From assembly GCF_001317345.1 (NCBI RefSeq), contig NZ_JXCG01000006.1, forward strand, positions 62,001-126,000: a stretch of DNA of 64,000 bases. Direction: 5' to 3'. Source of the stretch: Thermococcus sp. EP1 (GTDB taxonomy: Archaea; Methanobacteriota_B; Thermococci; Thermococcales; Thermococcaceae). Shown here piece after piece: positions 1-64,000 of the stretch. The first letter of the stretch is position 1, and each line of letters starts with the position of its first letter. Both the position numbers and the translations under genes were made by a program. A model generated the notes under the pieces. That model saw nothing but the letters and a program-made list of their open reading frames with translations. It did not search any database and was not told the DNA's origin.

Positions 1-284
1 GAGCAAAACTAGTTGAAAAAGTTAGAAGAACTAGGGTATTGGGAGCCATTGCGATAGAGTTGGCATATCTTGCTAGAGGCTCTCTTGATGGGGTTGTAGA
101 CATAAGAAACTATGTTAGGCCCACTGATATAGCTGCCGGTTACATAATCGCAAAGGAAGCCGGAGCCATTATAACCGACGACAGTGGGGAAGAAATTAGA
201 TTTGATCTTAGTGCATCAGAGAAGTTGAATATAATAGCTGTAAATGACAAAAGACTTCTCAAATTGATACTCGAAGAGATCTAA
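1..284 (+). CDS. Inositol monophosphatase/fructose-1,6-bisphosphatase family protein, C-terminal part
   Basis: The reading frame is open from base 3, so the gene begins upstream of the window and only about 93 C-terminal residues are seen. The segment RTRVLGAIAIELAYLARGS followed by LDGVVDIR and RPTDIAAG matches the C-terminal half of archaeal IMPase/FBPase-type sugar phosphatases. The Asp of PTDIAAG corresponds to the third metal-binding aspartate of the family (WDxAAG in bacterial and eukaryotic members). Archaeal members are Mg-dependent and often act on both inositol-1-phosphate and fructose-1,6-bisphosphate. The N-terminal metal-binding motifs lie outside the window, so substrate cannot be judged. 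Confidence 0.85.
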   Translation, partial: AKLVEKVRRTRVLGAIAIELAYLARGSLDGVVDIRNYVRPTDIAAGYIIAKEAGAIITDDSGEEIRFDLSASEKLNIIAVNDKRLLKLILEEI

Positions 285-518
285 CTTACACTGAAAATGA
301 AAAACAAAAAAGTACTCAGCTCTCCCAAATCCCGTAGTTCCTTCTCATCAAACTCATAGTTAGTTAAAACGAATTGCAAGAATCACTTAGAAATATTTGA
401 ATATTTGACAAGTATTACCCCATTAATATGAAAAGTATCTCCTCTAAAATAATTATAATGTGATCAAATCATTAGACTAAAAATATAAGAAAAACAGAAG
501 ATTCAAACGGGCGAAAGA
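285..518. other. Intergenic stretch, no convincing gene
   Basis: This AT-rich stretch separates the phosphatase-like gene from tRNA-Met. On the minus strand a stop-bounded frame ending at base 281 reads FDEKELRDLGELS and then a hydrophobic tail; it has no start codon and no Shine-Dalgarno. It could be a decayed gene end, but I cannot assign it to a family. Confidence 0.35.
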
Positions 519-528
519 TTTAAAAATA
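519..528 (+). promoter_or_regulatory. TATA box of tRNA-Met
   Basis: The sequence TTTAAAAATA, preceded by the purine-rich CGAAAGA resembling a BRE, lies about 30 nt before the first base of the mature tRNA, which is the normal archaeal promoter spacing. Confidence 0.65.
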
Positions 529-554
529 AATCACAAAGAGGTATATGCGGAAGT

Positions 555-662
555 GCCGGGGTGGCTCAGCCTGGTCAGAGCGCCCGGCTCATAGGGCCGC
601 TCCCTCTTGGGGGAGCCTGAGAAACCGGGAGGTCGCGGGTTCAAAGCCCGCCCCCGGCACCA
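555..662 (+). tRNA. Elongator tRNA-Met (CAT) with a 30-nt intron
   Basis: The acceptor stem GCCGGGG pairs with CCCCGGC before A73, and CCA is encoded (660-662). The D stem is GCTC/GAGC, the anticodon stem CCCGG/CCGGG, and the T arm GCGGG TTCAAAG CCCGC. The anticodon CAT is at 590-592. The loop is interrupted after position 37 by an intron at 594-623, which carries its own GCTCCC/GGGAGC stem and can form the bulge-helix-bulge cut by the archaeal splicing endonuclease. Splicing restores the loop CUCAUAA. The acceptor sequence fits elongator Met rather than initiator or Ile2. Confidence 0.95.
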
Positions 663-687
663 TTAAAAGTCTTTTCTAGGTGTTACA

Positions 688-1131
688 ATGTTGCTCACAA
701 ACCACGCAAAAGAAAGGATCATTAAAAGACTTTCAAAACGACGGAGGCTCGACCTAGTTTACTCCTCCATTTTAAAGTTTCTAGAAAGTGCAAACGAAAT
801 AAAGATAAACGAAAAGATTATCATTTTTACTGATGGGAAGAAGTCTCTCGTGTGCACTAAATTGCCCTCCAAGATTTTAACTAAGAATGAAGCCGAGAAA
901 ATAAAGAAAATAGAAGATAGTTATGAGTGCATTTTCTGGGGAAAAGAAAGGTTTGCTCGTGTCACAACCCCAAAAAAGTTCCTAAATAGTATCACAGAAG
1001 AGGGATTTTATTTCTATCTCAATCGAGAGAAAAAAGTCCTTTATATCGGAAACATTCAACCACTATTAGCTATAACACTTAGACCAGCAAAAAAAGAGGA
1101 GAGAAACCTATTTATAAATCTCAAAACATGA
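688..1131 (+). CDS. Conserved hypothetical protein, 147 aa
   Basis: This soluble, basic protein has no transmembrane segment or motif that I recognise. The N-terminus is Lys/Arg-rich (KRLSKRRR around residues 13-20) with an alpha/beta-looking remainder. An AGGTG Shine-Dalgarno precedes the ATG by a few bases. It begins only 25 nt after tRNA-Met, so read-through from the tRNA promoter is possible. It converges on scpA with an 8-nt gap. Base composition and codon use resemble the neighbours, so I consider it a real Thermococcales gene of unknown function. Confidence 0.7.
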   Translation: MLLTNHAKERIIKRLSKRRRLDLVYSSILKFLESANEIKINEKIIIFTDGKKSLVCTKLPSKILTKNEAEKIKKIEDSYECIFWGKERFARVTTPKKFLNSITEEGFYFYLNREKKVLYIGNIQPLLAITLRPAKKEERNLFINLKT

Positions 1132-1139
1132 TGAAATCC

Positions 1140-1799
1140 TCAGTTCCCTATAGGTACCACAAATATCTCTCCAAATGGTTCTTCCTGAATGAGCTCTATT
1201 TTCCCCATATTTGCCAAAAACAAGAGATACAGAAAAGTCCTTGCCACTATTTTGGGGCTAGGATCAAATATAAGCTCCCAAAAAGTTATTTTGTCCTTAG
1301 TATTATTGTAGAGCTCTTTCACTATTTCATACAGCTTATTAACATGCTTTTCAATGTCCACACGAAAATCATCGACAACGAATATTTCTTCTTCAATTTG
1401 TACTTTCTTTTTCTTTTTGGGTTTCCTTTTCTCAGTCTCTTCAAGGGCATCCATTAAAGCCTCTATTAAATCATCCAGAGTATAATACCTTTCCGCTCTC
1501 CTAAGAGGTGGAATGTATGGATCAACATCTACCCTTATCCTTTCCTCTTCCTTCTGTTCCTCTTCTTCTTCATCCTTGGCATAGAGCAGGGCCTCAGTTT
1601 TCATTCTAAGGAGAACAGAGGCCGCTAGAATGGCCCTTGCTGAGATTCTCAAATCTAAGTCTCGCATTTCTCTTATACGTTCAATGTATTTCTCGGTAAT
1701 ATCCACTATATCAATGTTCCACGGGTCAACTTTACCCATAGTGACAAGTTGCAAGAGTATATCAATCGGAGTTATTTCTTCTTCTCTTCTATATTCCAT
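1140..1799 (-). CDS. scpA: Segregation and condensation protein A (kleisin)
   Basis: The 219-residue protein has the ScpA layout: an N-terminal helical domain that contacts SMC (ITPIDILLQLVTMGKVDPWNI, read as residues 9-29 in two parts), an acidic and lysine-rich linker (residues 90-150), and a C-terminal winged-helix-like part. The N-terminal pattern L-V-x-x-G-K-V-D-P-W-x-I-D-I is typical of ScpA. As the kleisin it bridges the SMC heads and, with ScpB, forms the archaeal condensin complex. It lies 10 nt downstream of smc and is preceded by AGGTGA, so the two are almost certainly one transcript. scpB lies about 15 kb away. Confidence 0.95.
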   Translation of the reverse strand: MEYRREEEITPIDILLQLVTMGKVDPWNIDIVDITEKYIERIREMRDLDLRISARAILAASVLLRMKTEALLYAKDEEEEEQKEEERIRVDVDPYIPPLRRAERYYTLDDLIEALMDALEETEKRKPKKKKKVQIEEEIFVVDDFRVDIEKHVNKLYEIVKELYNNTKDKITFWELIFDPSPKIVARTFLYLLFLANMGKIELIQEEPFGEIFVVPIGN

Positions 1800-1809
1800 C
1801 TTATTTCAC

Positions 1810-4800
1810 CTACAAACCAAGGGCATTTGCATTTTTTGCCCTTGCTTTCTCCAGGTACTGCATGGCCTTTTCAAGGCTTAAACTGACAACCCTTGAAACT
1901 CCTCTACGCATTGAGACACCAATTATTTTATCAGCGTTCGACATCATGACATCTCTCAATGTAATAACTATGAACTGACTATCTTTTGAAGCTTCCTTTA
2001 TTAAATCCGCTACTCTTTTGACGTTTGCATCGTCAAGGTGAGCGTCAATCTCATCAAAGAGATAGAATGGAGCTGGTTTAAAGTGCTGTATAGCAAAGAC
2101 AAAGGCCAATGCAGTTAATGCCTTTTCTCCACCACTCATAGCTTCGATTCTCTTTACTTCCTTTCCAGCTGGCTTTGCTTCTATGTCCAAACCTCCACTA
2201 AATGGATCCTCTTCATTCTCAAGGACAAGCTTTGCCTCTCCTCCTGGAGAAAGTTTTGCAAAAAGCTCTGAAAAGTTCTTCGCTATTGCATTTAGTGTTT
2301 GCATAAATACATTCTTCTTTTGGCTCTCTATTTCATTTATGAACTCAACAATACTCTCTTTCTCAGCTTCAAGCCGTTCTCTCTTTGACTTAAGCTCTAG
2401 ATATCTCCTCTCAACGACTTCATAATCCTCAATGGCTTTCATGTTCACTGGTTCAAGTTTCCTAATCTCATCTTCCATTTGTTCAATCTCTTCCCTAAGC
2501 TTTTCAAGATCCTCTGGTATTTCTTTAACAACTTTAACGTCGTGATGTTTCAATTCACTGGTCTTTTCTTTAAGTTGTGCCTCATATTGGGCCATTCTTA
2601 TTTTAATAGAATTAGCTTCTAACCTAAGTTTTTGTAGGACATCTCTCAACTTCTCTTTTTCTTCTCTCATTTGAGAGATCTCTTCTCTAAGTTTCTCTCT
2701 CTCATCTCTTAGGGATTTAAGCTCGTCTTTTACTTCCTGCTCTTTCTCTTGAAGTTCTTTAAGCCGCTCTTGTAGTGACTTAATATCCTCTTCATTCTGC
2801 ACAATGCTAGCTTTGAAAGCGTTTATCCTGTTGATAAGTCCTTCAATTTCTTCCTCAAGATCTGCTTTTCTTGGGATAAGCTCATCGTTGATTCTTATAT
2901 CGAGATTCTCAAGCCTTGACTCTATTTTGCTGAGTTCTTCTCTAAGACCACTTATTTCATGTTCAACTTCTCTTATCTTCTGGTTGAGTTCTCTAGCTTC
3001 TGGATTATCTAATGCTTTTCTAAGCTTATTCCTCATCTTTTCAAGTCTCTCTATTCTTCCACTGAGTTTTGCAAGATCACCTTTTGTCTGATGGATCCGT
3101 TCTTCCAATTCTTTTAATCTCCGTTCTCCCATCTCAATTTCTTCTTTCAAACCTTTATCTTCATTTAAGAATCTCTCCATGTCTTTCTGTAACATTTGCA
3201 AGTCCTTAGACACATCACTCTTTTTCATTCTAAGTTCAAATAGTTCTCTCTCCAATCCTCTTTGCTCAAGCTTTAGAGCATTTATTTTAGATTCAAGTTG
3301 TTCTTTCTCCCTCTCACGTGCTTCTAATGCCATTCGTATCTCATCAGTGTTAACAGCAAGCTTCGTTCTTGGTCGGTAATATCCTCCAACAATAGCACCA
3401 CTTCTCTCTAAAAGCTCCCCTTCAAGAGTGACCATTCTAACTTTACCAATACCTACCTCTCTCGCCTCGTCCATATCATTAACTATCAATGTATCTCCAA
3501 CGGCAAATGAAACAGCATTCCTAAACTGTGGATCATATTCAATAACATCCATGACTGGAATCCCTTTAGAAGTACCATTCAGTTTTCTTGGCCTTATTTT
3601 ATTAAGAGGTAAAAATGTCAATCTTCCCAGCTTATTCCGTTTTAAGAAGTTTATAGCCTTTTCAGCTACTTTATCATCTTTTACCACAACATTATCAGCG
3701 TGTGAACCTAAAGCAACTTCTACGGCTGTAAGATAGGTATCATCCCTAACCTTAATGAGCTCAGCCAAGGAACCATAAATTCCAGGGATATTGGCTTTTT
3801 TAAGAGCTTCAAGTGTTCTATTTTGACTGATTTCCTTTCGGGCCTCGGCCTTGATGAGTTCTTCGTTGAGCTTTTTGATCTCAGGAGTTATTTTTTCTAA
3901 TTTCCTTTGAGCCTCTTCTAGTTCTTTTTCGATTTTTCGTACTCTTGCACCAGCTCTTTCTATCTTCGACTCTATCTCTGAAAGTTCAGATTTCTTAGAA
4001 TTTATTTCCTCTTTGAGCTCTTCAATTTTATTCTTCAGAACAAGTCTTCTAGTGGAATTCTGGGAATTCTTAGTTTTAATTCTTTCTATCTCTTCTGTCA
4101 TTTTTGTAATTTCACTTTCTTTGAAATATTGTTCTTTCTTTGCATTCTCAAGATCCTCTTCAACCTTATCTAGCTCTTGCTTTGCAATAGTGAAGTTTTT
4201 ATCTATTTCAGCGAGCTTTAGTATTAGTTCATTTCTCTCTTTCTCCTTTTTCTGAATCTCACCAAGAAGTTTTTCTCTCCTTTTCTTCCATCTCTCAATA
4301 GCGGATTTACCTTTTTCAATTTCCTCGGAAACAGTTTTCAATTCCTCTTTCACTTTTGTAAGGCGCCTTTTGCTCTCATTTATCTCCTTGCGAGCAAGCT
4401 CTATGTTCTTTTTAGCTAGCTCTATTTGAGAAGTGACCTCGCTTATCTTTTTCGTGACATCAAGTATTCCATCTTCACTTTTCTCTTCAAGCTCCCTTTC
4501 CACCTGACTCAGAGTTTTCTCCTTCTCAAGTATTGTTTTTGCAATCTTCTCCAGTTCTTTGTTTATACGCTCTATTTCAGACTCTATCTCTTTGTCTCTC
4601 TCTTGACTTGTAGCAATAAGATTTTCCAATCTCTTAACCTCCCCCACAAGGAGGGTGGTCTTTGCAATTTCAAGTTTCTCTTTTAAGTCAAGGTACCTCA
4701 ACGCATCATTTCTTTCTTTTTCAAGCTTATCAAGTTGTGTCTTAACCTCTCTAATTAAAAGGTCGACTCTTGCCAGATTTTCCTCTGCTTGCTTAAGTTC

Positions 4801-5343
4801 TTCCATTGCCTTTTTCTTTTTCTCATCATATTCAGCTATCCCCGAGATTTCATCTATTATCATTCTCCTTTCTGTGGGACTCATTTTGATGAACTTAGTT
4901 ATGTCTCCCTGAAGAACAAGATTGTATCCATCTGGAGATATCATGGCTGCACTTAGAACATCAAGAATATCACTCCTGCTTGTCCTTTTCCCATTTAACC
5001 AATAAGCACTCCTACCATCAGGATAAACCCGTCTTTTAATTACTACCTCATCCTCATCTATTGGAAATCCACGATCTTCATTGTTAAAGTACATTGCAAC
5101 TTCAGCATATTTAGCTGGAGGTTCGTCCTTAGTTCCAGCGAAGATTAAATCCCCAATCCTAGTCGCACGCATGGCCTTTGCAGATAACCCACCAAGGACA
5201 AAGAGAATAGCATCACCAATATTGCTCTTCCCACTCCCATTAGCTCCCACTATAGCTGTAAATCCACGAGAAAAAGGAACTACGATTTTTCTACTTCCAT
5301 ATGATTTGAAACCCTTCATTTCAAGCTTCTCTACATAGGGCAT
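1810..5343 (-). CDS. smc: Chromosome segregation protein SMC
   Basis: The 1177-residue protein is full length for a Thermococcales SMC. It has an N-terminal Walker A GANGSGKS at residues 33-40, a long coiled coil, a hinge around residues 515-665, a second coiled coil, and a C-terminal head with the signature MSGGEKALTAL and Walker B YLFDEIDAHLDD. The dimer folds at the hinge, and its heads bind ATP and ScpA to organise and segregate the chromosome. I chose the ATG giving MPYVEKLEMKGFKS because AGGTG lies 6 nt upstream; an in-frame start three codons earlier lacks one. It is the first gene of an smc-scpA unit. Confidence 0.98.
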   Translation of the reverse strand: MPYVEKLEMKGFKSYGSRKIVVPFSRGFTAIVGANGSGKSNIGDAILFVLGGLSAKAMRATRIGDLIFAGTKDEPPAKYAEVAMYFNNEDRGFPIDEDEVVIKRRVYPDGRSAYWLNGKRTSRSDILDVLSAAMISPDGYNLVLQGDITKFIKMSPTERRMIIDEISGIAEYDEKKKKAMEELKQAEENLARVDLLIREVKTQLDKLEKERNDALRYLDLKEKLEIAKTTLLVGEVKRLENLIATSQERDKEIESEIERINKELEKIAKTILEKEKTLSQVERELEEKSEDGILDVTKKISEVTSQIELAKKNIELARKEINESKRRLTKVKEELKTVSEEIEKGKSAIERWKKRREKLLGEIQKKEKERNELILKLAEIDKNFTIAKQELDKVEEDLENAKKEQYFKESEITKMTEEIERIKTKNSQNSTRRLVLKNKIEELKEEINSKKSELSEIESKIERAGARVRKIEKELEEAQRKLEKITPEIKKLNEELIKAEARKEISQNRTLEALKKANIPGIYGSLAELIKVRDDTYLTAVEVALGSHADNVVVKDDKVAEKAINFLKRNKLGRLTFLPLNKIRPRKLNGTSKGIPVMDVIEYDPQFRNAVSFAVGDTLIVNDMDEAREVGIGKVRMVTLEGELLERSGAIVGGYYRPRTKLAVNTDEIRMALEAREREKEQLESKINALKLEQRGLERELFELRMKKSDVSKDLQMLQKDMERFLNEDKGLKEEIEMGERRLKELEERIHQTKGDLAKLSGRIERLEKMRNKLRKALDNPEARELNQKIREVEHEISGLREELSKIESRLENLDIRINDELIPRKADLEEEIEGLINRINAFKASIVQNEEDIKSLQERLKELQEKEQEVKDELKSLRDEREKLREEISQMREEKEKLRDVLQKLRLEANSIKIRMAQYEAQLKEKTSELKHHDVKVVKEIPEDLEKLREEIEQMEDEIRKLEPVNMKAIEDYEVVERRYLELKSKRERLEAEKESIVEFINEIESQKKNVFMQTLNAIAKNFSELFAKLSPGGEAKLVLENEEDPFSGGLDIEAKPAGKEVKRIEAMSGGEKALTALAFVFAIQHFKPAPFYLFDEIDAHLDDANVKRVADLIKEASKDSQFIVITLRDVMMSNADKIIGVSMRRGVSRVVSLSLEKAMQYLEKARAKNANALGL

Positions 5344-5408
5344 ATTTAACACCTGAGCGAAATTAAGGTGAAATATAGTTATATATCTTTCCCATTAGAG
5401 CGGGATTA

Positions 5409-5813
5409 CTAAACTATGCCCTCAAGCTCTAAAATCTTCTTCTGACGTAGATATATTACGGGAATGCCATTTTCGCGAAGCCTTTTCTTTAAAGCCTTAT
5501 CATTAGTGCATACAATCACATTTGGCATATTTAACGCAAATTCCAATATTTGTTGATCTATAGGTTTCTCTCCAAACCTACCGATTTCAAGTGTAATAAA
5601 CTTTTCGGCCAGCTTCTTGGCCATCCTAACTGCCATAAGGTCTCTTCCCTTAACTTTACGCTCTATCAAATCTAGCTCATTAAGAACGACATTTGGGATA
5701 GCAATCTCAAAATTTACGTCAAGAATACGTTGGAGTTCACCCACTATATCAACTCCGAATTGCCCTGGAACTAAGAGAAAATTTGTATCCGGCACTACAA
5801 TCCACTTTCTCAT
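5409..5813 (-). CDS. PIN-domain nuclease, Fcf1/Utp24-like
   Basis: The protein of about 134 residues is a single PIN domain. PDTNFLL near the N-terminus holds the first catalytic Asp, NELD the conserved Glu/Asp pair, and VIVCTNDKALKKRL the late Asp cluster. Single-domain archaeal PIN proteins of this type resemble the Fcf1/Utp24 family that cleaves pre-rRNA, as well as VapC toxins. No antitoxin gene is adjacent, and the gene sits directly behind aIF2-gamma, so an RNA-processing role fits better. GGTGG precedes the chosen ATG by 5 nt; an in-frame ATG four codons upstream is less well placed. Confidence 0.85.
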   Translation of the reverse strand: MRKWIVVPDTNFLLVPGQFGVDIVGELQRILDVNFEIAIPNVVLNELDLIERKVKGRDLMAVRMAKKLAEKFITLEIGRFGEKPIDQQILEFALNMPNVIVCTNDKALKKRLRENGIPVIYLRQKKILELEGIV

Positions 5814-5847
5814 GAAGTCCACCATTAAAAATTGAAAAATAAAGTTA

Positions 5848-7080
5848 TTACTCCCTTATGAAGCCATAACCAATAAGCCTCCACCTTGAACCTACTTGTC
5901 TACTTATAGCAACCCTCTCTCCAGGCTCTGCACATATTGGTATCTGAAGTTTTAATTCTATCTCATCCTTGCCCAATCCTGTAACTAGACCCATTGTTCT
6001 AGCTGTTCCCACATTTAATAAGAGCACTTCTCTTCTTTTTATTGGTTCCACTCTAAGTTCTTCCTCGGTTCCTACAACCCTCTCTAACAAGTGAACCTCT
6101 AAACGAAGCTCTTGCCATACAGGTGGAAGATTCCCAGGTTTTCCTACAACATTGCCGGCCATAAGATCTCCCTTCGTGAGAAACGGATCCAATTTAGTTC
6201 CAACACCCACTAATCCACCTGGATACGCCTCTTCTACGAACCTACCACCAGCTTGGAGCGATACAATTTCTGTTGTTATTGGTTCATACTTTATTCTACC
6301 ATGTTCTTCATAGGGGACTCCTGGTCTTATTTCAATTTCATCTCCAACTTGTAACTTTCCTTGAATAATTGATCCTCCAATAACTCCACCCACAAGTTTC
6401 TCTGGGGTCGTTCCTGGTTTGTTAACATCAAAACTTCTCAGAACAAGCATCCTAGGAGGTTTATTTGGATCTCTCTTGGGCGTTGAGATTACATCCTCTA
6501 TTGCGTTTAATAAAATATCAACGTTAGCACCATGAAGGGCCGATATCGGAATTATCGGAGCATTCTCAGCTACGGTACCTTTAACAAACTCTTTAATTTG
6601 CTCATAGTTTTCTATAGCCTGCTCTTTTTTAACAAGCTCTATTTTGTTTTGGGCAATTATTATATTTTTATTGCCCACTATCTGAAGGGCCATCAAATGT
6701 TCTCTTGTTTGTGGTCGTGGACATGGTTCATTTGCAGCAATAACTAAAATGGCCCCATCCATTAAAGAAGCACCCGCAAGCATAGTAGTCATCAAAGCCT
6801 CGTGACCTGGAGAATCAATAAACGAAACCCTTCTTTCAAATTCAGTTTCAGCACCACAATACGGACACTTTGGAGAAGTTGAATATTTGCCACAGCTCGG
6901 GCATTTTCTTATTTCAGCGTCGGCAAATCCTATTTTAATTGTAATACCCCTTCTAAGTTCTTCACTATGAGTATCTGTCCAAATGCCAGTTAGGGCCCTC
7001 GTCAATGTAGTCTTACCATGATCAACGTGACCTACCATACCAATATTAACCTCGGCTTGCTTAAACTTTTTCTTCGCCAT
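5848..7080 (-). CDS. eif2g: Translation initiation factor aIF2, gamma subunit
   Basis: This translational GTPase of 410 residues carries the initiator Met-tRNA to the small ribosomal subunit as part of aIF2. The G1 motif GHVDHGKT is at residues 17-24. The insertion [17 protein letters not shown] is the characteristic zinc knuckle, and DSPGHE is G3. The G4 motif reads NKIE, as usual in e/aIF2-gamma. The two C-terminal beta-barrel domains are present. The start is the ATG before [11 protein letters not shown] because GGAGGCGAGG precedes it; an upstream in-frame GTG has no Shine-Dalgarno and would make the protein longer than normal. The PIN gene follows after 34 nt. Confidence 0.97.
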
Positions 7081-7185
7081 TTCCCTCGCCTCCAAAAGTA
7101 AGGATTCATTCTCCCTTATTAACCTTGCCACAAGAGCTTTTAAAATTAATCGATGGAACAGAAATTAAATAAAAGGGAGAAAACC

Positions 7186-7566
7186 TCATGGATACACTAT
7201 TTTAACGTTTATTTGGGCAATTTCATGGCTTATTGTATTGCCCCTAACAGTCTTCTTCCTTCTTTCCCCTCTTTCTTGAGGTCTGAATCCAGGCCCTCTT
7301 GAGAGGAGTATTCTAACTCTTCTTGGACCATGAACATCTGGTCTCATTGGAAATCCATCTTTATCTGTCCCGCCAGTTATTTTGAGCTTAACCTCAGCAG
7401 GAATTTCATTCCCAAAGATTTCACTCAAATTAAGCCCAAGCTCTTTTGGTTCAATTTCGTCTCCTATTCTTAATCCTATAAGCTTCTCTGCTTCCGCTCC
7501 GGTAATCTCAACTTGTTTTGCGACTCCACTTTTTGTGTCAGATATTACAAGCTTGAATGTGGCCAT
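7186..7566 (-). CDS. rps6e: 30S ribosomal protein S6e
   Basis: The 126-residue protein matches archaeal S6e, which is confined to archaea and eukaryotes. [24 protein letters not shown] sequence in the middle ([17 protein letters not shown]) is the family hallmark, followed by the basic segment [10 protein letters not shown]. The Shine-Dalgarno GGTGGGAGG precedes ATG. It is the promoter-proximal gene of the S6e, aIF2-gamma and PIN group, all read in the same direction. Confidence 0.97.
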
Positions 7567-7638
7567 TTCCTCCCACCTCCACGTTCATTAGCGGGATTCA
7601 TTGGGTAAACCCCTTGTCCACCATGGGCTAAGTAACTT

Positions 7639-7646
7639 TATTTAAA
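7639..7646 (-). promoter_or_regulatory. TATA box for rps6e operon
   Basis: On the minus strand TTTAAATA lies about 75 nt upstream of the S6e start, embedded in CCTTTTTAAATAAAG. Predicted transcription begins near 7614, giving a leader of about 45 nt that contains the GGAGGTGGGAGG ribosome-binding region. Confidence 0.6.
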
Positions 7647-7650
7647 AAGG

Positions 7651-7885
7651 TTTCTTTGAGTTAGTTCTGTTAGCTTATTGTTGAGAGAAAGTTCACAAAA
7701 ATGCAAAATCTATAAGAATTTTCACTGAGAGTAAGCAAACCGCGCGCGCACTATTAGGTGATGTTGTTTTAAATCTCCCCCGTATGGCGAATACTATCAT
7801 CTTAGGATCAAATACTCACATCTTCTTCGTCTCTTATACCCTTTACTTTTGGAAGGCTTGCTGCTCACGAAGGGGAAAATGGCAG
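7651..7885. other. Intergenic stretch with no assigned gene
   Basis: This region lies between the rps6e promoter and the end of the split permease. It contains an alternating CG tract (7741-7748), unusual in this AT-rich DNA. Short reading frames of about 40 codons overlap the permease 3' end and have no coding character. I see no tRNA-like or guide-RNA structure. Confidence 0.4.
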
Positions 7886-8401
7886 TTATTTTTTATCACT
7901 CCATTCGATTAGTTTTTCTATAAACACTCCCATAATGACTACAAAGATAATTGTTAAAATGAGCCTTATTGCCATAAATTTTGGTCCAAGAAATTGAAGT
8001 TCTACCATCTCTTGTGGGATTTTTATACATGCCCATGCTGAAAGAAAGATGATGATATTAGATATTTTAGCCCCTTTCTTAAGTAAGGCGGCAGCTATTG
8101 GAAAGGCAATATAAAGGGGACCAGTTGGTAACGTACCAAGGACTATCGCAAAGAGAATACCCTTCATACCAGATGTGCTTCCAAGATATTTCACAACAAT
8201 ATCTTTTGGGATCCATACTGCAAAAAGACCTAATATTATCATCACTGCAGGAAGTATCCACACCATCTCAATAAAAAACTCCCATGATGTACTAATTACC
8301 GCTTCCTTTTTATCTGGAAAAATTGATAGAAGGACTACAAGGATTATTAAAATTAATCCTAACAGGACCCAATCTCGAATCATTTCCCCTTCCTTCTTCA
8401 T
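7886..8401 (-). CDS. ArsP/DUF318-family permease, second half
   Basis: The 171-residue integral membrane protein has about four hydrophobic segments. It resembles one half of the predicted permease family PF03773 (ArsP_1/YraQ), whose usual members carry two such halves in one chain of 300 or more residues. GTLPTGPLYIAFPIAAALLKKG is the counterpart of the pore-region motif in the partner half. A Cys occurs in LSAWACIKIP, a position of interest for metal or metalloid transport. It starts inside the stop codon of the upstream half (ATGA overlap), implying coupled translation and a two-chain permease. Substrate is unknown; family members are linked to organoarsenical or metal efflux. Confidence 0.75.
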   Translation of the reverse strand: MKKEGEMIRDWVLLGLILIILVVLLSIFPDKKEAVISTSWEFFIEMVWILPAVMIILGLFAVWIPKDIVVKYLGSTSGMKGILFAIVLGTLPTGPLYIAFPIAAALLKKGAKISNIIIFLSAWACIKIPQEMVELQFLGPKFMAIRLILTIIFVVIMGVFIEKLIEWSDKK

Positions 8402-8880
8402 AAGATTGCCCCCATAATCAAGGCGATGATAATTGCGATGATAAAACTCAGTCCATTCCGGAGAAACGCTATCCTCTTTCCGAGTTCTTTTATCTCTAAG
8501 GGGAGTGTGACTGTTCCAATCATGGTTAATGTAGTTATAAATGCAGCGACTGCACTAACTGATGCACCATTCTCAAGAAGAGAAGCTGCCAAAGGGAATG
8601 ACAATAAAGCAGGGATGTGCATTAATGCTCCAACTGCACCAACAAGCAATATCCCTCTAATTCCTGATTGTTCACCTATAAATCCTGATATTTGTTCAGG
8701 TGGCACGAATCCGAGAAGTAAACCAATGATAATTATAATTATAAAGATCATCGGAAGCATTCTAATGAAAGATTTCCCGGCTATTTTGAGAGATTGTATG
8801 GCTTTATCCTTGTCTTTAGCAAATGCTATCAAAAGACCAAAGATAGCTATAATATTAATAATGAGTGCAGTGACATTCAT
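8398..8880 (-). CDS. ArsP/DUF318-family permease, first half
   Basis: The 160-residue membrane protein has about five hydrophobic segments and resembles the other half of a PF03773 permease. The segment GALMHIPALLSFPLAASLLENG aligns by eye with the PTGPLYIAFPIAAALLKKG segment of the partner, showing the internal repeat of the family. Its ATG follows directly on the stop of the regulator (TAAATG), and its own end overlaps the next gene by 4 nt. The three genes therefore form one tightly coupled operon of regulator, half-permease and half-permease. Confidence 0.75.
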   Translation of the reverse strand: MNVTALIINIIAIFGLLIAFAKDKDKAIQSLKIAGKSFIRMLPMIFIIIIIIGLLLGFVPPEQISGFIGEQSGIRGILLVGAVGALMHIPALLSFPLAASLLENGASVSAVAAFITTLTMIGTVTLPLEIKELGKRIAFLRNGLSFIIAIIIALIMGAIL

Positions 8881-9225
8881 TTAATCACCCGCCTCCTCTG
8901 TTTCCAACAGGTTTATTACTATTTTTTTCGTCTTTAATCTCCATACCTTTTCTGGCGCTCCGCCACCCTCCTCTATATACCCAGCGACTTCTATGATACC
9001 TGCATTTTTAAGTTCAGAAAGATGATAATATAACCCAGATTTTGTTAATTGTTCTCCTTTTTTAATTAGATATTCATAAATTTCCCTTGTACTTCTACTC
9101 CCGTTGCCAATGTATCTAATTATCAGCCATCTAGTTGGAAAGCGTAAAGCTCTAACAAAATTACGAAGCCGAAGCCAGTTTGGAGGTACATCTTCTGGGG
9201 GTTTGCATGATACATCATTACACAT
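8881..9225 (-). CDS. ArsR-like winged-helix regulator with N-terminal Cys pair
   Basis: The 114-residue protein is a winged-helix DNA-binding protein: SRSTREIYEYLIKKGEQLTKSGLYYHL gives the helix-turn-helix and the segment to EVAGYIEEGGGAPEKVWRL gives the wing. The N-terminus has MCNDVSC, two cysteines separated by four residues, which could bind a thiophilic metal or metalloid. The start is the ATG preceded by GGTGAT; an upstream GTG is possible. It is the first gene of the split-permease operon, so it most likely controls its own operon in response to the transported ligand. The ligand is inferred, not shown. Confidence 0.8.
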   Translation of the reverse strand: MCNDVSCKPPEDVPPNWLRLRNFVRALRFPTRWLIIRYIGNGSRSTREIYEYLIKKGEQLTKSGLYYHLSELKNAGIIEVAGYIEEGGGAPEKVWRLKTKKIVINLLETEEAGD

Positions 9226-9255
9226 GTGAATCACCACAATTTTATAGTCATTGAC

Positions 9256-9280
9256 AGTAATATATTAGTAATATATAAAA
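9256..9280 (-). promoter_or_regulatory. TATA box and direct-repeat operator of regulator-permease operon
   Basis: Two perfect copies of AGTAATATAT occur at 9256-9265 and 9267-9276 with an 11-bp period, about one helical turn. On the minus strand they overlap and follow the TATA box TTTTATATAT (9271-9280), lying between it and the expected transcription start. A regulator bound here would block initiation, consistent with autorepression. Confidence 0.5.
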
Positions 9281-9342
9281 CTTTCTTCAACGATAAAAAC
9301 TATAATAGCGTGAAAATTAAAAAGAAAAAACAAAAATCTGGC

Positions 9343-9666
9343 TCACTTCTGAGCGAGGGCAATAACCATCTTCCATATCCTTACAACATACTCCGTAGTA
9401 GGTGGATAACTCTGAACAACTTCGACGATCTCTGCTTCCTTTTTGAAAACTGGGAAGTCTTCCATTATTTTTTCAAGTATTTCCTTTTTTGGTGCTTTCC
9501 AGATAGTATATGAACCATGAGTGAAGTTATAACTGGCCAAAAACTCTAATCCTTTAGGAAGTTCTGCGCCTTCAACCAAAATGGATTCAAAGAATCTAGT
9601 AGCTTCCTTGAGTGCAGCTATTTCCTCTTCAGGGGCCCACTTATGGGTTATAATATACATCGGCAA
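9343..9666 (-). CDS. Small conserved alpha/beta protein, 107 aa
   Basis: This soluble protein begins MPMYIITHKWAPEEE and has the strand-helix-strand pattern of the dimeric alpha/beta-barrel (ferredoxin-like) superfamily, to which monooxygenase-like ABM and stress-response barrels also belong. No catalytic motif is evident and the function is unknown. GGAGGTG is placed correctly for the TTG at 9664-9666 (6 nt spacing) but 12 nt from the ATG two codons later, so I keep the TTG start. It has its own TATA box far upstream and a long leader. Compare the ABM-like protein at 17483. Confidence 0.65.
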   Translation of the reverse strand: MPMYIITHKWAPEEEIAALKEATRFFESILVEGAELPKGLEFLASYNFTHGSYTIWKAPKKEILEKIMEDFPVFKKEAEIVEVVQSYPPTTEYVVRIWKMVIALAQK

Positions 9667-9832
9667 TTTTCACACCTCCAAAATAACTTCCTAAGACCTC
9701 TCATGGTGTTAGAGGGAGCACACAAGGGAGAGGAAGAATTGTCCAAGGCTTTCATGATGCTCCAATCAATTACTTACTCCTCTTCCTAGCTGAATTTTTT
9801 CAATTGTGGCTAGTGTTCTTGTTATATTTAAA
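9667..9832 (-). promoter_or_regulatory. Long structured 5' leader and TATA box of the 107-aa gene
   Basis: On the minus strand TTTAAATA (9825-9832) predicts a start near 9802 and a leader of about 135 nt, long for Thermococcales. The leader can form a hairpin from GGAGCA and TGCTCC and another from CCTCT and AGAGG just before the Shine-Dalgarno. It resembles no riboswitch class that I know; an independent small RNA is also possible. Confidence 0.35.
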
Positions 9833-9970
9833 GATTTCCATAATCAAATCAAGAGTTAAGTAACATTTAATTTTACTTAGAACAACAAATTCATCATTAA
9901 ATCTTTAGAAACTTATACAATATCACAATACCAGAAACTCTCGAATGATTCAGTTTAATATCAAAACTTT

Positions 9971-9978
9971 TTTATATA
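9971..9978 (+). promoter_or_regulatory. TATA box of Sec61-beta gene
   Basis: TTTATATA lies 37 nt before the Sec61-beta ATG. The expected transcription start is near 10000, leaving a leader of about 15 nt with the Shine-Dalgarno GAGGTGAG. Confidence 0.6.
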
Positions 9979-10014
9979 CCTTCACTTTACCTTTTCAACA
10001 AAGAGGTGAGAAAA

Positions 10015-10185
10015 ATGGCGAAGGAAAAAACAACTCTTCCACCAACCGGTGCAGGTTTAATGAGATTTTTCGACGAAGATACAAGAGCGATAAAAATAAG
10101 CCCCAAAGGGGCCATAGCAATAGTATTGATTTTCATTGCCATTGAAATACTCCTCAACGTCTTTGGAAGCCAAATCTTTAGTTAA
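10015..10185 (+). CDS. secG: Preprotein translocase Sec61-beta subunit
   Basis: This 56-residue protein begins MAKEKTTLPPTGAGLMRFF and ends with one hydrophobic transmembrane helix (residues about 32-51). That is the exact form of the archaeal Sec61-beta (often annotated SecG) of Thermococcales, a tail-anchored partner of SecY in the protein-conducting channel. The start has the Shine-Dalgarno GAGGTGAG and a TATA box at proper distance. Its last bases overlap the stop of the convergent PRC-barrel gene by 4 nt. Confidence 0.95.
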   Translation: MAKEKTTLPPTGAGLMRFFDEDTRAIKISPKGAIAIVLIFIAIEILLNVFGSQIFS

Positions 10186-10841
10186 AGGAGTGTTTTCTTC
10201 AACCCTCTTGCATTTAATTCCTCATTCACTATCCTTCTAATAGCATCTTCAATATATCCTTTAAGGAGGGTTTCAACATCAGCCTTTATCTGATCAATAT
10301 CATGCCGTAATCCCTCTAGAAGTCTGATGTATTCCTTAGCCATTTCAAGTTGTCCCTCTTGTTTTATAAGTTGCTCCTTTAAATGTTCAAAATCTTCCTT
10401 AATCACTTGAAGCCTCTTTAATTCTCTTGTAAGTTCATCCATTTGTTTTATTAACTTAGAGTTTTCCTCTTTCAACTCTGCAATAACTCTTTCTTTATGC
10501 TCAAGTTCTTTTACTAGTGCATTATATTCCGAAGCAATATTGTGAAGTTGCTCAATCTCCCTTATGGGAGGAACTTGCCCATTTCCAAGGATTATCACAT
10601 CAGGTCCAACATTTACTATATCTGAAGGGCGGATTCTTATTTTTCTTTCGCTTGAAAACATTCCTGTCTGAACTTCACCAGTTTTAGCAAGGTTCTCTAG
10701 AGTCTTAATTTTAAATATAAAATAGAACTGGTCATGATCTACTTCAACATTAATGTCCGTTACATAACCCAGTATTTGTCCCTCGGTTAACGACACCACG
10801 AACTTATTAACAAGTTGATTTGCCTGTTGACTTTCGGCCAT
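10182..10841 (-). CDS. PRC-barrel-like plus coiled-coil protein (CdvA-like architecture)
   Basis: The protein of about 219 residues begins with a beta-rich domain (residues 10-100) of PRC-barrel type: VSLTEGQILGYVTDINVEVD, then a strand-rich region ending RIRPSDIVNVGPDVIILG. A continuous coiled coil of about 100 residues follows, from NIASEYNALVKELEHKE to the C-terminus. A PRC-barrel followed by a coiled coil is the layout of CdvA, the crenarchaeal membrane-associated cell-division protein. Euryarchaeal PRC-barrel proteins also act at the division site. The function here is inferred from architecture only. AGGTGA precedes the chosen ATG. Confidence 0.6.
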   Translation of the reverse strand: MAESQQANQLVNKFVVSLTEGQILGYVTDINVEVDHDQFYFIFKIKTLENLAKTGEVQTGMFSSERKIRIRPSDIVNVGPDVIILGNGQVPPIREIEQLHNIASEYNALVKELEHKERVIAELKEENSKLIKQMDELTRELKRLQVIKEDFEHLKEQLIKQEGQLEMAKEYIRLLEGLRHDIDQIKADVETLLKGYIEDAIRRIVNEELNARGLKKTLL

Positions 10842-10912
10842 GGCATTCACCTAAGAAAGATTTTTGAAGTTACTATACTTAAGCCTTTCTCGAAGTTAAA
10901 AAGGTGAAGATT

Positions 10913-11488
10913 ATGATAGTCTTTGTAGGTCGTTCAAATGTTGGAAAAAGCACCCTCATATTCAGGCTCACAGGCAAATACGTCAAGCGAGGAAAGAGAC
11001 CGGGAGTTACCAGAAAACCTATCGAACTCGGTTGGAGGGGCAAGACAATAGTAGATATGCCCGGATTTGGATTTATGAGTGGAGTACCAAAACACGTTCA
11101 AGAGAAAATAAAAACTGAAATAGTGAGATTTATTGAAAACAATGCTGATAAAATTGATCTAGCTGTTCTTGTCATAGATGGTAAAAGTGCCCTCGAAATT
11201 ATCGAACGCTGGGAAAAACGAGGAGAAATCCCAATAGATGTCGAATTCTTCCAGTTTCTTCAAGAGCTAGAGATTCCAACCATTGTAGCTGTTAATAAAA
11301 TGGACAAAATGAAAAATATTCCTGCTACAATAAACAAGCTTATAGAGAAATTCGGGCTTTCCGGTAGTTGGGATGATCATAAAGATACTTTTATACCAAT
11401 TTCAGCAAAATTTGGTACAAATCTCGAGGAACTCAGAAAATTAATAGAAGAAAAGATCAAAAGGTCTCAAGAACAACGTGGGTTATAG
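10913..11488 (+). CDS. engB: EngB-like GTP-binding protein
   Basis: This small Ras-like GTPase of 191 residues belongs to the TrmE-Era-EngA-EngB group. GRSNVGKST is the P-loop, PGVTRKP the switch I threonine region, DMPGFGF the G3 motif, NKMDK the G4 motif and ISAKFG the G5 motif. EngB proteins assist large-subunit ribosome assembly in bacteria; the archaeal role is assumed similar. The ATG with AGGTGA 5 nt upstream is preferred to the GTG three codons earlier, which lies inside that Shine-Dalgarno. Its 3' end overlaps the convergent, frameshifted Lrp-type gene by 32 nt. Confidence 0.88.
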   Translation: MIVFVGRSNVGKSTLIFRLTGKYVKRGKRPGVTRKPIELGWRGKTIVDMPGFGFMSGVPKHVQEKIKTEIVRFIENNADKIDLAVLVIDGKSALEIIERWEKRGEIPIDVEFFQFLQELEIPTIVAVNKMDKMKNIPATINKLIEKFGLSGSWDDHKDTFIPISAKFGTNLEELRKLIEEKIKRSQEQRGL

Positions 11489-11920
11489 TTTCTCTAACAC
11501 CGTCAAGAGAAGCTACTTCCTCTAAAATCTCATCAAGTCTTGTTTTGTCCGCTTCCACAATAAGATCTATGTCACCAGTAACTCTGTGAATCCGTTTAAT
11601 TTTAAGCTTTCTAATGGACTCATAAACTTGTTTTCTTTTTGTGGGTTCAATTCTAACAAAAATAAACACATCCCTTTTTTCTCCCCAAGGAATTCTAATG
11701 CTCTGTCTGTAAGATCGATAAACCCTCTTCCTGTTCTTATATATCCAAGCTCTTTGAGAGTCTTAAGGTGATTGCTCAGAGCTTGTCTCGTTATTCCAAG
11801 CTCATCTGCAATTTCATCTTGTGTTTTTTCAACTGTGTGTACCTCTATAGTCTTCCCCTCTTTGTAAAGCTTCTTAAGCAATTCTATCTGCCTTGATGTA
11901 AGTGCAGTTTCATTATTCAT
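11457..11920 (-). pseudogene. Lrp/AsnC-like transcription regulator, interrupted by a frameshift
   Basis: The first frame encodes a helix-turn-helix domain (DEIADELGITRQALSNHLK) and LGEKKG. The expected C-terminal effector-binding domain, VFIFVRIEPTKRKQ to the end with TGDIDLIVEAD, continues in another frame. The shift falls at AAAAAAGGG (around 11672-11680 on the minus strand), where one additional base would rejoin both parts into a protein of about 154 residues. Both halves are well conserved in character, so the change is recent, a sequencing error, or recoding. GGTGA precedes the ATG at 11918-11920. Without repair only the DNA-binding half plus a foreign tail would be made. Confidence 0.8.
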
Positions 11921-12072
11921 TTTCAATCACCCCTTACTATTTTCTTTGCCATCATAAACCAATACGTTTGAGAGTTTAATAAATCTTTTGGTCTTTGTAA
12001 ACAAATCCCACTACTTATTGCCATCCAATGCTCAGGGTTAATTTTTTAATTATTTCCTTTTTAATTTTAACT

Positions 12073-13143
12073 ATGAATAAAGCCAAGTACACAAACAGAG
12101 TTCCAGAAGATAGAAAAGAAGTTGTTGAAGTCATCAAAAAGCTCAAAAAACCTGTAAAAGTCATGATAATAGGGAGTGTAGATAGTGGAAAGACCACACT
12201 CACAGTCTTTTTAGCAAATGAACTGTTAAAAGAGGGCCTTAGAGTAGGAATAATTGATAGTGATATAGGTCAAAAGGGAATTCTTCCTCCAGCAGTCATT
12301 AGCCTTGGATTTCCAGAGAAGGTGTTTACCTCGCTAGATGAGATAAAAGCCGAAAAACACTATTTTGTAGGCACCATTACTCCCAATCAGTTCTTTGGGG
12401 AAATGATAACTGGTGTAAAACTCCTTGTGAATGAGGGCATTAAAAGGGCAGACGTTATTCTTATAGACACTACTGGCCTAGTCCATGGCCCAGGTGTAGA
12501 ATTAAAACGAATGAAAATCGAAGTAACTAATCCTGACATTATTATTGCCCTTCAGAAAAAAGACGAGCTTGAAAATATTATTCAGCCTTTTGAGGATAAA
12601 ATAAGAATATTCAAGTTGAAAATTAGTGAAAACGCGAGAATTCACACCAGAGAAGAAAGAAGAAAAATAAGACGAGACAAGTGGAAAAGATATTTCAAAG
12701 AATCCCATGAATGGGAGATTGACCTGCAACAGATAAACATAAGTGGCACGCTAATGTTCCAAGGGACAAAAATCACTGAAGAAGAGAAGAATACACTAGA
12801 GCGTCTTTTTAGGTGGATAATCTTTCACGGAAGAAAAATTTCCAATAAGTATTTCGTGGTAAAAGCCGATATTGGGAACTTTCCCAGAGGATTTGATCGA
12901 AACACACTTGTAACCTGTGATTTTGAAAACTTAAGCAATCTTATCGTTGGCCTTATAGACAGGAAAGGGTTTTGTTTGGGATTGGGGATTCTCAAGCTCA
13001 TAAATTTCAACGAGCTTAAAGCTCATTTAATGACTCCCCTAAATAAGGAAGAACTTGAAAAAATTACGGAAATAAGGTTAGGCAGAATTAGAGTTAGGGA
13101 AGACGGAGAAGAGCTCGGCCTCCTCCCTAGAGAAGCCCTTTAG
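12073..13143 (+). CDS. Clp1/Grc3-family polynucleotide 5'-kinase
   Basis: The protein of about 356 residues phosphorylates 5'-OH ends of RNA (and DNA) using a nucleoside triphosphate, as shown for the Pyrococcus horikoshii Clp1 homologue. The P-loop GSVDSGKT is at residues 34-41, DSDIGQKGILPPA is the conserved family segment after it, and VILIDTTGL is the Walker B region. The start MNKAKYTN matches the family N-terminus; the in-frame TTG-type extension upstream is AT-rich and unlikely. No Shine-Dalgarno precedes the ATG, which suggests a leaderless message. The kinase may act with the tRNA-splicing or RNA-ligation machinery. Confidence 0.9.
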   Translation: MNKAKYTNRVPEDRKEVVEVIKKLKKPVKVMIIGSVDSGKTTLTVFLANELLKEGLRVGIIDSDIGQKGILPPAVISLGFPEKVFTSLDEIKAEKHYFVGTITPNQFFGEMITGVKLLVNEGIKRADVILIDTTGLVHGPGVELKRMKIEVTNPDIIIALQKKDELENIIQPFEDKIRIFKLKISENARIHTREERRKIRRDKWKRYFKESHEWEIDLQQINISGTLMFQGTKITEEEKNTLERLFRWIIFHGRKISNKYFVVKADIGNFPRGFDRNTLVTCDFENLSNLIVGLIDRKGFCLGLGILKLINFNELKAHLMTPLNKEELEKITEIRLGRIRVREDGEELGLLPREAL

Positions 13144-13190
13144 AGAAACATTTTTAACCAAAAAGTGTCTGGTAGTATTAGGTGCTCCTA

Positions 13191-14030
13191 ATGGAAGTCA
13201 AAGGACTCGTTGAAATTGTAAGACCGGCTAATTGTATTATCGCAGGTTTAGTAGGCATCCTTGGCGCTACTGTGGCCTTAGGTAGTTTACCTCCTAACAA
13301 AACAAGTTTGCTGATATTCTTAGTAGTTTTCTTAGGATGTAGCTGGGGAAACACTATAAATGATTATTTTGATTATGAAATTGATAAAATTAACAGACCA
13401 AAGAGACCTCTTCCGAGAGGAGCCTTTTCCAGAAATACTGCCCTCATTTATGGTCTCTCCCTGGCACTTTCAGGCCTTTTTATAGCATATTTAATTGGTA
13501 TTGAAGCATTTCTCTTTGCATTAGGTGCATATTTATTGATGTTCCTCTATGCATGGAAACTCAAACCCCTGCCATTCATCGGGAACTTAGCCGTTGCAAC
13601 CTTAACTGGAGCAACGCCTATTTACGGCGCAATCGCCGTTGAGAAAATAGGGTTAGCAGGTTATCTTGCTCTTTGTGCATTCTTGGTAAACGTTGCCAGA
13701 GAAATTTTCAAAGATGTCGAAGACATAGAAGGTGATAAAATCCAAGGTGCAAAGACCCTCCCTATTATTTGGGGAGTTAAGAGGGCTTCCATGATTGGAG
13801 TTTTATTCAACATAACTACCATTATGGCGTCGTTCCTTCCTGTAAGGGTGGGAATAGGTCTTGGATACTTCCCTATAATCTTTGTGGATGGAATAATTTT
13901 ATGGGCAAGTTACGAAGTTTTAAAAAGCCCCTCTCCTACAACTGCCGGGAAGGTTCAAAGAAAGCTGAAAATTGCCATATATTTGGCAGTGCTTAGCTTT
14001 TTACTAGGATCAATAACAAGGGAGGTGTAG
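13191..14030 (+). CDS. Digeranylgeranylglyceryl phosphate synthase (UbiA family)
   Basis: The membrane prenyltransferase of about 279 residues has eight or nine hydrophobic helices. NDYFDYEIDKINRPKRPLP is the first Asp-rich, Mg-diphosphate-binding motif and DVEDIEGDKIQGAKTLP the second. In archaea this enzyme attaches the second geranylgeranyl chain to GGGP, the second ether bond of membrane lipids. The GGGP synthase for the preceding step is encoded at 33026. The ATG preceded by AGGTG is chosen over a GTG three codons upstream. The next gene starts 4 nt later and is probably cotranscribed. Confidence 0.92.
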   Translation: MEVKGLVEIVRPANCIIAGLVGILGATVALGSLPPNKTSLLIFLVVFLGCSWGNTINDYFDYEIDKINRPKRPLPRGAFSRNTALIYGLSLALSGLFIAYLIGIEAFLFALGAYLLMFLYAWKLKPLPFIGNLAVATLTGATPIYGAIAVEKIGLAGYLALCAFLVNVAREIFKDVEDIEGDKIQGAKTLPIIWGVKRASMIGVLFNITTIMASFLPVRVGIGLGYFPIIFVDGIILWASYEVLKSPSPTTAGKVQRKLKIAIYLAVLSFLLGSITREV

Positions 14031-14033
14031 TAA

Positions 14034-14414
14034 ATGGAATTTAGAGACGTAATCGAAAAAGAGTTGGCTAATCCTAAACTTTGGACTCTCATCACGTTTA
14101 AAACCCCATATGGACCTGGTGAAACCATGGATCAACTAGCAAATCTTCTTGAAGAACTGGGATGGAAAGTCACCTTTAAAGCAAATTGGTGGACTGCAGA
14201 CATCCCGTATGGGGTGATCAGATTAGACGCAGAATATGAAGGCCGAGAGAAAATAATCTTGGGGAGATGGATACTTGGAAGCAAGTGTGAACTTCTTAAA
14301 ATCGAGAACCTAGACTTGGAAAAGGGCAAAAATGAGTTCTACAGACTAGTAGACGGAATTACATCAACACTAATACATGACCCAGTTATTAGAACTATGA
14401 GAGAACAATATTAA
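14034..14414 (+). CDS. Conserved hypothetical protein, 126 aa
   Basis: A soluble alpha/beta protein with no motif that I recognise; the sequence LLEELGWKVTFKANWW TADIPYG (read with no gap) suggests a small folded domain rather than a linker. It starts with ATG just 3 nt after the prenyltransferase stop, and the ribosome-binding sequence GGGAGGTG lies at the end of that gene, so translation is likely coupled. The association with lipid synthesis is positional only. Confidence 0.65.
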   Translation: MEFRDVIEKELANPKLWTLITFKTPYGPGETMDQLANLLEELGWKVTFKANWWTADIPYGVIRLDAEYEGREKIILGRWILGSKCELLKIENLDLEKGKNEFYRLVDGITSTLIHDPVIRTMREQY

Positions 14415-14446
14415 CACCACTTTTTAATATTTTAAAAAAGGAAAAA

Positions 14447-15247
14447 TCATTCAAGAATCTGGTAATAGCCTATCTCTGGTTCAAAGATTTCACCCTCCGC
14501 CAAAAGGGTCCTAATGGCCTCTTCAATGGTTTCTATATCGTACTTGTCTTGCAGTTTTCTTTGAATAAACTTAAGTGAAACGGCCATTCCCTTTGATCGG
14601 AGAATCTCAAGTACTGCTTTCTTAACTTCTTCCAAACCTTCCTTAACTTTTTCGGCCTCCTCAAAGAATTCTTCCTCAAATGCAGACTCCTCAGCTTTTT
14701 GCTCCATTATCACAGCATAAAGTTCATCAATGGTAGCAAGTAAATCTTCGGATATTCCTTTGTTCTTAGCTATTACTCTCGCTTTTGCTGTTATTCCATA
14801 CGTATTATATATCTCAAAGGCCAATCTTGCCTTCTTGATGTGCTCCACTTTATCTCTTAAGGTCTCATAGCGATGTAATATCCACATGTTCGGGTCTACT
14901 CTGGTCACTCCTTCAATCAACACTTGCTTATCATCTCTCCATTCTGTAATTTTACCAATTAGCTGAACCATGTCTCCTTTTTTCACTAAACGAATGAATC
15001 TCGTATCATCCCTAAACCCAAGAACCCATATCACTCCAGTTCCGTCATCAATCTGAAACTTACCATAAGTTTCATCCTCTGCAATAATTGGTTCTCTGAC
15101 TACAGTGCCTACAATTTTTGCTCTGTAAACTTTCCTTGCATCCTTTGTGATTAGATAATTAGGTTCGAAATCACCCTCACTTTTTACATAAAACCCTTCA
15201 AGTATATCCTTTATATAAACCCTAGTTGAAGGTAATCTCTTTTTCAT
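14447..15247 (-). CDS. rpa32: Replication protein A, 32-kDa subunit (RPA32)
   Basis: The 266-residue protein has an N-terminal OB fold (VYRAKIVGTVVREPIIAED through GDMVQLIGKITEWRD) and a C-terminal winged-helix domain (residues about 195-266). This is the layout of RPA32, the middle subunit of the heterotrimeric Thermococcales single-strand DNA-binding protein. Its ATG overlaps the RPA14 stop in ATGA and has GGTGGT upstream, showing translational coupling. It is the last gene of the RPA41-RPA14-RPA32 operon. Confidence 0.92.
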   Translation of the reverse strand: MKKRLPSTRVYIKDILEGFYVKSEGDFEPNYLITKDARKVYRAKIVGTVVREPIIAEDETYGKFQIDDGTGVIWVLGFRDDTRFIRLVKKGDMVQLIGKITEWRDDKQVLIEGVTRVDPNMWILHRYETLRDKVEHIKKARLAFEIYNTYGITAKARVIAKNKGISEDLLATIDELYAVIMEQKAEESAFEEEFFEEAEKVKEGLEEVKKAVLEILRSKGMAVSLKFIQRKLQDKYDIETIEEAIRTLLAEGEIFEPEIGYYQILE

Positions 15248-15615
15248 TCTAACCACCCTGCAAGAGCATTTTTAATTTTCGGGAGAAGCTTTTTTTCGAG
15301 TTCTTGCACTTCCTCTAGATACTCTATGTCCACATTGCTAAAGTCCTGAACAACCTCACCGTAAATGTGCATTTCTTCATTCCTAATGACTCTACCAATT
15401 ATCCTCACTGTCTGACCAATTTTTGGTAAGATGTTCTCCTCACATTCAATTGGAACAACCCCAGTTCCGTCATCAAGCCAGAAAATATAGTCTATCTTAT
15501 CTACCTTGACAACTTTACCAATAAGGGATACTCTAAGATCATCAAGAGTAATTTCAGAGATTTTTCTTTCCACAGCAGGTCTGCGTCTTTTAATACGAAC
15601 TGGCATCTCTTCCAT
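15244..15615 (-). CDS. rpa14: Replication protein A, 14-kDa subunit (RPA14)
   Basis: The 123-residue protein is a single OB fold (LIGKVVKVDKIDYIFWLDD, then GQTVRIIGRVIRNEEMHIYG) and a C-terminal helix that joins the trimer core. It lies between RPA41 and RPA32 in the conserved Thermococcales order, 1 nt from RPA41 and overlapping RPA32. Together the three bind single-stranded DNA during replication, recombination and repair. Confidence 0.92.
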   Translation of the reverse strand: MEEMPVRIKRRRPAVERKISEITLDDLRVSLIGKVVKVDKIDYIFWLDDGTGVVPIECEENILPKIGQTVRIIGRVIRNEEMHIYGEVVQDFSNVDIEYLEEVQELEKKLLPKIKNALAGWLE

Positions 15616-15616
15616 A

Positions 15617-16678
15617 TCACTCTACCTCCTCCAAAAGCTCTCTCCTAACTCTTTCAATTTCTCTTTTACAATCCACATCATCCCAAGATGAAGCCTTCAA
15701 TATCAGGCCTAAGAAGCGATCTTCAACAACATTTCCTCTAACTACTATCTCTTTACCAAGCACATGATAAAATTCATCCTCTGCTAGCTTTCTACCAGCT
15801 TCCCTTGTAGTCATGCCTGTTTTTATCAGTTCCTTAAGTTTCTCGCCTATTTCTTCAGGTTCTACACCGAGAATTTCTACCACGTCATCTCCAAATAAAG
15901 TGACTCTAATGTAACCTGTGGAATCATCCAGACCAAAGTCAAGAATCGTAGCAGTTATTGGTTTTACTTCCCCATGTTCTATACATATCCATACGTTTGT
16001 CGCTGGATCATAATCAACTTTTCTCCTACATTGAGGACATGCATCATAAGCAATGACTCTGTAAAGTTTGGCTATTGTGCCCCTAACTTCTACAAATTTC
16101 TCTCCACCCATTAGCTCTCCAATCTTCTTTCTTGTGTAATTATAGCTCCTAACCTCCTCAATAGGCGGAATCTCACTTACTCTTGGGTCGTCCGGATTTA
16201 AAATGAGTCTGCTCCTGAAGCTTACATGAAGCTCTGGAAGACCTCTAAGACTTTCCCTTACATCGGCGTTTATTATCTTAACCACACTTCCAACTTGTAT
16301 CTCATTGTAATACTTTGCAATTTCAGAATCCCACAGAACAACTCTTGCCCTTCCAGTGCTATCATAAATCAGAAGTCCTGCTACCCTTCCTAAAGAACCA
16401 TCTTTCTTCTTGTATTCCCTAACAGGATATTTTCGAAGAACTCTTCCAACTATATTAACTCCCCTCATTCCTGGAACCAAATCAGCGAGATGCATAAGTG
16501 GAGCTTCCTCTTCTTCAGTTTTTACCCCGAGTTCTTCTGCCAGTAAGAGAGCAGCGGCATGCTCAGAGATCTCATTAGCCCGTGCAATCTCATTGATTTT
16601 AGCTTCTATCTCCTCCATACTCATGCCTGTTTTTTGCCGTATTCTTTTTACAATCTCATCTTTAGTTATGACTACCAT
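15617..16678 (-). CDS. rpa41: Replication protein A, 41-kDa subunit (RPA41)
   Basis: The protein of about 353 residues is the largest RPA subunit. It has an N-terminal helical segment (residues 1-55), an OB-fold DNA-binding domain (GVNIVGRVLRKYPVREY to INADVRE), and a C-terminal zinc-containing OB fold with CPQCRRKVDYDPATNVWIC and a nearby His (EHG) as the fourth ligand. This matches the Pyrococcus RPA41 that contacts ssDNA and recombination proteins. The ATG is chosen because AGGTGA lies 6 nt upstream. First gene of the three-gene RPA operon. Confidence 0.95.
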   Translation of the reverse strand: MVVITKDEIVKRIRQKTGMSMEEIEAKINEIARANEISEHAAALLLAEELGVKTEEEEAPLMHLADLVPGMRGVNIVGRVLRKYPVREYKKKDGSLGRVAGLLIYDSTGRARVVLWDSEIAKYYNEIQVGSVVKIINADVRESLRGLPELHVSFRSRLILNPDDPRVSEIPPIEEVRSYNYTRKKIGELMGGEKFVEVRGTIAKLYRVIAYDACPQCRRKVDYDPATNVWICIEHGEVKPITATILDFGLDDSTGYIRVTLFGDDVVEILGVEPEEIGEKLKELIKTGMTTREAGRKLAEDEFYHVLGKEIVVRGNVVEDRFLGLILKASSWDDVDCKREIERVRRELLEEVE

Positions 16679-16796
16679 ATACACTCACCTAGATAGTAAT
16701 TAATAGAACAGGTATTTAAAGTTTTTGAATTCGCAATAAACCCTTAATATTTCCCTATACCTCTGAAAAAGAAAAAATAAGCAGCATAAAGAATTA

Positions 16797-17369
16797 CTAC
16801 TCGGTGTTTTCGTTTTTTTGTTCCTTCTCTATTTTAGATATCAAGTCAGAATACTCTGCATGAACAACTTTTTTAAAGGCCTCTTTAATTATGAGAGGAT
16901 CATTCTCTGGAAAGCCATAAAGCTCAGCAAACTTTTGGGTTGTTCCAAGGATTTTTGTTCTTTCATAGGGCTCCGCATATACCAAGCCCATTCCCAGCAG
17001 ACGTTTTATATGTTCATATACCTGGCTTCCTCTGAGCTTCACTAATTTGCTCTGCTCGATTGGCTGAAGATATGCTATCAATGCGAGTGTCTTGAGTTCT
17101 CCTGTTCTCAGATCTGGCCTTGGCATTAACTGAACTACCCTTTGAGAATACTCTTGCTTAACTTGCATTACGTATTTGTCTCCTAAAACCCTCACTACCT
17201 CTATAGCACTGTTTCTTTCTGCATATTCCGCTGCTATAAGCTCAATAAGCTTCTCGATATAGTCAAGGGATTTTATTCCCAAAGCCTTCGAAATCTCTTT
17301 CACACTCAGCGGCCTACCAGATACGAATAAAGCAGCCTCAACTAGGGCCTTGTCCTCAATTAATCCCAT
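16797..17369 (-). CDS. scpB: Segregation and condensation protein B
   Basis: The protein of about 190 residues has two winged-helix domains: residues 5-75 (ALVEAALFVSGRPLSVKEIS is the ScpB N-terminal motif) and residues 90-165 (LRTGELKTLALIAYLQPIEQSKL, then GSQVYEHIKRLLGMGLV). ScpB dimers bind the ScpA centre within the SMC complex. It is separate from smc-scpA (at 1140-5343) and lies upstream of no related gene. The ATG is preceded by GGTGAT. Confidence 0.93.
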   Translation of the reverse strand: MGLIEDKALVEAALFVSGRPLSVKEISKALGIKSLDYIEKLIELIAAEYAERNSAIEVVRVLGDKYVMQVKQEYSQRVVQLMPRPDLRTGELKTLALIAYLQPIEQSKLVKLRGSQVYEHIKRLLGMGLVYAEPYERTKILGTTQKFAELYGFPENDPLIIKEAFKKVVHAEYSDLISKIEKEQKNENTE

Positions 17370-17482
17370 GATCATCACCTAGAGAGATATTTCAGAATTA
17401 ATATTGTATTATTCTTTGCATTTTATATTGGTTTCGCATTAGTTACCTCTTGAAAGTCTCATTCTTTAGGGCGGGAAGAAGG

Positions 17483-17791
17483 TTAGTTCTCATAAAACAC
17501 ACGATACATGGAAACGTATTTCTCTTTTTCCAGTAAGAATTCGTCGTCTTCTGGATAATACTTCGCAAGTTCTGGATTTTCACCAGCGAATTTTTTAATA
17601 GACTCCATAGAATCCCAGATAGTTACAAGAAGGAAATGAGCCACTGTGTCTTCATCTTTTCGTGTGAAATATAGTTTTAGTAAACCATCGACAGAGCTAT
17701 AATCCGGTACTGCCCTTTCAATTAAGAACTTCTCATACTCATCAGCTTTCTCAATAGGAACTTTGCCATGCCACAACCTCATAATTGCCAA
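17483..17791 (-). CDS. ABM-like dimeric alpha/beta-barrel protein
   Basis: The 102-residue protein looks like an antibiotic-biosynthesis-monooxygenase-type (ABM) or stress-response barrel: a first strand MRLWHGKVP, then helix EKADEYEKFLIE, and FLLVTIWDSMESIKKFAG as the typical strand-helix unit. Such proteins form dimers and some bind heme or quinones; no specific substrate can be inferred. GGAGGTGAT is positioned for the TTG at 17789-17791, not for the ATG three codons on, so a TTG start is kept. Confidence 0.7.
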   Translation of the reverse strand: MAIMRLWHGKVPIEKADEYEKFLIERAVPDYSSVDGLLKLYFTRKDEDTVAHFLLVTIWDSMESIKKFAGENPELAKYYPEDDEFLLEKEKYVSMYRVFYEN

Positions 17792-17877
17792 AATATCACC
17801 TCCTCTTTACTCTATAAACATTACATGATATATGAACATTGTGCATTCAAATAATAGGATTGATAAATCGGAGTTCT

Positions 17878-17892
17878 GATGATTTTATCATC
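17878..17892. terminator. Inverted repeat beyond the polytopic membrane gene
   Basis: GATGAT TTT ATCATC is a perfect 6-bp inverted repeat with a 3-base loop, directly after the stop codon of the minus-strand membrane gene. It may mark its transcript end, though archaeal termination relies mainly on T tracts. Confidence 0.3.
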
Positions 17893-17895
17893 CAA

Positions 17896-18858
17896 TCATG
17901 CTTCCAATGCCCATTTAGCACTTTTCCAAAAGCTGATTACCCCTATACCGCTTCCTACAACCCAAAGAACGGCGAGTATGATGAACTTAAGCTCATGAAA
18001 TTGCACTTCAAGGGTTGAGAACAACACTGCTGAGATCATGAAAATGAGAGAAAGGACAAACAGTCGATAAAAATCAAGCTCATACTCAACTCTTTCTATA
18101 TCCTCTCTCTTTGATCTCTTCAGTGCTCTGTAGATTAAATAGAATGTCAAAGCATAGAGTAACCAGATAACAGCCTGAGGCCCTATTTCTGGTATTGCTG
18201 CTGGATTTATCCCGAAACCCAGAACTACGTAGTATAACAACAACACAGGAATTAAGAACTTAAGCTCCCCCTTTGTAGGAAGAAGTCCTTCCATATCATC
18301 ATCTCTATCGAATTTTTGCCTCCAAATGTAGATTAAAAGGAGAATAACTCCAAGCGTGCTCACAGCAGATGTGAAAGATGCAAATGGTGATGGAGAGTTA
18401 GAGCTTTCAAGCATCCCAAATATAAAAGCAAAAAGATAAGGTCTTTTGAGTAGTGGGCTGGGTAATACATTCCTTTTAGATGTTAATAATTCAGCAACAC
18501 CTATAGGGAGTATAAAAGACATAAATGGGTGCCAAAAGAGTACTATTACAAGAACCTCTAAGATGCCTATGCCTCCAATGTGAATTGGCGACTCCCACTC
18601 AGGATTCCATATAACTTTCGTTATGTATGCCTCATAAAGACCGAAAATAACGCCTGCTAAGTAGAGTGTTTCGAATCTTGGTTTCCCAAAGTGGTAAACA
18701 ACTGAACCTAAAATTAGAGTGTGGAGTCCATAGAGGGGAAGAATTACAAGTAGTCCCCAGGAAGTAAAGAAAGGATAAAGAGTTGCTCCTATCGTAACTT
18801 CACCAAAGAAAGCTGAGAATGAAGCAATGATCAGCCAGAAAAAGGGTCTTCTCACCAT
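17896..18858 (-). CDS. Polytopic membrane protein of unknown function
   Basis: The protein of about 320 residues has eight to ten hydrophobic helices and short charged loops (KRSKREDIERVEYE is the longest cytoplasmic-type loop). I do not recognise a transporter or enzyme family. The start follows GGAGGTGA, an excellent ribosome-binding site; an earlier in-frame ATG six codons upstream is less likely. It stands alone between the ABM-like gene and a small tail-anchored protein. Confidence 0.65.
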   Translation of the reverse strand: MVRRPFFWLIIASFSAFFGEVTIGATLYPFFTSWGLLVILPLYGLHTLILGSVVYHFGKPRFETLYLAGVIFGLYEAYITKVIWNPEWESPIHIGGIGILEVLVIVLFWHPFMSFILPIGVAELLTSKRNVLPSPLLKRPYLFAFIFGMLESSNSPSPFASFTSAVSTLGVILLLIYIWRQKFDRDDDMEGLLPTKGELKFLIPVLLLYYVVLGFGINPAAIPEIGPQAVIWLLYALTFYLIYRALKRSKREDIERVEYELDFYRLFVLSLIFMISAVLFSTLEVQFHELKFIILAVLWVVGSGIGVISFWKSAKWALEA

Positions 18859-18983
18859 TTCACCTCCACAACTCACCTACTCTTTTTCAAGCTACCTCTT
18901 CTTTTTACTTTATGAGTTTAGATGAGCTCTTTATATTCGATGAGGATGAACTTTAGAGTTTCTCTATTACCTTCATGACTATG

Positions 18984-19172
18984 TTAAAAATAATTGCTCA
19001 GCACAAAGAGTACAAAACCTACCACAATTAATCCAAGGAGTATCACTATTGCACTCTCAAGTTTTGAGTAATCTCTAAGCTCCCTACTCTGACTAAGAAA
19101 TTCTTTCTGTTTTACCTTCGACATTATTTCAGAATCTTTAATGGTTTTCTGGTCGGGAAAAGGACCACGCAT
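18984..19172 (-). CDS. Small tail-anchored membrane protein, 62 aa
   Basis: The protein has a polar, charged N-terminal half (residues 1-37) and one C-terminal hydrophobic helix IVILLGLIVVGFVLFVLS followed by NYF. AGGTG precedes the ATG by 6 nt. The layout suggests a tail-anchored membrane peptide with a cytoplasmic head, perhaps an accessory subunit. No family assignment is possible. Confidence 0.55.
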   Translation of the reverse strand: MRGPFPDQKTIKDSEIMSKVKQKEFLSQSRELRDYSKLESAIVILLGLIVVGFVLFVLSNYF

Positions 19173-19222
19173 TGAGCGCACCTATCTATTTTTATCTTCA
19201 AATTTTAATAAATTTATCGCTT

Positions 19223-19354
19223 TTAAAAGTTCCTCCTCGTTCTTGAAAGTAGTATTACATCAATCCCCATTGCTAGAAGTTTTGCAACACCAAAACTAAT
19301 CCCTTTAGAAGAGGCCGTTGTAAAAGCTAACTTTCCATTAAGTCTTATCTCCAT
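19223..19354 (-). pseudogene. Short-chain dehydrogenase (SDR) remnant
   Basis: The 43-codon frame begins MEIRLNGKLAFTTASSKGIS and continues FGVAKLLAMGIDVILLSRTR before a stop. This is the N-terminal Rossmann beta-alpha-beta unit of an SDR, with the cofactor motif reading TASSKGIS where TxxSxGIG is expected. SDRs are about 250 residues, so the catalytic Ser-Tyr-Lys region is gone. The last Gly of the cofactor motif is Ser, consistent with decay. No downstream SDR sequence is visible in the 3' direction. Confidence 0.7.
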
Positions 19355-19406
19355 AATATCATCACTAAAATCTCATTACTTAAAGAATTATAAATTTTCA
19401 CAAACA

Positions 19407-20369
19407 TCATTCCCTTGAAGAGTTTCTACTAGGCAATCTCCTCATGTAGAACCTTTTTCCTTCATACTCAAGTTCAATGAGCTTTCCCGTATTCAAAAGC
19501 TTTTCAACGATCCCCCAATCAACATTTGCTTTCTTTAAAAGTTCCTTCACGCCATCTTCTCTCATCGGATGAACACTTGTAATGCTCAATAAGTCCTCCT
19601 CAATGTTTCCCGTAAAAGTGAAAGCATTTCCTTCGTAGCCAATTAAATATTCAACCCTATCAACGACTTTTGCAAAAGTTTGAAATGCCTGGTTAATAAT
19701 TTCTTCTTTTGGTGGTTTAACCCATTTTTCCGTTGGTGGTCTAGTAGGAATTGAGATATATGCTACATCAGGCTTTAGCTCTTTCAAAAACTCTGCTATC
19801 CTCTCAAACTCATCTCTATAATTTACTCTATCAATTAGCATAGTCTCTGTTACAAGTTTACCTTTGAACTCTTTTCTAAACTCTATCATACCCTCCAAAA
19901 TTGTATTAAGCCTCAGACTTTTATGAGGCCTATCTATTTTTCGCCATAACTCCTCACTAACAGCATCAACTTTTAAAGAGACAAAATTAAACCTCAACAG
20001 CTCTTCTCTAACATCATCACGCCATATCAAAGAAGAGTTCGTTAAAATTGCAAGAGGAATTTCAAGTTCCGTTAAAAGCTCAGCCTCCTTTCCAAGGTTT
20101 ACATCTAATGTTGGCTCTCCATCAGGAACAAAAGTAATATAATCAATTTTCTCATTTCTTGCCTTCACTTCTTCAACTTTTTTCTTAACGTCTTCAAAGA
20201 TAACTTCTGGACCATAAAACTCCTTTCTTTTAATTTCCATCTTTAGGGTCTTCCCAACTTGGCAGTAAACACAAGCATAAGAACAAAACTTGTCGGGAAT
20301 GTTGTTTACCCCAAGACTTCTCCCAAGTCTGCGAGAAGGAACAGGACCAAAGGCAATTAAGGTTCTCAT
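19407..20369 (-). CDS. Radical SAM protein
   Basis: The protein of about 320 residues belongs to the radical SAM superfamily. The cluster motif is CSYACVYC (CxxxCxxC) near residue 34, followed by QVGKT. FVPDGEPTLDVN is the SAM-binding GGEP-like segment (here DGEPT). The N-terminus FGPVPSRRLGRSLGVN is characteristic of a widespread uncharacterised subfamily (COG0731-related), sometimes linked to tRNA wybutosine synthesis or protein modification. The ATG with GGTGAT upstream is used. It stands alone; function is not known. Confidence 0.85.
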   Translation of the reverse strand: MRTLIAFGPVPSRRLGRSLGVNNIPDKFCSYACVYCQVGKTLKMEIKRKEFYGPEVIFEDVKKKVEEVKARNEKIDYITFVPDGEPTLDVNLGKEAELLTELEIPLAILTNSSLIWRDDVREELLRFNFVSLKVDAVSEELWRKIDRPHKSLRLNTILEGMIEFRKEFKGKLVTETMLIDRVNYRDEFERIAEFLKELKPDVAYISIPTRPPTEKWVKPPKEEIINQAFQTFAKVVDRVEYLIGYEGNAFTFTGNIEEDLLSITSVHPMREDGVKELLKKANVDWGIVEKLLNTGKLIELEYEGKRFYMRRLPSRNSSRE

Positions 20370-20522
20370 AATGATCACCAAAATTAGGTTAATCTAATCC
20401 TCTTTAAGGTTTTTGTATTACCACTCTGGCTGACCATAGCCTTGGTAAAGGACATAAACCGCGTAACAACTAACTTTTTTCTTCTCCTAAAGACTAAGAC
20501 CCTCAGATAGGTAAGAGTTATT

Positions 20523-21332
20523 TTAAAGCTCTATCACTTTTCCAACATATAGGGGCTCAAAGTTTTTTCCAAAAGTGTACATAAATGATGCCATTGCTTC
20601 AAAACCCGTGCAATGACCTGCATAAAGTTTTTGAACGCCCAATTCTTTTAGACCTCTTATTGCCTCCCTCCGCAATCTCTCGTTAGAGCCCATCAGATGG
20701 AAACCTCCTATTAGGGCCTTAACAGGTTTATTCAACGAACTTTGAGCGACTATATTTAAGATCCCACTGTGACCACAACCCGTTATTACAATGACACTCT
20801 CTCCATCTTCTACAACTAGTGCTATATCATCCCTAACAGGATCTTTGATAAGCCCATTATCTTTCACAATATATCCAACTCTTCTATCCCAAGTTACTCT
20901 CTTGATCTCTCCGCTAGTCCAAACTCCATCAAAAATCTTTAATGGCTTTTTATCAAGAATAAAGTTTGCTCCAAGCTTTTCCAATTCTTCTTGGAGATAT
21001 GGAATCCCTATATCCCTTCGCTTGGGCTTTAGTGCTATTCGCTGTAGAAAGATCTCAGGGTGAGCATAAATATCTATAGCACTTCTCCTAGCTCTAAGAA
21101 ACTCCTTCAACCCTCCAGTGTGATCGTAATGACCGTGAGTTAAAACGACTGCATCGATTTTTTCTGGATCTATTTCCAAGGCTTCCATGTTATGGAGAAG
21201 AATTTTCCCTTCCGTTCCAACATCCACTAAAATTCTCCTCCCATCGTATTCAATAAAAAGAGAAAATCCATGGTATCCTAAGAGGCCCTTTTTAAACCCT
21301 GCATGATTCTCAAAAAGTACTGTAATTCTCAT
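20523..21332 (-). CDS. Metallo-beta-lactamase-fold hydrolase (COG1237-like)
   Basis: The protein of about 269 residues has the MBL metal-binding motif THGHYDHTGG, an aspartate in the N-terminal strand (DVGTEG), and later histidines in GCGHSGI and GGFHLMG. The layout resembles the COG1237 subgroup, some of which are annotated as acting in the folate-like (methanopterin) pathway on dihydropterin and ribofuranosyl-aminobenzene phosphate. Relatives of that pathway lie at 47232 and 49273. The first gene after the degenerate ATPase-like gene, 11 nt away, it may be cotranscribed with it. Confidence 0.8.
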   Translation of the reverse strand: MRITVLFENHAGFKKGLLGYHGFSLFIEYDGRRILVDVGTEGKILLHNMEALEIDPEKIDAVVLTHGHYDHTGGLKEFLRARRSAIDIYAHPEIFLQRIALKPKRRDIGIPYLQEELEKLGANFILDKKPLKIFDGVWTSGEIKRVTWDRRVGYIVKDNGLIKDPVRDDIALVVEDGESVIVITGCGHSGILNIVAQSSLNKPVKALIGGFHLMGSNERLRREAIRGLKELGVQKLYAGHCTGFEAMASFMYTFGKNFEPLYVGKVIEL

Positions 21333-21343
21333 CTTTGACTCCC

Positions 21344-22246
21344 TCAAATCAACAGTTTACCAAACTCAACTTCTAAGGTCTGTGTCGTTCTCCATACGAA
21401 AGCTCCTTCTCCTTTGAGAACATGCTTTCTCATGGCTCCTTGTGGGACCCCATTTGCTTCATAAATCATGCTCTGCAGATCAGGATCATTGTAAAGGACA
21501 AGTGTCGGACCCGGAACATTAAGAAGGTTCTCTGCTACATATCTAGACGCTAAAAGAGTAACTCTTCCCCTCATGGGCTGGGTCAATAAAGGAATAGCAG
21601 CACTTCCTGGAGTAGTATAGAAAAGAACTGCAGCATCATCAATACCTATTAAGGTATTCCTTCTATCTTTCACTGCTGCTGCAAGAATTAAGAACGCCAT
21701 TCCTACAAGAGTTATGCTGTAAGCGTTGCCAAAGTCTATGAGAACACTTTTTCCAAGCTCTGGAGGTTTGCCCTTAAAGAAAACCTCATCAAGAGTAGTA
21801 TAAGTTTCTCGTATCACTTCACTATACTTCTCTTTAGACACTGCAGCCTCTGGAACACTTTTTATTTTTCCTGTTAGTATATCAGAGTAAAGTTTATTCG
21901 TAAGGGAACGATCTAACCCATAAATTGTTTGGATTATAGTTGCCGCTGTGTAAAAGTTCTTTAAAATACCTTCCTTTGCCATTTTTATTGGATCCAGACC
22001 AGTTGGTTTATTGTCCTCTATTTTTACTATTGTATCAAACTTCTCCTTTGAGTATTTTCCTCTCGTATCAAAGAAAACCAATCCATATTCCTTCTCTAGA
22101 AACCTATCCCCAATGTACTCAATCACTTTGGTTGGATCATCGTCGATCCCAAAAATTTTCAAGCTCCTTCCGTGGTAAACAGGATCATAGTATATTTCTT
22201 TCTCTTCATACTCTAAAATTTTTACAGCTAATTTGCTATATTTCAT
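21344..22246 (-). CDS. Uncharacterised protein, possible degenerate P-loop fold
   Basis: The protein of about 300 residues starts MKYSKLAVKILEYEEKE, using the ATG preceded by GGTGA; the longer frame upstream would run into the NifX-like gene. SVLIDFGNAYSITLVGMAFLIL and NTLIGIDDAAVLFYTTP look like Walker B-type strands of HerA/FtsK-like ATPases. However, no Walker A (GxxxxGKT/S) is visible. It could be an inactive ATPase-like subunit or an unrelated fold. It is directly upstream of the MBL-fold gene. Confidence in it being a gene is high; function is unknown. Confidence 0.6.
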   Translation of the reverse strand: MKYSKLAVKILEYEEKEIYYDPVYHGRSLKIFGIDDDPTKVIEYIGDRFLEKEYGLVFFDTRGKYSKEKFDTIVKIEDNKPTGLDPIKMAKEGILKNFYTAATIIQTIYGLDRSLTNKLYSDILTGKIKSVPEAAVSKEKYSEVIRETYTTLDEVFFKGKPPELGKSVLIDFGNAYSITLVGMAFLILAAAVKDRRNTLIGIDDAAVLFYTTPGSAAIPLLTQPMRGRVTLLASRYVAENLLNVPGPTLVLYNDPDLQSMIYEANGVPQGAMRKHVLKGEGAFVWRTTQTLEVEFGKLLI

Positions 22247-22319
22247 GAGGTTCACCAAACAATTATTAGGTAAATGAAGTATAAACGGATTTCTCTTAAG
22301 TAGAAGATAAAAAGAAAAG

Positions 22320-22772
22320 TCACCAACCACCTTTGCCTTGTCCCCTTCTGTGTCCCATTCCTTGACCTCTTCCACGGCCCATCGTTCGGCTGCTGCCTCT
22401 TCCAGGACCCATCCCCCCTTCAGGGCCTAGAATTGCTTGAGTCAATTCACCACGTAAAAATGCCCTCACAGCTTCTTCTACAGTCATGGTTGGAGGAGCT
22501 GAAACAAACCTTATGCCTGATGCTTGAAGTATTTGGGAAGAGTTGGGTCCAAACTGACCAGCTATGACAACATTTGCACTTTCATTTATACAAAATTGAG
22601 CCGCCTGAACACCAGCTCCTCTTGAAGCACTTGCACCAGGATTAGGAGCTACTTTAGTATTTTTTATTTGCCCTTCTTCAATATCCACTATTGTGAACAT
22701 TGGAGCTCTCCCAAAAGCTTGGTTAACAAAATCATTCAATCCACCTTTCGCAGTTGCTACCACTATTTTCAT
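22320..22772 (-). CDS. NifX/NifB-family (FeMo-cofactor-binding-like) protein with Arg/Gly-rich tail
   Basis: The protein of about 150 residues contains a dinitrogenase iron-molybdenum cofactor-binding domain (IPR003731 type): KIVVATAKGGLNDFVNQAFG, FTIVDIEEG, and the late NVVIAGQFGPNSSQIL. A C-terminal tail of about 30 residues is rich in Gly and Arg (MGPGRGSSRTMGRGRG). The domain binds metal clusters; no nitrogenase genes are present, so a general iron-sulfur or metallocofactor role is likely. The ATG with GGTGAT is the start. Linked with the adjacent small membrane protein and second NifX-like gene. Confidence 0.88.
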   Translation of the reverse strand: MKIVVATAKGGLNDFVNQAFGRAPMFTIVDIEEGQIKNTKVAPNPGASASRGAGVQAAQFCINESANVVIAGQFGPNSSQILQASGIRFVSAPPTMTVEEAVRAFLRGELTQAILGPEGGMGPGRGSSRTMGRGRGQGMGHRRGQGKGGW

Positions 22773-22805
22773 GATTATCACCCCAAAGAATTAGGGAGAC
22801 CGAAT

Positions 22806-23039
22806 TTAAAAAAGTTTGCATAAGCTCAAAAAACCTCCACCCCTATTTGGCCTCAGAAAACCTCTGATAATGAGAAGCACTATGAAGCCCAAGGTATACG
22901 GAAGGGCCACAAAAAGTAGCTTTATGAAAAAGTAAATAATTCCAATCAGCAAAAGCATGTCAATCAAATAATAAGGTTCTCTCAGGCGATAGTTAAAGAA
23001 ACTTTGTCTTCTATAGCCCCTCCCCATTCCTCGTGGCAT
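22806..23039 (-). CDS. Small membrane protein, 77 aa, Arg/Gly-rich ends
   Basis: The protein begins MPRGMGRGYRRQSFF, has two hydrophobic segments (YLIDMLLLIGIIYFFIKLL and ALPYTLGFIVLLII) and ends RPNRGGGF plus a short tail. The N-terminal MPRGMGRG is the same as the DUF134 regulator at 28146 and resembles the tails of both NifX-like proteins. GGAGGATTAAAA precedes the ATG. It sits between the two NifX-like genes and probably belongs to the same system. No known family recognised. Confidence 0.6.
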   Translation of the reverse strand: MPRGMGRGYRRQSFFNYRLREPYYLIDMLLLIGIIYFFIKLLFVALPYTLGFIVLLIIRGFLRPNRGGGFLSLCKLF

Positions 23040-23070
23040 TTTTAATCCTCCAAAAATTAAAGAGAAAAGT

Positions 23071-23670
23071 TCACCACCAGCCAAAATATCTAGCTATCCA
23101 GTTTCTTCTATTTGGCATTCCAGTCCATGGACAGTATCCTAATCTTGCTCCCCAGCCACGTCCTCCTCTACCCCAACCTCTACCAAATCCTCCTCCTATA
23201 CCTCTACCAAATCCTCTACCCCAACCAAAGCCGTACGCTGGATACGGTGGAACAGGAGGATAATACTGTGGGTTCTGGGAGGACACTTGAACAGGAGGAT
23301 AAGATGGAGCTCGTGGAAATTCTGATGGTGGCGAAGGAGTTTCTCCCTTTATAATTCTGTCAACAGCTTCCTTTATTGATGTTCCTGCCGGAAAGGTGTA
23401 GTATTTGATCCCAGCTGCTTGAATGGCACCCATGGCATTTGGCCCTATTTGTGATGCTATTATTGTATCAACCCCTTCGTTTATAAGTGCCTGTACAGCT
23501 ATTGGACCAGCCCCTCCTCCTGCGTATGCAGCTTGATTTTGGAGTACTTTGACATTCTTTATCTCCCCATTCTCCACATCAACTATTGTAAACACTGGTG
23601 CCCGCGCAAATACTGGAGCTATGGTATCTTCCAATCCTCCATTTGTCGAACTTGATATTCCAATCCTCAT
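23071..23670 (-). CDS. NifX/NifB-family protein with Pro- and Gly/Arg-rich tail
   Basis: The protein of about 199 residues has an N-terminal cofactor-binding-like domain (FTIVDVENGEI, LINEGVDTIIASQIGPN) and then a Pro/Ser/Tyr-rich segment. A run of Gly, Arg, Phe and Trp with repeated GRG and GWG follows, and the end is GYCPWTGMPNRRNWIA. Only the first 110 residues are needed for the family, so the tail is a large addition. Several ATGs occur at the start; the one with GGTGATGAGG upstream is chosen. It has its own promoter with a GTGCATATGCAC palindrome. Confidence 0.85.
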   Translation of the reverse strand: MRIGISSSTNGGLEDTIAPVFARAPVFTIVDVENGEIKNVKVLQNQAAYAGGGAGPIAVQALINEGVDTIIASQIGPNAMGAIQAAGIKYYTFPAGTSIKEAVDRIIKGETPSPPSEFPRAPSYPPVQVSSQNPQYYPPVPPYPAYGFGWGRGFGRGIGGGFGRGWGRGGRGWGARLGYCPWTGMPNRRNWIARYFGWW

Positions 23671-23697
23671 CCTCATCACCACCCATATTTCTGTTAT

Positions 23698-23727
23698 GTG
23701 CATATGCACAAAATCTTAAAAACTTTT
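23698..23727 (-). promoter_or_regulatory. Promoter and palindromic operator of the NifX-tail gene
   Basis: GTGCATATGCAC (23698-23709) is a perfect 12-bp palindrome. On the minus strand it follows the TATA-like AAGTTTTTAAG (around 23716-23727), that is, between TATA box and expected start. The block is repeated at 24031, before the broken NifX-like gene and the divergent MinD-type gene. Confidence 0.5.
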
Positions 23728-23765
23728 CGATTAACTTAACATTTAGCCGGAACATCAGTTTTCTG

Positions 23766-24012
23766 CTACTTTTCTTCAAATTCATTCCAGATTTCGTCAA
23801 ACTTCCTCCCACAATATGCTTGAGCACAATGTTTAAACCTCTCGGCTGAGCGAAGAACACAATTTAACGCTCCGTTTGATCTCTTTTCCACTAATTCAAA
23901 ACTTGCATCACCCCCTGATTTCGTATATCGAGAAAAATTTTGAATCCCCATAGTGAGTATCTGCCAAAGTTTCATAATCTTTCATACCAAATGCAACTCT
24001 AAGCTTTCTCAT
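23766..24012 (-). pseudogene. Third NifX-family gene, frameshifted
   Basis: The first frame reads MRKLRVAFGMKDYETLADTH then YGDSKFFSIYEIRG and a stop. The continuation FELVEKRSNG, then AERFKHC and a short C-terminus, lies in the next frame, with the shift in a run of five G (AGGGGGTGAT). Removing one G gives one 81-residue frame; intact family members are over 100 residues, so the end is also short. A promoter and palindrome similar to the neighbouring gene lie upstream. Confidence 0.65.
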
Positions 24013-24030
24013 TTCCAGATCATCATGATA

Positions 24031-24056
24031 GCATATGCACAAAATTTTTAAAGTTT
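24031..24056. promoter_or_regulatory. Second copy of the palindromic promoter element
   Basis: GCATATGC followed by ACAAAATTTTTAAAGTTTT repeats the block at 23698. On the minus strand it serves the broken NifX-like gene with the same TATA-then-palindrome order. On the plus strand ATTTTTAAAG is placed about 35 nt before the MinD-type gene, with the palindrome upstream, so one site may control both directions. Confidence 0.45.
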
Positions 24057-24085
24057 TAGGCCTCCCTAACTCTGGAGGTGAACAC

Positions 24086-24946
24086 ATGCAAATAGCAGTG
24101 AGTGGGGGTAAAGGAGGAACAGGAAAATCGACAGTTGCAATTAACCTAGCAATAGCCCTAAAGGAATATTTCGACCTTGCATTAGCTGATTTAGATGTTG
24201 AAGCACCAAATGACCACATACTCCTTAATGTTGAGCTTCAAAATGAAGAACCTGTCAACATGTTTATGCCTCGTTTTGACTATTCAAAGTGCATCAAATG
24301 TAGAAAGTGTGCTGAGATTTGTGAAGAAAATGCAATAATCACTATGAAGGATGGAACCCCCTTCTTGATACCAACTTTATGTTCTGGTTGTAGAGGATGT
24401 GAGATAGTATGCCCGGTTCCGGAGGCAATATTGGAGAGACAGAAAACCATGGGGCACACATACCTAACAAACACTGTCTATGGATTTCCCCTCATAACAG
24501 GCAAACTCTTGGAAGGAGAAGAGAGAGCTATGCCAATTGTAGTTGCAGCAAAAGAGAGAGCACAAAAGCTCGAGAAAAAGCTTTTACTAGTAGATACTGC
24601 TGCAGGTACAAGTAACACCGTTTCCAAAGCTTTAGAAAATTCAAAACTGTTAATTGCAGTTACAGAACCAACTCCATTGGGTCTGCATGATCTCGAACTC
24701 ATACTAAAGCTTGCAGAGCTTATGGGTATTGAGACTTGGATAGTCCTCAATCGAAGCAGCCTTGGTAATAGGGAAGGAGTTCAAAAAGTGGCAAAAGAAT
24801 ACAAAGTAGAGATAGTCGCAGAAATTCCATATAGCGAGAATATAATCCGCAGCTATATTGAGGGGAAGCCTATAGTGTTAAGCGAGAATAAAGAGGCAGA
24901 GGTCTTCAAAGAACTTGCCAAAAAAGTTGCAGAATACGTGGGGTGA
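24086..24946 (+). CDS. MinD-superfamily ATPase with inserted ferredoxin domain
   Basis: The protein of about 286 residues is a deviant Walker A ATPase (SGGKGGTGKST at residues 7-17) interrupted by two 4Fe-4S motifs (CIKCRKCAEIC and CSGCRGCEIVCP at about residues 72-116). It belongs to COG1149, which co-occurs with NifX-like proteins. It is probably an iron-sulfur carrier or assembly ATPase related to Mrp/NBP35. GGAGGTG precedes the ATG. Its end abuts the paralogue, which it probably binds. Confidence 0.9.
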   Translation: MQIAVSGGKGGTGKSTVAINLAIALKEYFDLALADLDVEAPNDHILLNVELQNEEPVNMFMPRFDYSKCIKCRKCAEICEENAIITMKDGTPFLIPTLCSGCRGCEIVCPVPEAILERQKTMGHTYLTNTVYGFPLITGKLLEGEERAMPIVVAAKERAQKLEKKLLLVDTAAGTSNTVSKALENSKLLIAVTEPTPLGLHDLELILKLAELMGIETWIVLNRSSLGNREGVQKVAKEYKVEIVAEIPYSENIIRSYIEGKPIVLSENKEAEVFKELAKKVAEYVG

Positions 24947-24951
24947 GAAGG

Positions 24952-25839
24952 ATGCAGATCGCGATAGCAAGCGGAAAAGGTGGAGTTGGAAAGTCAAGTG
25001 TTACTGCTTCACTAGTTTACCTTCTTAAAGACACTTATAAGCTAATAGCGATTGATGCTGATGCTGATGCGCCTAATCTGGACTTACTCTTTAATGTGGA
25101 GAAATGGGAAGAGGAAAAAGAACTCATAGGAGCAAAAGTTGCCAAAATAAACACAGAAACATGCATACAATGTGGTATATGTGCTGAGAGATGTCCTTAT
25201 GATTGTATAAACTTCATTGATGGAGATTACATAGTGAATGAATTAACATGTGAAGGTTGTGGTGTTTGCAGGCTTGTGTGTCCAGTGAAAGGAGTAATCA
25301 CTTTAGAAGAAGTTCGGTCTGGCATAATTAGAAAGACAACGACAAAATACAACTTTCCCTTAATCTCAGCACAGCTTGATGTGGGTAGACCAAATAGTGG
25401 AAAGCTTGTTACTGAAGAGAAAGAATGGGCCAAGAAAATTATGAAAGAACAAAATCTAGAACACATGATAGTGGACTCAGCAGCAGGGATTGGATGTCAA
25501 GTAATAGCAAGTCTTGGAGGCGCAGATGCAGTAATACTTATTGCGGAGCCAACTCCTGCTTCATTGAGTGATGTAAAGAGAGTTTACAAAGTTGTTCAGC
25601 ACTTTAGAGAACCAGCTTACCTAATAATCAATAAAGCAGACCTAAATCCAGGGTTTAGAAGATTACATGAGTTTGCTGAGGAAGAAGATATACCTATAAT
25701 CGGCGAGATACCGTATGACAAAGCAGTTCCAAAAAGTATGACAATGCTTCAACCAGTTATTGAAGCATTTCCAGAGTCTAAAGCATCTAAAGCTCTTAAA
25801 GAAATTGCAAAGATAGTAGAAGAAGAGATTTTAAGATAG
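24952..25839 (+). CDS. MinD-superfamily ATPase with inserted ferredoxin domain, paralogue
   Basis: The protein of about 295 residues has the P-loop SGKGGVGKSS, DADADAPNLDLLF as switch region, and two ferredoxin motifs, CIQCGICAERCPYDC and CEGCGVCRLVCP. It is clearly paralogous to the preceding gene, and the pair probably forms a heterodimer. The ATG is preceded by GGTGAGAAGG that overlaps the previous stop, so translation is coupled. Function as for its neighbour: handling of iron-sulfur clusters, inferred from family. Confidence 0.9.
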   Translation: MQIAIASGKGGVGKSSVTASLVYLLKDTYKLIAIDADADAPNLDLLFNVEKWEEEKELIGAKVAKINTETCIQCGICAERCPYDCINFIDGDYIVNELTCEGCGVCRLVCPVKGVITLEEVRSGIIRKTTTKYNFPLISAQLDVGRPNSGKLVTEEKEWAKKIMKEQNLEHMIVDSAAGIGCQVIASLGGADAVILIAEPTPASLSDVKRVYKVVQHFREPAYLIINKADLNPGFRRLHEFAEEEDIPIIGEIPYDKAVPKSMTMLQPVIEAFPESKASKALKEIAKIVEEEILR

Positions 25840-25897
25840 TACTTTCTATTTCTCCCACTCACTAATTTTTAAATAATATTATTGTGAGTGTATAACT

Positions 25898-26695
25898 ATG
25901 AGTCCGCACCGCCCAGATAATTTAAGGAGCAAAAAAATAGAAAGCGTGGTGATGTTTTATTTGCTTGTCTATCTAATTGTCTACGGTTCAACGCTTGTTA
26001 TAAAATACTATTTAAAAAATTCTTACATCCTTTTAGATCTTACAGCGACGATTGGGATTACATTTATAGGAATATTTTTAGTTGCTATTCTTGTACTAAA
26101 ATTGAATAATGAAAAATTACTCCCCTCCCTTTTTGGAATTAGAAGAGATAATTTACGCAATAGCTTTCTATTGGCTGCAGCTCTTTCAACGCCCATCCCG
26201 TTGTTTTGGCTCATTGGTATGCAAATTGTAGGTATTGATACATTATTAGTTGCTGCTAAACCGTCCTGGGCAAATTTTCCAATTTCGTTAGGAATTTTAA
26301 TATTCGCAGTCCTATTCTGGGGTTTAATTGGCACTGTTGCCTTCGCTTTTTGGCAAGCTTTTCCCTATGAACTCATGCGAGACATTTCTCCTAGATTTGC
26401 AGTACTTTGGATAGCTATTTTATGGTCTGGACTATATAATACACCACTACTAACCGGAAAACTTGATCCCGTTGATATTCTTTTCTTTGGGTTCCTATTT
26501 ACATGGGTCTATCACAAAACAAGAAACAGTGTAGGGATTGTGCTAGCGTATCTCTTGAATGAAAATCCCTTGTGGTGGATAATAGCAGCAATATTTGGGG
26601 CAAATATCAGAATAGCATTCATGGTTTTTCTTATTTTTAGAGTGCTAGTGTGTTTAGTTTCAGTTGTGTTGTTAGTAAGAAGAAACTATTTATAA
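25898..26695 (+). CDS. Polytopic membrane protein, degenerate CPBP-like
   Basis: The 265-residue protein has seven or eight hydrophobic helices. The segment FAFWQAFPYELM, then FFGFLFTWVYHKTRNSVGIV, resembles motifs 1 and 3 of CPBP (Abi/CAAX-like) intramembrane proteases. However, the catalytic EExxxR and the His residues of active members are absent. It is thus either inactive or a different fold. No Shine-Dalgarno is present; a TATA-like TTTTTAAATAATAT lies about 25 nt before the ATG, suggesting a leaderless message. Confidence 0.5.
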   Translation: MSPHRPDNLRSKKIESVVMFYLLVYLIVYGSTLVIKYYLKNSYILLDLTATIGITFIGIFLVAILVLKLNNEKLLPSLFGIRRDNLRNSFLLAAALSTPIPLFWLIGMQIVGIDTLLVAAKPSWANFPISLGILIFAVLFWGLIGTVAFAFWQAFPYELMRDISPRFAVLWIAILWSGLYNTPLLTGKLDPVDILFFGFLFTWVYHKTRNSVGIVLAYLLNENPLWWIIAAIFGANIRIAFMVFLIFRVLVCLVSVVLLVRRNYL

Positions 26696-26718
26696 AATAT
26701 TTCTCAAATCTTTTTAGA

Positions 26719-27819
26719 ATGGCGAAGTGTGAATTATGTGGGTACGAGTCTGAAGAAATTAGTGAAGCAATTGGGGTATGTGTTAACTGCCTTAGGAAAA
26801 ACCCTCAAAAAGCTTTAGAAAAAGTTATGAAGTCTCATTTCAGATGGCGGAAGCTAATAAACTTGCCTTCCCTTCCTCCTCAAAACGGAGAAATTTCCTG
26901 TAAAATCTGTGTTAATGAATGTCAAATTCTAGAAGGAAATCCTGGCTATTGTGGGATAATCTGGAACAGAAAAGGAAAATTGGTGCCAATAACTGGAAGT
27001 TTTGACTATGGATACCTCCACTGGTATCTTGATCCTCATCCCACAAACTGTGTTGCACAACCTGTGTGTCCTGAGGCAAAACACAGAGGATTCTGTAACT
27101 TAGCAGTCTTTTTCGCCGGCTGTAACTTAGATTGCCTCTTTTGCCAAAACATAGAACACAAATACATGATAAAAAATGGAAATATCGATCCTTTAGCGGG
27201 AATTATCATAAGCTCAGAAGAACTTGCTAATGTTGCTATGAAAAGAGAGGTCTCTTGTGTATGTTACTTTGGTGGAGATCCCACACCACACGCACCTTAT
27301 GCAATTAAAACCTCAAGAGAAATCCTCAAACGAGCAAAAAATATCGAATCAACAAAAAGGATTTGCTGGGAAACAAATGGTCTCGAAAACCCAAATATTA
27401 TGAAAGAAATGGCCAAATTAAGCATTGAAAGCGGAGGAATAATAAAAATTGATTGGAAAGCATACACACCCCAAGTTTATGAGGCCTTAACAGGCATAAA
27501 CGGAGAAAAAGCCCTTCAAAGAATAAAGGAAAACATAAAACTTATTTCTTCAATGAAAACAAGAAACGAACCCCCACTGTTAGTCGTGAGCACTCTTGTA
27601 GTTCCTCATTACATTGACGGGGAGGAGGTCAGAAAAATAGCAACATATCTTGCAAAACTGGATCCAGAGATTCCTTACGTTCTTCTCGGTTTTGCTCCTC
27701 AGCACTTAATGCATGATGTTCTACCTACAAGCAAAAAACAAATGGAAGAGGTCTATCATGCAGCTAAAGAGGAAGGTATAAAAGAAGTTTACATAGAGAA
27801 TTACTGGCTCTTAAGGTGA
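26719..27819 (+). CDS. Radical SAM protein with N-terminal zinc-finger-like Cys motifs
   Basis: The protein of about 366 residues starts with CELCGYESEE and CVNC, then CKICVNEC and YCGI, before the radical SAM core. The cluster motif is AGCNLDCLFCQN and the SAM-binding motif YFGGDPTPH. The family resembles PflA-type activases (COG1180/COG1313), which install glycyl radicals or modify proteins. A TATA box TTTATAAAAT lies about 25 nt before the ATG, inside the end of the preceding gene, so the message is probably leaderless. The 3' end overlaps the convergent DUF134 gene. Confidence 0.85.
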   Translation: MAKCELCGYESEEISEAIGVCVNCLRKNPQKALEKVMKSHFRWRKLINLPSLPPQNGEISCKICVNECQILEGNPGYCGIIWNRKGKLVPITGSFDYGYLHWYLDPHPTNCVAQPVCPEAKHRGFCNLAVFFAGCNLDCLFCQNIEHKYMIKNGNIDPLAGIIISSEELANVAMKREVSCVCYFGGDPTPHAPYAIKTSREILKRAKNIESTKRICWETNGLENPNIMKEMAKLSIESGGIIKIDWKAYTPQVYEALTGINGEKALQRIKENIKLISSMKTRNEPPLLVVSTLVVPHYIDGEEVRKIATYLAKLDPEIPYVLLGFAPQHLMHDVLPTSKKQMEEVYHAAKEEGIKEVYIENYWLLR

Positions 27820-28146
27820 TTCCTCCTTTGGAATTTCATTTCCTTGGGCAAGAATTATCAACTCCCTCCCTTCAACAAGCATTTGAGCAACTTTTTTTCT
27901 CGCTGATGTTAATGCTCTCCACACTGTTCCTCTCGAAACACCTATTCTTTGGCCAGCCTCCTCCTGCGTTAACCCTTCATAATCAACTAATCTCAATACC
28001 TCAAACTCCTCATATGTCATGAAGATTGGAGGTTGAGGAGGGCCAAACGGAGGCTTAGCCGGATAAAAGTGTCTAACCTCAGGAATAAAACCTATAAAAC
28101 GCATTTTCCTTCTCCGACCCCTACCTCTTCCCATTCCTCGGGGCAC
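27811..28146 (-). CDS. DUF134-family DNA-binding regulator
   Basis: The protein of about 111 residues begins MPRGMGRGRGRRRK and has a sigma-70 region 4-like helix-turn-helix (YEGLTQEEAGQRIGVSRGTV). PIFMTYEEFEVLRLVD is the family core. DUF134 genes usually lie beside NifX-like genes, as here. The start is a GTG that follows AGGTGA; it gives the family N-terminus, while an upstream start would add an unrelated extension. It is the likely regulator for the palindromic operators near 23698 and 24031. Confidence 0.8.
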   Translation of the reverse strand: MPRGMGRGRGRRRKMRFIGFIPEVRHFYPAKPPFGPPQPPIFMTYEEFEVLRLVDYEGLTQEEAGQRIGVSRGTVWRALTSARKKVAQMLVEGRELIILAQGNEIPKEESP

Positions 28147-28327
28147 TTCTTCTCTCACCTGAATCCATTTGGAAGTTTCCCTTTTTAGAGTTTCGGTAAG
28201 AAGGAACAACTCCCACTTTCATTATCTTTTAGTACTTCCCATCTTTGATTCTCACAAAATTCCCGCGTTAACTCTCCTATGTCTCCTACTAGTTTCAAGA
28301 GAGGAGAGAACAATTTCCAAGCGGCGC

Positions 28328-28336
28328 TTTTATAAA
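28328..28336 (+). promoter_or_regulatory. TATA box of hef (leaderless)
   Basis: TTTTATAAA ends 25 nt before the hef ATG, and there is no Shine-Dalgarno. The transcript should start at or next to the ATG, that is, a leaderless message. Confidence 0.6.
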
Positions 28337-28360
28337 CCTCTTTGTCTATAATATACATCA

Positions 28361-30673
28361 ATGTATTTGCGAAAAGACCTTATACAGCCAAGGCTTTATC
28401 AAGAGGTAATCTACGCAAAGTGTAAAGACAAAAATAGCCTAGTTGTTCTACCAACAGGGTTAGGAAAGACTCTAATAGCTCAAATGATAGCAGACTACCG
28501 CCTCTCCAAATATGGAGGAAAAGTCCTAATGCTAGCTCCCACAAAGCCTTTAGCCCTCCAACATAGGGAAAGTTTCCTGAGACTCTTTAACATCCCAGAA
28601 GAAAAAGTAAACACTTTAACGGGAGAGATTCCTCCCGAAAAAAGAGCAGAGATATGGAGAAAGAGTATTATAATTACAGCTACTCCTCAAACTATAGAGA
28701 ATGATCTTGTTGTTGGTAGAATAAGCCTCGAAGATGTGGTTTTGCTTATCTTTGACGAGGCCCATAGAGCTGTTGGAAACTACGGATATGTATATATCGC
28801 AAAAGAATACATGAGAGAATCAAAGCATCCTCTCATTCTAGGCTTAACGGCCTCTCCTGGAAGCGACGAGACAAAAATAAGAGCTATTGTGAAAAATCTA
28901 TTCATAGAACATATTGAACTCAGAACAGAAAATTCTTCTGACGTAAAGCCCTATGTACAGGGGATAAAGTTCGAATGGCTCAAAGTCGAACTTCCCGAGA
29001 TTTATAAAGACGTTAGAAAGTTTTTGCGTGAAATGCTCAAAGATTCTCTAAAACCTCTTGCTGGAGCAGGGTTACTCGATAGTTATTCCCCCGACATACC
29101 AAAGAAAGAAGTCCTAAAGGCAGGTCGAATAATAAACACCGAAATGGCAAAAGGTAATTACGAAGTAGGAAAACTTATGCTATACCAAGCTAAAGCTCTA
29201 AAGCTTCATCACGCGATAGAATTGCTTGAGACCCAAGGACTATCCGCATTAAGGGGATACTTAAAAAAGCTCTATGAAGAAGCGAGGAAGGGCAGAACAA
29301 AATCTACAAAAGAGATTATCCAAGACCCAAGAATGAAAAAAGCAATAGCTCTTCTTGTACAGGCTAAGGAGCTTGGACTTGATCACCCAAAACTCGATAA
29401 GTTGAAGGAAATTATAAAAGAACAACTAGACAAGAAACCATCCTCAAAAATAATTGTCTTTACAAATTACCGTGACACTGCAAAGAAAATAGTGGAAGAG
29501 CTCCTAAAAGAACCTATTCAAGCTATGCGCTTTGTTGGACAAGCCAGCAGAGAAAATGACAAAGGTCTAAGTCAGAAAAAACAAAAACAGATTTTAGATC
29601 TCTTTTCTAAGGGAGAGTTCAACGTTTTAGTTGCCACCAGTGTCGGAGAGGAAGGCCTAGACGTGCCAGAAGTAGATCTAGTGATTTTTTATGAGCCTGT
29701 ACCCTCTGCCATTCGAAGTATTCAAAGGAAGGGAAGAACTGGACGCCATAAACCCGGTAAAGTAATTATTTTAATGGCAAAAGGGACAAGAGATGAGGCC
29801 TATTACTGGAGTTCCCGTCATAAGGAAAAACAGATGATTTCTCTTTTAAAGAAGGTGGAAGATATGGTTAAAAAAGAGAAACAATCCTCTCTTCTTGGAT
29901 TTGTGAAGTCAAAAGAGAAGAAAAAAAGTGAAACGACCATAAAAGAGGTAGAAGAAAAAATCGAAGTCTCAAAAGAGGAAGTCTATGAAAAACTTCCCAT
30001 AAAACCTATTTTCATACGAAAACCAAAGGGTATTGTAGTGTATGTTGACTCTCGTGAGCTTAAAAGTCAAGTCCCTAAAATGTTAAAGGAACTCGGGGTG
30101 CACTTGGAAATCAAAACACTTGACATCGGAGATTACATAGTTAGTGAAGATGTTGCCATAGAAAGAAAAGCTGCTAATGACTTTATTCAGTCGATAATAG
30201 ATGGACGGCTCTTTGACCAAGCAAGACGCTTGAAAGAGGCATATCTAAAACCCATAATTATCATCGAAGGCGAGCTTTACGGAATTAGAAATATTCACCC
30301 AAATGCCATTAGAGGTGCTCTAGCAGCTCTAACCGTAGACTGGGATATTCCCATACTATTTGCCAAAGACCCAAATGAGGTGGCAAACTACATATACTTA
30401 ATAGCAAAACGCGAACAAGAAGAAAGAAAAAAGGAGATTGCAGTCAGAAGCGAGAAAAAAGCGTTAACTCTGGCAGATCGACAACGCCTAATAGTAGAAG
30501 GTCTCCCTTATGTGTCTGCAGTTCTTGCAAGAAGACTTTTACGGCATTTCGGAAGTGTAGAGCGAGTTTTCACTGCAAAAGAGAGTGAACTTACCCAAGT
30601 AGAGGGAATAGGTGAAAAAATAGCTAGAGAAATAAGAAAAGTCATCACTGCTCCTTATGAAGAGGAAAAATAG
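28361..30673 (+). CDS. hef: Hef helicase/nuclease (XPF/FANCM homologue)
   Basis: The 770-residue protein joins a superfamily 2 helicase to an XPF-type nuclease. Helicase motifs are PTGLGKT (motif I), FDEAHRAVG (motif II, DEAH), LTASPG and QRKGRTGR (motif VI). The nuclease part contains VDSRELKSQVPKML and GDYIVSEDVAIERK, with the ERKxxxD catalytic signature. A C-terminal helix-hairpin-helix pair follows (PYVSAVLARRLLRHFGS, VEGIGEKIAREIR). Hef processes stalled replication forks in Thermococcales. Full length for the family. Confidence 0.97.
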   Translation: MYLRKDLIQPRLYQEVIYAKCKDKNSLVVLPTGLGKTLIAQMIADYRLSKYGGKVLMLAPTKPLALQHRESFLRLFNIPEEKVNTLTGEIPPEKRAEIWRKSIIITATPQTIENDLVVGRISLEDVVLLIFDEAHRAVGNYGYVYIAKEYMRESKHPLILGLTASPGSDETKIRAIVKNLFIEHIELRTENSSDVKPYVQGIKFEWLKVELPEIYKDVRKFLREMLKDSLKPLAGAGLLDSYSPDIPKKEVLKAGRIINTEMAKGNYEVGKLMLYQAKALKLHHAIELLETQGLSALRGYLKKLYEEARKGRTKSTKEIIQDPRMKKAIALLVQAKELGLDHPKLDKLKEIIKEQLDKKPSSKIIVFTNYRDTAKKIVEELLKEPIQAMRFVGQASRENDKGLSQKKQKQILDLFSKGEFNVLVATSVGEEGLDVPEVDLVIFYEPVPSAIRSIQRKGRTGRHKPGKVIILMAKGTRDEAYYWSSRHKEKQMISLLKKVEDMVKKEKQSSLLGFVKSKEKKKSETTIKEVEEKIEVSKEEVYEKLPIKPIFIRKPKGIVVYVDSRELKSQVPKMLKELGVHLEIKTLDIGDYIVSEDVAIERKAANDFIQSIIDGRLFDQARRLKEAYLKPIIIIEGELYGIRNIHPNAIRGALAALTVDWDIPILFAKDPNEVANYIYLIAKREQEERKKEIAVRSEKKALTLADRQRLIVEGLPYVSAVLARRLLRHFGSVERVFTAKESELTQVEGIGEKIAREIRKVITAPYEEEK

Positions 30674-30691
30674 AGAAAAATTAAAATATAA

Positions 30692-30707
30692 GGTTACATA
30701 TATAACC
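30692..30707 (+). promoter_or_regulatory. Inverted repeat overlapping TATA box of DUF257 gene
   Basis: GGTTACATATATAACC holds the inverted pair GGTTA/TAACC around CATATA, which is the likely TATA box of the next gene about 38 nt downstream. A repressor binding here would exclude TBP. Confidence 0.35.
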
Positions 30708-30737
30708 GCCTAGCTATAGTTATTGGGGGATTTTTAC

Positions 30738-31346
30738 ATGTCAACCATTAGCACATTGTTGGAAAATCTAAAGTTTGGAGAGAGCATATTGATAGAACAC
30801 TCATCAACCGCTCCAGTGCATATCCTCTTTTATGAACTTATAAAGTGGGCGGAGCTAAATTCATATCCCGTTCTCATTGATGATTTCTTGGATTCTCTCT
30901 ACTTGTATGAAAAACATATAAAACTCTCTGGTCTTTTAACCAAGCCAATAAAGGCAGCAATGGTAATAAAATTAGGCGGTATTTTAGAGGTAGGAAATGT
31001 CATAGGAAAGGTTTCAGTTAGTGAGAGTACTATTTTACAAAAAGAATATGACTCTGTTTTTGAAAAAGTGCCGCATGAGAGATTCCTAAATATTGTAGTA
31101 GGGTTTGACAAATATTTACTCTTACTCCAAGACAAAAAAGAATTTTTAAGTTCTCTTCATGATATCTTGAAATATGTTGGAAATAAAAGGAGAATAGCAT
31201 TTTATTTCATAAATCAAGACCTAATAGAGGTTGCTGCTCCTGCAGCACTTCCAATTCTAGAAGAGGGATTCACAAGAGTAGTGAGAATAGGAAGAAATGA
31301 AAGTGCTCCTCCAACAGTCAAGCTATTAAAAACCCTAATGGACTGA
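30738..31346 (+). CDS. DUF257 family protein
   Basis: The protein of about 202 residues matches the DUF257 family, found in Pyrococcus and Thermococcus. ESILIEHSSTAPVHILFYEL and YPVLIDDFLDSLYLYEKH are the characteristic N-terminal segments; the fold resembles a RecA/KaiC-like sheet without a P-loop. Function is unknown. The ATG has GGGGGA upstream. A TTG five codons upstream would include that site. An H/ACA RNA gene on the opposite strand begins just beyond its stop. Confidence 0.85.
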   Translation: MSTISTLLENLKFGESILIEHSSTAPVHILFYELIKWAELNSYPVLIDDFLDSLYLYEKHIKLSGLLTKPIKAAMVIKLGGILEVGNVIGKVSVSESTILQKEYDSVFEKVPHERFLNIVVGFDKYLLLLQDKKEFLSSLHDILKYVGNKRRIAFYFINQDLIEVAAPAALPILEEGFTRVVRIGRNESAPPTVKLLKTLMD

Positions 31347-31383
31347 GCTCTTCTTGTCCTGAAGAAACCAAACTTTCAGATTG

Positions 31384-31456
31384 TAATGTACCCCGGGGGA
31401 GCGAAGGGGACTCACAGCTCGCCGTTAGCTTATCCCCCGCGGTTTCCCCGGGGCAC
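31384..31456 (-). ncRNA. H/ACA box guide RNA
   Basis: This GC-rich island in AT-rich DNA folds on the minus strand as a single H/ACA hairpin. A basal stem of CCCCGGGG pairs with CCCCGGGG, and a pocket follows with left strand AAACCGC and right strand UUCGCUC. An upper stem is GGGGA/UCCCC, with an AGCU-AGCU apical stem, and GA and UGA residues could form a kink-turn. The ACA box follows the stem. The pocket strands match, from memory, the Pyrococcus RNA used in H/ACA RNP crystal structures, which guides pseudouridylation of rRNA. The implied target is GAGCG-U-GCGGUUU. Confidence 0.8.
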
Positions 31457-31586
31457 TTAGTTTTGGGAGTATAAACTCAAAAACTTTTATCATAACTATA
31501 GGGAATAAAAATTCCTCTAAAGAATTACCTTCATTTATGAAAAAGGTTATATAGGCCTTGTTTTCTAAAATAAATTGGTGAAAACT

Positions 31587-31826
31587 ATGAAAATTGTTGA
31601 AATCGACATTAAAATGCCCTATGAAAAAAGAGGAAAAATTTTGACTAAAGTTTTAGGTAAGCTTAGAGGGAAAATTAAAGACATTCACTTTCTCCCGCCT
31701 ACGAGCAAGGGCATTAGTGAAATAAGAATTGAGGTAACCGAAGAGAATGTACCTGAGCTTCTCACACACCTTAAGAACATGGTAAAAGAGGGAAAAATAA
31801 CCTTCAAAGTCCTTAGTGAGGCTTAA
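31587..31826 (+). CDS. Conserved hypothetical protein, 79 aa
   Basis: The protein is a small alpha/beta domain starting MKIVEIDIKMPYEKRG. The strand-helix-strand spacing with KGISEIRIEV and VPELLTHLKNMVKEG suggests an ACT-like or ferredoxin-like fold, but I assign no function. GGTGA lies 6 nt before the ATG. It ends 4 nt within the convergent aminopeptidase gene. Confidence 0.65.
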   Translation: MKIVEIDIKMPYEKRGKILTKVLGKLRGKIKDIHFLPPTSKGISEIRIEVTEENVPELLTHLKNMVKEGKITFKVLSEA

Positions 31827-32665
31827 CGCCTAAATATGGAAGTAACTCCGCTGGCAGCAAATACAAGAAGTTGAAAAGCTTTGTATGCTTCTATTATATC
31901 TTTTGCCTCAAATTCTACAGTTTTTCCATCCATCCTATTTGCTCCCGGTAATAATTCGCCAACATCAGCCATGCCACTGTTATTAAATGTAAGTTTTACT
32001 TTAATAGGATACTCAAGCTTAAGAGGTCTTGTTTCACCTTTTCTGTACTTTTCAACTGCTTTGAAAATACCGTCTTTCAGATCTTTTTTCAAAACTTTTA
32101 GGCTTGGGCTTATAGCAGAATATCTTGAAAAAGCTCTTTTGAAAGGTATCCTTTCAGCCCAAGGAGTGAATCTTTTTACATCATCCTCAAGCAGTTTCTC
32201 ATCACCTCCCACCAAAACTGCGGGAATCCCATAATGACCAACTGCATAAGCATTGAGAAGATATTCGCTTACTTCCACCCCATTGAGTTCAAGCTTTCCT
32301 ACATTTGCTCCACTGTATGTGTGGTCAAAGATAGCATGAAATGTTCCAGCTTTTGCATGATATCCCAAGAATAAAGCCACATCACAATCTTCTGCCCCTG
32401 CTATCATTGCAATCGGCCTTGGATAGCCCCTAACTAAGTAGACATACTCAGGAAGTTCTTCAGGAAGAATATTTACCATAGGACCATGGCTATCCGCTAT
32501 TACTACCTCACTAAAACCTGCTTCGTAAAGCGCCTCTGCTGCTGTCAATGTTATTTCGGTCGCTATTTTCCTTGCCTCTGTATAAAGCGCCCCTTTTTCA
32601 ATTAAATGCTGGGGACTTACCACAAAGGGCATCCCTTCTAAGTCTACAGAAATAAAAGCCTTCAT
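31823..32665 (-). CDS. M55 family D-aminopeptidase (DppA-like)
   Basis: The 280-residue protein matches peptidase family M55. SVDLEGM at residues 6-12 supplies the Asp and Glu zinc ligands, ADSHGPM and GYHAKAGT the His ligands and FDHTYSG the rest of the site. Family members form pentamers or decamers and hydrolyse D-amino-acid peptides. GGTGATCC precedes the ATG. It is a separate transcriptional unit on the minus strand. Confidence 0.92.
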   Translation of the reverse strand: MKAFISVDLEGMPFVVSPQHLIEKGALYTEARKIATEITLTAAEALYEAGFSEVVIADSHGPMVNILPEELPEYVYLVRGYPRPIAMIAGAEDCDVALFLGYHAKAGTFHAIFDHTYSGANVGKLELNGVEVSEYLLNAYAVGHYGIPAVLVGGDEKLLEDDVKRFTPWAERIPFKRAFSRYSAISPSLKVLKKDLKDGIFKAVEKYRKGETRPLKLEYPIKVKLTFNNSGMADVGELLPGANRMDGKTVEFEAKDIIEAYKAFQLLVFAASGVTSIFRR

Positions 32666-32833
32666 TGAGGATCACCATTTAGAAATTAAACTGAATGTTT
32701 AAATATGTTTTTGAAATAAACCCAAAAACCAGCATATGATAAGAGTCAAGTTCACATAGGATTCATTCTGAACGGACAACCCTTCAAAAACAATTAAGTA
32801 TAATAAAGACCATCATTTAAACGAGGAGAATCA

Positions 32834-32980
32834 ATGTCTAGAATTGCTGAGTTCCTAAGGCTACTTGTGGGCTTTGGAGTGTGGATAGCTGTAATAGTGC
32901 TCTTACTATGGTTCCTCCAAGGTTTTTGGAAAGGTATTTCAGAATTTGCTGCAAGTTTATTCGAGCAATCCGAAAAATAA
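32834..32980 (+). CDS. Small single-span membrane protein, 48 aa
   Basis: The frame encodes MSRIAEFLRLLVGFGVWIA then a hydrophobic span VIVLLLWFLQGF and the polar tail EFAASLFEQSEK. GAGGAG precedes the ATG by 5 nt, and a TATA-like TATAATAAAG lies upstream. The amphipathic start and tail make it plausible as an accessory peptide. No homologue is recognised. Confidence 0.55.
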   Translation: MSRIAEFLRLLVGFGVWIAVIVLLLWFLQGFWKGISEFAASLFEQSEK

Positions 32981-33025
32981 GGTTTTAAAAACACATAGAG
33001 ATACTTGAAACCAACCCCATACACG

Positions 33026-33793
33026 CTATTTCTTAATCTCTTTAACTCCTCGTATTATGCTTTCAAGCCTTTTTCTTGCTTCTTCTAAAGAACCGGCCTT
33101 TTCTATTGCAGTGCCAGTGACGATTATATCTGCCCCACTTTTAACAACTTCTTTTGCGTCTTTGTAACTTCTAATCCCCCCACCTACTATAAGAGGAACT
33201 TCTATAACAGTTTTTACAAGTCCTATCATCTCTGAAGGCACATGTTCTGGTGCTCCACTTCCTGCCTCGAGATATACCAAACGCATACCCATATATTGTC
33301 CAGCAAGTGCATAAGCAGCAGCTATTTTTGGTTTATATCTGGGAATTGGTTTCGCATCACTCACCCAGCCTACAGTTTCTCCAGGCTCAATTATGAGGTA
33401 GGCCATTGGAATGGGCTCTATACCATAACGCTTTACAGTAAAAGCTCCCAAAGCTTGGGCCCCTGTTATAAAGAATGGATTTGTAGAATTTAAAAGACTC
33501 ATAAAGAATATGGCATCCGCATATTTGCTAATTCCCCCATGAGATCCAGGGAAAAGAATAACTGGAAGATTAGAACTCTCCTTTATTCTTCTGACAACCC
33601 TGTCTAAAACCTCACCTTCAGCCCCAGTAGAACCACCAACCATTATTGCGTCAACACCAACTTCCTCACTCATTTGAGCAAGCTTTGAAGCCAAATCAGG
33701 TGAAACATCGTCAGGATCAAGTAAAACAAAGTGAAGCTTTTCTTTTTCAAGTTTCTCGTGAATATATGACTCAACCTTACCTATCTTCACCAT
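33026..33793 (-). CDS. Geranylgeranylglyceryl phosphate synthase
   Basis: The 255-residue TIM-barrel enzyme makes GGGP, the first ether bond of archaeal lipids, from sn-glycerol-1-phosphate and geranylgeranyl diphosphate. FVLLDPDD, MVGGSTGAEGE, VILFPGSHGGIS and the C-terminal GGGIRSYKDAKE and GADIIVTGTAIE phosphate-binding segments are all present. Its start overlaps the end of the DUF123 gene by 17 nt. The following enzyme of the pathway is at 13191. Confidence 0.95.
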   Translation of the reverse strand: MVKIGKVESYIHEKLEKEKLHFVLLDPDDVSPDLASKLAQMSEEVGVDAIMVGGSTGAEGEVLDRVVRRIKESSNLPVILFPGSHGGISKYADAIFFMSLLNSTNPFFITGAQALGAFTVKRYGIEPIPMAYLIIEPGETVGWVSDAKPIPRYKPKIAAAYALAGQYMGMRLVYLEAGSGAPEHVPSEMIGLVKTVIEVPLIVGGGIRSYKDAKEVVKSGADIIVTGTAIEKAGSLEEARKRLESIIRGVKEIKK

Positions 33794-34235
33794 TCTCTTC
33801 CCTCCACTCCATAATATCCTGAGGATTTTTAATCCTTTTCCACCTTAATTTCATAGAGTTCAAGATGTTAACTAGTATCTCATAAGGAGTAGTATCTCCA
33901 AAGTAATATAAATTTGTTTTTACAGCTACGTCACTCGCCCCAAAGCCTTCAATGCCCATAACAACGTCACTCAATGCCTGGGACAGTTTTTCTTCGATCC
34001 TTGCATTACTGGGGATCAAATAAGCATCGATAAGTTGGGCTTTATCAAGGAGATAATCTATATGCCAATGAAAACGTTTCTCCTTTTTAAAATGTCTTAA
34101 AACTCTCTTTTCAAGAGAATTCATTGCAGAACCTACATAAACATAATACCCCTTCTCCAAGCTGAATCTCCTAGCCTTAGTCCTTATATTTTGGCTCTTT
34201 TCGAGGTAAATTACAAGAAAATATCCTCCCTTCAT
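33777..34235 (-). CDS. DUF123 GIY-YIG-like (Uri) nuclease
   Basis: The 152-residue protein is a Uri-type GIY-YIG-like domain (DUF123), in some archaea fused to endonuclease III. KGYYVYVGSAMNSLEKRVLRHF is the GIY-YIG-like core and RFHWHIDYLLDK the following motif. TATA in TTATATAA lies about 25 nt from the ATG, without Shine-Dalgarno, so the transcript is probably leaderless. The GGGPS gene overlaps its 3' end and is cotranscribed. Proposed role: nuclease in DNA repair, not shown. Confidence 0.85.
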   Translation of the reverse strand: MKGGYFLVIYLEKSQNIRTKARRFSLEKGYYVYVGSAMNSLEKRVLRHFKKEKRFHWHIDYLLDKAQLIDAYLIPSNARIEEKLSQALSDVVMGIEGFGASDVAVKTNLYYFGDTTPYEILVNILNSMKLRWKRIKNPQDIMEWREENGEDR

Positions 34236-34255
34236 GGTTAGAGAATTAGAGTCGA

Positions 34256-34300
34256 ATTATATAAGTTCTTTGCAAAGAGCAAAAGACAAACTATATAAAT
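34256..34300. promoter_or_regulatory. Divergent promoters for DUF123 and DUF2095 genes
   Basis: Two TATA boxes lie in this 100-bp region: TTATATAA for the minus-strand gene (about 34257-34264) and CTATATAAAT for the plus-strand gene (about 34290-34299). Both are at correct distances, and the minus one predicts a leaderless transcript. Confidence 0.6.
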
Positions 34301-34337
34301 CCCTTCCCAAAGTAAACTCTGAAAAGAGGTGCTTAAT

Positions 34338-34715
34338 ATGGATAAAAAGAAAAAGCGTCCAGTTGATGAATTTCCTTGGCAAGAGTATGACAAAGAAGAG
34401 TTTAAGGAAAAATATCCTTATTTAGCTAAAGAGTTAGACGAAGGGGCAGAGTTAGTTATTGAAGGTTATAGAACCAAGGAAGAATACGAAGAAGAGCCCA
34501 TGGACTTTTCAGGATATAACCCCACTGTAATAGACTTCATACGAAGGTGTGAAACTGATGAGGAAGCCTTAGAGATCATCAACTGGATGGAAGATCATGG
34601 GGAGATAACACCTGAATTTGCCAAAGAACTCCGTATAAAACTTGTAAAGGAAGGAGTAAGAAGTTTTGGTAGTAAAAAAGAGTGGGGATGGTACGAGAGA
34701 CATAGAAAACGCTAA
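34338..34715 (+). CDS. DUF2095 family protein
   Basis: The 125-residue, acidic protein matches the Thermococcales DUF2095 family: [19 protein letters not shown] at the start and [20 protein letters not shown] in the centre, with [17 protein letters not shown] at the end. Function is unknown. GAGGTG precedes the ATG; a GTG three codons upstream lies in that site. It converges on AMP phosphorylase with a 4-nt overlap. Confidence 0.8.
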
Positions 34716-36223
34716 AGGTTCCCAATTCTTTGCAGGACCATGCCCTCTATCCTTATTGGCTCCATTCTTCTTGCTTGTATTATAGCTTGATCTAGCCGTG
34801 TTTCGCTTTCTGCATGTATTGTGAAAAGTGGATCTCCCTCTTTTACCTTTTCTCCCACTTTTACATGCAATATCATTCCTGATCCTTTATCTTCAGGAGC
34901 ACCTGCAGCCCTAGCTATTGTAGTGATGGCCCTATTATCAATCCTGGTTATATATCCAGAGGTCTGAGCCACGAAGGTGTACGTTTTATCGCCTATTGGA
35001 ATGTCACCTGGCTTTACATTTGGATCTCCACCCTGTTCTGCTATTATCTCTTTAAGCTTCTCATAGGCCTTACCACTTTCTAAAATCTCCCTAGCGATTT
35101 TCTTCCCCATGCCTGCTGGAGCAACGCCTCCCATTTCAAGCAATATTCCTGCTAATCCAGTTGCCTTTTCCACTAAACTTCCTGGACCTTTTCCTGTTAT
35201 TATTGTCTCCAGAGCTTCTTTTGCTTCAAGGGCTGGTCCTATAGTGTGTCCAATGGGTTGTCCACCATATGTTATGGCGGTTTCTACATATTGTCCAAGT
35301 CTCTTTCCAAGTTCTATAAAGTCCTTTGCCAATGACCTAGCATCTTCTATTTTTTCAACTTTTACTCCCTCTCCTGTAGGAATATCAATCAGAACATATT
35401 GAGAACCCATTGCATATTTCTTTGACATTATACTAGCGAGCATTAAACCTCTAGGATCAATACTCAAAGTTCTTTCGGCTTTTATTGTTAGATCGTCAGC
35501 AGGGGCCAAATTGAGGGCACCGCCCCACACCAAGCACGCTCCAATTTTCTCCACGATTCTCTTAATTTCATCTAAAGAGTGAGTTACTGGTGCGAGAACT
35601 TCTACAACATCTGCAGTTCCTGCAGCGCTTGTTATTGCCCTAGAAGAAGTCTTAGGGATTGTTAAGCCTGCAGCGGCTACGATTGGCACTACAAGTATGT
35701 TGGTCTTGTTGCCAGGCACTCCTCCAATGCTGTGGACATCCATAATTGGTTTTCTATCGATATCTAACATGTCACCAGTTTCTGCCATTGCCGTAGTTAA
35801 CCATGCTATTTCATCCATGTCAAGTCCGTTTATCTCTAAGGACGTGACAAAAGAGCTTATCTCAACATCTCTTAGTTTTCTGTCTACAATATCCTTTATT
35901 ATTGCTTCTATCTCAACCTTTTTTAGTTTCTGGCCATTCATCTTTTTCTTGATATAACGAACACTCTCTGGTGTCCCACCAGGAACTATATTCACAAGTT
36001 CTCCATCAGAAAAGCTGTAAGCTCTTAATATATCTTTTGTAACTCCAATTTCACCTGGTTTAACCATGTTACTTATGACAACATCCCCATATATTGTTCT
36101 CTTTGCTGTTTCCACTTTTATTAAGTCTTCAGGATGAAGCTTAGCATTTTTAGCATCCTCCTCACTAATAAAAACCAAGAACCTTCCTGTCTCAATATCT
36201 AATATCCTCACTTTCGCCTTCAT
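34712..36223 (-). CDS. deoA: AMP phosphorylase
   Basis: The protein of about 503 residues is a member of the thymidine phosphorylase-related AMP phosphorylases (EC 2.4.2.57), which convert AMP and phosphate to adenine and ribose-1,5-bisphosphate. That product enters the type III RuBisCO pathway. An N-terminal extension is followed by the phosphorylase domain with [31 protein letters not shown] and [11 protein letters not shown]-like segments. The ATG with GGGAGGTGA gives the standard family length. It is monocistronic here. Confidence 0.95.
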
Positions 36224-36311
36224 ATTTTTCACCTCCCAACTTTGGGGAAAAAATAATATGTTGTAAAAATACTTAAACTTTTCTCAAACCTAAAAATATA
36301 GAGAAAAGAAC

Positions 36312-36557
36312 TTAAAGGTTCTTTATTTCTTCTTCAAGGGATTCCTCAAGAGCCCTCTCCCATTCCTCTATATCAAAATCTACAAGTTCGGACTCTAGCT
36401 CCTCTTTTAGATGTGTCACCCTCCGTTTAAGGGTGCTCCGGGTTTCTTCATCATATGCCACGTAGTAGGATGCTCTCCTTTCTGAGAGGTACAAAATTAT
36501 TAGAAAGATATTCATCAGCAGGAGGAATATTATGAGGATTGTTGTAAAAGCACTCAT
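36312..36557 (-). CDS. Small membrane-anchored protein adjoining minD
   Basis: The 81-residue protein has one N-terminal transmembrane helix (residues 4-24) and a highly charged cytoplasmic tail with RRVTHLKEELESELVDF and EEWERALEESLEEE, likely helical or coiled coil. It overlaps the minD-like gene by 4 nt, so it is probably translated with it and may tether or regulate that ATPase. I do not recognise its family. Confidence 0.65.
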   Translation of the reverse strand: MSAFTTILIIFLLLMNIFLIILYLSERRASYYVAYDEETRSTLKRRVTHLKEELESELVDFDIEEWERALEESLEEEIKNL

Positions 36558-37336
36558 CTTCTGCCCCCTCCAAATAAAGCTCTAAACACCCTCTTTATCG
36601 GACTCTCTGGCCTTGGAGGACTGTACCTTATGCCAGCGAGCTTAGCAGCAAGTTGTTTATATGCTATAGCTGCTGGAGAAGTTGGGTTCTTAACCACCAG
36701 CGGTATACCATACGCACTTGCCCTCTTTACTTCCGGATCTTCTGGGATCACCATGAGCACGGGTACGTCTAGAATAGTCTCAATATCTTCTTTAGAGAGC
36801 TCTGTCTTTTCACTAGTTACTCTATTTAGTACTGCTCCCAGTGGAAGAGTACCCAGTTTTTCTGCCACAAGTTTTGTTTTGAGAGAATCAGTTATGGCTG
36901 ATATCTCCGGATTAGTGACTAGAATAAGTTCTTTCCCTATAAGCAAAGCCGTTATAGACGTCATCTCCAGTCCTGCAGGAGCATCTATCAGTATAAAATC
37001 TGCCAATGATGAAATTTCTCTCATGAGTTCTCTTAACCGCTCTGGATTTTTTGCTTTTTTAATCTTCTCTAAACTTAAACCACCAGGTATGACCTTAACA
37101 CCCGCTGGTCCCTCATATATGGCATCGTTGAGTTCTGCTTCGCCAGAAAGAACATCATGTAGAGTTATTGGTATATCTTCCATCCCTAAAATTAAACTCA
37201 AATTTGCCATTGTAATATCCGCATCTATGATTATAACTTCTCTCCCAAATTGGGCCAAAGCAACACCAACATTAGCTATTGTCGTGGTTTTACCAGTGCC
37301 TCCCTTTCCAGAAGCGAAAACAATTGACCTCCCCAC
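36554..37336 (-). CDS. minD: MinD-like ATPase
   Basis: The 260-residue deviant Walker A ATPase has ASGKGGTGKTTT at residues 9-20, DADITMANLS as switch I and LIDAPAGLE as switch II. NRVTSEKTELS and SPAAIAYKQLA are MinD-like. A basic C-terminus (KRVFRALFGGGRR) could act as a membrane-targeting helix. Archaeal MinD proteins position surface or motility structures rather than division in some species. It starts with GTG after GGAGGGACCAAA. Confidence 0.9.
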   Translation of the reverse strand: MGRSIVFASGKGGTGKTTTIANVGVALAQFGREVIIIDADITMANLSLILGMEDIPITLHDVLSGEAELNDAIYEGPAGVKVIPGGLSLEKIKKAKNPERLRELMREISSLADFILIDAPAGLEMTSITALLIGKELILVTNPEISAITDSLKTKLVAEKLGTLPLGAVLNRVTSEKTELSKEDIETILDVPVLMVIPEDPEVKRASAYGIPLVVKNPTSPAAIAYKQLAAKLAGIRYSPPRPESPIKRVFRALFGGGRR

Positions 37337-37506
37337 TTTGGTCCCTCCATTTGAATTTTGACAATAATGTCCGAAAGCTGTAAATGGTGTAACTACTTAT
37401 ACTTCGCTGTCTAAGCTTTTATATTTAACTCAAGCAGGTCACAAAAAATAACTATCCACCCCAATAAAATAGTAAAAAAATAGACAGAAAAACAAAAGGA
37501 GAGAAA

Positions 37507-38304
37507 TTACTCCTTTTCTTCTTTCATTTTCTTCCTAGCAACTTCAGCTGTGTCTGACAAACTTCTAAATAGCTTCAACATCTCCATCGGGAGTGGTAAA
37601 ACTATAACATTGCTCTTATCCCCAGCAACATCACTTATCGTCTGAAGTGTTCTAAGTTGTAGAGCCATTGGATGTTCAGATATGATTTCTGCAGCTTCTC
37701 TAAGTTTCTCTGCAGCTTGTCTTTCAGCCTCTGCAAGTGTAATCCTAGCTCTTCTTTCTCTTTCTGCCTCAGCTTGTCTTGCCATTGCTCTTTGCATTCC
37801 TGCTGGAAGCTCAACGTCTTTAATCTCCACTGCAGTAACTTTTATTCCCCATGGATCTGTTGCTTCATCTATTATCCTCTGCAATTCTCTATTTAGCTTG
37901 TCTCTCTCACTAAGAAGCTCATCTAAGTGTGCTTGACCTATCACACTTCTCAAGGTTGTCTGAGAGATTTGAGAAGTTGCCATGATGAAGTTCTTAACCT
38001 GAGTAACTGCTTTCACAGGGTCAACAACTCTGAAATAGACAACTGCATTAACCCTTACTGGAACATTATCCCTTGTAATCGTTTCTTGAACAGGCACATC
38101 TAAAACTTGGGTTCTTAAATCAACGATTACTGCCTTTTCGAAAATGGGAAGTATGAAGAAGAGTCCAGGTCCTCTTGGGCCCACAACCCTACCCAATCTG
38201 AAGATTACTGCTCTTTCATATTCCTTAACTATCTTTATGGCCGATGCCAAAAACACCAGTACAAAAACTAAAATTATCACATACACAATCCATTCAAATG
38301 CCAT
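37507..38304 (-). CDS. Stomatin/prohibitin-like SPFH-domain protein
   Basis: The 265-residue protein has an N-terminal transmembrane segment (residues 3-24), an SPFH domain (EYERAVIFRLGRVVGPRGPGL) and a C-terminal coiled coil (REAAEIISEHPMALQLRTL). It is the homologue of P. horikoshii stomatin PH1511, which is cleaved at its C-terminus by the NfeD-type protease of the upstream gene. The pair is a conserved operon, 6 nt apart. Confidence 0.93.
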   Translation of the reverse strand: MAFEWIVYVIILVFVLVFLASAIKIVKEYERAVIFRLGRVVGPRGPGLFFILPIFEKAVIVDLRTQVLDVPVQETITRDNVPVRVNAVVYFRVVDPVKAVTQVKNFIMATSQISQTTLRSVIGQAHLDELLSERDKLNRELQRIIDEATDPWGIKVTAVEIKDVELPAGMQRAMARQAEAERERRARITLAEAERQAAEKLREAAEIISEHPMALQLRTLQTISDVAGDKSNVIVLPLPMEMLKLFRSLSDTAEVARKKMKEEKE

Positions 38305-38310
38305 TTCTTT

Positions 38311-39660
38311 TCACCTCATAACATTTTCTTCTTTAGGGTATTTCTCTTTTTCCCTAACAACAATGAGCTTAAGACCTTCAATTTCAACAACCTTCACTTT
38401 CTCTCCAATATTTATTGTCGTTCCATCTTTGCTCTTTGCTTTCCATAGCTCCCCTCTAATCCTGACCATGCCTTCTGGGGCTAACGGTTCAACGACTTCA
38501 CCTGAAAGGCCTATCATTTCTTCTTTTCCAGTTTGTGCTTTTCTTCTATGAGCTCTTATTACTGCTGCCATTCCAAAGGCAAAGAATAATGCTAATAATG
38601 CCCCTATTGTGATGATTATTACTCTTATCTCTGAATAGACTTCTCGAGAAATAAGGTAATCCACTCCACCACCTCCACTAAAAAGCATTATACTACCCAA
38701 AACAAAAGTTATGAAACCTGCGACTGTAAATAATCCAAATGTAGGAGTTAATGCCTCTGCGATAAAGAAGATTACTGCTAGAATAATCAATAATAGACCG
38801 GCACTTCTATAGCCAAAATATCCGAGGCCTATTATCGCCAATACTATCATGATTGCTCCAATCGTCTCAGGAACGTGCCATCCAGGACTTAAAAAGCCTA
38901 GAACTAATGCCCATATTCCTAATGTAAGGAGAACATACGCAATTGCTGGATCTGTTATGTATGTTACTACTTTATCTTTCAAACTGGGTTCTAAGTACCT
39001 CAATTCTGCCCCTTTTAGGTCTAGAGTAACGTATTCTCCTTTGACTGGAACTTTTGTCTTCATACCATGAGCCTTCTCTATGAGCTCATCAACATCGCCG
39101 GCAATAACCTCAATTATACCATATTTCAAAGCTTCCTCCTGATCTATAGCCAGATCCTCAGTTATAAATCTCTCTGCCATGGTTTCATTTCTTCCACTGG
39201 CTTTTGCTAGGCTTTTGATATAGGATATATAGAAATTAACAACTTTCGGAGGGGCCTCTATAATGCTCCCATTTTGGGAATATCCCATAATTGGCCTACA
39301 AGCCCCAAGACTTGTGCCGGGGGCCATTGCTATTAAGTGAGAACCTAACGCAATATATGTGCCTGCAGAAGCCGCCATGGCTCCAGGTGGATAGATATAC
39401 ATTATAACAGGTACTTCTGCAGACTTTATTCTCTCTATAATGTTTTGCATTGCGTCTGCTCTTCCTCCAGGAGTATCTAAGAGAATTATAATAGCACTCG
39501 CGTCTGCCTGTTCCGCCTCGCTAATATACCTATCAAACTGATCATAAGTATAAGAAGTTATCTCACCCTTTATTTGAGCTACATAAACCACTTTGGCCTC
39601 TGCCAGAGTAGGGGCTAGAAAAATAAGTAGAAAAACTACTAGTACAACAGTTTTCCTCAT
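38311..39660 (-). CDS. nfeD: Membrane-bound serine protease, NfeD-type (stomatin operon)
   Basis: The protein of about 449 residues has a signal-type N-terminal helix, a ClpP-class catalytic domain (residues 22-235), four or five transmembrane helices and a C-terminal OB-like NfeD domain. The catalytic dyad is Ser98 (in AMAASAGTYIA) and Lys139 (in APPKVVNF), equivalent to Ser97 and Lys138 of P. horikoshii PH1510. It cleaves the stomatin encoded next. GGTGGTAGTT precedes the ATG. Confidence 0.94.
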   Translation of the reverse strand: MRKTVVLVVFLLIFLAPTLAEAKVVYVAQIKGEITSYTYDQFDRYISEAEQADASAIIILLDTPGGRADAMQNIIERIKSAEVPVIMYIYPPGAMAASAGTYIALGSHLIAMAPGTSLGACRPIMGYSQNGSIIEAPPKVVNFYISYIKSLAKASGRNETMAERFITEDLAIDQEEALKYGIIEVIAGDVDELIEKAHGMKTKVPVKGEYVTLDLKGAELRYLEPSLKDKVVTYITDPAIAYVLLTLGIWALVLGFLSPGWHVPETIGAIMIVLAIIGLGYFGYRSAGLLLIILAVIFFIAEALTPTFGLFTVAGFITFVLGSIMLFSGGGGVDYLISREVYSEIRVIIITIGALLALFFAFGMAAVIRAHRRKAQTGKEEMIGLSGEVVEPLAPEGMVRIRGELWKAKSKDGTTINIGEKVKVVEIEGLKLIVVREKEKYPKEENVMR

Positions 39661-39756
39661 AACTACCACCTGTATAAATGTAGTTCCTAATCTTAATTAA
39701 GTTTTCTCTTGCAAGAAAAGTTAATAAGAATCTAGAACATAATACCTTCGAGAACC

Positions 39757-40044
39757 ATGAAAAAGGAGATAAAACAGTTTAGAATAACAAAAGGAGATGA
39801 AAAGATTAAGGTTGCATGGAAGTTGATTAGGGAAGTTGCTAAATACTCTCACAGTGGACCTTTCTGGAAATTCTTAGAGGAAAACTTTGGAATAAAGGAA
39901 AAGGATGTTAAAGAGATCATGCGTTTCTTGGAACAGGTGGGAGAAGTTGAAATACACCGATCCATAGACGGTAAACGGTTATATGTTTCAACACTAAAAG
40001 ATATAAAGGACAATCCAATTAAGCTAGACCGATGGTTAAAGTGA
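39757..40044 (+). CDS. Conserved hypothetical, winged-helix-like, 95 aa
   Basis: The small protein looks helical, with KVAWKLIREVAKYSHSGP and EKDVKEIMRFLEQVGEVEI, then a strand pair RSIDGKRLYVS. That order resembles a winged-helix domain. It overlaps the AlkA-like glycosylase by 13 nt and is the first gene of that operon. Function is unknown, but a link to DNA repair is implied. Confidence 0.6.
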   Translation: MKKEIKQFRITKGDEKIKVAWKLIREVAKYSHSGPFWKFLEENFGIKEKDVKEIMRFLEQVGEVEIHRSIDGKRLYVSTLKDIKDNPIKLDRWLK

Positions 40045-40883
40045 TTGATCTTAATAAGATAACTCATGAAATGATCAAAAACGGTACATGGGAATTTAAA
40101 AATGGAATCTTTAGACAGGCTCTGGATTATGGGATAATAGGATTTGATGGAGAAAACTTCTACTTCCCAGAGCATTTTTCTAAAAAGCAACAAAAGAAAG
40201 CTCGAGAAAAGATTAAATTCATACTTGGCTTAGATGTTAAGCTAGAAGAGTTTTACTCTGAAATATCTGACTCAAAATTCGCATTCCTCATAGATGAATT
40301 TTATGGTCTTACAGTCCCAAAAGCTCCAGAGAAGTATCAAGCTTTGATTGAAACCATTGCCCAGCAGCAAGTGAGTTTTGAGTTCGCTATGCAGACTATA
40401 AGAAATCTTGTAAAATTAATAGGAAGAAAAATTGGAGATCTCTACCTCTTCCCAAAGCCTAATGACATACTTAGATTAAGTGAAGAAAAATTAAAGGAGA
40501 CCAAACTGGGATATAGAGCAAACTACATACAATACCTAACCCAAGAGTACGTAAATGGAAAGCTGAGGTTAGAACTTGAAAACCTTAGCGAAGAAGAAGC
40601 AATAAAGTATCTAATTAAGTTCCGGGGAATTGGTAAATGGAGTGCTGAGCTTTTCTTAGCTTACGGCCTTGGAAAGAATACATACCCCGCCAGCGACTTA
40701 GGACTTAGAAGAGGAATAGCAAAAATATTTGGAAAAACACCCAAAGAAGTAAAGGAAAAAGACGTGCGAGAGATAATTGACCCCTATGAAAAATGGAAGT
40801 CTCTCTTAGCGTTTTATATTCTGTGTTATGACAGAAAAACTGAAATGGTGAAAAAACGTGGGAAAAATAGAAATACGCGTTGA
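40032..40883 (+). CDS. AlkA-like DNA-3-methyladenine glycosylase
   Basis: The 283-residue protein has the helix-hairpin-helix-GPD fold. IETIAQQQVSFEFAMQTIR is the family helical motif, FRGIGKWSAELFLAYGLG the HhH, and the Asp of NTYPASDLGLRRGI the catalytic residue (AlkA Asp238 equivalent). It removes alkylated bases (3-methyladenine and related). It overlaps the upstream gene by 13 nt and the coiled-coil gene by 26 nt, so the operon is translationally linked. Confidence 0.9.
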   Translation: MVKVIDLNKITHEMIKNGTWEFKNGIFRQALDYGIIGFDGENFYFPEHFSKKQQKKAREKIKFILGLDVKLEEFYSEISDSKFAFLIDEFYGLTVPKAPEKYQALIETIAQQQVSFEFAMQTIRNLVKLIGRKIGDLYLFPKPNDILRLSEEKLKETKLGYRANYIQYLTQEYVNGKLRLELENLSEEEAIKYLIKFRGIGKWSAELFLAYGLGKNTYPASDLGLRRGIAKIFGKTPKEVKEKDVREIIDPYEKWKSLLAFYILCYDRKTEMVKKRGKNRNTR

Positions 40884-41184
40884 AAAGGAGAAGTTTAAAG
40901 AATTAAAAAATGCCGATATTACTGAACTCATAAAAAAGAATCTTTCAAAAGCCGAAAGGACTTTGCAAGCTGAGAGGGAGATTTTTCTTCTCAAAACAAA
41001 AGTAAAACTTGAAGAAAAACTACAAGAAATTGAAGCTGAACTGGAGGAGTTAAGAAAGTTCTATAAAAAAGCCCTGGAAGATAAGGAACTAATGCTAGAA
41101 ATTAGAAAAAAGCTCCAAACAGAAAACGAAGAGCTTAAGAAGGAATTGGAGGCGAAAAAACGTGAAAGTAATAATAAAACCTAA
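40858..41184 (+). CDS. Coiled-coil protein in AlkA-like operon
   Basis: The 108-residue protein is almost wholly coiled coil with heptad-like charge patterns (KLEEKLQEIEAELEELRKFYKK). GTG is the start, with GGTGA 7 nt upstream inside the glycosylase. It overlaps the next gene by 23 nt. No known family is recognised. Confidence 0.65.
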   Translation: MGKIEIRVEKEKFKELKNADITELIKKNLSKAERTLQAEREIFLLKTKVKLEEKLQEIEAELEELRKFYKKALEDKELMLEIRKKLQTENEELKKELEAKKRESNNKT

Positions 41185-41557
41185 AAGAGGATTTGGAAAG
41201 ATCGAAGCTGAACTAGATGAGTCATTAATTACAAAAATAAAAGAATTAGGTAAGAGATACCAGGTAAGTGAGGAAAAAATCCTAGAGATAATTTTTTCTG
41301 GAGAGTTTAAAAATCCCAAAGGGAATGTAAAAGAGTTGGAAGAAAGTATAGAAGAGCTCAAAAAGAGAGTTGGAAGTCTCGAAAAGGAATGGGCCCCATT
41401 GAGGTACAAAGCATACGGGGTAAGTGAGGACAACAAAATCTTGGCAATAGAGTTAAGTGGTCTTTTAGCAGAAAACCTACAGCTAAAGCGCTTTTTAAGA
41501 AAGAAAATAGAGAGAAATGTGGAATTAAGAAAGCTTATCCAGTATTATCTTCAGTAG
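41162..41557 (+). CDS. Second coiled-coil protein in AlkA-like operon
   Basis: The 131-residue protein starts with a small domain (MKVIIKPKRGFGKIEAELDE, with a GTG start), then a helical segment resembling ribbon-helix-helix (ITKIKELGKRYQVSEEKILE), then a coiled coil. GGAGG lies 9 nt before GTG. It converges on the helicase gene with a 23-nt overlap. Function is unknown. Confidence 0.65.
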   Translation: MKVIIKPKRGFGKIEAELDESLITKIKELGKRYQVSEEKILEIIFSGEFKNPKGNVKELEESIEELKKRVGSLEKEWAPLRYKAYGVSEDNKILAIELSGLLAENLQLKRFLRKKIERNVELRKLIQYYLQ

Positions 41558-44219
41558 ATGTTAGTAACATTTTCCAAACTCGTATAGCCTGCCACTTGTC
41601 AAGAAATTCGTTAAAGGTACCACATTTAGGTGAGTACACACAAAGAGGACATCCATCTCTACACTCACATTTATCTAAATGTTCCAAGCTTTTCTCCATC
41701 AGGTTCTCAGCATTTTCGTATAAAATATCCGCTAAACCAAAACCACCCTCATTTCCATCATATACGAAAATTATCGGCTTACCTATAAAAGGAGGATTTG
41801 GAAAACTCTCATAGCTATAGCCACCCAGTTCTCTAGAGTCCACATAAGTAAAAATTGGAGCTATTTTGATCATGTTGTGCTCTATCGCATGAAGGGCAGA
41901 GCCTATACCATCTTTACTGTCTATCATCTTCTTTATTGCAAATTCAAGTTCTTCATCCCTAATCTTCAAATCCTTGAGGCTTTCTTTTATATTCTTCCGT
42001 AGGTAATGTGTTGTTGCGCCAAGGAATTCTGAGAAAATAGTCCTTCTATCAAACTTTTCATAAAGAGAAAAAGCTATGTTTTCATAACCCTTTTCAGCAG
42101 TTAATTTAAAGAAATGGCGAAATTCCTCATTTGCAACCTCTCTTATACCATCAGGGAAAATAAGCCAGATACCATCCGTCTCGAATTCCCATATGAAAGG
42201 TTCATCAAACTCAACCTTTACAAATTTTTCCCAGTTCAGAATATCCCAATTCTCTCCTTTTACCTCACTCCCAACAAGAGGAGAATACATATCTGCCTTT
42301 AAAATACCTTCTTCTTTCAGTTTTAAAAGTTCTTGAAGGTAAAGGGAAACATCTTTTCCTTTCACTGCGAAGCCCCAGTAGTAATGTCTAACCCTCAGTC
42401 TTCCTATGTAGATTTCAATCCCTTTGTAAGCCTTTTTATCAGAGATATTAAGAATTTCTACCTCTTCTCTTTTAGATGGGAATGTGTCAACCTCCCAGAA
42501 CTTATTAAGCGAAGATGCAAAGATAAAGTGGAATTTTCCAATACTCAGCTTGTCTCGGGCCATATAAAGTTCTCCCCTCGAAAAGTATGCCATTCCAGGT
42601 AGAAGAGACCGATAATATTCTGGTTTATCGACCTCTTCTATAACGTAGCCCTTAAGCTTAAGCCAGTTTATAAAACGAAGTAAATCTCCAATACTAGACT
42701 TTTCCATCAGCTTGTACCTTATCCAAGGTTCATCTAGAACTAGAAAATAACTTTCATCACTCGCTGTTCTTATCGAGGAGTAGGTGAGAGCAGGCCTTAG
42801 AATGCGAAGTTCCTTTTTGGCCGTAAGGGGATTATCATAGAGTTTTGCCACGTTTTCTTTTATGAGGTCTTCTGCAAGATCTTTTTCGAAATCGTTGAGT
42901 TCATCCCAGTCAATTATTTTAAGCTCGCTTAACATGTAGTGAAGGTGTTTTTTGGCAACAAACTTGTTCCTCAGATTTATAGGCATATACTCTATTATCC
43001 CCTTTTCAAGCCTCTCCACAAGTTCTTCTACATTTTCTTTGTAATAGTAATCTAAACCATTCTTTCTCAGTATTATGGCATTTATCGCCTCTCTTTCTTC
43101 CTTTCTTCCCGCTCTCCCAAAGCGTTGAATAAGAGAGAAGAGACCATCGGGCGGTATTCCATAGTTTAAGACAGCATCTAAGTCTCCAATATCAATTCCC
43201 AACTCCAAGGCATTTGTAGTTAAAAGCACAAGCAACTTGCCCTCTTTGAAATCTCGCTCAATTTTCCAGCGGACATTCTTGGGAAGGGTACCTTTATAGG
43301 TTGTGGTTTTGTAAACAGCTGAAGAAGAGAGAAGAAAACGCATTAGCTTTTCTGTACCTTTACGAGAATCAAAGAATACAAGGGTCTTTATACTATTTTC
43401 AGCTAAGTTCTCAACGATCTTCTTTAGGAGTTGCATCTCATTAAATCTCCTTGGTTCAAACATTATTAGATACCGCTTTGGAAATGGATTAGTGGCTTTA
43501 CTTATCTTTTCAAATTTTTTTCCAAAAAACTCCTCAGCAAATTCTTTAGGATTTCTAAGAGTTGCAGAGAGGGCTATTATCTGAGGCTTCTTCCCATATC
43601 TTTCAAGAGTCTTGAAAAGTCGTCTAAAAAGGTAGGCTGCATTAGTGCCAAAAACTCCTCGATATATGTGGAGCTCATCAACAACAATATATCGGAGATT
43701 TTTTAAAAGCCATTCGTAGTCTTTTTTGTTCCTTAAAATATTATAATGCAACATATCTGGAGTTGTGAAAACAACTCGGGGTTTTTCTCGAATTAATCTT
43801 CTTCTCTCACTCCATCCCACATCTCCAGTGAGAATCTTTGCATTAACAATCTTGTCTGTAATCTGAAAGAAGAGGAAGTTTTCAATGCTAAACTTCTCAT
43901 ACTGATTATTTATCAATGCTCGTGTAGGATAAACGAGAAGATAGGTATCCTGAGGCTTAGATAAATAATTATCAAAGATTGCCAACCTAAAGATCTCACT
44001 TTTTCCTGATGCAGTGGGTGTAGTAACCACAATATTTTTCCCAGAATAAAGGGCTTTTAATGCCTCAACCTGGTGCATATATAACTCAAATCCCATAGAT
44101 TCGACGAGTTTATTTACTTCTTTGTTTTTAAACTCAAAAGAATCTCTTCTACCCCTTTTGGGTGGAAATTCCCTCACAGTCACTATTTCACTTGCTATAT
44201 CCTCAAAAATCTTGAGCAT
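41535..44219 (-). CDS. MrfA/Hrq1-like DEAD/DEAH helicase
   Basis: The 894-residue superfamily 2 helicase has TTPTASGKSE (motif I), VVDELHIYRG (motif II, DELH), LSATLRN and QRFGRAGRKEE. A C-terminal DUF1998-type zinc domain is CECRDGCPLCVYSPKC. This resembles MrfA of Bacillus and Hrq1 of yeast, helicases of interstrand-crosslink or mitomycin repair. It lacks a Shine-Dalgarno; a TATA-like CTTTAAAG is about 20 nt upstream, suggesting a leaderless message. It converges on the AlkA-like operon. Confidence 0.85.
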   Translation of the reverse strand: MLKIFEDIASEIVTVREFPPKRGRRDSFEFKNKEVNKLVESMGFELYMHQVEALKALYSGKNIVVTTPTASGKSEIFRLAIFDNYLSKPQDTYLLVYPTRALINNQYEKFSIENFLFFQITDKIVNAKILTGDVGWSERRRLIREKPRVVFTTPDMLHYNILRNKKDYEWLLKNLRYIVVDELHIYRGVFGTNAAYLFRRLFKTLERYGKKPQIIALSATLRNPKEFAEEFFGKKFEKISKATNPFPKRYLIMFEPRRFNEMQLLKKIVENLAENSIKTLVFFDSRKGTEKLMRFLLSSSAVYKTTTYKGTLPKNVRWKIERDFKEGKLLVLLTTNALELGIDIGDLDAVLNYGIPPDGLFSLIQRFGRAGRKEEREAINAIILRKNGLDYYYKENVEELVERLEKGIIEYMPINLRNKFVAKKHLHYMLSELKIIDWDELNDFEKDLAEDLIKENVAKLYDNPLTAKKELRILRPALTYSSIRTASDESYFLVLDEPWIRYKLMEKSSIGDLLRFINWLKLKGYVIEEVDKPEYYRSLLPGMAYFSRGELYMARDKLSIGKFHFIFASSLNKFWEVDTFPSKREEVEILNISDKKAYKGIEIYIGRLRVRHYYWGFAVKGKDVSLYLQELLKLKEEGILKADMYSPLVGSEVKGENWDILNWEKFVKVEFDEPFIWEFETDGIWLIFPDGIREVANEEFRHFFKLTAEKGYENIAFSLYEKFDRRTIFSEFLGATTHYLRKNIKESLKDLKIRDEELEFAIKKMIDSKDGIGSALHAIEHNMIKIAPIFTYVDSRELGGYSYESFPNPPFIGKPIIFVYDGNEGGFGLADILYENAENLMEKSLEHLDKCECRDGCPLCVYSPKCGTFNEFLDKWQAIRVWKMLLTSTEDNTG

Positions 44220-44308
44220 GATATACTCTAATCTTTAAAGTTAAATTGCTTTTCGATTCTTCAACAACTTTTTAAAGACCTCTAGAAAAGGGTAATGCGG
44301 TGAGGGTT

Positions 44309-46084
44309 ATGAGGATTGCAGTCATCGATTATGACAGATGTAATCCAGACAAATGCGGTCACTTCCTTTGTGAGAGAGTGTGTCCTGTCAATAGGATGGG
44401 TGGGGAAGCTATAATCATTGATGAAGACAAGTATAAACCGATAATCCAAGAGGCTAGCTGTACTGGATGCGGAATATGTGTCCACAAGTGCCCATTCAAC
44501 GCAATAACAATAGTAAATCTTCCAGAAGAGCTGAAGGAAGGATGTGTACACAGATATGGAGTTAATGGTTTTGCCCTTTATAGACTTCCTGTACTTAAAG
44601 AGGGCATGGTAGTTGGTATCTTAGGTCCAAACGGTACTGGTAAAACTACGGCTGTTAAGATCCTCTCAGGTGAAATCATTCCAAACTTGTGCGGCTCAAA
44701 TGATAGCTGGGATAATGTTATACGAATGTTCAGAGGAAACGAACTTCAGAATTATTTCGAGAAACTCAAAGATGGAACAATAAAGAAGGTTGTAAAGCCC
44801 CAATATGTAGATCTAATTCCAAAGGTCGTTAAAGGCAAAGTCAAAGACCTTCTTAAGAAAGCCGACGAAAGAGGAATCTTAGAGGAGCTTGTTGAGGAAC
44901 TTGAGCTTTCTAACATTCTTGATAGGGAAATTCAGCATCTTAGCGGCGGTGAACTGCAAAGAGTGGCAATAGCAGCAGCAATGGCAAGGGATGCTAGCTT
45001 CTATTTCTTTGATGAACCCTCATCTTATCTTGACATAAGACAGCGACTTAAAGTTGCTAGAGCTATTAGGAGATTAGCAAAAGAAGGCAAATCTGTTATG
45101 GTTGTAGAGCACGATTTAGCTGTTCTTGATTACCTAAGTGATATCATCCATGTGGTTTATGGTAAACCGGGGGCCTATGGTATTTTTTCAATGCCAAAAG
45201 GAACTAGAGTTGGAATAAACGTCTTTTTAGAGGGATATTTACCAGAAGAAAATGTGAGATTTAGACCATATCAGATAAGGTTCACAAAATTAAGTGAGAG
45301 ACACACCCAAACAGGAGAAGTCTTGGTAGACTATCCATCTCTAGTTAAAGATTATGGGAGCTTTAAACTTGAAGCAGAAGGGGGAGAGCTTTATAAAGGA
45401 GAAGTAGTGAGCATAGTGGGTCCAAACGGTATAGGTAAAACAACCTTTGTAAAAATGCTTGCTGGAGTCGAAGAACCCACAGAAGGAAAAGTCGAGTGGG
45501 AGCTTAGGGTTAGCTACAAACCCCAATACATAAAAGCAGATTATGAAGGTACGGTGTATGAACTCCTAAGCAAAATTGATCCGGCCAAACTTATGAGCAA
45601 CTTCTACAAAACTGAACTCCTAAACCCACTTGGTATTCCTGAACTCTACGAAAGAAAGATAAATGACCTCAGTGGTGGTGAACTGCAAAGAGTGGCAATA
45701 GCAGCCTGCCTTTTAAGAGATGCTGACTTGTACCTTTTAGATGAGCCTTCAGCATATCTTGATGTCGAGCAGCGCTTAGCTGTTTCAAGAGCTATAAGAC
45801 ACCTAATGGAAAAGAACGAAAAGACAGCACTTGTTGTGGAACACGACGTCCTTATGATAGATTACATAAGTGACCGTATAATGGTCTTTGATGGAGAGCC
45901 AGGCAAACATGGAAAAGCCTTACCACCAATGGGGATGAGAGAAGGTATGAACAAGTTTTTAGCCAATGTAGGGATCACTTTCAGAAGAGATCCCGATACA
46001 GGAAGACCAAGAGCCAATAAGGAAGGAAGTGTTAAGGATAGAGAACAAAAAGAAATTGGAGAATATTATTATATAAGTGAATAA
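44309..46084 (+). CDS. abce1: Ribosome-recycling ATPase ABCE1 (Rli1)
   Basis: The protein of about 591 residues has N-terminal 4Fe-4S clusters (CGHFLCERVCPVNR; CTGCGICVHKCPFNAI) and two ABC ATPase domains. Walker A motifs are GPNGTGKTT and GPNGIGKTT, with LSGGELQRV in both signatures, and YFFDEPSSYLDI and YLLDEPSAYLDV as Walker B. ABCE1 splits ribosomal subunits after termination. The ATG with GGTGA 5 nt upstream is used; a GTG three codons earlier is less likely. Confidence 0.97.
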   Translation: MRIAVIDYDRCNPDKCGHFLCERVCPVNRMGGEAIIIDEDKYKPIIQEASCTGCGICVHKCPFNAITIVNLPEELKEGCVHRYGVNGFALYRLPVLKEGMVVGILGPNGTGKTTAVKILSGEIIPNLCGSNDSWDNVIRMFRGNELQNYFEKLKDGTIKKVVKPQYVDLIPKVVKGKVKDLLKKADERGILEELVEELELSNILDREIQHLSGGELQRVAIAAAMARDASFYFFDEPSSYLDIRQRLKVARAIRRLAKEGKSVMVVEHDLAVLDYLSDIIHVVYGKPGAYGIFSMPKGTRVGINVFLEGYLPEENVRFRPYQIRFTKLSERHTQTGEVLVDYPSLVKDYGSFKLEAEGGELYKGEVVSIVGPNGIGKTTFVKMLAGVEEPTEGKVEWELRVSYKPQYIKADYEGTVYELLSKIDPAKLMSNFYKTELLNPLGIPELYERKINDLSGGELQRVAIAACLLRDADLYLLDEPSAYLDVEQRLAVSRAIRHLMEKNEKTALVVEHDVLMIDYISDRIMVFDGEPGKHGKALPPMGMREGMNKFLANVGITFRRDPDTGRPRANKEGSVKDREQKEIGEYYYISE

Positions 46085-46177
46085 GGGCCAATGGGTATAT
46101 CTCTTCTTTCTTTTAATTTCCAATAATGAATAAAGATTTAAATAAAAGAATTCATAAAATTTAAAATAGGGGGTATT

Positions 46178-47254
46178 ATGGTTCATGCAGGCGACATTTA
46201 CATTACTTCCATCACACTTATCAAAATCTTAGCTGGACTCTCCTTCTTTTTTGCTTATTTGGAAAGCAAAAGATTATCTGCTCTTTTTATCTCAATATTT
46301 TGGTTCTTAGTAATTCCTACTGCTACTTTTGGGCGTGTAGATATAAGAATCGAAAATATTATGATAGCTCTTGGCTACGCATTTGTTATCTTAGGTATTT
46401 TTCAGCTGATTAAAGAAGAACACCAATTTCCTCTCCCCAAATCCATATTTATTTTGTTCCCCCTTATGACCGCACTTGTTGGCACTGTAGAGAGTATTAT
46501 ACGAACTACTCCTCAAAATGGTTATGTTGTAGCAGGGATTTTTGAACTTATTGTTGGCCTCATGACTATTGAAATATTAGGTCCGTACTATGGCAAAAAT
46601 GCAAAAGGATTGGGGATATCATTGGCCCTTTCGGGTATTATGACTCCATCATATGCCATAGTCACCCCCGAATTCGCTAATAAGCTAGTAATATTAATTA
46701 TAGCTTGGTCTCTTGCAATTTCACAGTTTTATTTCTATTACAGAATTATATACAGCGAACGGTTCTTCAAATGGCCCCAAAGTATTGAAGCTATTGAAGC
46801 CCTTAGAATCGAAGGCCTCCGACTTATTTCTCCAAATGAATTTATAGCTATCAAGGAAGAGATAGGAATTTATCCCGCCTTAGCTTTTCTTAGAAACTTC
46901 AAACCAGCTCCTGGCTGGATATGTTACCGCTTAAGTACTATAGAAGCTCCCAATACTATTTATCCGACTGATCTATACAAGATAACTGAAACTGCAGTTA
47001 GATATTTTTCAGAGGCCCGTCAAAAGAACACAAAAGGGATAACAATAATTGAAGGATTAGAATTCCTAAGATTGTATAACAATTTTGAAAGCGTGGCAAA
47101 AATGCTAAGTGCTGTGAGAGATCATGTAATCATCAATAATGGCACTCTTGTACTAGTTGCAGAAGAAAACGCTTGGGAGAAAAAAGAATGGGCCATGCTA
47201 AAAAGAATTTTAGGTGAGGAGGTTAGTGTGCCTAACTCTTGGCAACCTTATTAA
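46178..47254 (+). CDS. DUF835 family membrane protein
   Basis: The 358-residue protein has about six N-terminal transmembrane helices and a cytoplasmic DUF835 domain (YPTDLYKITETAVRYFSEAR; IEGLEFLRLYNNFESVAKML; TLVLVAEENAWEKKEWAMLKR). DUF835 resembles a degenerate RecA/KaiC-type signalling domain and is widespread in Thermococcales. TATA TTTAAATAAAAG lies upstream. The 3' end overlaps the RFAP synthase gene by 23 nt. Function is unknown. Confidence 0.8.
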   Translation: MVHAGDIYITSITLIKILAGLSFFFAYLESKRLSALFISIFWFLVIPTATFGRVDIRIENIMIALGYAFVILGIFQLIKEEHQFPLPKSIFILFPLMTALVGTVESIIRTTPQNGYVVAGIFELIVGLMTIEILGPYYGKNAKGLGISLALSGIMTPSYAIVTPEFANKLVILIIAWSLAISQFYFYYRIIYSERFFKWPQSIEAIEALRIEGLRLISPNEFIAIKEEIGIYPALAFLRNFKPAPGWICYRLSTIEAPNTIYPTDLYKITETAVRYFSEARQKNTKGITIIEGLEFLRLYNNFESVAKMLSAVRDHVIINNGTLVLVAEENAWEKKEWAMLKRILGEEVSVPNSWQPY

Positions 47255-48203
47255 TAAGCCTCAGTATGTAAGTGTTTTCCTCAACAGTTGTTGCACCCTT
47301 GTTTCTAGGTATTCCCAATTCAACTTGGGCCCCAATTCCATGAGCTTTCAAAAAGTCTTGAGTTTTTGTTTTTAGTGTTGTATAGTCCTCTCGGTTTATA
47401 AGCCCATAAACTGTGGGACCCCAAGAGCTCTGTCCATATCCATAGGTGTTTTCTTTCAGAAACTCCATGATAAACTTGATGTCTTCCCTAAATTCTCCTC
47501 CTTGGTATTTCTCAAAATGCTTGCCAACCAAGATCTGTACCTGGGTTAGATGTTTCCCAAATTCTTTAATATCTCTTTCCTTAAGTGCTGGCAACAAACC
47601 CAACACAACCCTATGGGAAATCTTCTCAGCAATTTCTGAGGCCCCTCCAACCCTTTCCATTATTGGCCTCTCTTCTTCCTCATCAAGTCCTCTCCTAACG
47701 TTGGGAGTTATTAATAGAAACCCCCATTCTTCAGGGAACTCTTCTCTTATTATAAGAGGAGGAATTCCCTTCCCAACCCCTCCATCCACTAAAAAACCTC
47801 CATATTTAAACGCATAAATACCAGCACCGGAATTCTTACCTCTCCCTAACAAAGAGGCAAGTCTTTCAACGCTAATTTTAAGCCCATTCAGAGTAGCTAT
47901 TCCCAAACCAACAGCTAAAGTTAATTGGGTAGTAGAACCCAGCCCAATATGTCGGGGAATTGCATTCTCTACTTCAACAAGATAATTAAATCCTGTCAAA
48001 AATTCTTGATTCATCCTGTCAATCGTGAACCTTATTGTCCTCATGTCTTCTTCATTTGCCCTTATCTCCAGTTTATCATGAGGAACTATTCTTATCCTAT
48101 ATCCTCCCTCAAGAGCAACTCCCAATGAACCGAATCTTCTTCCTAACGACGCTGAAGGGTCTATCAATCCTAGATGAAGCCTTTTTGGAGTTTCGATTAA
48201 CAT
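47232..48203 (-). CDS. Beta-ribofuranosylaminobenzene 5'-phosphate synthase
   Basis: The 323-residue GHMP-kinase-like protein condenses PRPP with p-aminobenzoate (or 4-hydroxybenzoate) in methanopterin-type pterin biosynthesis. ETPKRLHLGLIDPSASLGRRFG, IPRHIGLGSTTQLTLAVG and GRGKNSGAGIYAFKYGGFLVDGG (the last split across two parts) match RFAP synthase. Thermococcales make a tetrahydromethanopterin-like pterin. The GGTGATAGG precedes the ATG. A DHPS-like gene lies close by at 49273. Confidence 0.88.
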   Translation of the reverse strand: MLIETPKRLHLGLIDPSASLGRRFGSLGVALEGGYRIRIVPHDKLEIRANEEDMRTIRFTIDRMNQEFLTGFNYLVEVENAIPRHIGLGSTTQLTLAVGLGIATLNGLKISVERLASLLGRGKNSGAGIYAFKYGGFLVDGGVGKGIPPLIIREEFPEEWGFLLITPNVRRGLDEEEERPIMERVGGASEIAEKISHRVVLGLLPALKERDIKEFGKHLTQVQILVGKHFEKYQGGEFREDIKFIMEFLKENTYGYGQSSWGPTVYGLINREDYTTLKTKTQDFLKAHGIGAQVELGIPRNKGATTVEENTYILRLINKVAKS

Positions 48204-48250
48204 TTCCTATCACCACCTTGGATAAAAATAATGCTCTATCAAAGTGATCG

Positions 48251-49153
48251 TTACCAAACTTTAAACTTTCTGTTTTTACATACTATCGGGCTTAACTGAA
48301 CCAATAAAACACCACAAAAAACTATTATCATCCCTATAACCTTGTGTATAGTCAGGGTTTCTCCTAAAAAAGCATATGCTAGCAGGGTTATTTGTATTAG
48401 CATTGTATTCTGAAGTATTGATTGTTCATAAGCCTTGAGGTATTTTAAAGCATGATTCCAAAGCACAAATGCAAATGCAGTGTTTACAATACTCAGAATC
48501 AGTATTATGCCCCATGTTTTCAGTGAAGGCATTGTGATGTATCCACTTGAAGCTGTAACCCCAAGGAGCATTAATGCACCCACTCCCATAGAGATCGCAG
48601 TTAAGGAGATTACACTTTCGTGATTTTCCCTGAGATAATGCCGCATGAGAATCATATACACAGCCCATCCAATTCCAGAGACAAGAGTTATGAGGATACC
48701 AATTCTTTCATTGAAAACTAGGACACTTTCGGTGAAAAATATTTTAACTCCAAGAATCACAAGAGTTATTCCAACTATTTGAATGACAGAGGGGGTTTCT
48801 TTGAGAAATAGAACACTCAATATAGCAACAAAGATAGGAGTTAAGTTAAGAATGAACGTCACTGTAATTGCAGGCAGATAATACAACCCAACAAATTGTA
48901 ATCCTTGGGCAATAAAATAGCCTGTAAACCCTAAAGTAAAAAACCATAAGAATCGCTTTGACGTGATGGGGAGCATGGAAATATTAGGCGAGCAAAGTAC
49001 AAAAAGCAGTAGAATAGACGACCCTAATAAGTACCTATAAGCGGCAAAAGCTAGTGGATTAATATCCTTTAAACCAATTTTAATGAGAACATACGAGGTA
49101 GACCACAAAAAAGTCACCAATAGGGCTTCAGCTAGCGAGTAGATCCTTTTCAT
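48251..49153 (-). CDS. EamA/DMT-family transporter
   Basis: The 300-residue protein has ten predicted transmembrane helices in two EamA-type repeats. PFAYRYLLGSSILL-like and PSVIQIVGITLVILGV segments are typical of drug/metabolite transporters. Substrate is unknown. It lies between two pterin-related genes and could export or import a related compound, but that is position only. No Shine-Dalgarno is seen. Confidence 0.82.
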   Translation of the reverse strand: MKRIYSLAEALLVTFLWSTSYVLIKIGLKDINPLAFAAYRYLLGSSILLLFVLCSPNISMLPITSKRFLWFFTLGFTGYFIAQGLQFVGLYYLPAITVTFILNLTPIFVAILSVLFLKETPSVIQIVGITLVILGVKIFFTESVLVFNERIGILITLVSGIGWAVYMILMRHYLRENHESVISLTAISMGVGALMLLGVTASSGYITMPSLKTWGIILILSIVNTAFAFVLWNHALKYLKAYEQSILQNTMLIQITLLAYAFLGETLTIHKVIGMIIVFCGVLLVQLSPIVCKNRKFKVW

Positions 49154-49272
49154 AGTACTTACTTTGCATGGAAAAATTTAAGATTTTTGTTAGCCTATTT
49201 TTGCTGACTTTAGGGAACTATTTCAAGCAAAAAAGTTTTTTGATAACAAATTTATAAGAATTCGGTGGTAGC

Positions 49273-50097
49273 ATGAAGTTTGCAGGTATAAACTTAGCAA
49301 CCCCCAAGATTATGGGTGTGATTAACGTCTCCCCTGAGAGCTTCTTTAAAGGAAGTGTAAAACAAAAAGAGGAGGATTTGATTGAAACAGCACTTAAAAT
49401 GGTCGAAGAAGGAGCATCCTTTATTGACATCGGGGCAAAATCCACGGCTCCGTACCTCGAAACCCAGATATCAGTAGAAGAAGAAACTAAGAGAGCAGTT
49501 TGGGCATTAAAGACCCTTAGAGCACACATTAACATCCCAATAAGTATAGACACTACCAACGCAAGAGTGGCTGAAGCTGCAATAAAAGCTGGAGCTGACA
49601 TAATAAACGATGTAACTGGTTTTAAGGGAGACCCAAGAATGGTAGAAGTTGCCAAAGAATATGGTGTCCCAGTTATCCTCTGTGCTCACAGAGAAGTAAA
49701 GGACTTCACCGACCCAGTTCATGAAGTTATCACTGCTCTTCAAGAGAGTCTCCAAATAGCCCATGAGAATGGCATTGAAAAGGATAAAATAGCAATCGAC
49801 CCTGCAATAGGATTTTTACGGCCTAAATGGCCACCATGGTACGAATGGGACTCAAAGATTATTGCAAATTTAAACCTTCTGAAAATATTTGGCCTTCCTA
49901 TTCTCGTAGGGATCTCAAGAAAATCTTTTATAGGAGCAATAACCGGAAGAAGAGATCCAATGGAAAGGCTCGCTGGTAGTTTAGGAGCTACAGCAATAGC
50001 TGTGTGGAATGGAGCAAATATAATAAGAACCCACGACGTTAAGGAAACTCTTGATGCGATTAAGATTGCACACTTTATAAAAAGATTTAGAGAGTAA
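49273..50097 (+). CDS. Dihydropteroate synthase-like protein
   Basis: The 274-residue TIM-barrel protein has PKIMGVINVSPESFF, DIGAKSTAP and SIDTTNARVAEAAIKAGA, as in DHPS. The family includes methanopterin-pathway enzymes that join a pterin to an aminobenzoate derivative. VGISRKSFIGAITGRRDP is the conserved C-terminal pterin/phosphate loop. GGTGG precedes the ATG. It converges on the amidotransferase gene with an 11-nt overlap. Likely partner of the RFAP synthase encoded 1 kb away. Confidence 0.85.
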   Translation: MKFAGINLATPKIMGVINVSPESFFKGSVKQKEEDLIETALKMVEEGASFIDIGAKSTAPYLETQISVEEETKRAVWALKTLRAHINIPISIDTTNARVAEAAIKAGADIINDVTGFKGDPRMVEVAKEYGVPVILCAHREVKDFTDPVHEVITALQESLQIAHENGIEKDKIAIDPAIGFLRPKWPPWYEWDSKIIANLNLLKIFGLPILVGISRKSFIGAITGRRDPMERLAGSLGATAIAVWNGANIIRTHDVKETLDAIKIAHFIKRFRE

Positions 50098-50881
50098 GCT
50101 CTTCTATTTCAAATTTTTCATTTTCGAGATCTATAGTCAGGTAAAAAGCAGTCCTATTTTTAACTTCCTCAAAGCTTAATTCTGAGTAGACTTCAAATGT
50201 TGATGAAACTATCGCAAAGAGATTTTCTCTTTCTACTTTTAAGAGGCGCGAATACCGTTTATATAATGAATTCTCTTCTCTTTCCCTCACCATATAAGCA
50301 GTTACAAAGCCCTTTATTTCAGATGGTGTGATAAATAAGCTGGCAGTGTTAAGCGTTGTCTTAACCACAGGGACAATTTCCTTGAATCTTTTTAAGATCT
50401 CATCCTTCGAGAAAGACCGCAATGAACTCAGCAAATAGAGGCCCAGTACATGGCTGTCAGAGATATCTTTAAGCTTTTCATTGTCCAATCCAGCCATATC
50501 TATCAATATCTGCTTATTCAAATCTCCATTATGATAAAACCAGAAATTAAAACCCTCTGGGGAGGAATACACTAAAGGCTGAGCATTGAAAAGATTAACA
50601 GTTCCTTGGCTAGCAGCTCTTGTATGGGCTAGAAGAACACCAAAACCATCAAGGGATTCTAAAAACTTTCTTACACCTTTTGTGTCTTCAAAAATAGGCT
50701 TAGATGTTTTATAATATTCTAAATCATCCTTACTAATCCATACAAAGCCCCAGCCATCCTTGTGATAGGGACTTTTTCCAAATGCCACTTTATAAACGTC
50801 ATTCTCCGAGGATTTTACCAAGGCATCCACAAACTCTTTCATTTCACTTCCATTTCCAACTGCAAAAAGCACTCTGCACAT
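50087..50881 (-). CDS. Class II glutamine amidotransferase
   Basis: The protein of about 264 residues must start with Met-Cys, and the ATG at 50879-50881 gives MCRVLFAVGNG, preceded by GGTGAG. Cys2 would be the N-terminal nucleophile after Met removal. HKDGWGFVW, LAHTRAASQG and WFYHNGDLN match the GATase II fold (YafJ-like) and glutamine-binding Arg, Asn and Gly. The enzyme partner and acceptor are not known. Confidence 0.85.
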   Translation of the reverse strand: MCRVLFAVGNGSEMKEFVDALVKSSENDVYKVAFGKSPYHKDGWGFVWISKDDLEYYKTSKPIFEDTKGVRKFLESLDGFGVLLAHTRAASQGTVNLFNAQPLVYSSPEGFNFWFYHNGDLNKQILIDMAGLDNEKLKDISDSHVLGLYLLSSLRSFSKDEILKRFKEIVPVVKTTLNTASLFITPSEIKGFVTAYMVREREENSLYKRYSRLLKVERENLFAIVSSTFEVYSELSFEEVKNRTAFYLTIDLENEKFEIEELTL

Positions 50882-50937
50882 TTTACTCACCAAACTTTTT
50901 TAGACAAAGAAGTTTTAAAAATATTGGAGGGACAAAG

Positions 50938-51675
50938 GTGATCCTTAAACAACTCAAAGAGAAAGCTATGAAGAAAATAAAAGAAGACTTTAGAATACTG
51001 GACTTCTCATTCGCGTTGCCTTATACTTATGTTGTCTTAGAAGGGCCCGAGGGGAAAGCTATTGGCTTAGCAATGACACTCCCCGAAGAGATAGGAGAAT
51101 ACAAGACATCGTTTAAGTCGCCTAGCTTAAAAGAGTTCATTGATAAAACAGACAGCCTAAACATTATAGAAAGAACTCTTGGAGTAGCAACAATCAATGC
51201 TATTTCTCAATATTATATCGATCTAACTCAAAGTACTTCTCAAGATGCTACTGACCTCATAGATGATGCCAAAAAGATAGCCGTTATCGGAAATATGCCT
51301 CCAATAGTTAGAACATTGAAAGAAAAAGGAAAAGAGATCTTTGTATTCGAAAGAAATCCCAAATTGTGGGATAGAGAGACTTTAAGTGATAGCCTCGAGT
51401 ATTACCTACTTCCTGAAATGGATGCAGTAATAGTAAGTGGATCCGCTCTGGTAAACTGCACTCTTGACATGATAGTGAAAAGAAGCAAAAAGGCCAAGAA
51501 AATCATTTTAACTGGAGCAACTGCTCAAATTCTCCCAGAATTTTTGAAAGGAAGTGGAGTAACCCATTTGGCCTCAGTGAAAGTTATTGATGTGGAAAAA
51601 GCCATTTTAAACCTAAAAATGGGAAGCTTCAGAGGCTTTGGCGAACAAAGCAGAAAATATGTAATTGAAGTCTAA
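50938..51675 (+). CDS. DUF364-type heavy-metal chelation family protein
   Basis: The 245-residue protein has DUF364-type features: AVIGNMPPIVRTLKEKGKEI is a Rossmann-type segment and MDAVIVSGSALVNCTLDMIV the metal-binding-like core, with AKKIILTGATAQILPE. The family is proposed to bind heavy metals or corrinoids. GTG after GGAGGGACAAAG is the start; a much longer upstream frame lacks sense. Promoter TATA AGTTTTAAAAAT lies upstream. Confidence 0.75.
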   Translation: MILKQLKEKAMKKIKEDFRILDFSFALPYTYVVLEGPEGKAIGLAMTLPEEIGEYKTSFKSPSLKEFIDKTDSLNIIERTLGVATINAISQYYIDLTQSTSQDATDLIDDAKKIAVIGNMPPIVRTLKEKGKEIFVFERNPKLWDRETLSDSLEYYLLPEMDAVIVSGSALVNCTLDMIVKRSKKAKKIILTGATAQILPEFLKGSGVTHLASVKVIDVEKAILNLKMGSFRGFGEQSRKYVIEV

Positions 51676-51792
51676 AACCCTTGTTGGCTTACTCTATAAA
51701 ATCCAGAACATTTAGGACGAAAATACACTGCCAAAAGCCCCTAATACAGTAAGCTTTTTATCGACTCCTTTTAAGTTTCAAGGGGGTCTAAA

Positions 51793-52662
51793 ATGCTAAA
51801 ACTTCAGGAGACTATAATAAGTGTCATCAAAAAAGTGCGTGAACACAGGCTGCTTTATGAAAAAAATGAAGAAGCTGTAAAGCAACACTTGATAGGTGAA
51901 ATCTTTAGAACGCTAGGCTGGAACTGGGAAAACCCAAGAGAGGTTAGACCAGAGGAAAGAACAGAGGATGGAAGAGCTGACTATGCCCTAGTGCTTGAAG
52001 ATAAGGTTGTTGCTTATGTTGAGGCCAAGAATCTGGGAATTAATGTCTTAAAAAACGAGAGAGCTTTAAGGCAGCTTGCTAGATACTGCTTTTCTCGTGG
52101 AGTTAAATATGGAATAATCACAAACGGGACTCAATGGAAAGTTGTGAAGGCCTTTGAAGAAAATTCTACTCTCGAAGATAGGATCTTGTTAAGAATTGAC
52201 CTTCTAAATGAACCTCTTGAACGTGCTGCACTGAAACTGAGTTTCTTATCAAAGAATAAAATCACAAGATTAGAAGACTACTCCCTTTATCTGAAAGCTT
52301 TTACATGGGGTTTTGAAAATCTCAAAAAAAGTTACCCCAAAGATTTTCTCTTCTCATATTTAACCGGTTCAATAAAATCAAATTTCCTCCTTTTGGATCA
52401 TTTAGATGGAAGCGAAATCCCCAAAGGCCTCTATGTGTATGACAACGGTTGGAAAGGTGTTCCACTAATTGAGAAAAATCTTAAAGGGGTCTTACTCTCC
52501 CTGCTCCTGTACCTAGCAGAAAAAGCATCTAAAAAAGAGAGAAACGAGATTCTTATAGCATACAAACAGCTAAGAAACATTCAACTAAGCAAGGATAAAA
52601 TCATGCTCCTCCTCCGCGAACTGGAAAAAGAGAAAGGAGTTAAAATTGGCTTGGAGATCTAA
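51793..52662 (+). CDS. Standalone HsdR_N-type nuclease-domain protein
   Basis: The 289-residue protein has an N-terminal domain like type I restriction R subunits (HSDR_N; PD-(D/E)xK). GRADYALVLEDKVVAYVEAKN gives the Asp and Glu-x-Lys residues, and RQLARYCFSRGVKYGIITNGTQW is typical of the fold. The helicase and specificity parts of a type I system are absent, both here and nearby. The C-terminal half is unrelated to what I know. GGGGGTC precedes the ATG. Likely a DNA-binding or nuclease protein, role unknown. Confidence 0.78.
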   Translation: MLKLQETIISVIKKVREHRLLYEKNEEAVKQHLIGEIFRTLGWNWENPREVRPEERTEDGRADYALVLEDKVVAYVEAKNLGINVLKNERALRQLARYCFSRGVKYGIITNGTQWKVVKAFEENSTLEDRILLRIDLLNEPLERAALKLSFLSKNKITRLEDYSLYLKAFTWGFENLKKSYPKDFLFSYLTGSIKSNFLLLDHLDGSEIPKGLYVYDNGWKGVPLIEKNLKGVLLSLLLYLAEKASKKERNEILIAYKQLRNIQLSKDKIMLLLRELEKEKGVKIGLEI

Positions 52663-52684
52663 GCTTGTTTTTCAAGCCTTTTTT
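52663..52684 (+). terminator. Terminator-like hairpin and T-tract
   Basis: GCTTG and CAAGC form a 5-bp stem with a T5 loop, followed by C and six T. It begins directly after the stop of the HsdR_N-type gene. Confidence 0.45.
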
Positions 52685-52745
52685 CTATTGGATTTGTGTA
52701 TTTTTCATAACTCTAAAGGTTTTTAAACTCAGAGAAAAAAGAAAT

Positions 52746-52813
52746 AATGACCGATGATGGCAACAGGGTAGCTACCGAATTTGATGTGGAAGCCGTTCCA
52801 GTCTGAGGTTATT
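52746..52813 (+). ncRNA. C/D box guide RNA
   Basis: The RNA has C box ATGATGG, a 14-nt guide, D' CCGA, C' TTGATGT, a 15-nt guide GGAAGCCGTTCCAGT and D box CTGA. A perfect terminal stem (AATGACC with GGTTATT, one G-U) flanks the C and D boxes, as expected for the kink-turn. It is more GC-rich than its surroundings. By the D+5 rule it would direct 2'-O-methylation at the fifth target base: a G in the complement of the second guide and a U in that of the first. It ends 5 nt into the convergent UspA gene. Confidence 0.72.
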
Positions 52814-53651
52814 CACATGGCACCAGGAGTACTGGGAGTTTTGAATCCCTCACGACTCTTTCTGCGGTACTTCCAAGCAAAAGGTCTTTTATAACACTCC
52901 TACCTTTCTTACCTACAACTATAAGTGAAGAATCTTTTGCTAGGGCTGTTCCAAGAATTGAGTGAGATGCAATCCCGGTTAAGACTTCCGTCTTACTTGG
53001 GACCTTGAAGAATTTTGCAAATTCTCTTAGCTTAACTTTAGCACTTTCAATATTCCTTTCTAGCTCCTCATGCTTTCCATAATCGACCACATGAATTAGG
53101 GTGACCTCTTCAATGAGCTCCTCAAACTTCTTTACAGCATTTATAACCTTTTCAGAACACTCAGAAAAGTCCACAGCAATAAGAGGTCTCTTAAAAATTT
53201 CTTTACAGTTTGACAGACACTTAATTTCTTCTTTCTCTTCATCCCATTCATATTTCACAACTAGTACTGGTTTCTTTGTGGCCCTGACAAGATTCGAAGC
53301 AGTGCTTCCTAAAAACATCTGCCTAAGAATATTTTCACCCTTAGAGGGTATAACAACAAGATCTACATTGTTTTCCTGTGCAATCTCAGCGATTTCAAGA
53401 GAAGGTATGCCAATTTTCACTATTGGATTTACCTCGATGCCCTTAGCTCTGATTTCTTCAGCAATCCGATTAAGTTCTCCTTCATCTATTTTCATAAGTT
53501 CTATTGCCTCTATATCTGTAGCAGTTATATCAACTATGTGGACTAAATATAATTCCTTAGCCCCTACCTCAAAGAGCTGAGGAATACAATTCTTAAGGGC
53601 ATGCCTCGAGACCTCAGAGAAGTCAGTTGGAAACAACACTTTTTCAAACAT
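52809..53651 (-). CDS. Tandem UspA (universal stress protein) domains
   Basis: The protein of about 280 residues contains two Usp domains. The first begins KVLFPTDFSEVSRHALKN and ends with GSTASNLVRATKKPVLVVK; the second begins LIAVDFSECSEKVINAV and ends GSTAERVVRDSKLPVLLVP. The G-2x-G-9x-S/T motif for nucleotide binding is largely retained. The ATG has GGTGGTCAC upstream. Possibly a stress-response protein. Confidence 0.92.
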   Translation of the reverse strand: MFEKVLFPTDFSEVSRHALKNCIPQLFEVGAKELYLVHIVDITATDIEAIELMKIDEGELNRIAEEIRAKGIEVNPIVKIGIPSLEIAEIAQENNVDLVVIPSKGENILRQMFLGSTASNLVRATKKPVLVVKYEWDEEKEEIKCLSNCKEIFKRPLIAVDFSECSEKVINAVKKFEELIEEVTLIHVVDYGKHEELERNIESAKVKLREFAKFFKVPSKTEVLTGIASHSILGTALAKDSSLIVVGKKGRSVIKDLLLGSTAERVVRDSKLPVLLVPCE

Positions 53652-53745
53652 GTGACCACCAAATATATATTCGTCTTTCATGTATTTAGGTCTTTAGGAA
53701 AGAAAACATTATATTTGGGAGGGAATATTCTATGGTGGTGATACT

Positions 53746-54939
53746 ATGAAGAGGGTACACATCTTTGACTGGCATAAGGAGCATGCAAAGAAGGTGGAGG
53801 AATTCGCAGGCTGGGAAATGCCCATTTGGTACTCAAGCATAAAAGAAGAACACTTAACCGTTAGAAATGGGGTTGGGATCTTTGACGTATCTCACATGGG
53901 TGAGATATTCTTTAAAGGAAAAGACGCCCTCAAGTTTCTCCAGTATGTCACAACAAACGATATCTCAAGACCACCAGCAATAAGCGGTACCTACAGCCTT
54001 GTTCTTAATGAAAGAGGGGCCGTTAAAGACGAGACCCTCGTGTTTAATATGGGCAACGATACATATATGATGGTATGTGACAGCGATGCTTTTGAGAAAC
54101 TCTATGCATGGTTTACTTCAATCAAAGGCGCAATTGAGCAATACACAGACCTTGATCTCGAAATCGAAAACAAAACTTATGACTACGTAATGTTTTCAAT
54201 TCAAGGGCCAAAAGCAAAAGATGTTGCCATGGAGCTATTCGGAATTGATATTAATCAGCTATGGTGGTTCCAAGCCAAAGAAGTCGAGCTTGATGGCATA
54301 AAAATGATTCTCTCAAGAAGTGGTTACACTGGAGAGAACGGTTTTGAGGTTTACTTCGAAGATGTAAATCCATATCATCCCGATGAAAGCAAGCGTGGAA
54401 AGCCCGAGAAAGCCCTCTACGTGTGGGAAAAGATCCTTGAAGTTGGGCAAAAATATGGTATAAAACCTGCTGGCTTAGGTGCAAGGGATACTTTGAGACT
54501 TGAGGCTGGATATACACTTTACGGCAATGAGACAAAGGAACTCCAGCTTTTAAGCACTGACATAGACGAGGTTACTCCATTACAGGCCAACCTTGACTTT
54601 GCAATCTTCTGGGACAAGGACTTTATCGGCAAAGAGGCCCTGCTAAGGCAAAAAGAGATAGGACTACCTTCAAAGATGGTACACTTTAAGATGGTGGATA
54701 AAGGAATTCCAAGAGCAGGCTATAAAGTGTACGCAGAAGGCAAAGAGATCGGAGAAGTTACAAGTGGAACAATGTCTCCGTTGCTTGGTGTTGGAATAGG
54801 AATAGCGTTCGTTAAACCAGAATACGCCAAACCAGGGGTAGAGATTGAGATTGAAGTAAGAGGACAAAAGAAGAAGGCCTTAACAGTTGCCCCACCCTTC
54901 TATGACCCCAAGAAATATGGAGCATTTAGGGAGGAGTGA
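53746..54939 (+). CDS. gcvT: Glycine cleavage T protein (aminomethyltransferase)
   Basis: The 397-residue protein transfers methylene from lipoyl-aminomethyl protein to the one-carbon carrier. [26 protein letters not shown] and [13 protein letters not shown] are standard T-protein motifs; [14 protein letters not shown] holds the folate-site Asp/Arg. The carrier in Thermococcales is probably a methanopterin-like pterin. GGTGGTGAT precedes the ATG. The rest of the glycine cleavage genes are not in this window. Confidence 0.95.
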
Positions 54940-54942
54940 TTC

Positions 54943-55518
54943 CTACTTTTCTTTTATTATTGCAAAAGCCCTAACTGGACTGCCCGAGCCATTTTTGATT
55001 TTTAATGGGACTCCTATAAAAGTAAACTCTTTTCCAATGAGCTTTTCTAAGTTTACAAGGTTTTCAAAGATAACCACTTCATTAGCCAGCAGAACACGAT
55101 GAGCTCTGAAGTCTCTATCTATACTGGGCTTATCTATCCCAATGGCCTTGATACCAAGGTTGACTAAGTGCTTTGCACTTTCTTCACTTAGATAAACTTC
55201 TGCTCCATTGGTATACAATAGTAATATTTCAGGGTTTTCTGTTATATCCTCGGGTAATATCTCCCTGTCCAGTTTTGAAACATCAATAACTGCGCCTTCT
55301 CCAATAAATTTGTCTAGTGGCATCTCATCTATCGTTTTGCATCCTTTAATGAAATGTGCAGGGGCATCAACATGAGTTCCACTATGTTCTCCCATAAAAA
55401 GCGTGTTCATATAGTAGCCGTCTTTTTCAATAGTACTCCACGCTTTTATCTCCACCTTTGGATCTCCGGGATAAACAAGGATATTCTCGCTAAGCTCCAT
55501 ACTTAGATCAATTATCAT
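54943..55518 (-). CDS. Cyclase family (kynurenine formamidase-like) metalloprotein
   Basis: The 191-residue protein is a member of PF04199. HSGTHVDAPAHFI gives the metal-binding HxGTHxDxPxH, and IDLSMELSENILVYPGDPK is the N-terminal motif. The family includes formamidases and other hydrolases. GGGGGATG precedes the ATG. It ends 3 nt from gcvT (convergent). Substrate unknown. Confidence 0.85.
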   Translation of the reverse strand: MIIDLSMELSENILVYPGDPKVEIKAWSTIEKDGYYMNTLFMGEHSGTHVDAPAHFIKGCKTIDEMPLDKFIGEGAVIDVSKLDREILPEDITENPEILLLYTNGAEVYLSEESAKHLVNLGIKAIGIDKPSIDRDFRAHRVLLANEVVIFENLVNLEKLIGKEFTFIGVPLKIKNGSGSPVRAFAIIKEK

Positions 55519-55610
55519 TATTCACATCCCCCTACCACTCCTCACTCTTTACTTTTGCCATAATAATCACCTTTTTAACCCTTTAACCTTATCCCCAAAA
55601 CGGTGATGAC

Positions 55611-56876
55611 ATGAAGTGTAGTAAAGATTACTGTGTGAAGGACATCAAACTAGCCCCAGAAGGAGAGAAGAAGATTGATTGGGTATCGAGGTTTATGCCT
55701 GTTCTCCAGAACATAAGAAAAGAATTTGAACAAGAGAAACCCTTCAAAGGAGTCAAGATTGCCACAACTCTTCACCTCGAAATGAAGACTGCATTTTTGC
55801 TTTTGACCCTAAAAGCAGCCGGTGCTGAAGTGTCTGCAGCAGCCAGCAATCCTCTAAGTACTCAAGATGATGTTGTAGCTGCTTTAGCTAAAAACGGAGT
55901 AAAGGTTTATGCCATAAGAGGGGAAAGCAGAGAGGAATACTATGAGTTCATGCACAGAGCTCTCGATATTGAGCCGAACATCATCATAGATGACGGTGCT
56001 GATATGGTAAGCACAGTCCTCAGAGAAAGACAAGAACTTATAGAAAACCTATGGGGTGCAAGCGAAGAGACCACAACAGGTGTGATAAGACTTAGAGCAA
56101 TGGAAAAGGATGGAGTGCTTAGATTCCCAATCATAGCTGTTAATGATTCCTACACCAAATACCTCTTTGACAACCGCTACGGAACTGGTCAATCAACATG
56201 GGACGGTATACTTAGGAGCACAAACCTTCTTATAGCTGGTAAAAACGTCGTTGTAGTTGGCTATGGCTGGTGTGGAAGAGGAATAGCCATGAGAGCTAAA
56301 GGTCTTGGGGCCACAGTAATTGTTGTTGAAACTGATCCAATTAGGGCCTTAGAGGCAAGGATGGATGGATTTTTAGTCATGTCAATGAGCGAAGCTGCCA
56401 AAGTAGGAGATATATTCGTAACCTCAACCGGAAACATAAACTGTATCAGGAAAGAGCACTTCGAGGTCATGAAAGACGGAGTAATAATGGCAAACGCTGG
56501 CCACTTCGATGTTGAGATAAGCAAGCCAGACTTGGAGAGCTTAGCTGTGGAGATAAACAATCCAAGGCCACACATCACGGAGTACAAGCTCAAAGATGGA
56601 AGGAGGCTATACCTCCTGGCGGAAGGGCGTTTAGTGAACTTAGCAGCAGCTGATGGACACCCAGCTGAAATTATGGACATGAGCTTCGCTTTGCAAGCGA
56701 TGGCTGCAAAATACATCAGGGACAACCACGAGAAGCTCGAAAACAAGGTCTACGTCCTTCCAAGGGAGATTGACGAGATGGTCGCGAGGATTAAGCTCAA
56801 AGCCATGGGCATTGAGATTGAAAAGCTAACGGAAGAGCAAAAGCAATACTTGGAGAGCTGGGAGCACGGAACCTAG
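55611..56876 (+). CDS. ahcY: S-adenosyl-L-homocysteine hydrolase
   Basis: The 421-residue enzyme reversibly splits SAH to adenosine and homocysteine and supports methylation. [20 protein letters not shown], the Asp of DDGADMVS, the Lys of [11 protein letters not shown] and the NAD-binding [18 protein letters not shown] (GxGxxGxG) are present. NAGHFDVEI is the C-terminal motif. The Shine-Dalgarno CGGTGAT precedes the ATG. Full length. Confidence 0.97.
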
Positions 56877-57043
56877 TTGTATTGTTTTTGTCGCTTTTGA
56901 TTTTCTATTTTCTTGCCTATACTGTTATTTAGATACCTAACAGAAACTTTGGGCCTTCTGTACATATCTTTTTTGATTCAGAAATGTGCAAAACACCACA
57001 AGGTTAATTAAATAATAGAGTAAGGCTTGATTGGGGAGCAAAA

Positions 57044-57796
57044 ATGAACTGGCAACTCGCTTTAGAAAAGTTCCTTGAGGAATGGAAGGGAAAAGACTTT
57101 GTTGAGGCTGCTCTGCTCACGGGGAGCTATGCGATAGGTATGGAAACTAAGTACTCTGACGTCGATGTTTACATCATCCTTTCAGACAGTATCGATTGGC
57201 GTGAGCGAGGAAATAAAGTAATTGACGGAGTTTTAATTGAATACTTTGTAAACCCGGTGAAGCAGATTAAGCATTACTTTAAGAAAGAATTTAAGGAAAA
57301 TGGTAGGAGTACTGCGAGGATCGTTGCAATTAGCAAAGTTCTGTTTGATAAGACCGGCATAACTGAAGAACTCAAAAGAGAAGCGCTAGAGTACATGGAA
57401 AAGCCTTTTGAGAAGCCGGATGCAGTTTGGGTGGAAATTGCCAAGTACTCCCTCTGGGACATGCTTGATGGTCTGATGGATGCAAAAGAGAGAAACGACC
57501 CAAGTTTTAACCACCTTTATCACTTAACTCTTAACCACGCCCTCCATGTTTACTCAAAGTTCCTCTGCGTTGAGACCCCTCCAGCAAGTAAGGTCTATCG
57601 TTTATTTACCGATGAGAAGTTTAGGAAGGCATATATGTTTGAGTCTTTTCCGGATGAAAAGTTTGTTACACTGTTTTTGAATGCTATGCAGGAAGAAAAA
57701 CTTGAAACATTAGAAAAACTCGTCGTATATGTCTTCGAAAAGATGGGAGGATTTAACATCGATGGCTGGCGTTTAAAAACAAGAACGGAGGTTTAG
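57044..57796 (+). CDS. Nucleotidyltransferase-domain protein
   Basis: The 250-residue protein starts with an NTase domain: LLTGSYAIGMETKYSDVDVYII contains GSY-x-xG and the DxD pair (split across motif). The C-terminal part is helical (HYFKKEFKENGRSTAR and later). MNT-type domains are often toxin-antitoxin components, but here no HEPN partner is adjacent. It overlaps no gene; TrmO follows after 2 nt. Function unknown. Confidence 0.75.
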   Translation: MNWQLALEKFLEEWKGKDFVEAALLTGSYAIGMETKYSDVDVYIILSDSIDWRERGNKVIDGVLIEYFVNPVKQIKHYFKKEFKENGRSTARIVAISKVLFDKTGITEELKREALEYMEKPFEKPDAVWVEIAKYSLWDMLDGLMDAKERNDPSFNHLYHLTLNHALHVYSKFLCVETPPASKVYRLFTDEKFRKAYMFESFPDEKFVTLFLNAMQEEKLETLEKLVVYVFEKMGGFNIDGWRLKTRTEV

Positions 57797-57798
57797 AG

Positions 57799-58431
57799 AT
57801 GGAAAAATTCAAGCTAATTCCAATCGGAAGAGTTCATAAAGACAGCGAAACGTTCCTCGAAATCTACCCCGAGTTCGCTGAGGCCCTTGAAGGCCTAAAC
57901 GAAGGTGATTGGATTAAGCTAATTTTGTGGTTCCATGAGAGTGATACGCCGGAAAAAAGAAAAATCCTAAAAGTTCATCCATACAACAACCCAGAAAATC
58001 CCCTTAAAGGTGTCTTTGCTACGCGCTCACCCGTTAGACCGAATCCCCTTGCGATTTATGCCCTCAAAATACATCGTATTGAAAGAAACAGACTTTATAT
58101 AGACTGGATCGACGCCAACGACGGTACACCGATAGTAGACATAAAGATACTTGTAGAGAGGTTTGATTGTCCTAGAGAAATGTCAATCGATGAACAAGAG
58201 CTTGATATTCCTTCATCACGACAGATTGGCGAGATAAACTTAATTCCAAAGAAGAGCGAATTTCTTCATCCTAAAGAAATCAGCCCAGAGAAATACAATG
58301 CACTCGTTTTGGAGCTTGGTTCTAAAACGACAATACTAACCGCCAAAGATCTGGTAGAACTAATTAGGGCATTAAAAGAATTTTATGACAGGCTACCAGT
58401 AGAAATAAAAGATAAGTTAAAACTCGAATAG
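57799..58431 (+). CDS. trmO: tRNA (N6-threonylcarbamoyladenosine(37)-N6)-methyltransferase TrmO-like
   Basis: The 210-residue protein has the VirR/TsaA beta-barrel: LIPIGRVHKDSETFLEIYP, GVFATRSPVRPNPLAIYALK and DANDGTPIVDIKILV are family motifs with the SAM-binding RSP-R-PNP segment. TrmO methylates t6A at position 37 of tRNA-Thr in bacteria. The C-terminal extension is helical. GGAGGTTTAGAG precedes the ATG, and it is cotranscribed with the nucleotidyltransferase gene. Confidence 0.88.
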   Translation: MEKFKLIPIGRVHKDSETFLEIYPEFAEALEGLNEGDWIKLILWFHESDTPEKRKILKVHPYNNPENPLKGVFATRSPVRPNPLAIYALKIHRIERNRLYIDWIDANDGTPIVDIKILVERFDCPREMSIDEQELDIPSSRQIGEINLIPKKSEFLHPKEISPEKYNALVLELGSKTTILTAKDLVELIRALKEFYDRLPVEIKDKLKLE

Positions 58432-58441
58432 TGCACCACAA

Positions 58442-58457
58442 TGTGCCATAAGGTACA
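58442..58457 (+). promoter_or_regulatory. Candidate operator before the lipase-like gene
   Basis: TGTGCC ATAA GGTACA is an inverted repeat (one mismatch) immediately before TTTTTAAAC, a TATA-like box for the next gene. It could bind a dimeric regulator at the BRE position. Confidence 0.3.
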
Positions 58458-58496
58458 TTTTTAAACTTTTATATTCAAATTTTTATGGTGTCTCCT

Positions 58497-59351
58497 ATGC
58501 TATATAAAGCTCAATTTGGAAACCCTGAGAAAGGATGGGTCGTTCTCGTACACGGTCTCGGAGAGCATAGTGGGCGATATGATAAGCTTATAAAAATGCT
58601 CAACAACGCTGGTTTTGCACTTTATACTTTCGATTGGCCTGGTCATGGCAAAAGTGGAGGAAAAAGAGGACATGCAACCATAGAACAGGCGATGGAGATA
58701 ATAGATAGTATCATTGAGGAAATTGGGGAAAAGCCCTTCATTTTTGGCCACAGCCTTGGTGGTCTTACTGTAATAAGATATGCTGAAACAAGACCTAACC
58801 GTATTCAAGGACTTATAGCATCCTCCCCTGCTTTAGCTAAAAGTCCCAAGACACCAAGCTTTATGGTACCTCTCGCTAAGGTACTGGGAACTTTAATTCC
58901 TACCATAACTCTTAGCAATGGACTGGACCCAAAGTTCCTCTCAAGAAACAAAGAGGCTGTTAAGAAATATGTAGAGGATGAGTTAGTTCACGACAGAATC
59001 TCTGCTGCACTTGGAAAAAGTGTTTTTGAGAACATGAAAAAAGCGCATCAAGAGGCTGAAAAGATAAAAGTTCCTGTTTTACTCCTTATTGGAACTGCAG
59101 ATATAATAACTCCTCCAGAAGGAGCAATAAAGTTTTTTGAACGACTCAAAGTTGAAGACAAGAGCATCAAAAAATTTAATGGTGCATATCATGAAATATT
59201 TGATGACCCAGAATGGGGAGAAGAATTTCACAACACAATAGTGAAATGGCTTCTTGAACATGTGAAGGGCCCAAAAGAGAGCCATGCCCCAGTGAACTCT
59301 GAAGAACTCCTATTAATCCCTGAGGCAGGAAAAATAGAGAAGATGATATAA
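58497..59351 (+). CDS. Alpha/beta hydrolase (lysophospholipase/monoglyceride lipase-like)
   Basis: The protein of about 284 residues has VHGLGEHSGRYDKLIK, the nucleophile GHSLGG at about residues 85-90, and catalytic Asp in IGTADIITPPEG and His in GAYHEIFDD. It resembles monoglyceride lipase-type serine hydrolases. The ATG with GGTG 6 nt upstream is chosen over one four codons earlier. The next membrane protein starts directly at its stop codon (TAAATG). Confidence 0.88.
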   Translation: MLYKAQFGNPEKGWVVLVHGLGEHSGRYDKLIKMLNNAGFALYTFDWPGHGKSGGKRGHATIEQAMEIIDSIIEEIGEKPFIFGHSLGGLTVIRYAETRPNRIQGLIASSPALAKSPKTPSFMVPLAKVLGTLIPTITLSNGLDPKFLSRNKEAVKKYVEDELVHDRISAALGKSVFENMKKAHQEAEKIKVPVLLLIGTADIITPPEGAIKFFERLKVEDKSIKKFNGAYHEIFDDPEWGEEFHNTIVKWLLEHVKGPKESHAPVNSEELLLIPEAGKIEKMI

Positions 59352-60281
59352 ATGAAAAAGTTGGTCCTAGAGTCCTACGAAATAAAATTTCTCACAGGGC
59401 TATTCATGGCCTTCCTAATCCTCCTTCTCCTTATCATCTCTGTGATATTATTTACACTTGTAAGGAGTGGGGCTTCCCGAGAAGCCTTCCTTGGAGTGTT
59501 GGCATATCTGGTATTCGCGGTAATTGTGATGAGTATTCTGGCCTTTTGCCTGAAGAAAATAAGAGAAGGACCCAAAAAGGCCACTCTACTAGCTAAACAA
59601 ACAATCTTCGAGGGGAATCGTTTAGTCTTCCCCATAGAACTTGAATTTGAGTACGGTAGAATGGAGCTTCTCAACTCTCCTGAAAGAATGGGTTCGAAAA
59701 AGGAGTTCAAGGTTATAGAAAGAAAAAAGACTTCAATCTTTGAATTTCCAGAGAAAGAGTTCAAATTCGTGGCTACTTACGAAAAAGGATTTGCCAGCTT
59801 TCCAGCGATTAAAATACTAACAAGGGCCTATGAAAGAACAGTACTCCTCTTCATGACCAATAAAGGGAAAGTAACTGTCAAAAAGCTCATCGCACCTTCA
59901 ATTCTAAGGAGCAATATGAACGTTGAGATAAGGGGAGAAGAAAAAGAGTTAGTAGGAAGGCTTTATAAACTACCAAACCAACGAGAGAAGGTTGAGATAT
60001 TTTTAAGTGCCCCCGAGACTCCTGAAACTAATGTAAAGATAGCAGATTCCTCAGCGGAAGAGTTTAGATACTCCATGGTTCCAAACGAAAGAGTTGTAAT
60101 ATTCAGTTCCTACGGAAGTTTGAGTGTAGAAAACCTGCTAAGAACTTTGAACTTTTCAAAAATTGTCCTTGGACATGGGGAATTCCTCTTGAAGTTCAAG
60201 CTACCAAAACCTAGAAGAAAAGAACTAGCTTCTTATAAATTCGAAGTCGAACTTAAAGAAGGAGAAAGGTGGGGAGTCTGA
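59352..60281 (+). CDS. Membrane protein with two N-terminal helices, 309 aa
   Basis: Two transmembrane helices (residues about 13-36 and 43-64) are followed by a large hydrophilic region rich in beta strands. I do not recognise the domain. Its stop overlaps the start of the following protein (TGATG), and its start abuts the hydrolase stop, so all three are one operon. The beta-rich part may lie outside or inside the membrane; topology not determined. Confidence 0.65.
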   Translation: MKKLVLESYEIKFLTGLFMAFLILLLLIISVILFTLVRSGASREAFLGVLAYLVFAVIVMSILAFCLKKIREGPKKATLLAKQTIFEGNRLVFPIELEFEYGRMELLNSPERMGSKKEFKVIERKKTSIFEFPEKEFKFVATYEKGFASFPAIKILTRAYERTVLLFMTNKGKVTVKKLIAPSILRSNMNVEIRGEEKELVGRLYKLPNQREKVEIFLSAPETPETNVKIADSSAEEFRYSMVPNERVVIFSSYGSLSVENLLRTLNFSKIVLGHGEFLLKFKLPKPRRKELASYKFEVELKEGERWGV

Positions 60282-61072
60282 TGCTGATCGACACTTTTCC
60301 CTGTTTCCTAAAGTACTGGGATGGGAGTAAAGATTCATGGATTGAGTACATTAAAAACTACCCAGAACTCTTTGAGAAAATAAAGTGGGACTATGAGCGT
60401 TATAAGATGGATTGGCATGAATATCTAAAACTCCTCTCCAAAAGAAGTGCTGATGAACTGAAGCTTGCCCATGAGAATCTTTTGAAGATTCTTCCTGAAG
60501 TGGAAGAAGAAGTGAAGAAGCTATTTGATGTTCCGGATTATAATATCGTCATCTACGTCGGTCTTGAAAATGGAGCTGGATGGGTCACAGAATTTAATGG
60601 AAAGCCTTCAATCCTCTTCGGCCTTGAGGCCATTGCCGAGCTTGGATGGTACAAAAAGCTTAAGGGCCTTGCTGCACATGAATTCGGCCACTTAATTCAC
60701 TGGCTGTTAAGAAAAGAAAATGTAGAAAACCTTGAAGATGAACAAATAATGTGGCTTTACACAGAAGGATTTGCTCAGAGGATTGAAGACTTAATAAGCG
60801 GAAGACCGTGGCATCTCGAAGAAAAGGGTTGGTTTGAGTGGTGTGAGGGGAATGAAGAAGTTATCAAAAAAGAATTTTTAAGAAGAGTTGAAGAAAAAGA
60901 GCCTTTAAATCCATTCTTTGGTTCCTGGTACACCCTTTTTGGACAACAATACCTAGGCTACTATCTTGGCTACAAATTCATCTGTCGGCTTGAACAAGAG
61001 TACTCACTAGAAGAGATTGCAACAATGGAAAAAGAAGTAATTAAAAGAAAAATTCTGGAGTTTCTTCACTAA
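60281..61072 (+). CDS. Zinc-metallopeptidase-like protein
   Basis: The protein of about 263 residues contains [12 protein letters not shown], the HExxH zinc motif (HEFGH), with a downstream [11 protein letters not shown] in which the Glu may be the third ligand. The fold resembles DUF2268-type peptidases. The start is the ATG inside the preceding stop (TGATG), with GGTGGGGAG upstream. Its last bases overlap the convergent purA end. Substrate unknown. Confidence 0.78.
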
Positions 61073-62088
61073 ATATTTTCTCTTAAGTCAATTATGTGCT
61101 CAAGCTCAGGCCCTGTCTTTATCAGCCCAACAGGAACGCCTACCTTCTCCTCTATTTCTGCTATGAAATCCTTTGCTTTCTTTGGAAGCTTGTCAAACTC
61201 TGTGACTCCAAATGCCTCTTTGTCATATTTGTCGAGCATTGTGATTGCTAGCATTGTAGCACCATTTATTTTGGCTGAATAGCGTGCAAATTCAAAGTCA
61301 AACCATCCTACTCTTCTTCTCCTTCCCGTAACTGTGCCGTATTCAACAAGGCCCATGCGATCTGCCTCTTCTTCACTCATCTCTGTGGGGAATGGCCCAG
61401 CACCAACCCTCGTTGGAAAGCTCTTAAAGACCACTATTACATCGTCAACTCTCGTTGGCCCTATTCCAACGTCACTGGCCATTGCAGAGGCCGAAGTGTC
61501 TTTAGAAGTAACGTAGGGATAGCTTCCGTAATAGAGACTTAATCCAAATCCCTGTGTCCCTTCAACCAAAACAAGCTTGCCTTCGTCAAGGGCATCGTTG
61601 ACCTCTTGAGCAACATCTGTTAGATAAGGTTCAAGTTCTTTAAGGTCTTTTACCTGCTTAGCTTTCCTTAATGCTCTATCTGCATTTGCAGGCCCACAGC
61701 CAGAGCCAGTAGTTCCTATTTTCCCATGGAGATAACCATTACTCCGGTCAAGCTCTTTATGCCCTGGTTCAATTACAGTACAACGATAGTCAAGGCCTAC
61801 CCTTCCCTCGACATTAAAGTCCTTTAAGTGTTCAAGTTCATGGAAGAAAACCTCAGGATCAACTAAAACTCCAGCCCCAACTAGAAGTCTTGCATTTTCA
61901 TTCATAAACCCCGTAGGAAGTTGTCTTACCGCATATTTTTTCCCGTTTATAAAAACGCTGTGTCCAGCGTTTGTTCCTACTCCGCCCCTTGCTATGACCT
62001 CTGGTTTATCGTGTATCGCGAGATAAGCGATTATTGAACCTTTTCCTTCATCTCCCCATTGACCACCAACAACTATGTAGCTTGGCAT
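61069..62088 (-). CDS. purA: Adenylosuccinate synthetase
   Basis: The 339-residue enzyme converts IMP and aspartate with GTP to adenylosuccinate. [12 protein letters not shown] and [12 protein letters not shown] are the phosphate-binding and catalytic (Asp, His) motifs, and [13 protein letters not shown]-type sequence ([16 protein letters not shown]) follows. It is of the short archaeal type, about 90 residues shorter than bacterial forms. AAGGAG precedes the ATG. Confidence 0.95.
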
Positions 62089-62179
62089 GGCTCCTTACCC
62101 ATAGTTAAGAGAATAACATCTTTAAAACAGTTTCGGATAAGGCAAATGGTGAAAATTAACAGAAATATGTCAAACTCTT

Positions 62180-63853
62180 TTAACCACTAGGCACATAAAA
62201 TCCGACTTCTGTGTAGTTGCCGCTTTCAATGCCGTAACTACGAGGATAGGCCCTGAAGTCTTTTGCTAGTCTTCTGGTAGAGTATCTATCCACTCCAGCT
62301 ATTATTGCTAAAAGGTTTTCCTCGTTCCAAGGATTCCTTATGACCTCAACAACTCCCAGAGGATAACCATGAATGATTTTACTCCTTTCCTTAAGTTCCG
62401 TATAAACCTCTTTTTCAATAGCGAAACTTGTAAAAGTTTCAAAGTTAGTTACATTCTTCTCTAAAATCCATGAGCCGTTGAAGACAAATTTCAGGGGAAG
62501 AGTTGTTAGGTTTTGCACTATCCCATTTGCCGCTGGTCCTCCAATGAGTACGAGGTTTTGCTTTAGATCTTCTTCGTTTAGCTCGTTCTCAGCTTTTACG
62601 GTAATTTTTGGCTTGCCGTTGTAAAGCCTCCAGATATCATCTTCTTCTATAAGCTCTTTGAGCATAAAAGCAGTCTCTTTGTCATACTCTATGCCGTTAG
62701 GATCAGGATTTTTAGCTCCATATACTATTATGACTTCCCCTTCCAAATAACCTCTGTCAAAAAGTCTAAACCCACTGGGTGGAACTCTCTTCTCAAAGTA
62801 TTCACTAACGTTTTCCGGAGTTGCCCATTCTTTCATGTGCTCTATTAACCTTGGGATATAATCCTCAAAGGTCTCACTTGTCTTCTTCGAACTCTCAAAA
62901 ATCTCAAACTCTCCCATTAAATCCCTAACCAGGTAGTATCCCAGTGTATGATCCCTTAAGACAAAGTATTTTGGGAGATCATGAACAAGTTCGTGCTTAA
63001 AGTTCAGGAGGAGATAATTTGTTAATGCCTCCACAAGGTTCTCAGAGAGATAGACATAGTTTGTATCAAAGTGCTTGTCATAAGTTGCATAAGCGATCTC
63101 ACTCCTAACCTCCTGAAGGTAATACTCAAGCTCCGAAAATTCGGATAAGTACTTTGAAACAAGAGGGTTGATAAACGTGTGAGAATACTCGTGAGTGGCC
63201 AAGAAAAGGTAAGAAATCGTGGAGTAGGATTCAGGCATAAAAGCAACGTAGCCAAAATAATACGCAACTTCACCAATCACTCTGCTCCCAGGGTGAATTC
63301 TCAAGGAATAGGAGAGAGCTATGTGAAAAGTCTTATACTGATATCCAAATAACTCCTCGAACTCTTGAAAGAGCTCTGAAGTGAGTGCTCTTTTGGCCGG
63401 CTCTAAAACTTTCTCGTATTCTCCTCTATGGGCCTCATAGAATTCCATAAAGTTGCTCTCCTTTGCAAAACTCGCGAGAGCTCTATAAAACTCACTTAAA
63501 ATAGGGTCATTTTCACTCATATTGCCAAGATAGGGCGTAGATGTCAGTTTTGCCGCAAATCCATTTATTGAGTAGTCTCTCATATAGTGAGGCAAATCTT
63601 TAGGAATTGTCTCTCTCATCAAATACACAGCAGGATGATCTCTGTAGGAATCAAAATATGTCAAAACATCGCTAATATATCTCTGAGGAGCTATTATAAA
63701 TGGGTCGCTCCCGTTAAATGCTAAGATATACACAACAGCAAAAAGCTCAAGGTTTGGATTTACCTCAATGATTATTTCAGGAGCTTCTGCAGAGGCTTGA
63801 GGAAAGGTAGAGACAATAACAATGAAGAATAACACAAAGGATGCTCTCTTCAT
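62180..63853 (-). CDS. Secreted DUF4932 metallopeptidase with C-terminal surface-layer-like domain
   Basis: The 557-residue protein has a cleavable signal peptide (KRASFVLFFIVIVSTFPQAS, residues 2-21), then a DUF4932-like domain with ATHEYSHTFINP (HExxH) and LVEALTNYLLL (possible third ligand Glu). A C-terminal part follows with VIIVYGAKNPDPNGIEYDKE and LVLIGGPAANGIVQNL, as in archaeal S-layer-associated proteins. It is probably extracellular and cell-surface bound. GGTGAGGCC precedes the ATG. Confidence 0.8.
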   Translation of the reverse strand: MKRASFVLFFIVIVSTFPQASAEAPEIIIEVNPNLELFAVVYILAFNGSDPFIIAPQRYISDVLTYFDSYRDHPAVYLMRETIPKDLPHYMRDYSINGFAAKLTSTPYLGNMSENDPILSEFYRALASFAKESNFMEFYEAHRGEYEKVLEPAKRALTSELFQEFEELFGYQYKTFHIALSYSLRIHPGSRVIGEVAYYFGYVAFMPESYSTISYLFLATHEYSHTFINPLVSKYLSEFSELEYYLQEVRSEIAYATYDKHFDTNYVYLSENLVEALTNYLLLNFKHELVHDLPKYFVLRDHTLGYYLVRDLMGEFEIFESSKKTSETFEDYIPRLIEHMKEWATPENVSEYFEKRVPPSGFRLFDRGYLEGEVIIVYGAKNPDPNGIEYDKETAFMLKELIEEDDIWRLYNGKPKITVKAENELNEEDLKQNLVLIGGPAANGIVQNLTTLPLKFVFNGSWILEKNVTNFETFTSFAIEKEVYTELKERSKIIHGYPLGVVEVIRNPWNEENLLAIIAGVDRYSTRRLAKDFRAYPRSYGIESGNYTEVGFYVPSG

Positions 63854-63991
63854 GGCCTCACCTTAATTTGTTGGAAAAGAAGATAAAAAATGTTTCTCCC
63901 TCACGAAATGCTATTCATCTTATTTAACCACTATCTGGTAGGTTCCATAAATTATAAATTCCCCAAGAAGAATTTAGAGTGAGGGAAAGCC

Positions 63992-64000
63992 ATGATAAAA
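63992..64000 (+). CDS. Start of a further gene (only three codons)
   Basis: ATG ATA AAA follows GTGAGGG and a TATA-like ATTATAAATT about 40 nt upstream. The rest lies beyond the window, so identity cannot be judged. Confidence 0.4.

Follow-up and report, generated by a model that had tools for sequence, protein, structure and literature searches.

A set of genes in Thermococcus sp. EP1 probably forms an IssA-type iron-sulfide storage module that is controlled through two operators, one of which, a palindrome here called box B, would be bound by a protein of the DUF134 family. IssA is the only biological thioferrate store to have been described, and the IssA part of the locus is already known: what is new is the view of the locus as a module, together with a two-operator logic in which DUF134 is the candidate regulator, neither of which was found in the literature searched (most subscription journals lie outside that search). 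The papers found name neither a sulfide/iron regulator of IssA nor proteins responsible for its loading and unloading, and they do not treat the paralogue, the membrane protein, the ATPases and DUF134 as a single set under common regulation. The locus offers two positioned operators, a candidate regulator whose bacterial relatives include fusions to NifX, and a pair of ATPases for which a precedent complex exists. If the proposal is true, DUF134 would represent a family of metal-sulfide sensing regulators in archaea and bacteria, the conjugative plasmids of Enterobacterales included. The window analysed is a stretch of 64,000 nucleotides (contig NZ_JXCG01000006.1, positions 62,001 to 126,000), and its relevant features are collected in Table 1.

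Table 1. Genes and putative operators of the IssA locus, in window coordinates
Feature	Position	Strand	Description
IssA/SipA orthologue	23071..23663	-	PF02579 NifX-like domain, Pro-rich linker and Gly/Arg/Trp tail ending ARLGYCPWTGMPNRRNWIARYFGWW
NifX2, second NifX-like protein	22320..22772	-	Met/Gly/Arg tail with Trp at the end; clade apart from IssA
Small two-span membrane protein	22806..23039	-	N-terminus MPRGMGRG
MinD1	24086..24946	+	MinD-type ATPase with ferredoxin insert
MinD2	24952..25839	+	MinD-type ATPase with ferredoxin insert
DUF134 (PF02001) HTH protein	27811..28146	-	N-terminal RG arm; candidate regulator
Box B	23697..23710		Perfect palindrome TGTGCATATGCACA; issA promoter, downstream of TATA
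Box B variant	24028..24041		ATAGCATATGCACA; mind1-mind2 promoter, upstream of TATA
Degenerate box B	22815..22828		TGAGCTTATGCAAA (minus strand); nifX2 promoter
Box A	24056..24069		TTAGGCCTCCCTAA; DtxR-like palindrome, mind1 promoter
Box A variant	22791..22804		TTAGGGAGACCGAA; nifX2 promoter
Degenerate box A	23726..23739		TTAAGTTAATCGAA (minus strand); issA promoter

A conserved gene set around IssA

An earlier note on this DNA had suggested a metallocofactor module without nitrogenase genes, and every ORF it listed was confirmed in its place, with the two MinD-type ferredoxin ATPases sitting among genes whose products have Arg/Gly (RG)-rich ends. Profile searches matched PF02579 to both NifX-like proteins (E 1e-19 and 4e-21) and ParA/CbiA and Fer4 domains to both ATPases; for the membrane protein, family searches gave no match. 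Of 58 IssA-centred stretches spanning at most 19 kb, 51 contain NifX2, 40 DUF134, 36 the MinD pair and no fewer than 27 the membrane protein; in 33 stretches NifX2, both ATPases and DUF134 all occur together. With unlinked cases included, DUF134 matches are found in 85/94 genomes of the family and MinD2 matches in 94/94, the best MinD2 match of a few incomplete drafts being weak; in Pyrococcus, the MinD genes are not linked to IssA. Most of the gene set is conserved across Thermococcaceae and so is the composition of the tails, which bears out the module; tails varying freely, with no conserved neighbourhood, were not the pattern found. Among the ORFs of the window between 19500 and 31000 there are no nitrogenase genes, and neither MrpORP nor Orp5.

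Judged by its sequence, the main protein of the set is orthologous to P. furiosus IssA/SipA (PF2025). It has matches that cover it from end to end, the tail with it, in 88/94 family genomes, identity being mostly 50-97%, and in the NifX tree it falls into an 11-row clade with other thermococcal IssA proteins (support 99/99), outside of which lies NifX2. Both orthologues combine a NifX-like domain (IPR003731/PF02579, E 3.7e-21 in the window), a Pro-rich linker and a cationic tail rich in Gly and aromatic residues with a single Cys, although the P. furiosus protein has 179 residues and the tail in the window is longer. The Trp/Gly/Arg pattern of that tail agrees with the published description of IssA (PMC5524996). 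What had earlier been taken for a low-complexity run is indeed Gly/Arg-rich, but closes with a conserved block, ARLGYCPWTG..RR....WW, which contains the Cys and of which the exact ARLGYCPWTG is kept in 43/56 IssA tails. P. furiosus IssA forms thioferrate nanoparticles and reconstitutes ferredoxin, and its conserved Gly/Arg/Trp tail has been proposed to bind the thioferrate polymer (PMC5524996); because the main protein here is IssA, the cofactor of the module is most likely iron sulfide/thioferrate.

NifX2 stands in a clade of its own in the NifX tree. Its Met/Gly/Arg tail is kept in 49/54 orthologues and lost in a few, as in a presumed Palaeococcus genome where a stop interrupts it. The nearest structures are MTH1175-type NifX folds, and a third NifX protein groups weakly (82/65), on long branches, with the NifX domains that are fused to DUF134.

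Two putative operators flanking TATA

The 1.82 Mb genome contains two exact copies of the box B 14-mer, one in front of issA and the other in front of a third nifX gene, next to which an fmdE-like gene lies. One to three box B sites are present in 85/94 genomes of the family, set against zero for a reversed-pattern control, and by hand count 38 of 75 sites, among those listed, are at issA. Away from issA, 21 sites were inspected, and 18 of these precede mind1 (2, both in presumed Pyrococcus genomes in which mind1 is unlinked from issA), nifX3/fmdE (8) or the gene of a CDF metal-efflux transporter resembling MamB/FieF (8); each of the other three has a different neighbour, namely an mrp gene at a distance of about 100 bp, an SBF transporter gene or a short reading frame, and mrp genes are probably marked by box B as well. 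The core GCATATGC is found in 59/59 issA promoters, and all 37 mind1 promoters carry a match of 11/14 or better; in NifX loci of Deltaproteobacteria, WOR-3 and DHVE2, GCATATGC is absent or not upstream. Box B reads MHMH or MCICT in some frames, and its interpretation as coding sequence was rejected, as stops follow in many orthologues.

The DtxR/IdeR iron operator consensus is of the TTAGGTTAGCCTAACCTAA type. The second element, box A (TTAGG-N4-CC(T/G)AA), occurs in 48/59 issA, 36/37 mind1 and 57/61 nifX2 promoters, most relatives carrying the consensus form TTAGG-N4-CCGAA at issA. It is read as DtxR-type because perfect copies of TTAGG-N4-CCTAA also precede feoA, a ZnuA-like gene, a metal ABC ATPase and a peroxiredoxin, and its sequence fits such an iron box: known DtxR/IdeR operators are likewise TTAGG-N4-CCTAA palindromes upstream of feoA and metal ABC genes, whereas box A here adjoins TATA together with a second palindrome. 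Only the palindromic TTAGGNNNNCCTAA subset, with 10 sites in the genome, stands out. A looser pattern, TTAGGNNNNCCNAA, is no commoner than the reversed control and was set aside.

The two boxes flank TATA, in the order A-TATA-B at issA and B-TATA-A at mind1 and nifX2. In P. furiosus, TrmBL1 represses from a site after TATA and activates from one before it (PMC4706686); since box B takes up the first geometry at issA and the second at mind1 and nifX2, the sign of its control may differ between these promoters.

DUF134 as the candidate regulator

DUF134 proteins (PF02001; NCBIfam PRK04217) consist of a single HTH domain resembling sigma-70 region 4 and make up a family without assigned function, which is here linked to an operator and to NifX genes. 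The window protein matches PF02001 with E 2e-24 (86.6 bits against a cut-off of 27) and Sigma70_r4 with 37.8 bits (cut-off 24.1); the PDB holds no close relative. We infer that DUF134 binds the box B palindrome and that a NifX domain senses iron-sulfide, the main reason for assigning box B to DUF134 being that the same RCATATGY core is found just upstream of bacterial DUF134 genes. Of the links between the regulator and the other genes of the set, this promoter palindrome, which the earlier note does not mention, is the strongest. Plasmid DUF134 loci from four bacterial phyla contain 10 copies of RCATATGY in the 1,530 bp upstream of DUF134 and two in 45,227 bp elsewhere, one of these two preceding an mrp gene, and in all nine plasmid loci the core RCA(T/A)(T/A)TGY stands upstream of DUF134. 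This core is all that the bacterial operators have in common with the thermococcal 14-mer. Palindromes with at least 6/7 pairs were found upstream of 13/29 DUF134 genes and 4/69 control genes, rows within one lineage not being independent of each other. The DUF134 genes of Desulfobacteraceae have palindromes of the TGAGTATATACTCA type, and the Thermococci families f2 and f5 have TGAATATATATTCA; AAATCGCATTTGTGT is common to the DHVE2 stretches, which resemble one another too closely for a judgement.

The bacterial relatives also associate DUF134 with NifX. Four fusions of DUF134 to PF02579 were found (Roseburia, Selenomonas, Treponema and Pusillibacter), elsewhere in bacteria DUF134 is cotranscribed with a NifX gene, and an operon of Peptoclostridium runs DUF134, NifX, ATPase, ATPase, MrpORP. 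In Enterobacterales conjugative plasmids, DUF134 adjoins a Dps gene. On a broader and evenly balanced proposal, DUF134 would constitute a widespread, undescribed class of iron-sulfide-responsive regulators in archaea and bacteria: the HTH domain would bind RCATATGY-centred palindromes, a fused or adjacent NifX-like domain would act as the sensor by binding inorganic Fe-S species, and in Thermococcales the protein would be the missing sulfide/iron switch of issA, alongside a DtxR-type regulator.

It is possible, if considerably less probable, that the IssA module is as described and that box B is bound by some other regulator (a DUF2250 HTH protein or one of ArsR/MarR type), DUF134 controlling something else. 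Box B is not seen in the promoter of DUF134 itself in Thermococcaceae, so that no autoregulation ties the thermococcal protein to it; box B remains in several drafts without a detected DUF134 (e.g. G068, 99% complete and 6% contaminated); and 20/60 fetched stretches have a DUF2250 HTH gene close to the locus. DUF2250 is, however, conserved in archaea according to Pfam and cannot act on the RCATATGY cores directly upstream of bacterial DUF134, and the fusion and cotranscription of DUF134 with NifX in bacteria likewise favour the assignment of box B to DUF134.

Arg/Gly-rich ends

The RG-rich ends that the earlier note had pointed out in the two NifX-like proteins, the membrane protein and DUF134 are present, and strong RG ends are confined to this set among 483 genes sampled from the host genome, which were taken from the window, from L120 and from some 335 kb on other contigs. 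In that sample, DUF134 is the only protein with an RG-rich N-terminus and NifX2 the only one with an RG-rich C-terminus, PRGMGRG is found only in DUF134 and the membrane protein, and the latter scores below the thresholds set for RG-rich ends. The identical start MPRGMGRG is true of the window and is not conserved in DUF134: the octamer is present in 3/41 DUF134 and 19/28 membrane proteins, and its presence in both together is limited to the window and the two relatives nearest to it. Other DUF134 proteins begin with MPMGMGPGWGRGRGRRRK, MPWGMGRGRGRGRRRK and the like, in which the RG-rich character is kept, as it is in the membrane protein, and the octamer is not. On this distribution the sharing of MPRGMGRG is a coincidence of lineage; as a common sorting or partner tag it was rejected as stated, with identity in both proteins restricted to three close relatives.

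In DUF134, which starts with GTG in the window, the RG segment directly precedes a basic RRRK and the HTH domain, and may for that reason be read more simply as a minor-groove DNA-contacting arm than as the sign of a partner shared with IssA. The step from shared RG ends to one common partner is not supported, and it is very unlikely that these ends bind a single partner (nucleic acid, membrane or each other) in a condensate that includes the regulator: their confinement to the gene set in the sampled proteome and their conserved composition would suit such a body, but the DUF134 gene is in many cases unlinked or marginal to the set, DUF134 and the membrane protein do not share a conserved octamer, several separate NifX clades have RG tails where others have coiled-coil tails instead, and the NifX tails fit the thioferrate-binding model.

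A model of iron-sulfide storage and its relation to the ORP complex

During sulfur reduction with ample iron, IssA and the paralogue that shares its RG-type tail would collect ferric sulfide (thioferrate) on their NifX-like domains, and the cationic Gly/Arg/aromatic tails would hold it. By analogy to the binding of Orp8 by Orp3 and Orp4, the MinD-ferredoxin ATPase pair may dock on the NifX-domain proteins, where ATP and electrons would serve to load or release Fe-S units, and the small membrane protein may tether the particles. Expression would be set by the two operators flanking TATA, box A through a DtxR-type regulator and box B through DUF134, with a partner or fused NifX-like domain sensing the iron-sulfide state.

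Two MinD-ferredoxin ATPases with a NifX-like protein, as present in the window, are the combination typical of the ORP complex. In the complex of Desulfovibrio vulgaris (Orp3, Orp4, Orp5, Orp8 and MrpORP), two MinD-type ATPases that each carry a pair of 4Fe-4S motifs accompany the NifX-like Orp8, with which Orp3 and Orp4 co-purify (PMC6345978), and an Mrp-type ATPase is associated. The ORP system has sigma54 regulation, a Mo-Cu cluster on Orp8 and no RG-tailed storage protein, whereas the window locus has DtxR-like and palindromic boxes and IssA, and the match of its NifX proteins to MrpORP is confined to the NifX part and scores well under the cut-off. The ATPase pair resembles Orp3/Orp4; this is a resemblance and not proof of membership in an ORP-type complex. 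The formation of a complex by Orp3, Orp4 and Orp8 in Desulfovibrio (PMC6345978) does lend something to the idea of an ORP-like Mo/Cu or other metal complex in cell division rather than iron-sulfur storage, yet this has little probability given the thioferrate-type tail of the IssA orthologue, the S0 induction of the genes together with iron transport, their iron-type operator and the fact that archaea are not known to have a sigma54 system.

Expression of the genes in relatives

Sulfur- or sulfide-responsive expression of IssA is known for relatives only (PMC5524996, PMC6981617, PMC4463584). In Palaeococcus pacificus, the top genes under S0 induction include PAP_06520 (log2 6.23), PAP_06515 (4.29), PAP_06425 (3.74) and PAP_06430 (3.41) (PMC6981617), which correspond to IssA, NifX2, MinD1 and MinD2 by gene order: the presumed P. 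pacificus genome runs MinD1, MinD2, about 15-16 further genes, NifX2, IssA, in keeping with the PAP tags. In T. onnurineus, SipA and an 'ATPase', SipB, were detected on sulfur only (PMC4463584). The sulfide response of P. furiosus sipA is reported, in work as cited in PMC5524996, to need sufficient iron, and an iron-dependent response of this kind is what two operators would allow.

Box B at efflux and NifX genes

Box B, the 14-bp palindrome of the promoter of issA (the NifX-domain iron-sulfide storage gene) and a candidate operator of the putative regulator DUF134, precedes a CDF cation-efflux gene in L135, L137, L139-L142 and L144, and since the nearest models of this gene are MamB/MamM/FieF, its position suggests that iron efflux is part of the same regulon. 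An exact box B also lies in the promoter of the third NifX gene of EP1 (L120), which is divergent to an fmdE-like gene and has iron-type ABC transporter genes behind it. In L132 (2828-2900), downstream of the MinD-type ATPase pair, an exact box B stands in front of a short frame with an early stop (MPRGWGRGRRWFGRG), which may be a decayed or frame-shifted Arg/Gly-rich (RG) protein.

On two enterobacterial plasmids, from Klebsiella (L186) and Proteus (L185), a DUF134-NifX pair with two GCATATGC-core sites upstream adjoins a PaaI-type thioesterase; the Klebsiella pair also has a Dps gene beside it. One more GCATATGC core, as aaaaaaGCATATGCtagcag, occurs at window 48372.

NifX-domain variants and other features

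The fourth NifX-domain gene is present in 44 of the 92 loci examined; most relatives keep a full-length copy, and that of the window is broken. Tail type switches within the family: WOR-3 bacteria and DHVE2 archaea (L046, L055, L042, L061-L064) pair coiled-coil-tailed NifX-domain proteins with RG-tailed ones. Some Thermococcus-type genomes (L036, L121, L070) have an IssA paralogue with a Cys-rich end (HKDCIHYKDGKCEFWNLTVHADDPACPFF) in place of the tail. The radical SAM gene neighbours DUF134 in several genomes.

Coordinates of additional features
Feature	Position	Strand	Remarks
Fourth NifX-domain gene, broken remnant	window 23766-24219	-	135 aa, without RG tail; between issA and mind1 (MinD-type ATPase)
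IssA paralogue, Cys-rich end	L036, about 10001-10357		
Third NifX gene, His-rich end	L120 8154-8639; own genome C7:51246-51515		
Radical SAM protein	window 26719-27819	+	near AmmeMemoRadiSam model, score below model's cut-off
Perfect DtxR-type box TTAGGTGCTCCTAA	window 13178-13191		at start of UbiA-like prenyltransferase gene

Follow-up and report, generated by a model that had tools for sequence, protein, structure and literature searches.

Between positions 23698 and 24056 of a 64,000-nucleotide stretch of the Thermococcus sp. EP1 genome (the window, i.e. the whole DNA that was analysed), a short palindrome accompanied by an AT tract is found twice in a divergent regulatory region. This arrangement raises the question of whether the palindrome is an operator, which genes it serves and which protein would recognize it.

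The palindrome and its repeat in the window

The exact palindrome GTGCATATGCAC (box A) at 23698-23709 precedes an intact NifX-like gene (NifX1), and GCATATGC (GCATATGCAC plus the next two bases) at 24031-24040 is present between a broken NifX-like gene (the NifX4 relic) and a MinD-type gene (MinD1). On the plus strand an AT tract follows each of these palindromes, and the segments 23700-23726 and 24031-24057, including palindrome and AT tract, form a 27-nt direct repeat with 85% identity. Read on the minus strand, both elements have the order of TATA, palindrome and NifX-like frame (NifX1 and the relic, respectively), and on the plus strand the second element reads as palindrome, TATA, TTAGGCCTCCCTAA and the MinD1 start (24086). 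The earlier note had described one such element before the intact gene, a second before the broken copy and the divergent MinD-type gene, and a common order and orientation relative to the two minus-strand frames, and all of this is borne out by the letters. Its description as a duplicated element is right in so far as the repeat is real; the arrangement is rather one operator placed at several promoters of a regulon.

In the window, GCATATGC occurs three times against 0.36 expected, a count reached in none of 100 shuffles, and GTGCATATGCAC with up to two mismatches occurs four times against 0.91 expected, a count reached in one of 100 shuffles. The third GCATATGC (48372) is without such an AT tract. 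The palindrome signal of the window alone is modest and mildly above chance, and it is the comparative signal which is decisive. The features of the locus are collected in Table 1.

Table 1. Genes and promoter elements of the locus, in window coordinates.
Feature	Position	Strand	Remarks
Box A GTGCATATGCAC	23698..23709		Few nt downstream of the NifX1 TATA tract (minus-strand promoter); 73/163 exact family sites precede NifX1
NifX1 promoter TATA tract	23714..23724	-	TATA 3-7 nt upstream of box A in 62/73 NifX1 sites (strict pattern)
Degenerate iron-box-like TTAAGTTAATCGAA	23726..23739	-	Upstream of NifX1 TATA; two departures from TTAGGNNNNCCKAA
NifX1, intact NifX-like gene	23071..23670	-	PF02579, E 3.8e-21; start inferred at MRIGISSS
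NifX4 relic, second NifX-like gene, in two frames	23766..24021	-	ORFs 23766-23975 and 23908-24021
Degenerate box A GCATATGCAC	24031..24040		Downstream of TATA for the relic; upstream (BRE side) for MinD1
MinD1 TATA tract TTTTTAAAG	24045..24053	+	Near-symmetric; overlaps the opposite promoter's tract
Box B TTAGGCCTCCCTAA, DtxR/IdeR-type iron box	24056..24069		Exact, matches TTAGGNNNNCCTAA; between TATA and MinD1 start
MinD1, MinD/Mrp-type P-loop NTPase with ferredoxin-type 4Fe-4S insert	24086..24946	+	E 1e-60 or better in 85/94 family genomes
MinD2, second NTPase of MinD1 type	24952..25839	+	Downstream of MinD1
Degenerate box A GCATAAGC (minus strand GAGCTTATGCAAAC)	22818..22825		Upstream of NifX2 TATA
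NifX2 promoter box B TTCGGTCTCCCTAA (minus strand)	22791..22804		Box B pattern
NifX2, further NifX-like gene	22320..22772	-	PF02579, E 1.1e-19
DUF134 protein, sigma-region-4-like HTH	27811..28146	-	Proposed box A binder; PF02001, E 1.3e-24

The NifX2 promoter is a weaker version of the MinD1-type order (palindrome, TATA, box B). Elsewhere in the window, TTAGGTTAATCTAA at 20384-20397, one mismatch away from the iron box, is found just upstream of a radical SAM gene (19407-20381, minus strand), which may share the iron input. A small protein (22806-23084, MPRGMGRGYRR...) and the DUF134 protein (MPRGMGRGRGR...) have in common an unusual Gly/Arg-rich stretch near the N-terminus.

Sites and regulon of box A in Thermococcaceae

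The exact 12-mer GTGCATATGCAC was sought in 94 Thermococcaceae genomes, with the same letters in reversed order as control. It was found at 163 sites in 85 of the 94 genomes against a single site for the control, and it is absent from 21 sister-family genomes. Conservation near orthologous genes was one of the two checks on which the earlier note had made its idea depend, and the palindrome is indeed kept before NifX-like and MinD-type genes. That the palindromes are chance or compositional features, for which the one window shuffle reaching the near-match count may be cited, is already refuted by these counts and by the fixed position relative to TATA (see below), and this explanation is left with practically no probability.

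Genes starting within 250 nt of a site were clustered and then assigned in order of preference. NifX1 received 73 of the 163 sites, NifX3 39, a CDF (cation-efflux) gene 28, NifX2 four and MinD1 two, with 17 sites unassigned. Altogether 116 sites precede NifX-like (PF02579) genes and 146 precede NifX1, NifX2, NifX3, CDF or MinD1, where a NifX class denotes the best BLAST match to the home-genome proteins and Pfam was run on examples only. The home genome (1.82 Mb) has two exact 12-mers and none with one mismatch; its second copy precedes NifX3 (PF02579), divergent from an FmdE-family gene (L073 1056-2290). In other genomes one palindrome is present between divergent NifX1 and NifX4 genes, and intact relatives of NifX4 face NifX1 at 13 sites, one of these relatives being a PF02579 protein (E 1.5e-11). 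The FmdE, Hef, DUF364, CooC-like and NifX4 genes found at sites are not claimed as targets, because their site is mostly common with a NifX gene on the opposite side. Another gene, at four palindrome sites, which is putatively WtpA, was also rejected as a target: three of these sites are common with a divergent NifX1 and the sole site of its own is in G036.

The 17 unassigned sites were read by their letters, and these readings are kept outside all regulon counts. Sites cut by contig ends were read as NifX1 (G008:C12), CDF (G078:C18) and NifX3 (G015:C171). Six sites (G015:C164, G028:C2, G036, G051, G054:C1 and G059) have a second feoA-like gene no further away than about 0.5 kb, and six face a gene read as Mrp-like at a distance of 83-102 nt. 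Four genomes which are at least 95% complete and lack the exact 12-mer (G017, G019, G021 and G073) have GCATATGCAC or TTATGCAC before MinD1. As judged from its conservation, box A is a transcription-factor operator with a conserved regulon in Thermococcaceae. A search for the string GTGCATATGCAC in the literature, largely outside subscription journals, has returned no paper with a related title.

Promoter geometry and the iron box across TATA

With strict TATA patterns applied to the 163 sites, box A was found mostly 3-5 nt from TATA, on either side of it. TATA ends 3 or 4 nt before box A in 56/73 NifX1 sites and 5 nt before it in 17/28 CDF sites, and it begins 4 nt after box A in 37/39 NifX3 sites; the remaining sites are misses of the strict pattern or real departures. 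The position of box A relative to the core promoter is fixed and mostly constant within a gene class. The earlier note had placed the palindrome between TATA and start, which holds for NifX1 and the relic and fails for MinD1, NifX2 and NifX3, where the palindrome is on the BRE side of TATA. Archaeal transcription usually starts about 25 nt after TATA. Given such a start, box A abutting TATA is outside the transcript, and an RNA-level element was therefore rejected.

Since box A abuts TATA, a factor bound there would block TBP/TFB or RNA polymerase, and repression is the simplest reading of these sites. A dual role is a rather doubtful alternative, in which the DUF134 protein would repress with box A downstream of TATA (NifX1 and CDF) and activate by recruiting TFB on the BRE side (NifX3, NifX2 and MinD1). 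The two geometries, each mostly constant within its gene class, would suit such a role, and recruitment of TFB by a regulator is described for TFB-RF1 of Pyrococcus furiosus in an excerpt of PMC5937170; whether before or after TATA, however, an adjacent site can simply block the pre-initiation complex. Repression is kept here as the preferred reading.

In the MinD1 promoters the outer half-site of box A is often decayed and the rest is kept. GCATATGCAC is found in 33/85 of them, and TATGCAC occurs within 95 nt upstream of MinD1 in 77/85 genomes. The NifX1, NifX2 and MinD1 promoters mostly carry a second box across TATA from box A, which is TTAGGNNNNCCTAA or near to it (box B). The pattern TT[AC]GG....CC[TG]AA was found in 81/85 MinD1 promoters; half-site and box B follow in order in 74/85, and 67 of these have an identical spacing of 15 nt. 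Among the 50 NifX2 promoters examined, i.e. those of proteins with more than 55% identity in the 85 regions, TATGCA is present in 48 and is joined by box B, in order, in 45. For NifX1, the same TT[AC]GG....CC[TG]AA pattern is found within 45 nt before box A in 61/73 sites, and a wider box B pattern in 65/73 sites as compared to 17/2065 random stretches. Searching the 45 nt before the palindrome has revealed no box B in the NifX3 (0/39) and CDF (0/28) sites.

Letter for letter, TTAGGNNNNCCTAA is the 14-bp consensus proposed for single-dimer sites of IdeR/DtxR, as given in an excerpt of PMC8464063. The home genome has ten exact copies of box B, of which one each precedes FeoA, a ZnuA-type protein, an ABC ATPase and MinD1, the others being elsewhere, in several cases at the start of genes of a different type. 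When up to one mismatch is tolerated, the home genome shows no enrichment of box B (49 sites as compared to 87 of the reversed control), and it is therefore the position which gives box B its meaning. Of the 91 genomes with a feoA match, 30 loci were fetched; box B is present before feoA in 28 of the 29 loci located by script and is visible in the other two of the 30 (L423 and L431). Hence box B, which agrees with the DtxR/IdeR boxes in its letters (on the consensus excerpted from PMC8464063) and in its place before Thermococcaceae feoA, is read as the predicted iron box of Thermococcaceae, whereas box A (GTGCATATGCAC) is unrelated to it in sequence and is on the opposite side of TATA. For the P. 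furiosus DtxR homologue PF0851, the predicted regulon in an excerpt of PMC6316755 names riboflavin and RNA polymerase genes, and not those considered here.

Two loci with feoA-like genes may be mentioned at this point. In L217 (5262-8001) and in L202 (11881-14623) a further palindrome is followed, at a distance of about 0.26 kb, by two small feoA-like genes and a large one read as feoB. L217 has one exact and two near iron boxes between the palindrome and the feoA-like genes, and the other side of the palindrome is occupied in L202 by a gene for a putative tungstate/molybdate-binding protein.

As the NifX1, NifX2 and MinD1 promoters carry a DtxR/IdeR-type box across TATA, iron status and a second signal would be read together at these promoters. 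The idea of the earlier note holds in essence; what it overlooked is this DtxR/IdeR-type operator TTAGGNNNNCCTAA across TATA. On the sequence evidence, the operator, its regulon and the composite promoter can be considered established.

DUF134 as the candidate binder of box A

The DUF134 protein of the locus matches PF02001 with 87.1 bits (cut-off 27), and its HTH matches the Pfam family Sigma70_r4 (E 1.4e-9). Its structural model has a mean pLDDT of 82.6, and the top PDB hits of this model in Foldseek are sigma region 4 structures (best E 0.044), with no hit at E 0.001. The DUF134 profile also matched the DNA-binding domain of DeoR, but weakly (E 0.005), and this match was set aside. In its HTH the protein thus resembles region 4 of sigma-70, but it is small, stands alone or fused to a NifX-like domain, and is without the other sigma regions. 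Archaea are not known to have a sigma-type polymerase. With the window protein as query, 65 DUF134 loci were obtained in named genomes of Thermococcaceae, a few other archaea and many bacteria, and its closest named relatives are from Thermococcus and other Thermococcaceae.

The upstream regions were examined for 40 DUF134 proteins from outside Thermococcales with checked starts (alignment A2; 40 of the 44 non-Thermococcales loci L334-L378, leaving out L356, L359, L362 and L363, which have no readable start or length). In the 200 nt upstream, CATATG was found for 17 of these 40 genes against 2.07 expected, which makes it the first of the 64 palindromic hexamers (p 3.9e-12, uncorrected for relatedness). 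The Clostridia, as named by title, contribute 13/22 against 1.22, and the other genes 4/18 against 0.78, where CATATG is third in rank (p 0.007, likewise uncorrected). Moreover, CATATG is found inside longer palindromes, namely TTGACATATGTCAA in several Clostridia, TGAGCATATGCTCA at a deltaproteobacterial locus and TGCACATATGTGTA at a Sulfurospirillaceae locus, and also at Selenomonas and Solobacterium loci. TTGACATATGTCAA consists of two inverted TTGACA hexamers, a further likeness to sigma region 4 and its -35 element; it fits a sigma-4-like HTH acting as a dimer, but it overlaps the -35-like TTGACA element in Clostridia.

A PF02579 domain is present in the same chain in 18 of the 40 non-Thermococcales DUF134 proteins. 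In the sister families, 18 of the 19 genomes having both a DUF134 gene and a PF02579 gene carry the two on the same strand and contig at a distance of 0.1-1.4 kb, as read by eye, the exception being G102. Among 59 Thermococcaceae reads of the recognition helix (some genomes being read twice), 56 give SRGTVWRAL and the other three are one residue off. In the three sister-family DUF134 proteins read the helix is SQPTFHRI, and there the 12-mer is absent from all 21 genomes. No clear palindrome was seen in the upstream stretches of the sister families, where one of three DUF134 genes has CATATG upstream. The upstream CATATG, the PF02579 fusions and the recognition helices point to DUF134 as the best candidate binder of box A (nnnCATATGnnn palindromes), in agreement with the earlier note, which had named it a plausible binder. 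Its association with CATATG palindromes and with PF02579 is evident from the sequences themselves. Two further observations concern these proteins. In a sister-family genome (L313, 996-1817) an ORF read as DtxR/MntR-like immediately precedes the DUF134 gene and has the same orientation, as if sharing an operon. The DUF134-PF02579 fusions at L360 (4995-5765), L342 (4995-5714) and L364 (4986-5750) have His-rich tails, which may bind metal.

It is unlikely that box A, as a real operator of the same regulon, is bound instead by another Thermococcaceae regulator (e.g. of MarR, ArsR or Lrp type), the bacterial CATATG being a coincidence or a separate matter. A DUF134 match was found in 79 of the 85 palindrome-bearing genomes and in none of the other six (G009, G010, G075, G077, G078 and G080), all of which are in many contigs. 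The stated completeness is 99% for G080 (with 6% contamination and 140 contigs), 94% for G075 and 91% for G078, and the lack of a match may reflect draft gaps or another binder. In the other direction, six of the nine genomes lacking the exact 12-mer have DUF134; within Thermococcaceae DUF134 and the palindrome are both near universal, with exceptions both ways. Another binder would also be in line with the location of DUF134 outside 20 of the 65 MinD1 regions of at least 19 kb (it is inside 45) and with the weakness of CATATG outside Clostridia. Further, no box A was seen upstream of the window DUF134 gene, and no DUF134 gene among the gene clusters at box A sites, so that the bacterial arrangement is not seen here. 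Against this stand the first rank of CATATG upstream of foreign DUF134 genes, its presence in longer palindromes at loci as diverse as those listed above, the existence of the DUF134-PF02579 fusions, and the recognition helix and 12-mer, both of which differ in the sister families.

EnfR of Thermococcus onnurineus, an archaeal HTH repressor over the core promoter which controls the codh cluster (excerpt of PMC10570040), resembles in this respect the factor proposed here for box A. Its site in the same excerpt is an AT-rich pseudo-palindrome of 36 bp unlike GTGCATATGCAC, and EnfR was rejected as the binder because of this difference.

We return to DUF134, and consider it likely that a transcription factor, in all probability a DUF134 dimer, has the palindrome as its operator and controls a regulon of NifX-like, MinD/Mrp-type Fe-S NTPase and CDF exporter genes in Thermococcaceae. 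The operator would comprise 12-14 bp (TGTGCATATGCACA), and we infer that DUF134 would bind it as a dimer and that the bound factor would cause repression of genes for NifX-like cluster-binding proteins, the Fe-S NTPase and the metal exporter. The second signal can be guessed from the regulon and the fusions: it is probably the condition of the metal or Fe-S cluster with which the NifX-like proteins deal. More tentatively, and with somewhat less than an even chance, DUF134 proteins may be widespread metal- or Fe-S-cluster-responsive factors, with the PF02579 sensor fused in many Firmicutes and separate in Thermococcaceae, where NifX-like proteins would report cluster supply, to be read together with iron through the DtxR box across TATA.

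The gene content of the regulon recalls the ORP/MrpORP systems of Desulfovibrio, whose orp operons are reportedly coregulated by sigma-54 and a cognate regulator, whereas the Thermococcaceae promoters are of TATA type with box A and a DtxR-type box. In both, PF02579 proteins adjoin MinD/Mrp-type NTPases with ferredoxin domains; in MrpORP the NTPase and PF02579 are one chain, but in the window they are separate proteins, and the scores are 26-61 bits against the NCBIfam cut-off of 450. The PF02579-type domain of MrpORP binds a 3Fe-4S cluster, according to an excerpt of PMC6345978.

An operator with its regulon is a known kind of thing, and as far as seen the DUF134 factor, its operator and the link between them are new; a search on the function of DUF134 (COG1342, UPF0251), largely outside subscription journals so that a published regulon could be missed, has returned no paper with a related title. 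DUF134, a family common to archaea and bacteria, is here given a proposed function together with an operator and a regulon. Further, it names a composite promoter design of iron plus a second signal in hyperthermophilic archaea. Hence the sensing of Fe-S or metal cluster supply in anaerobes becomes a testable question.
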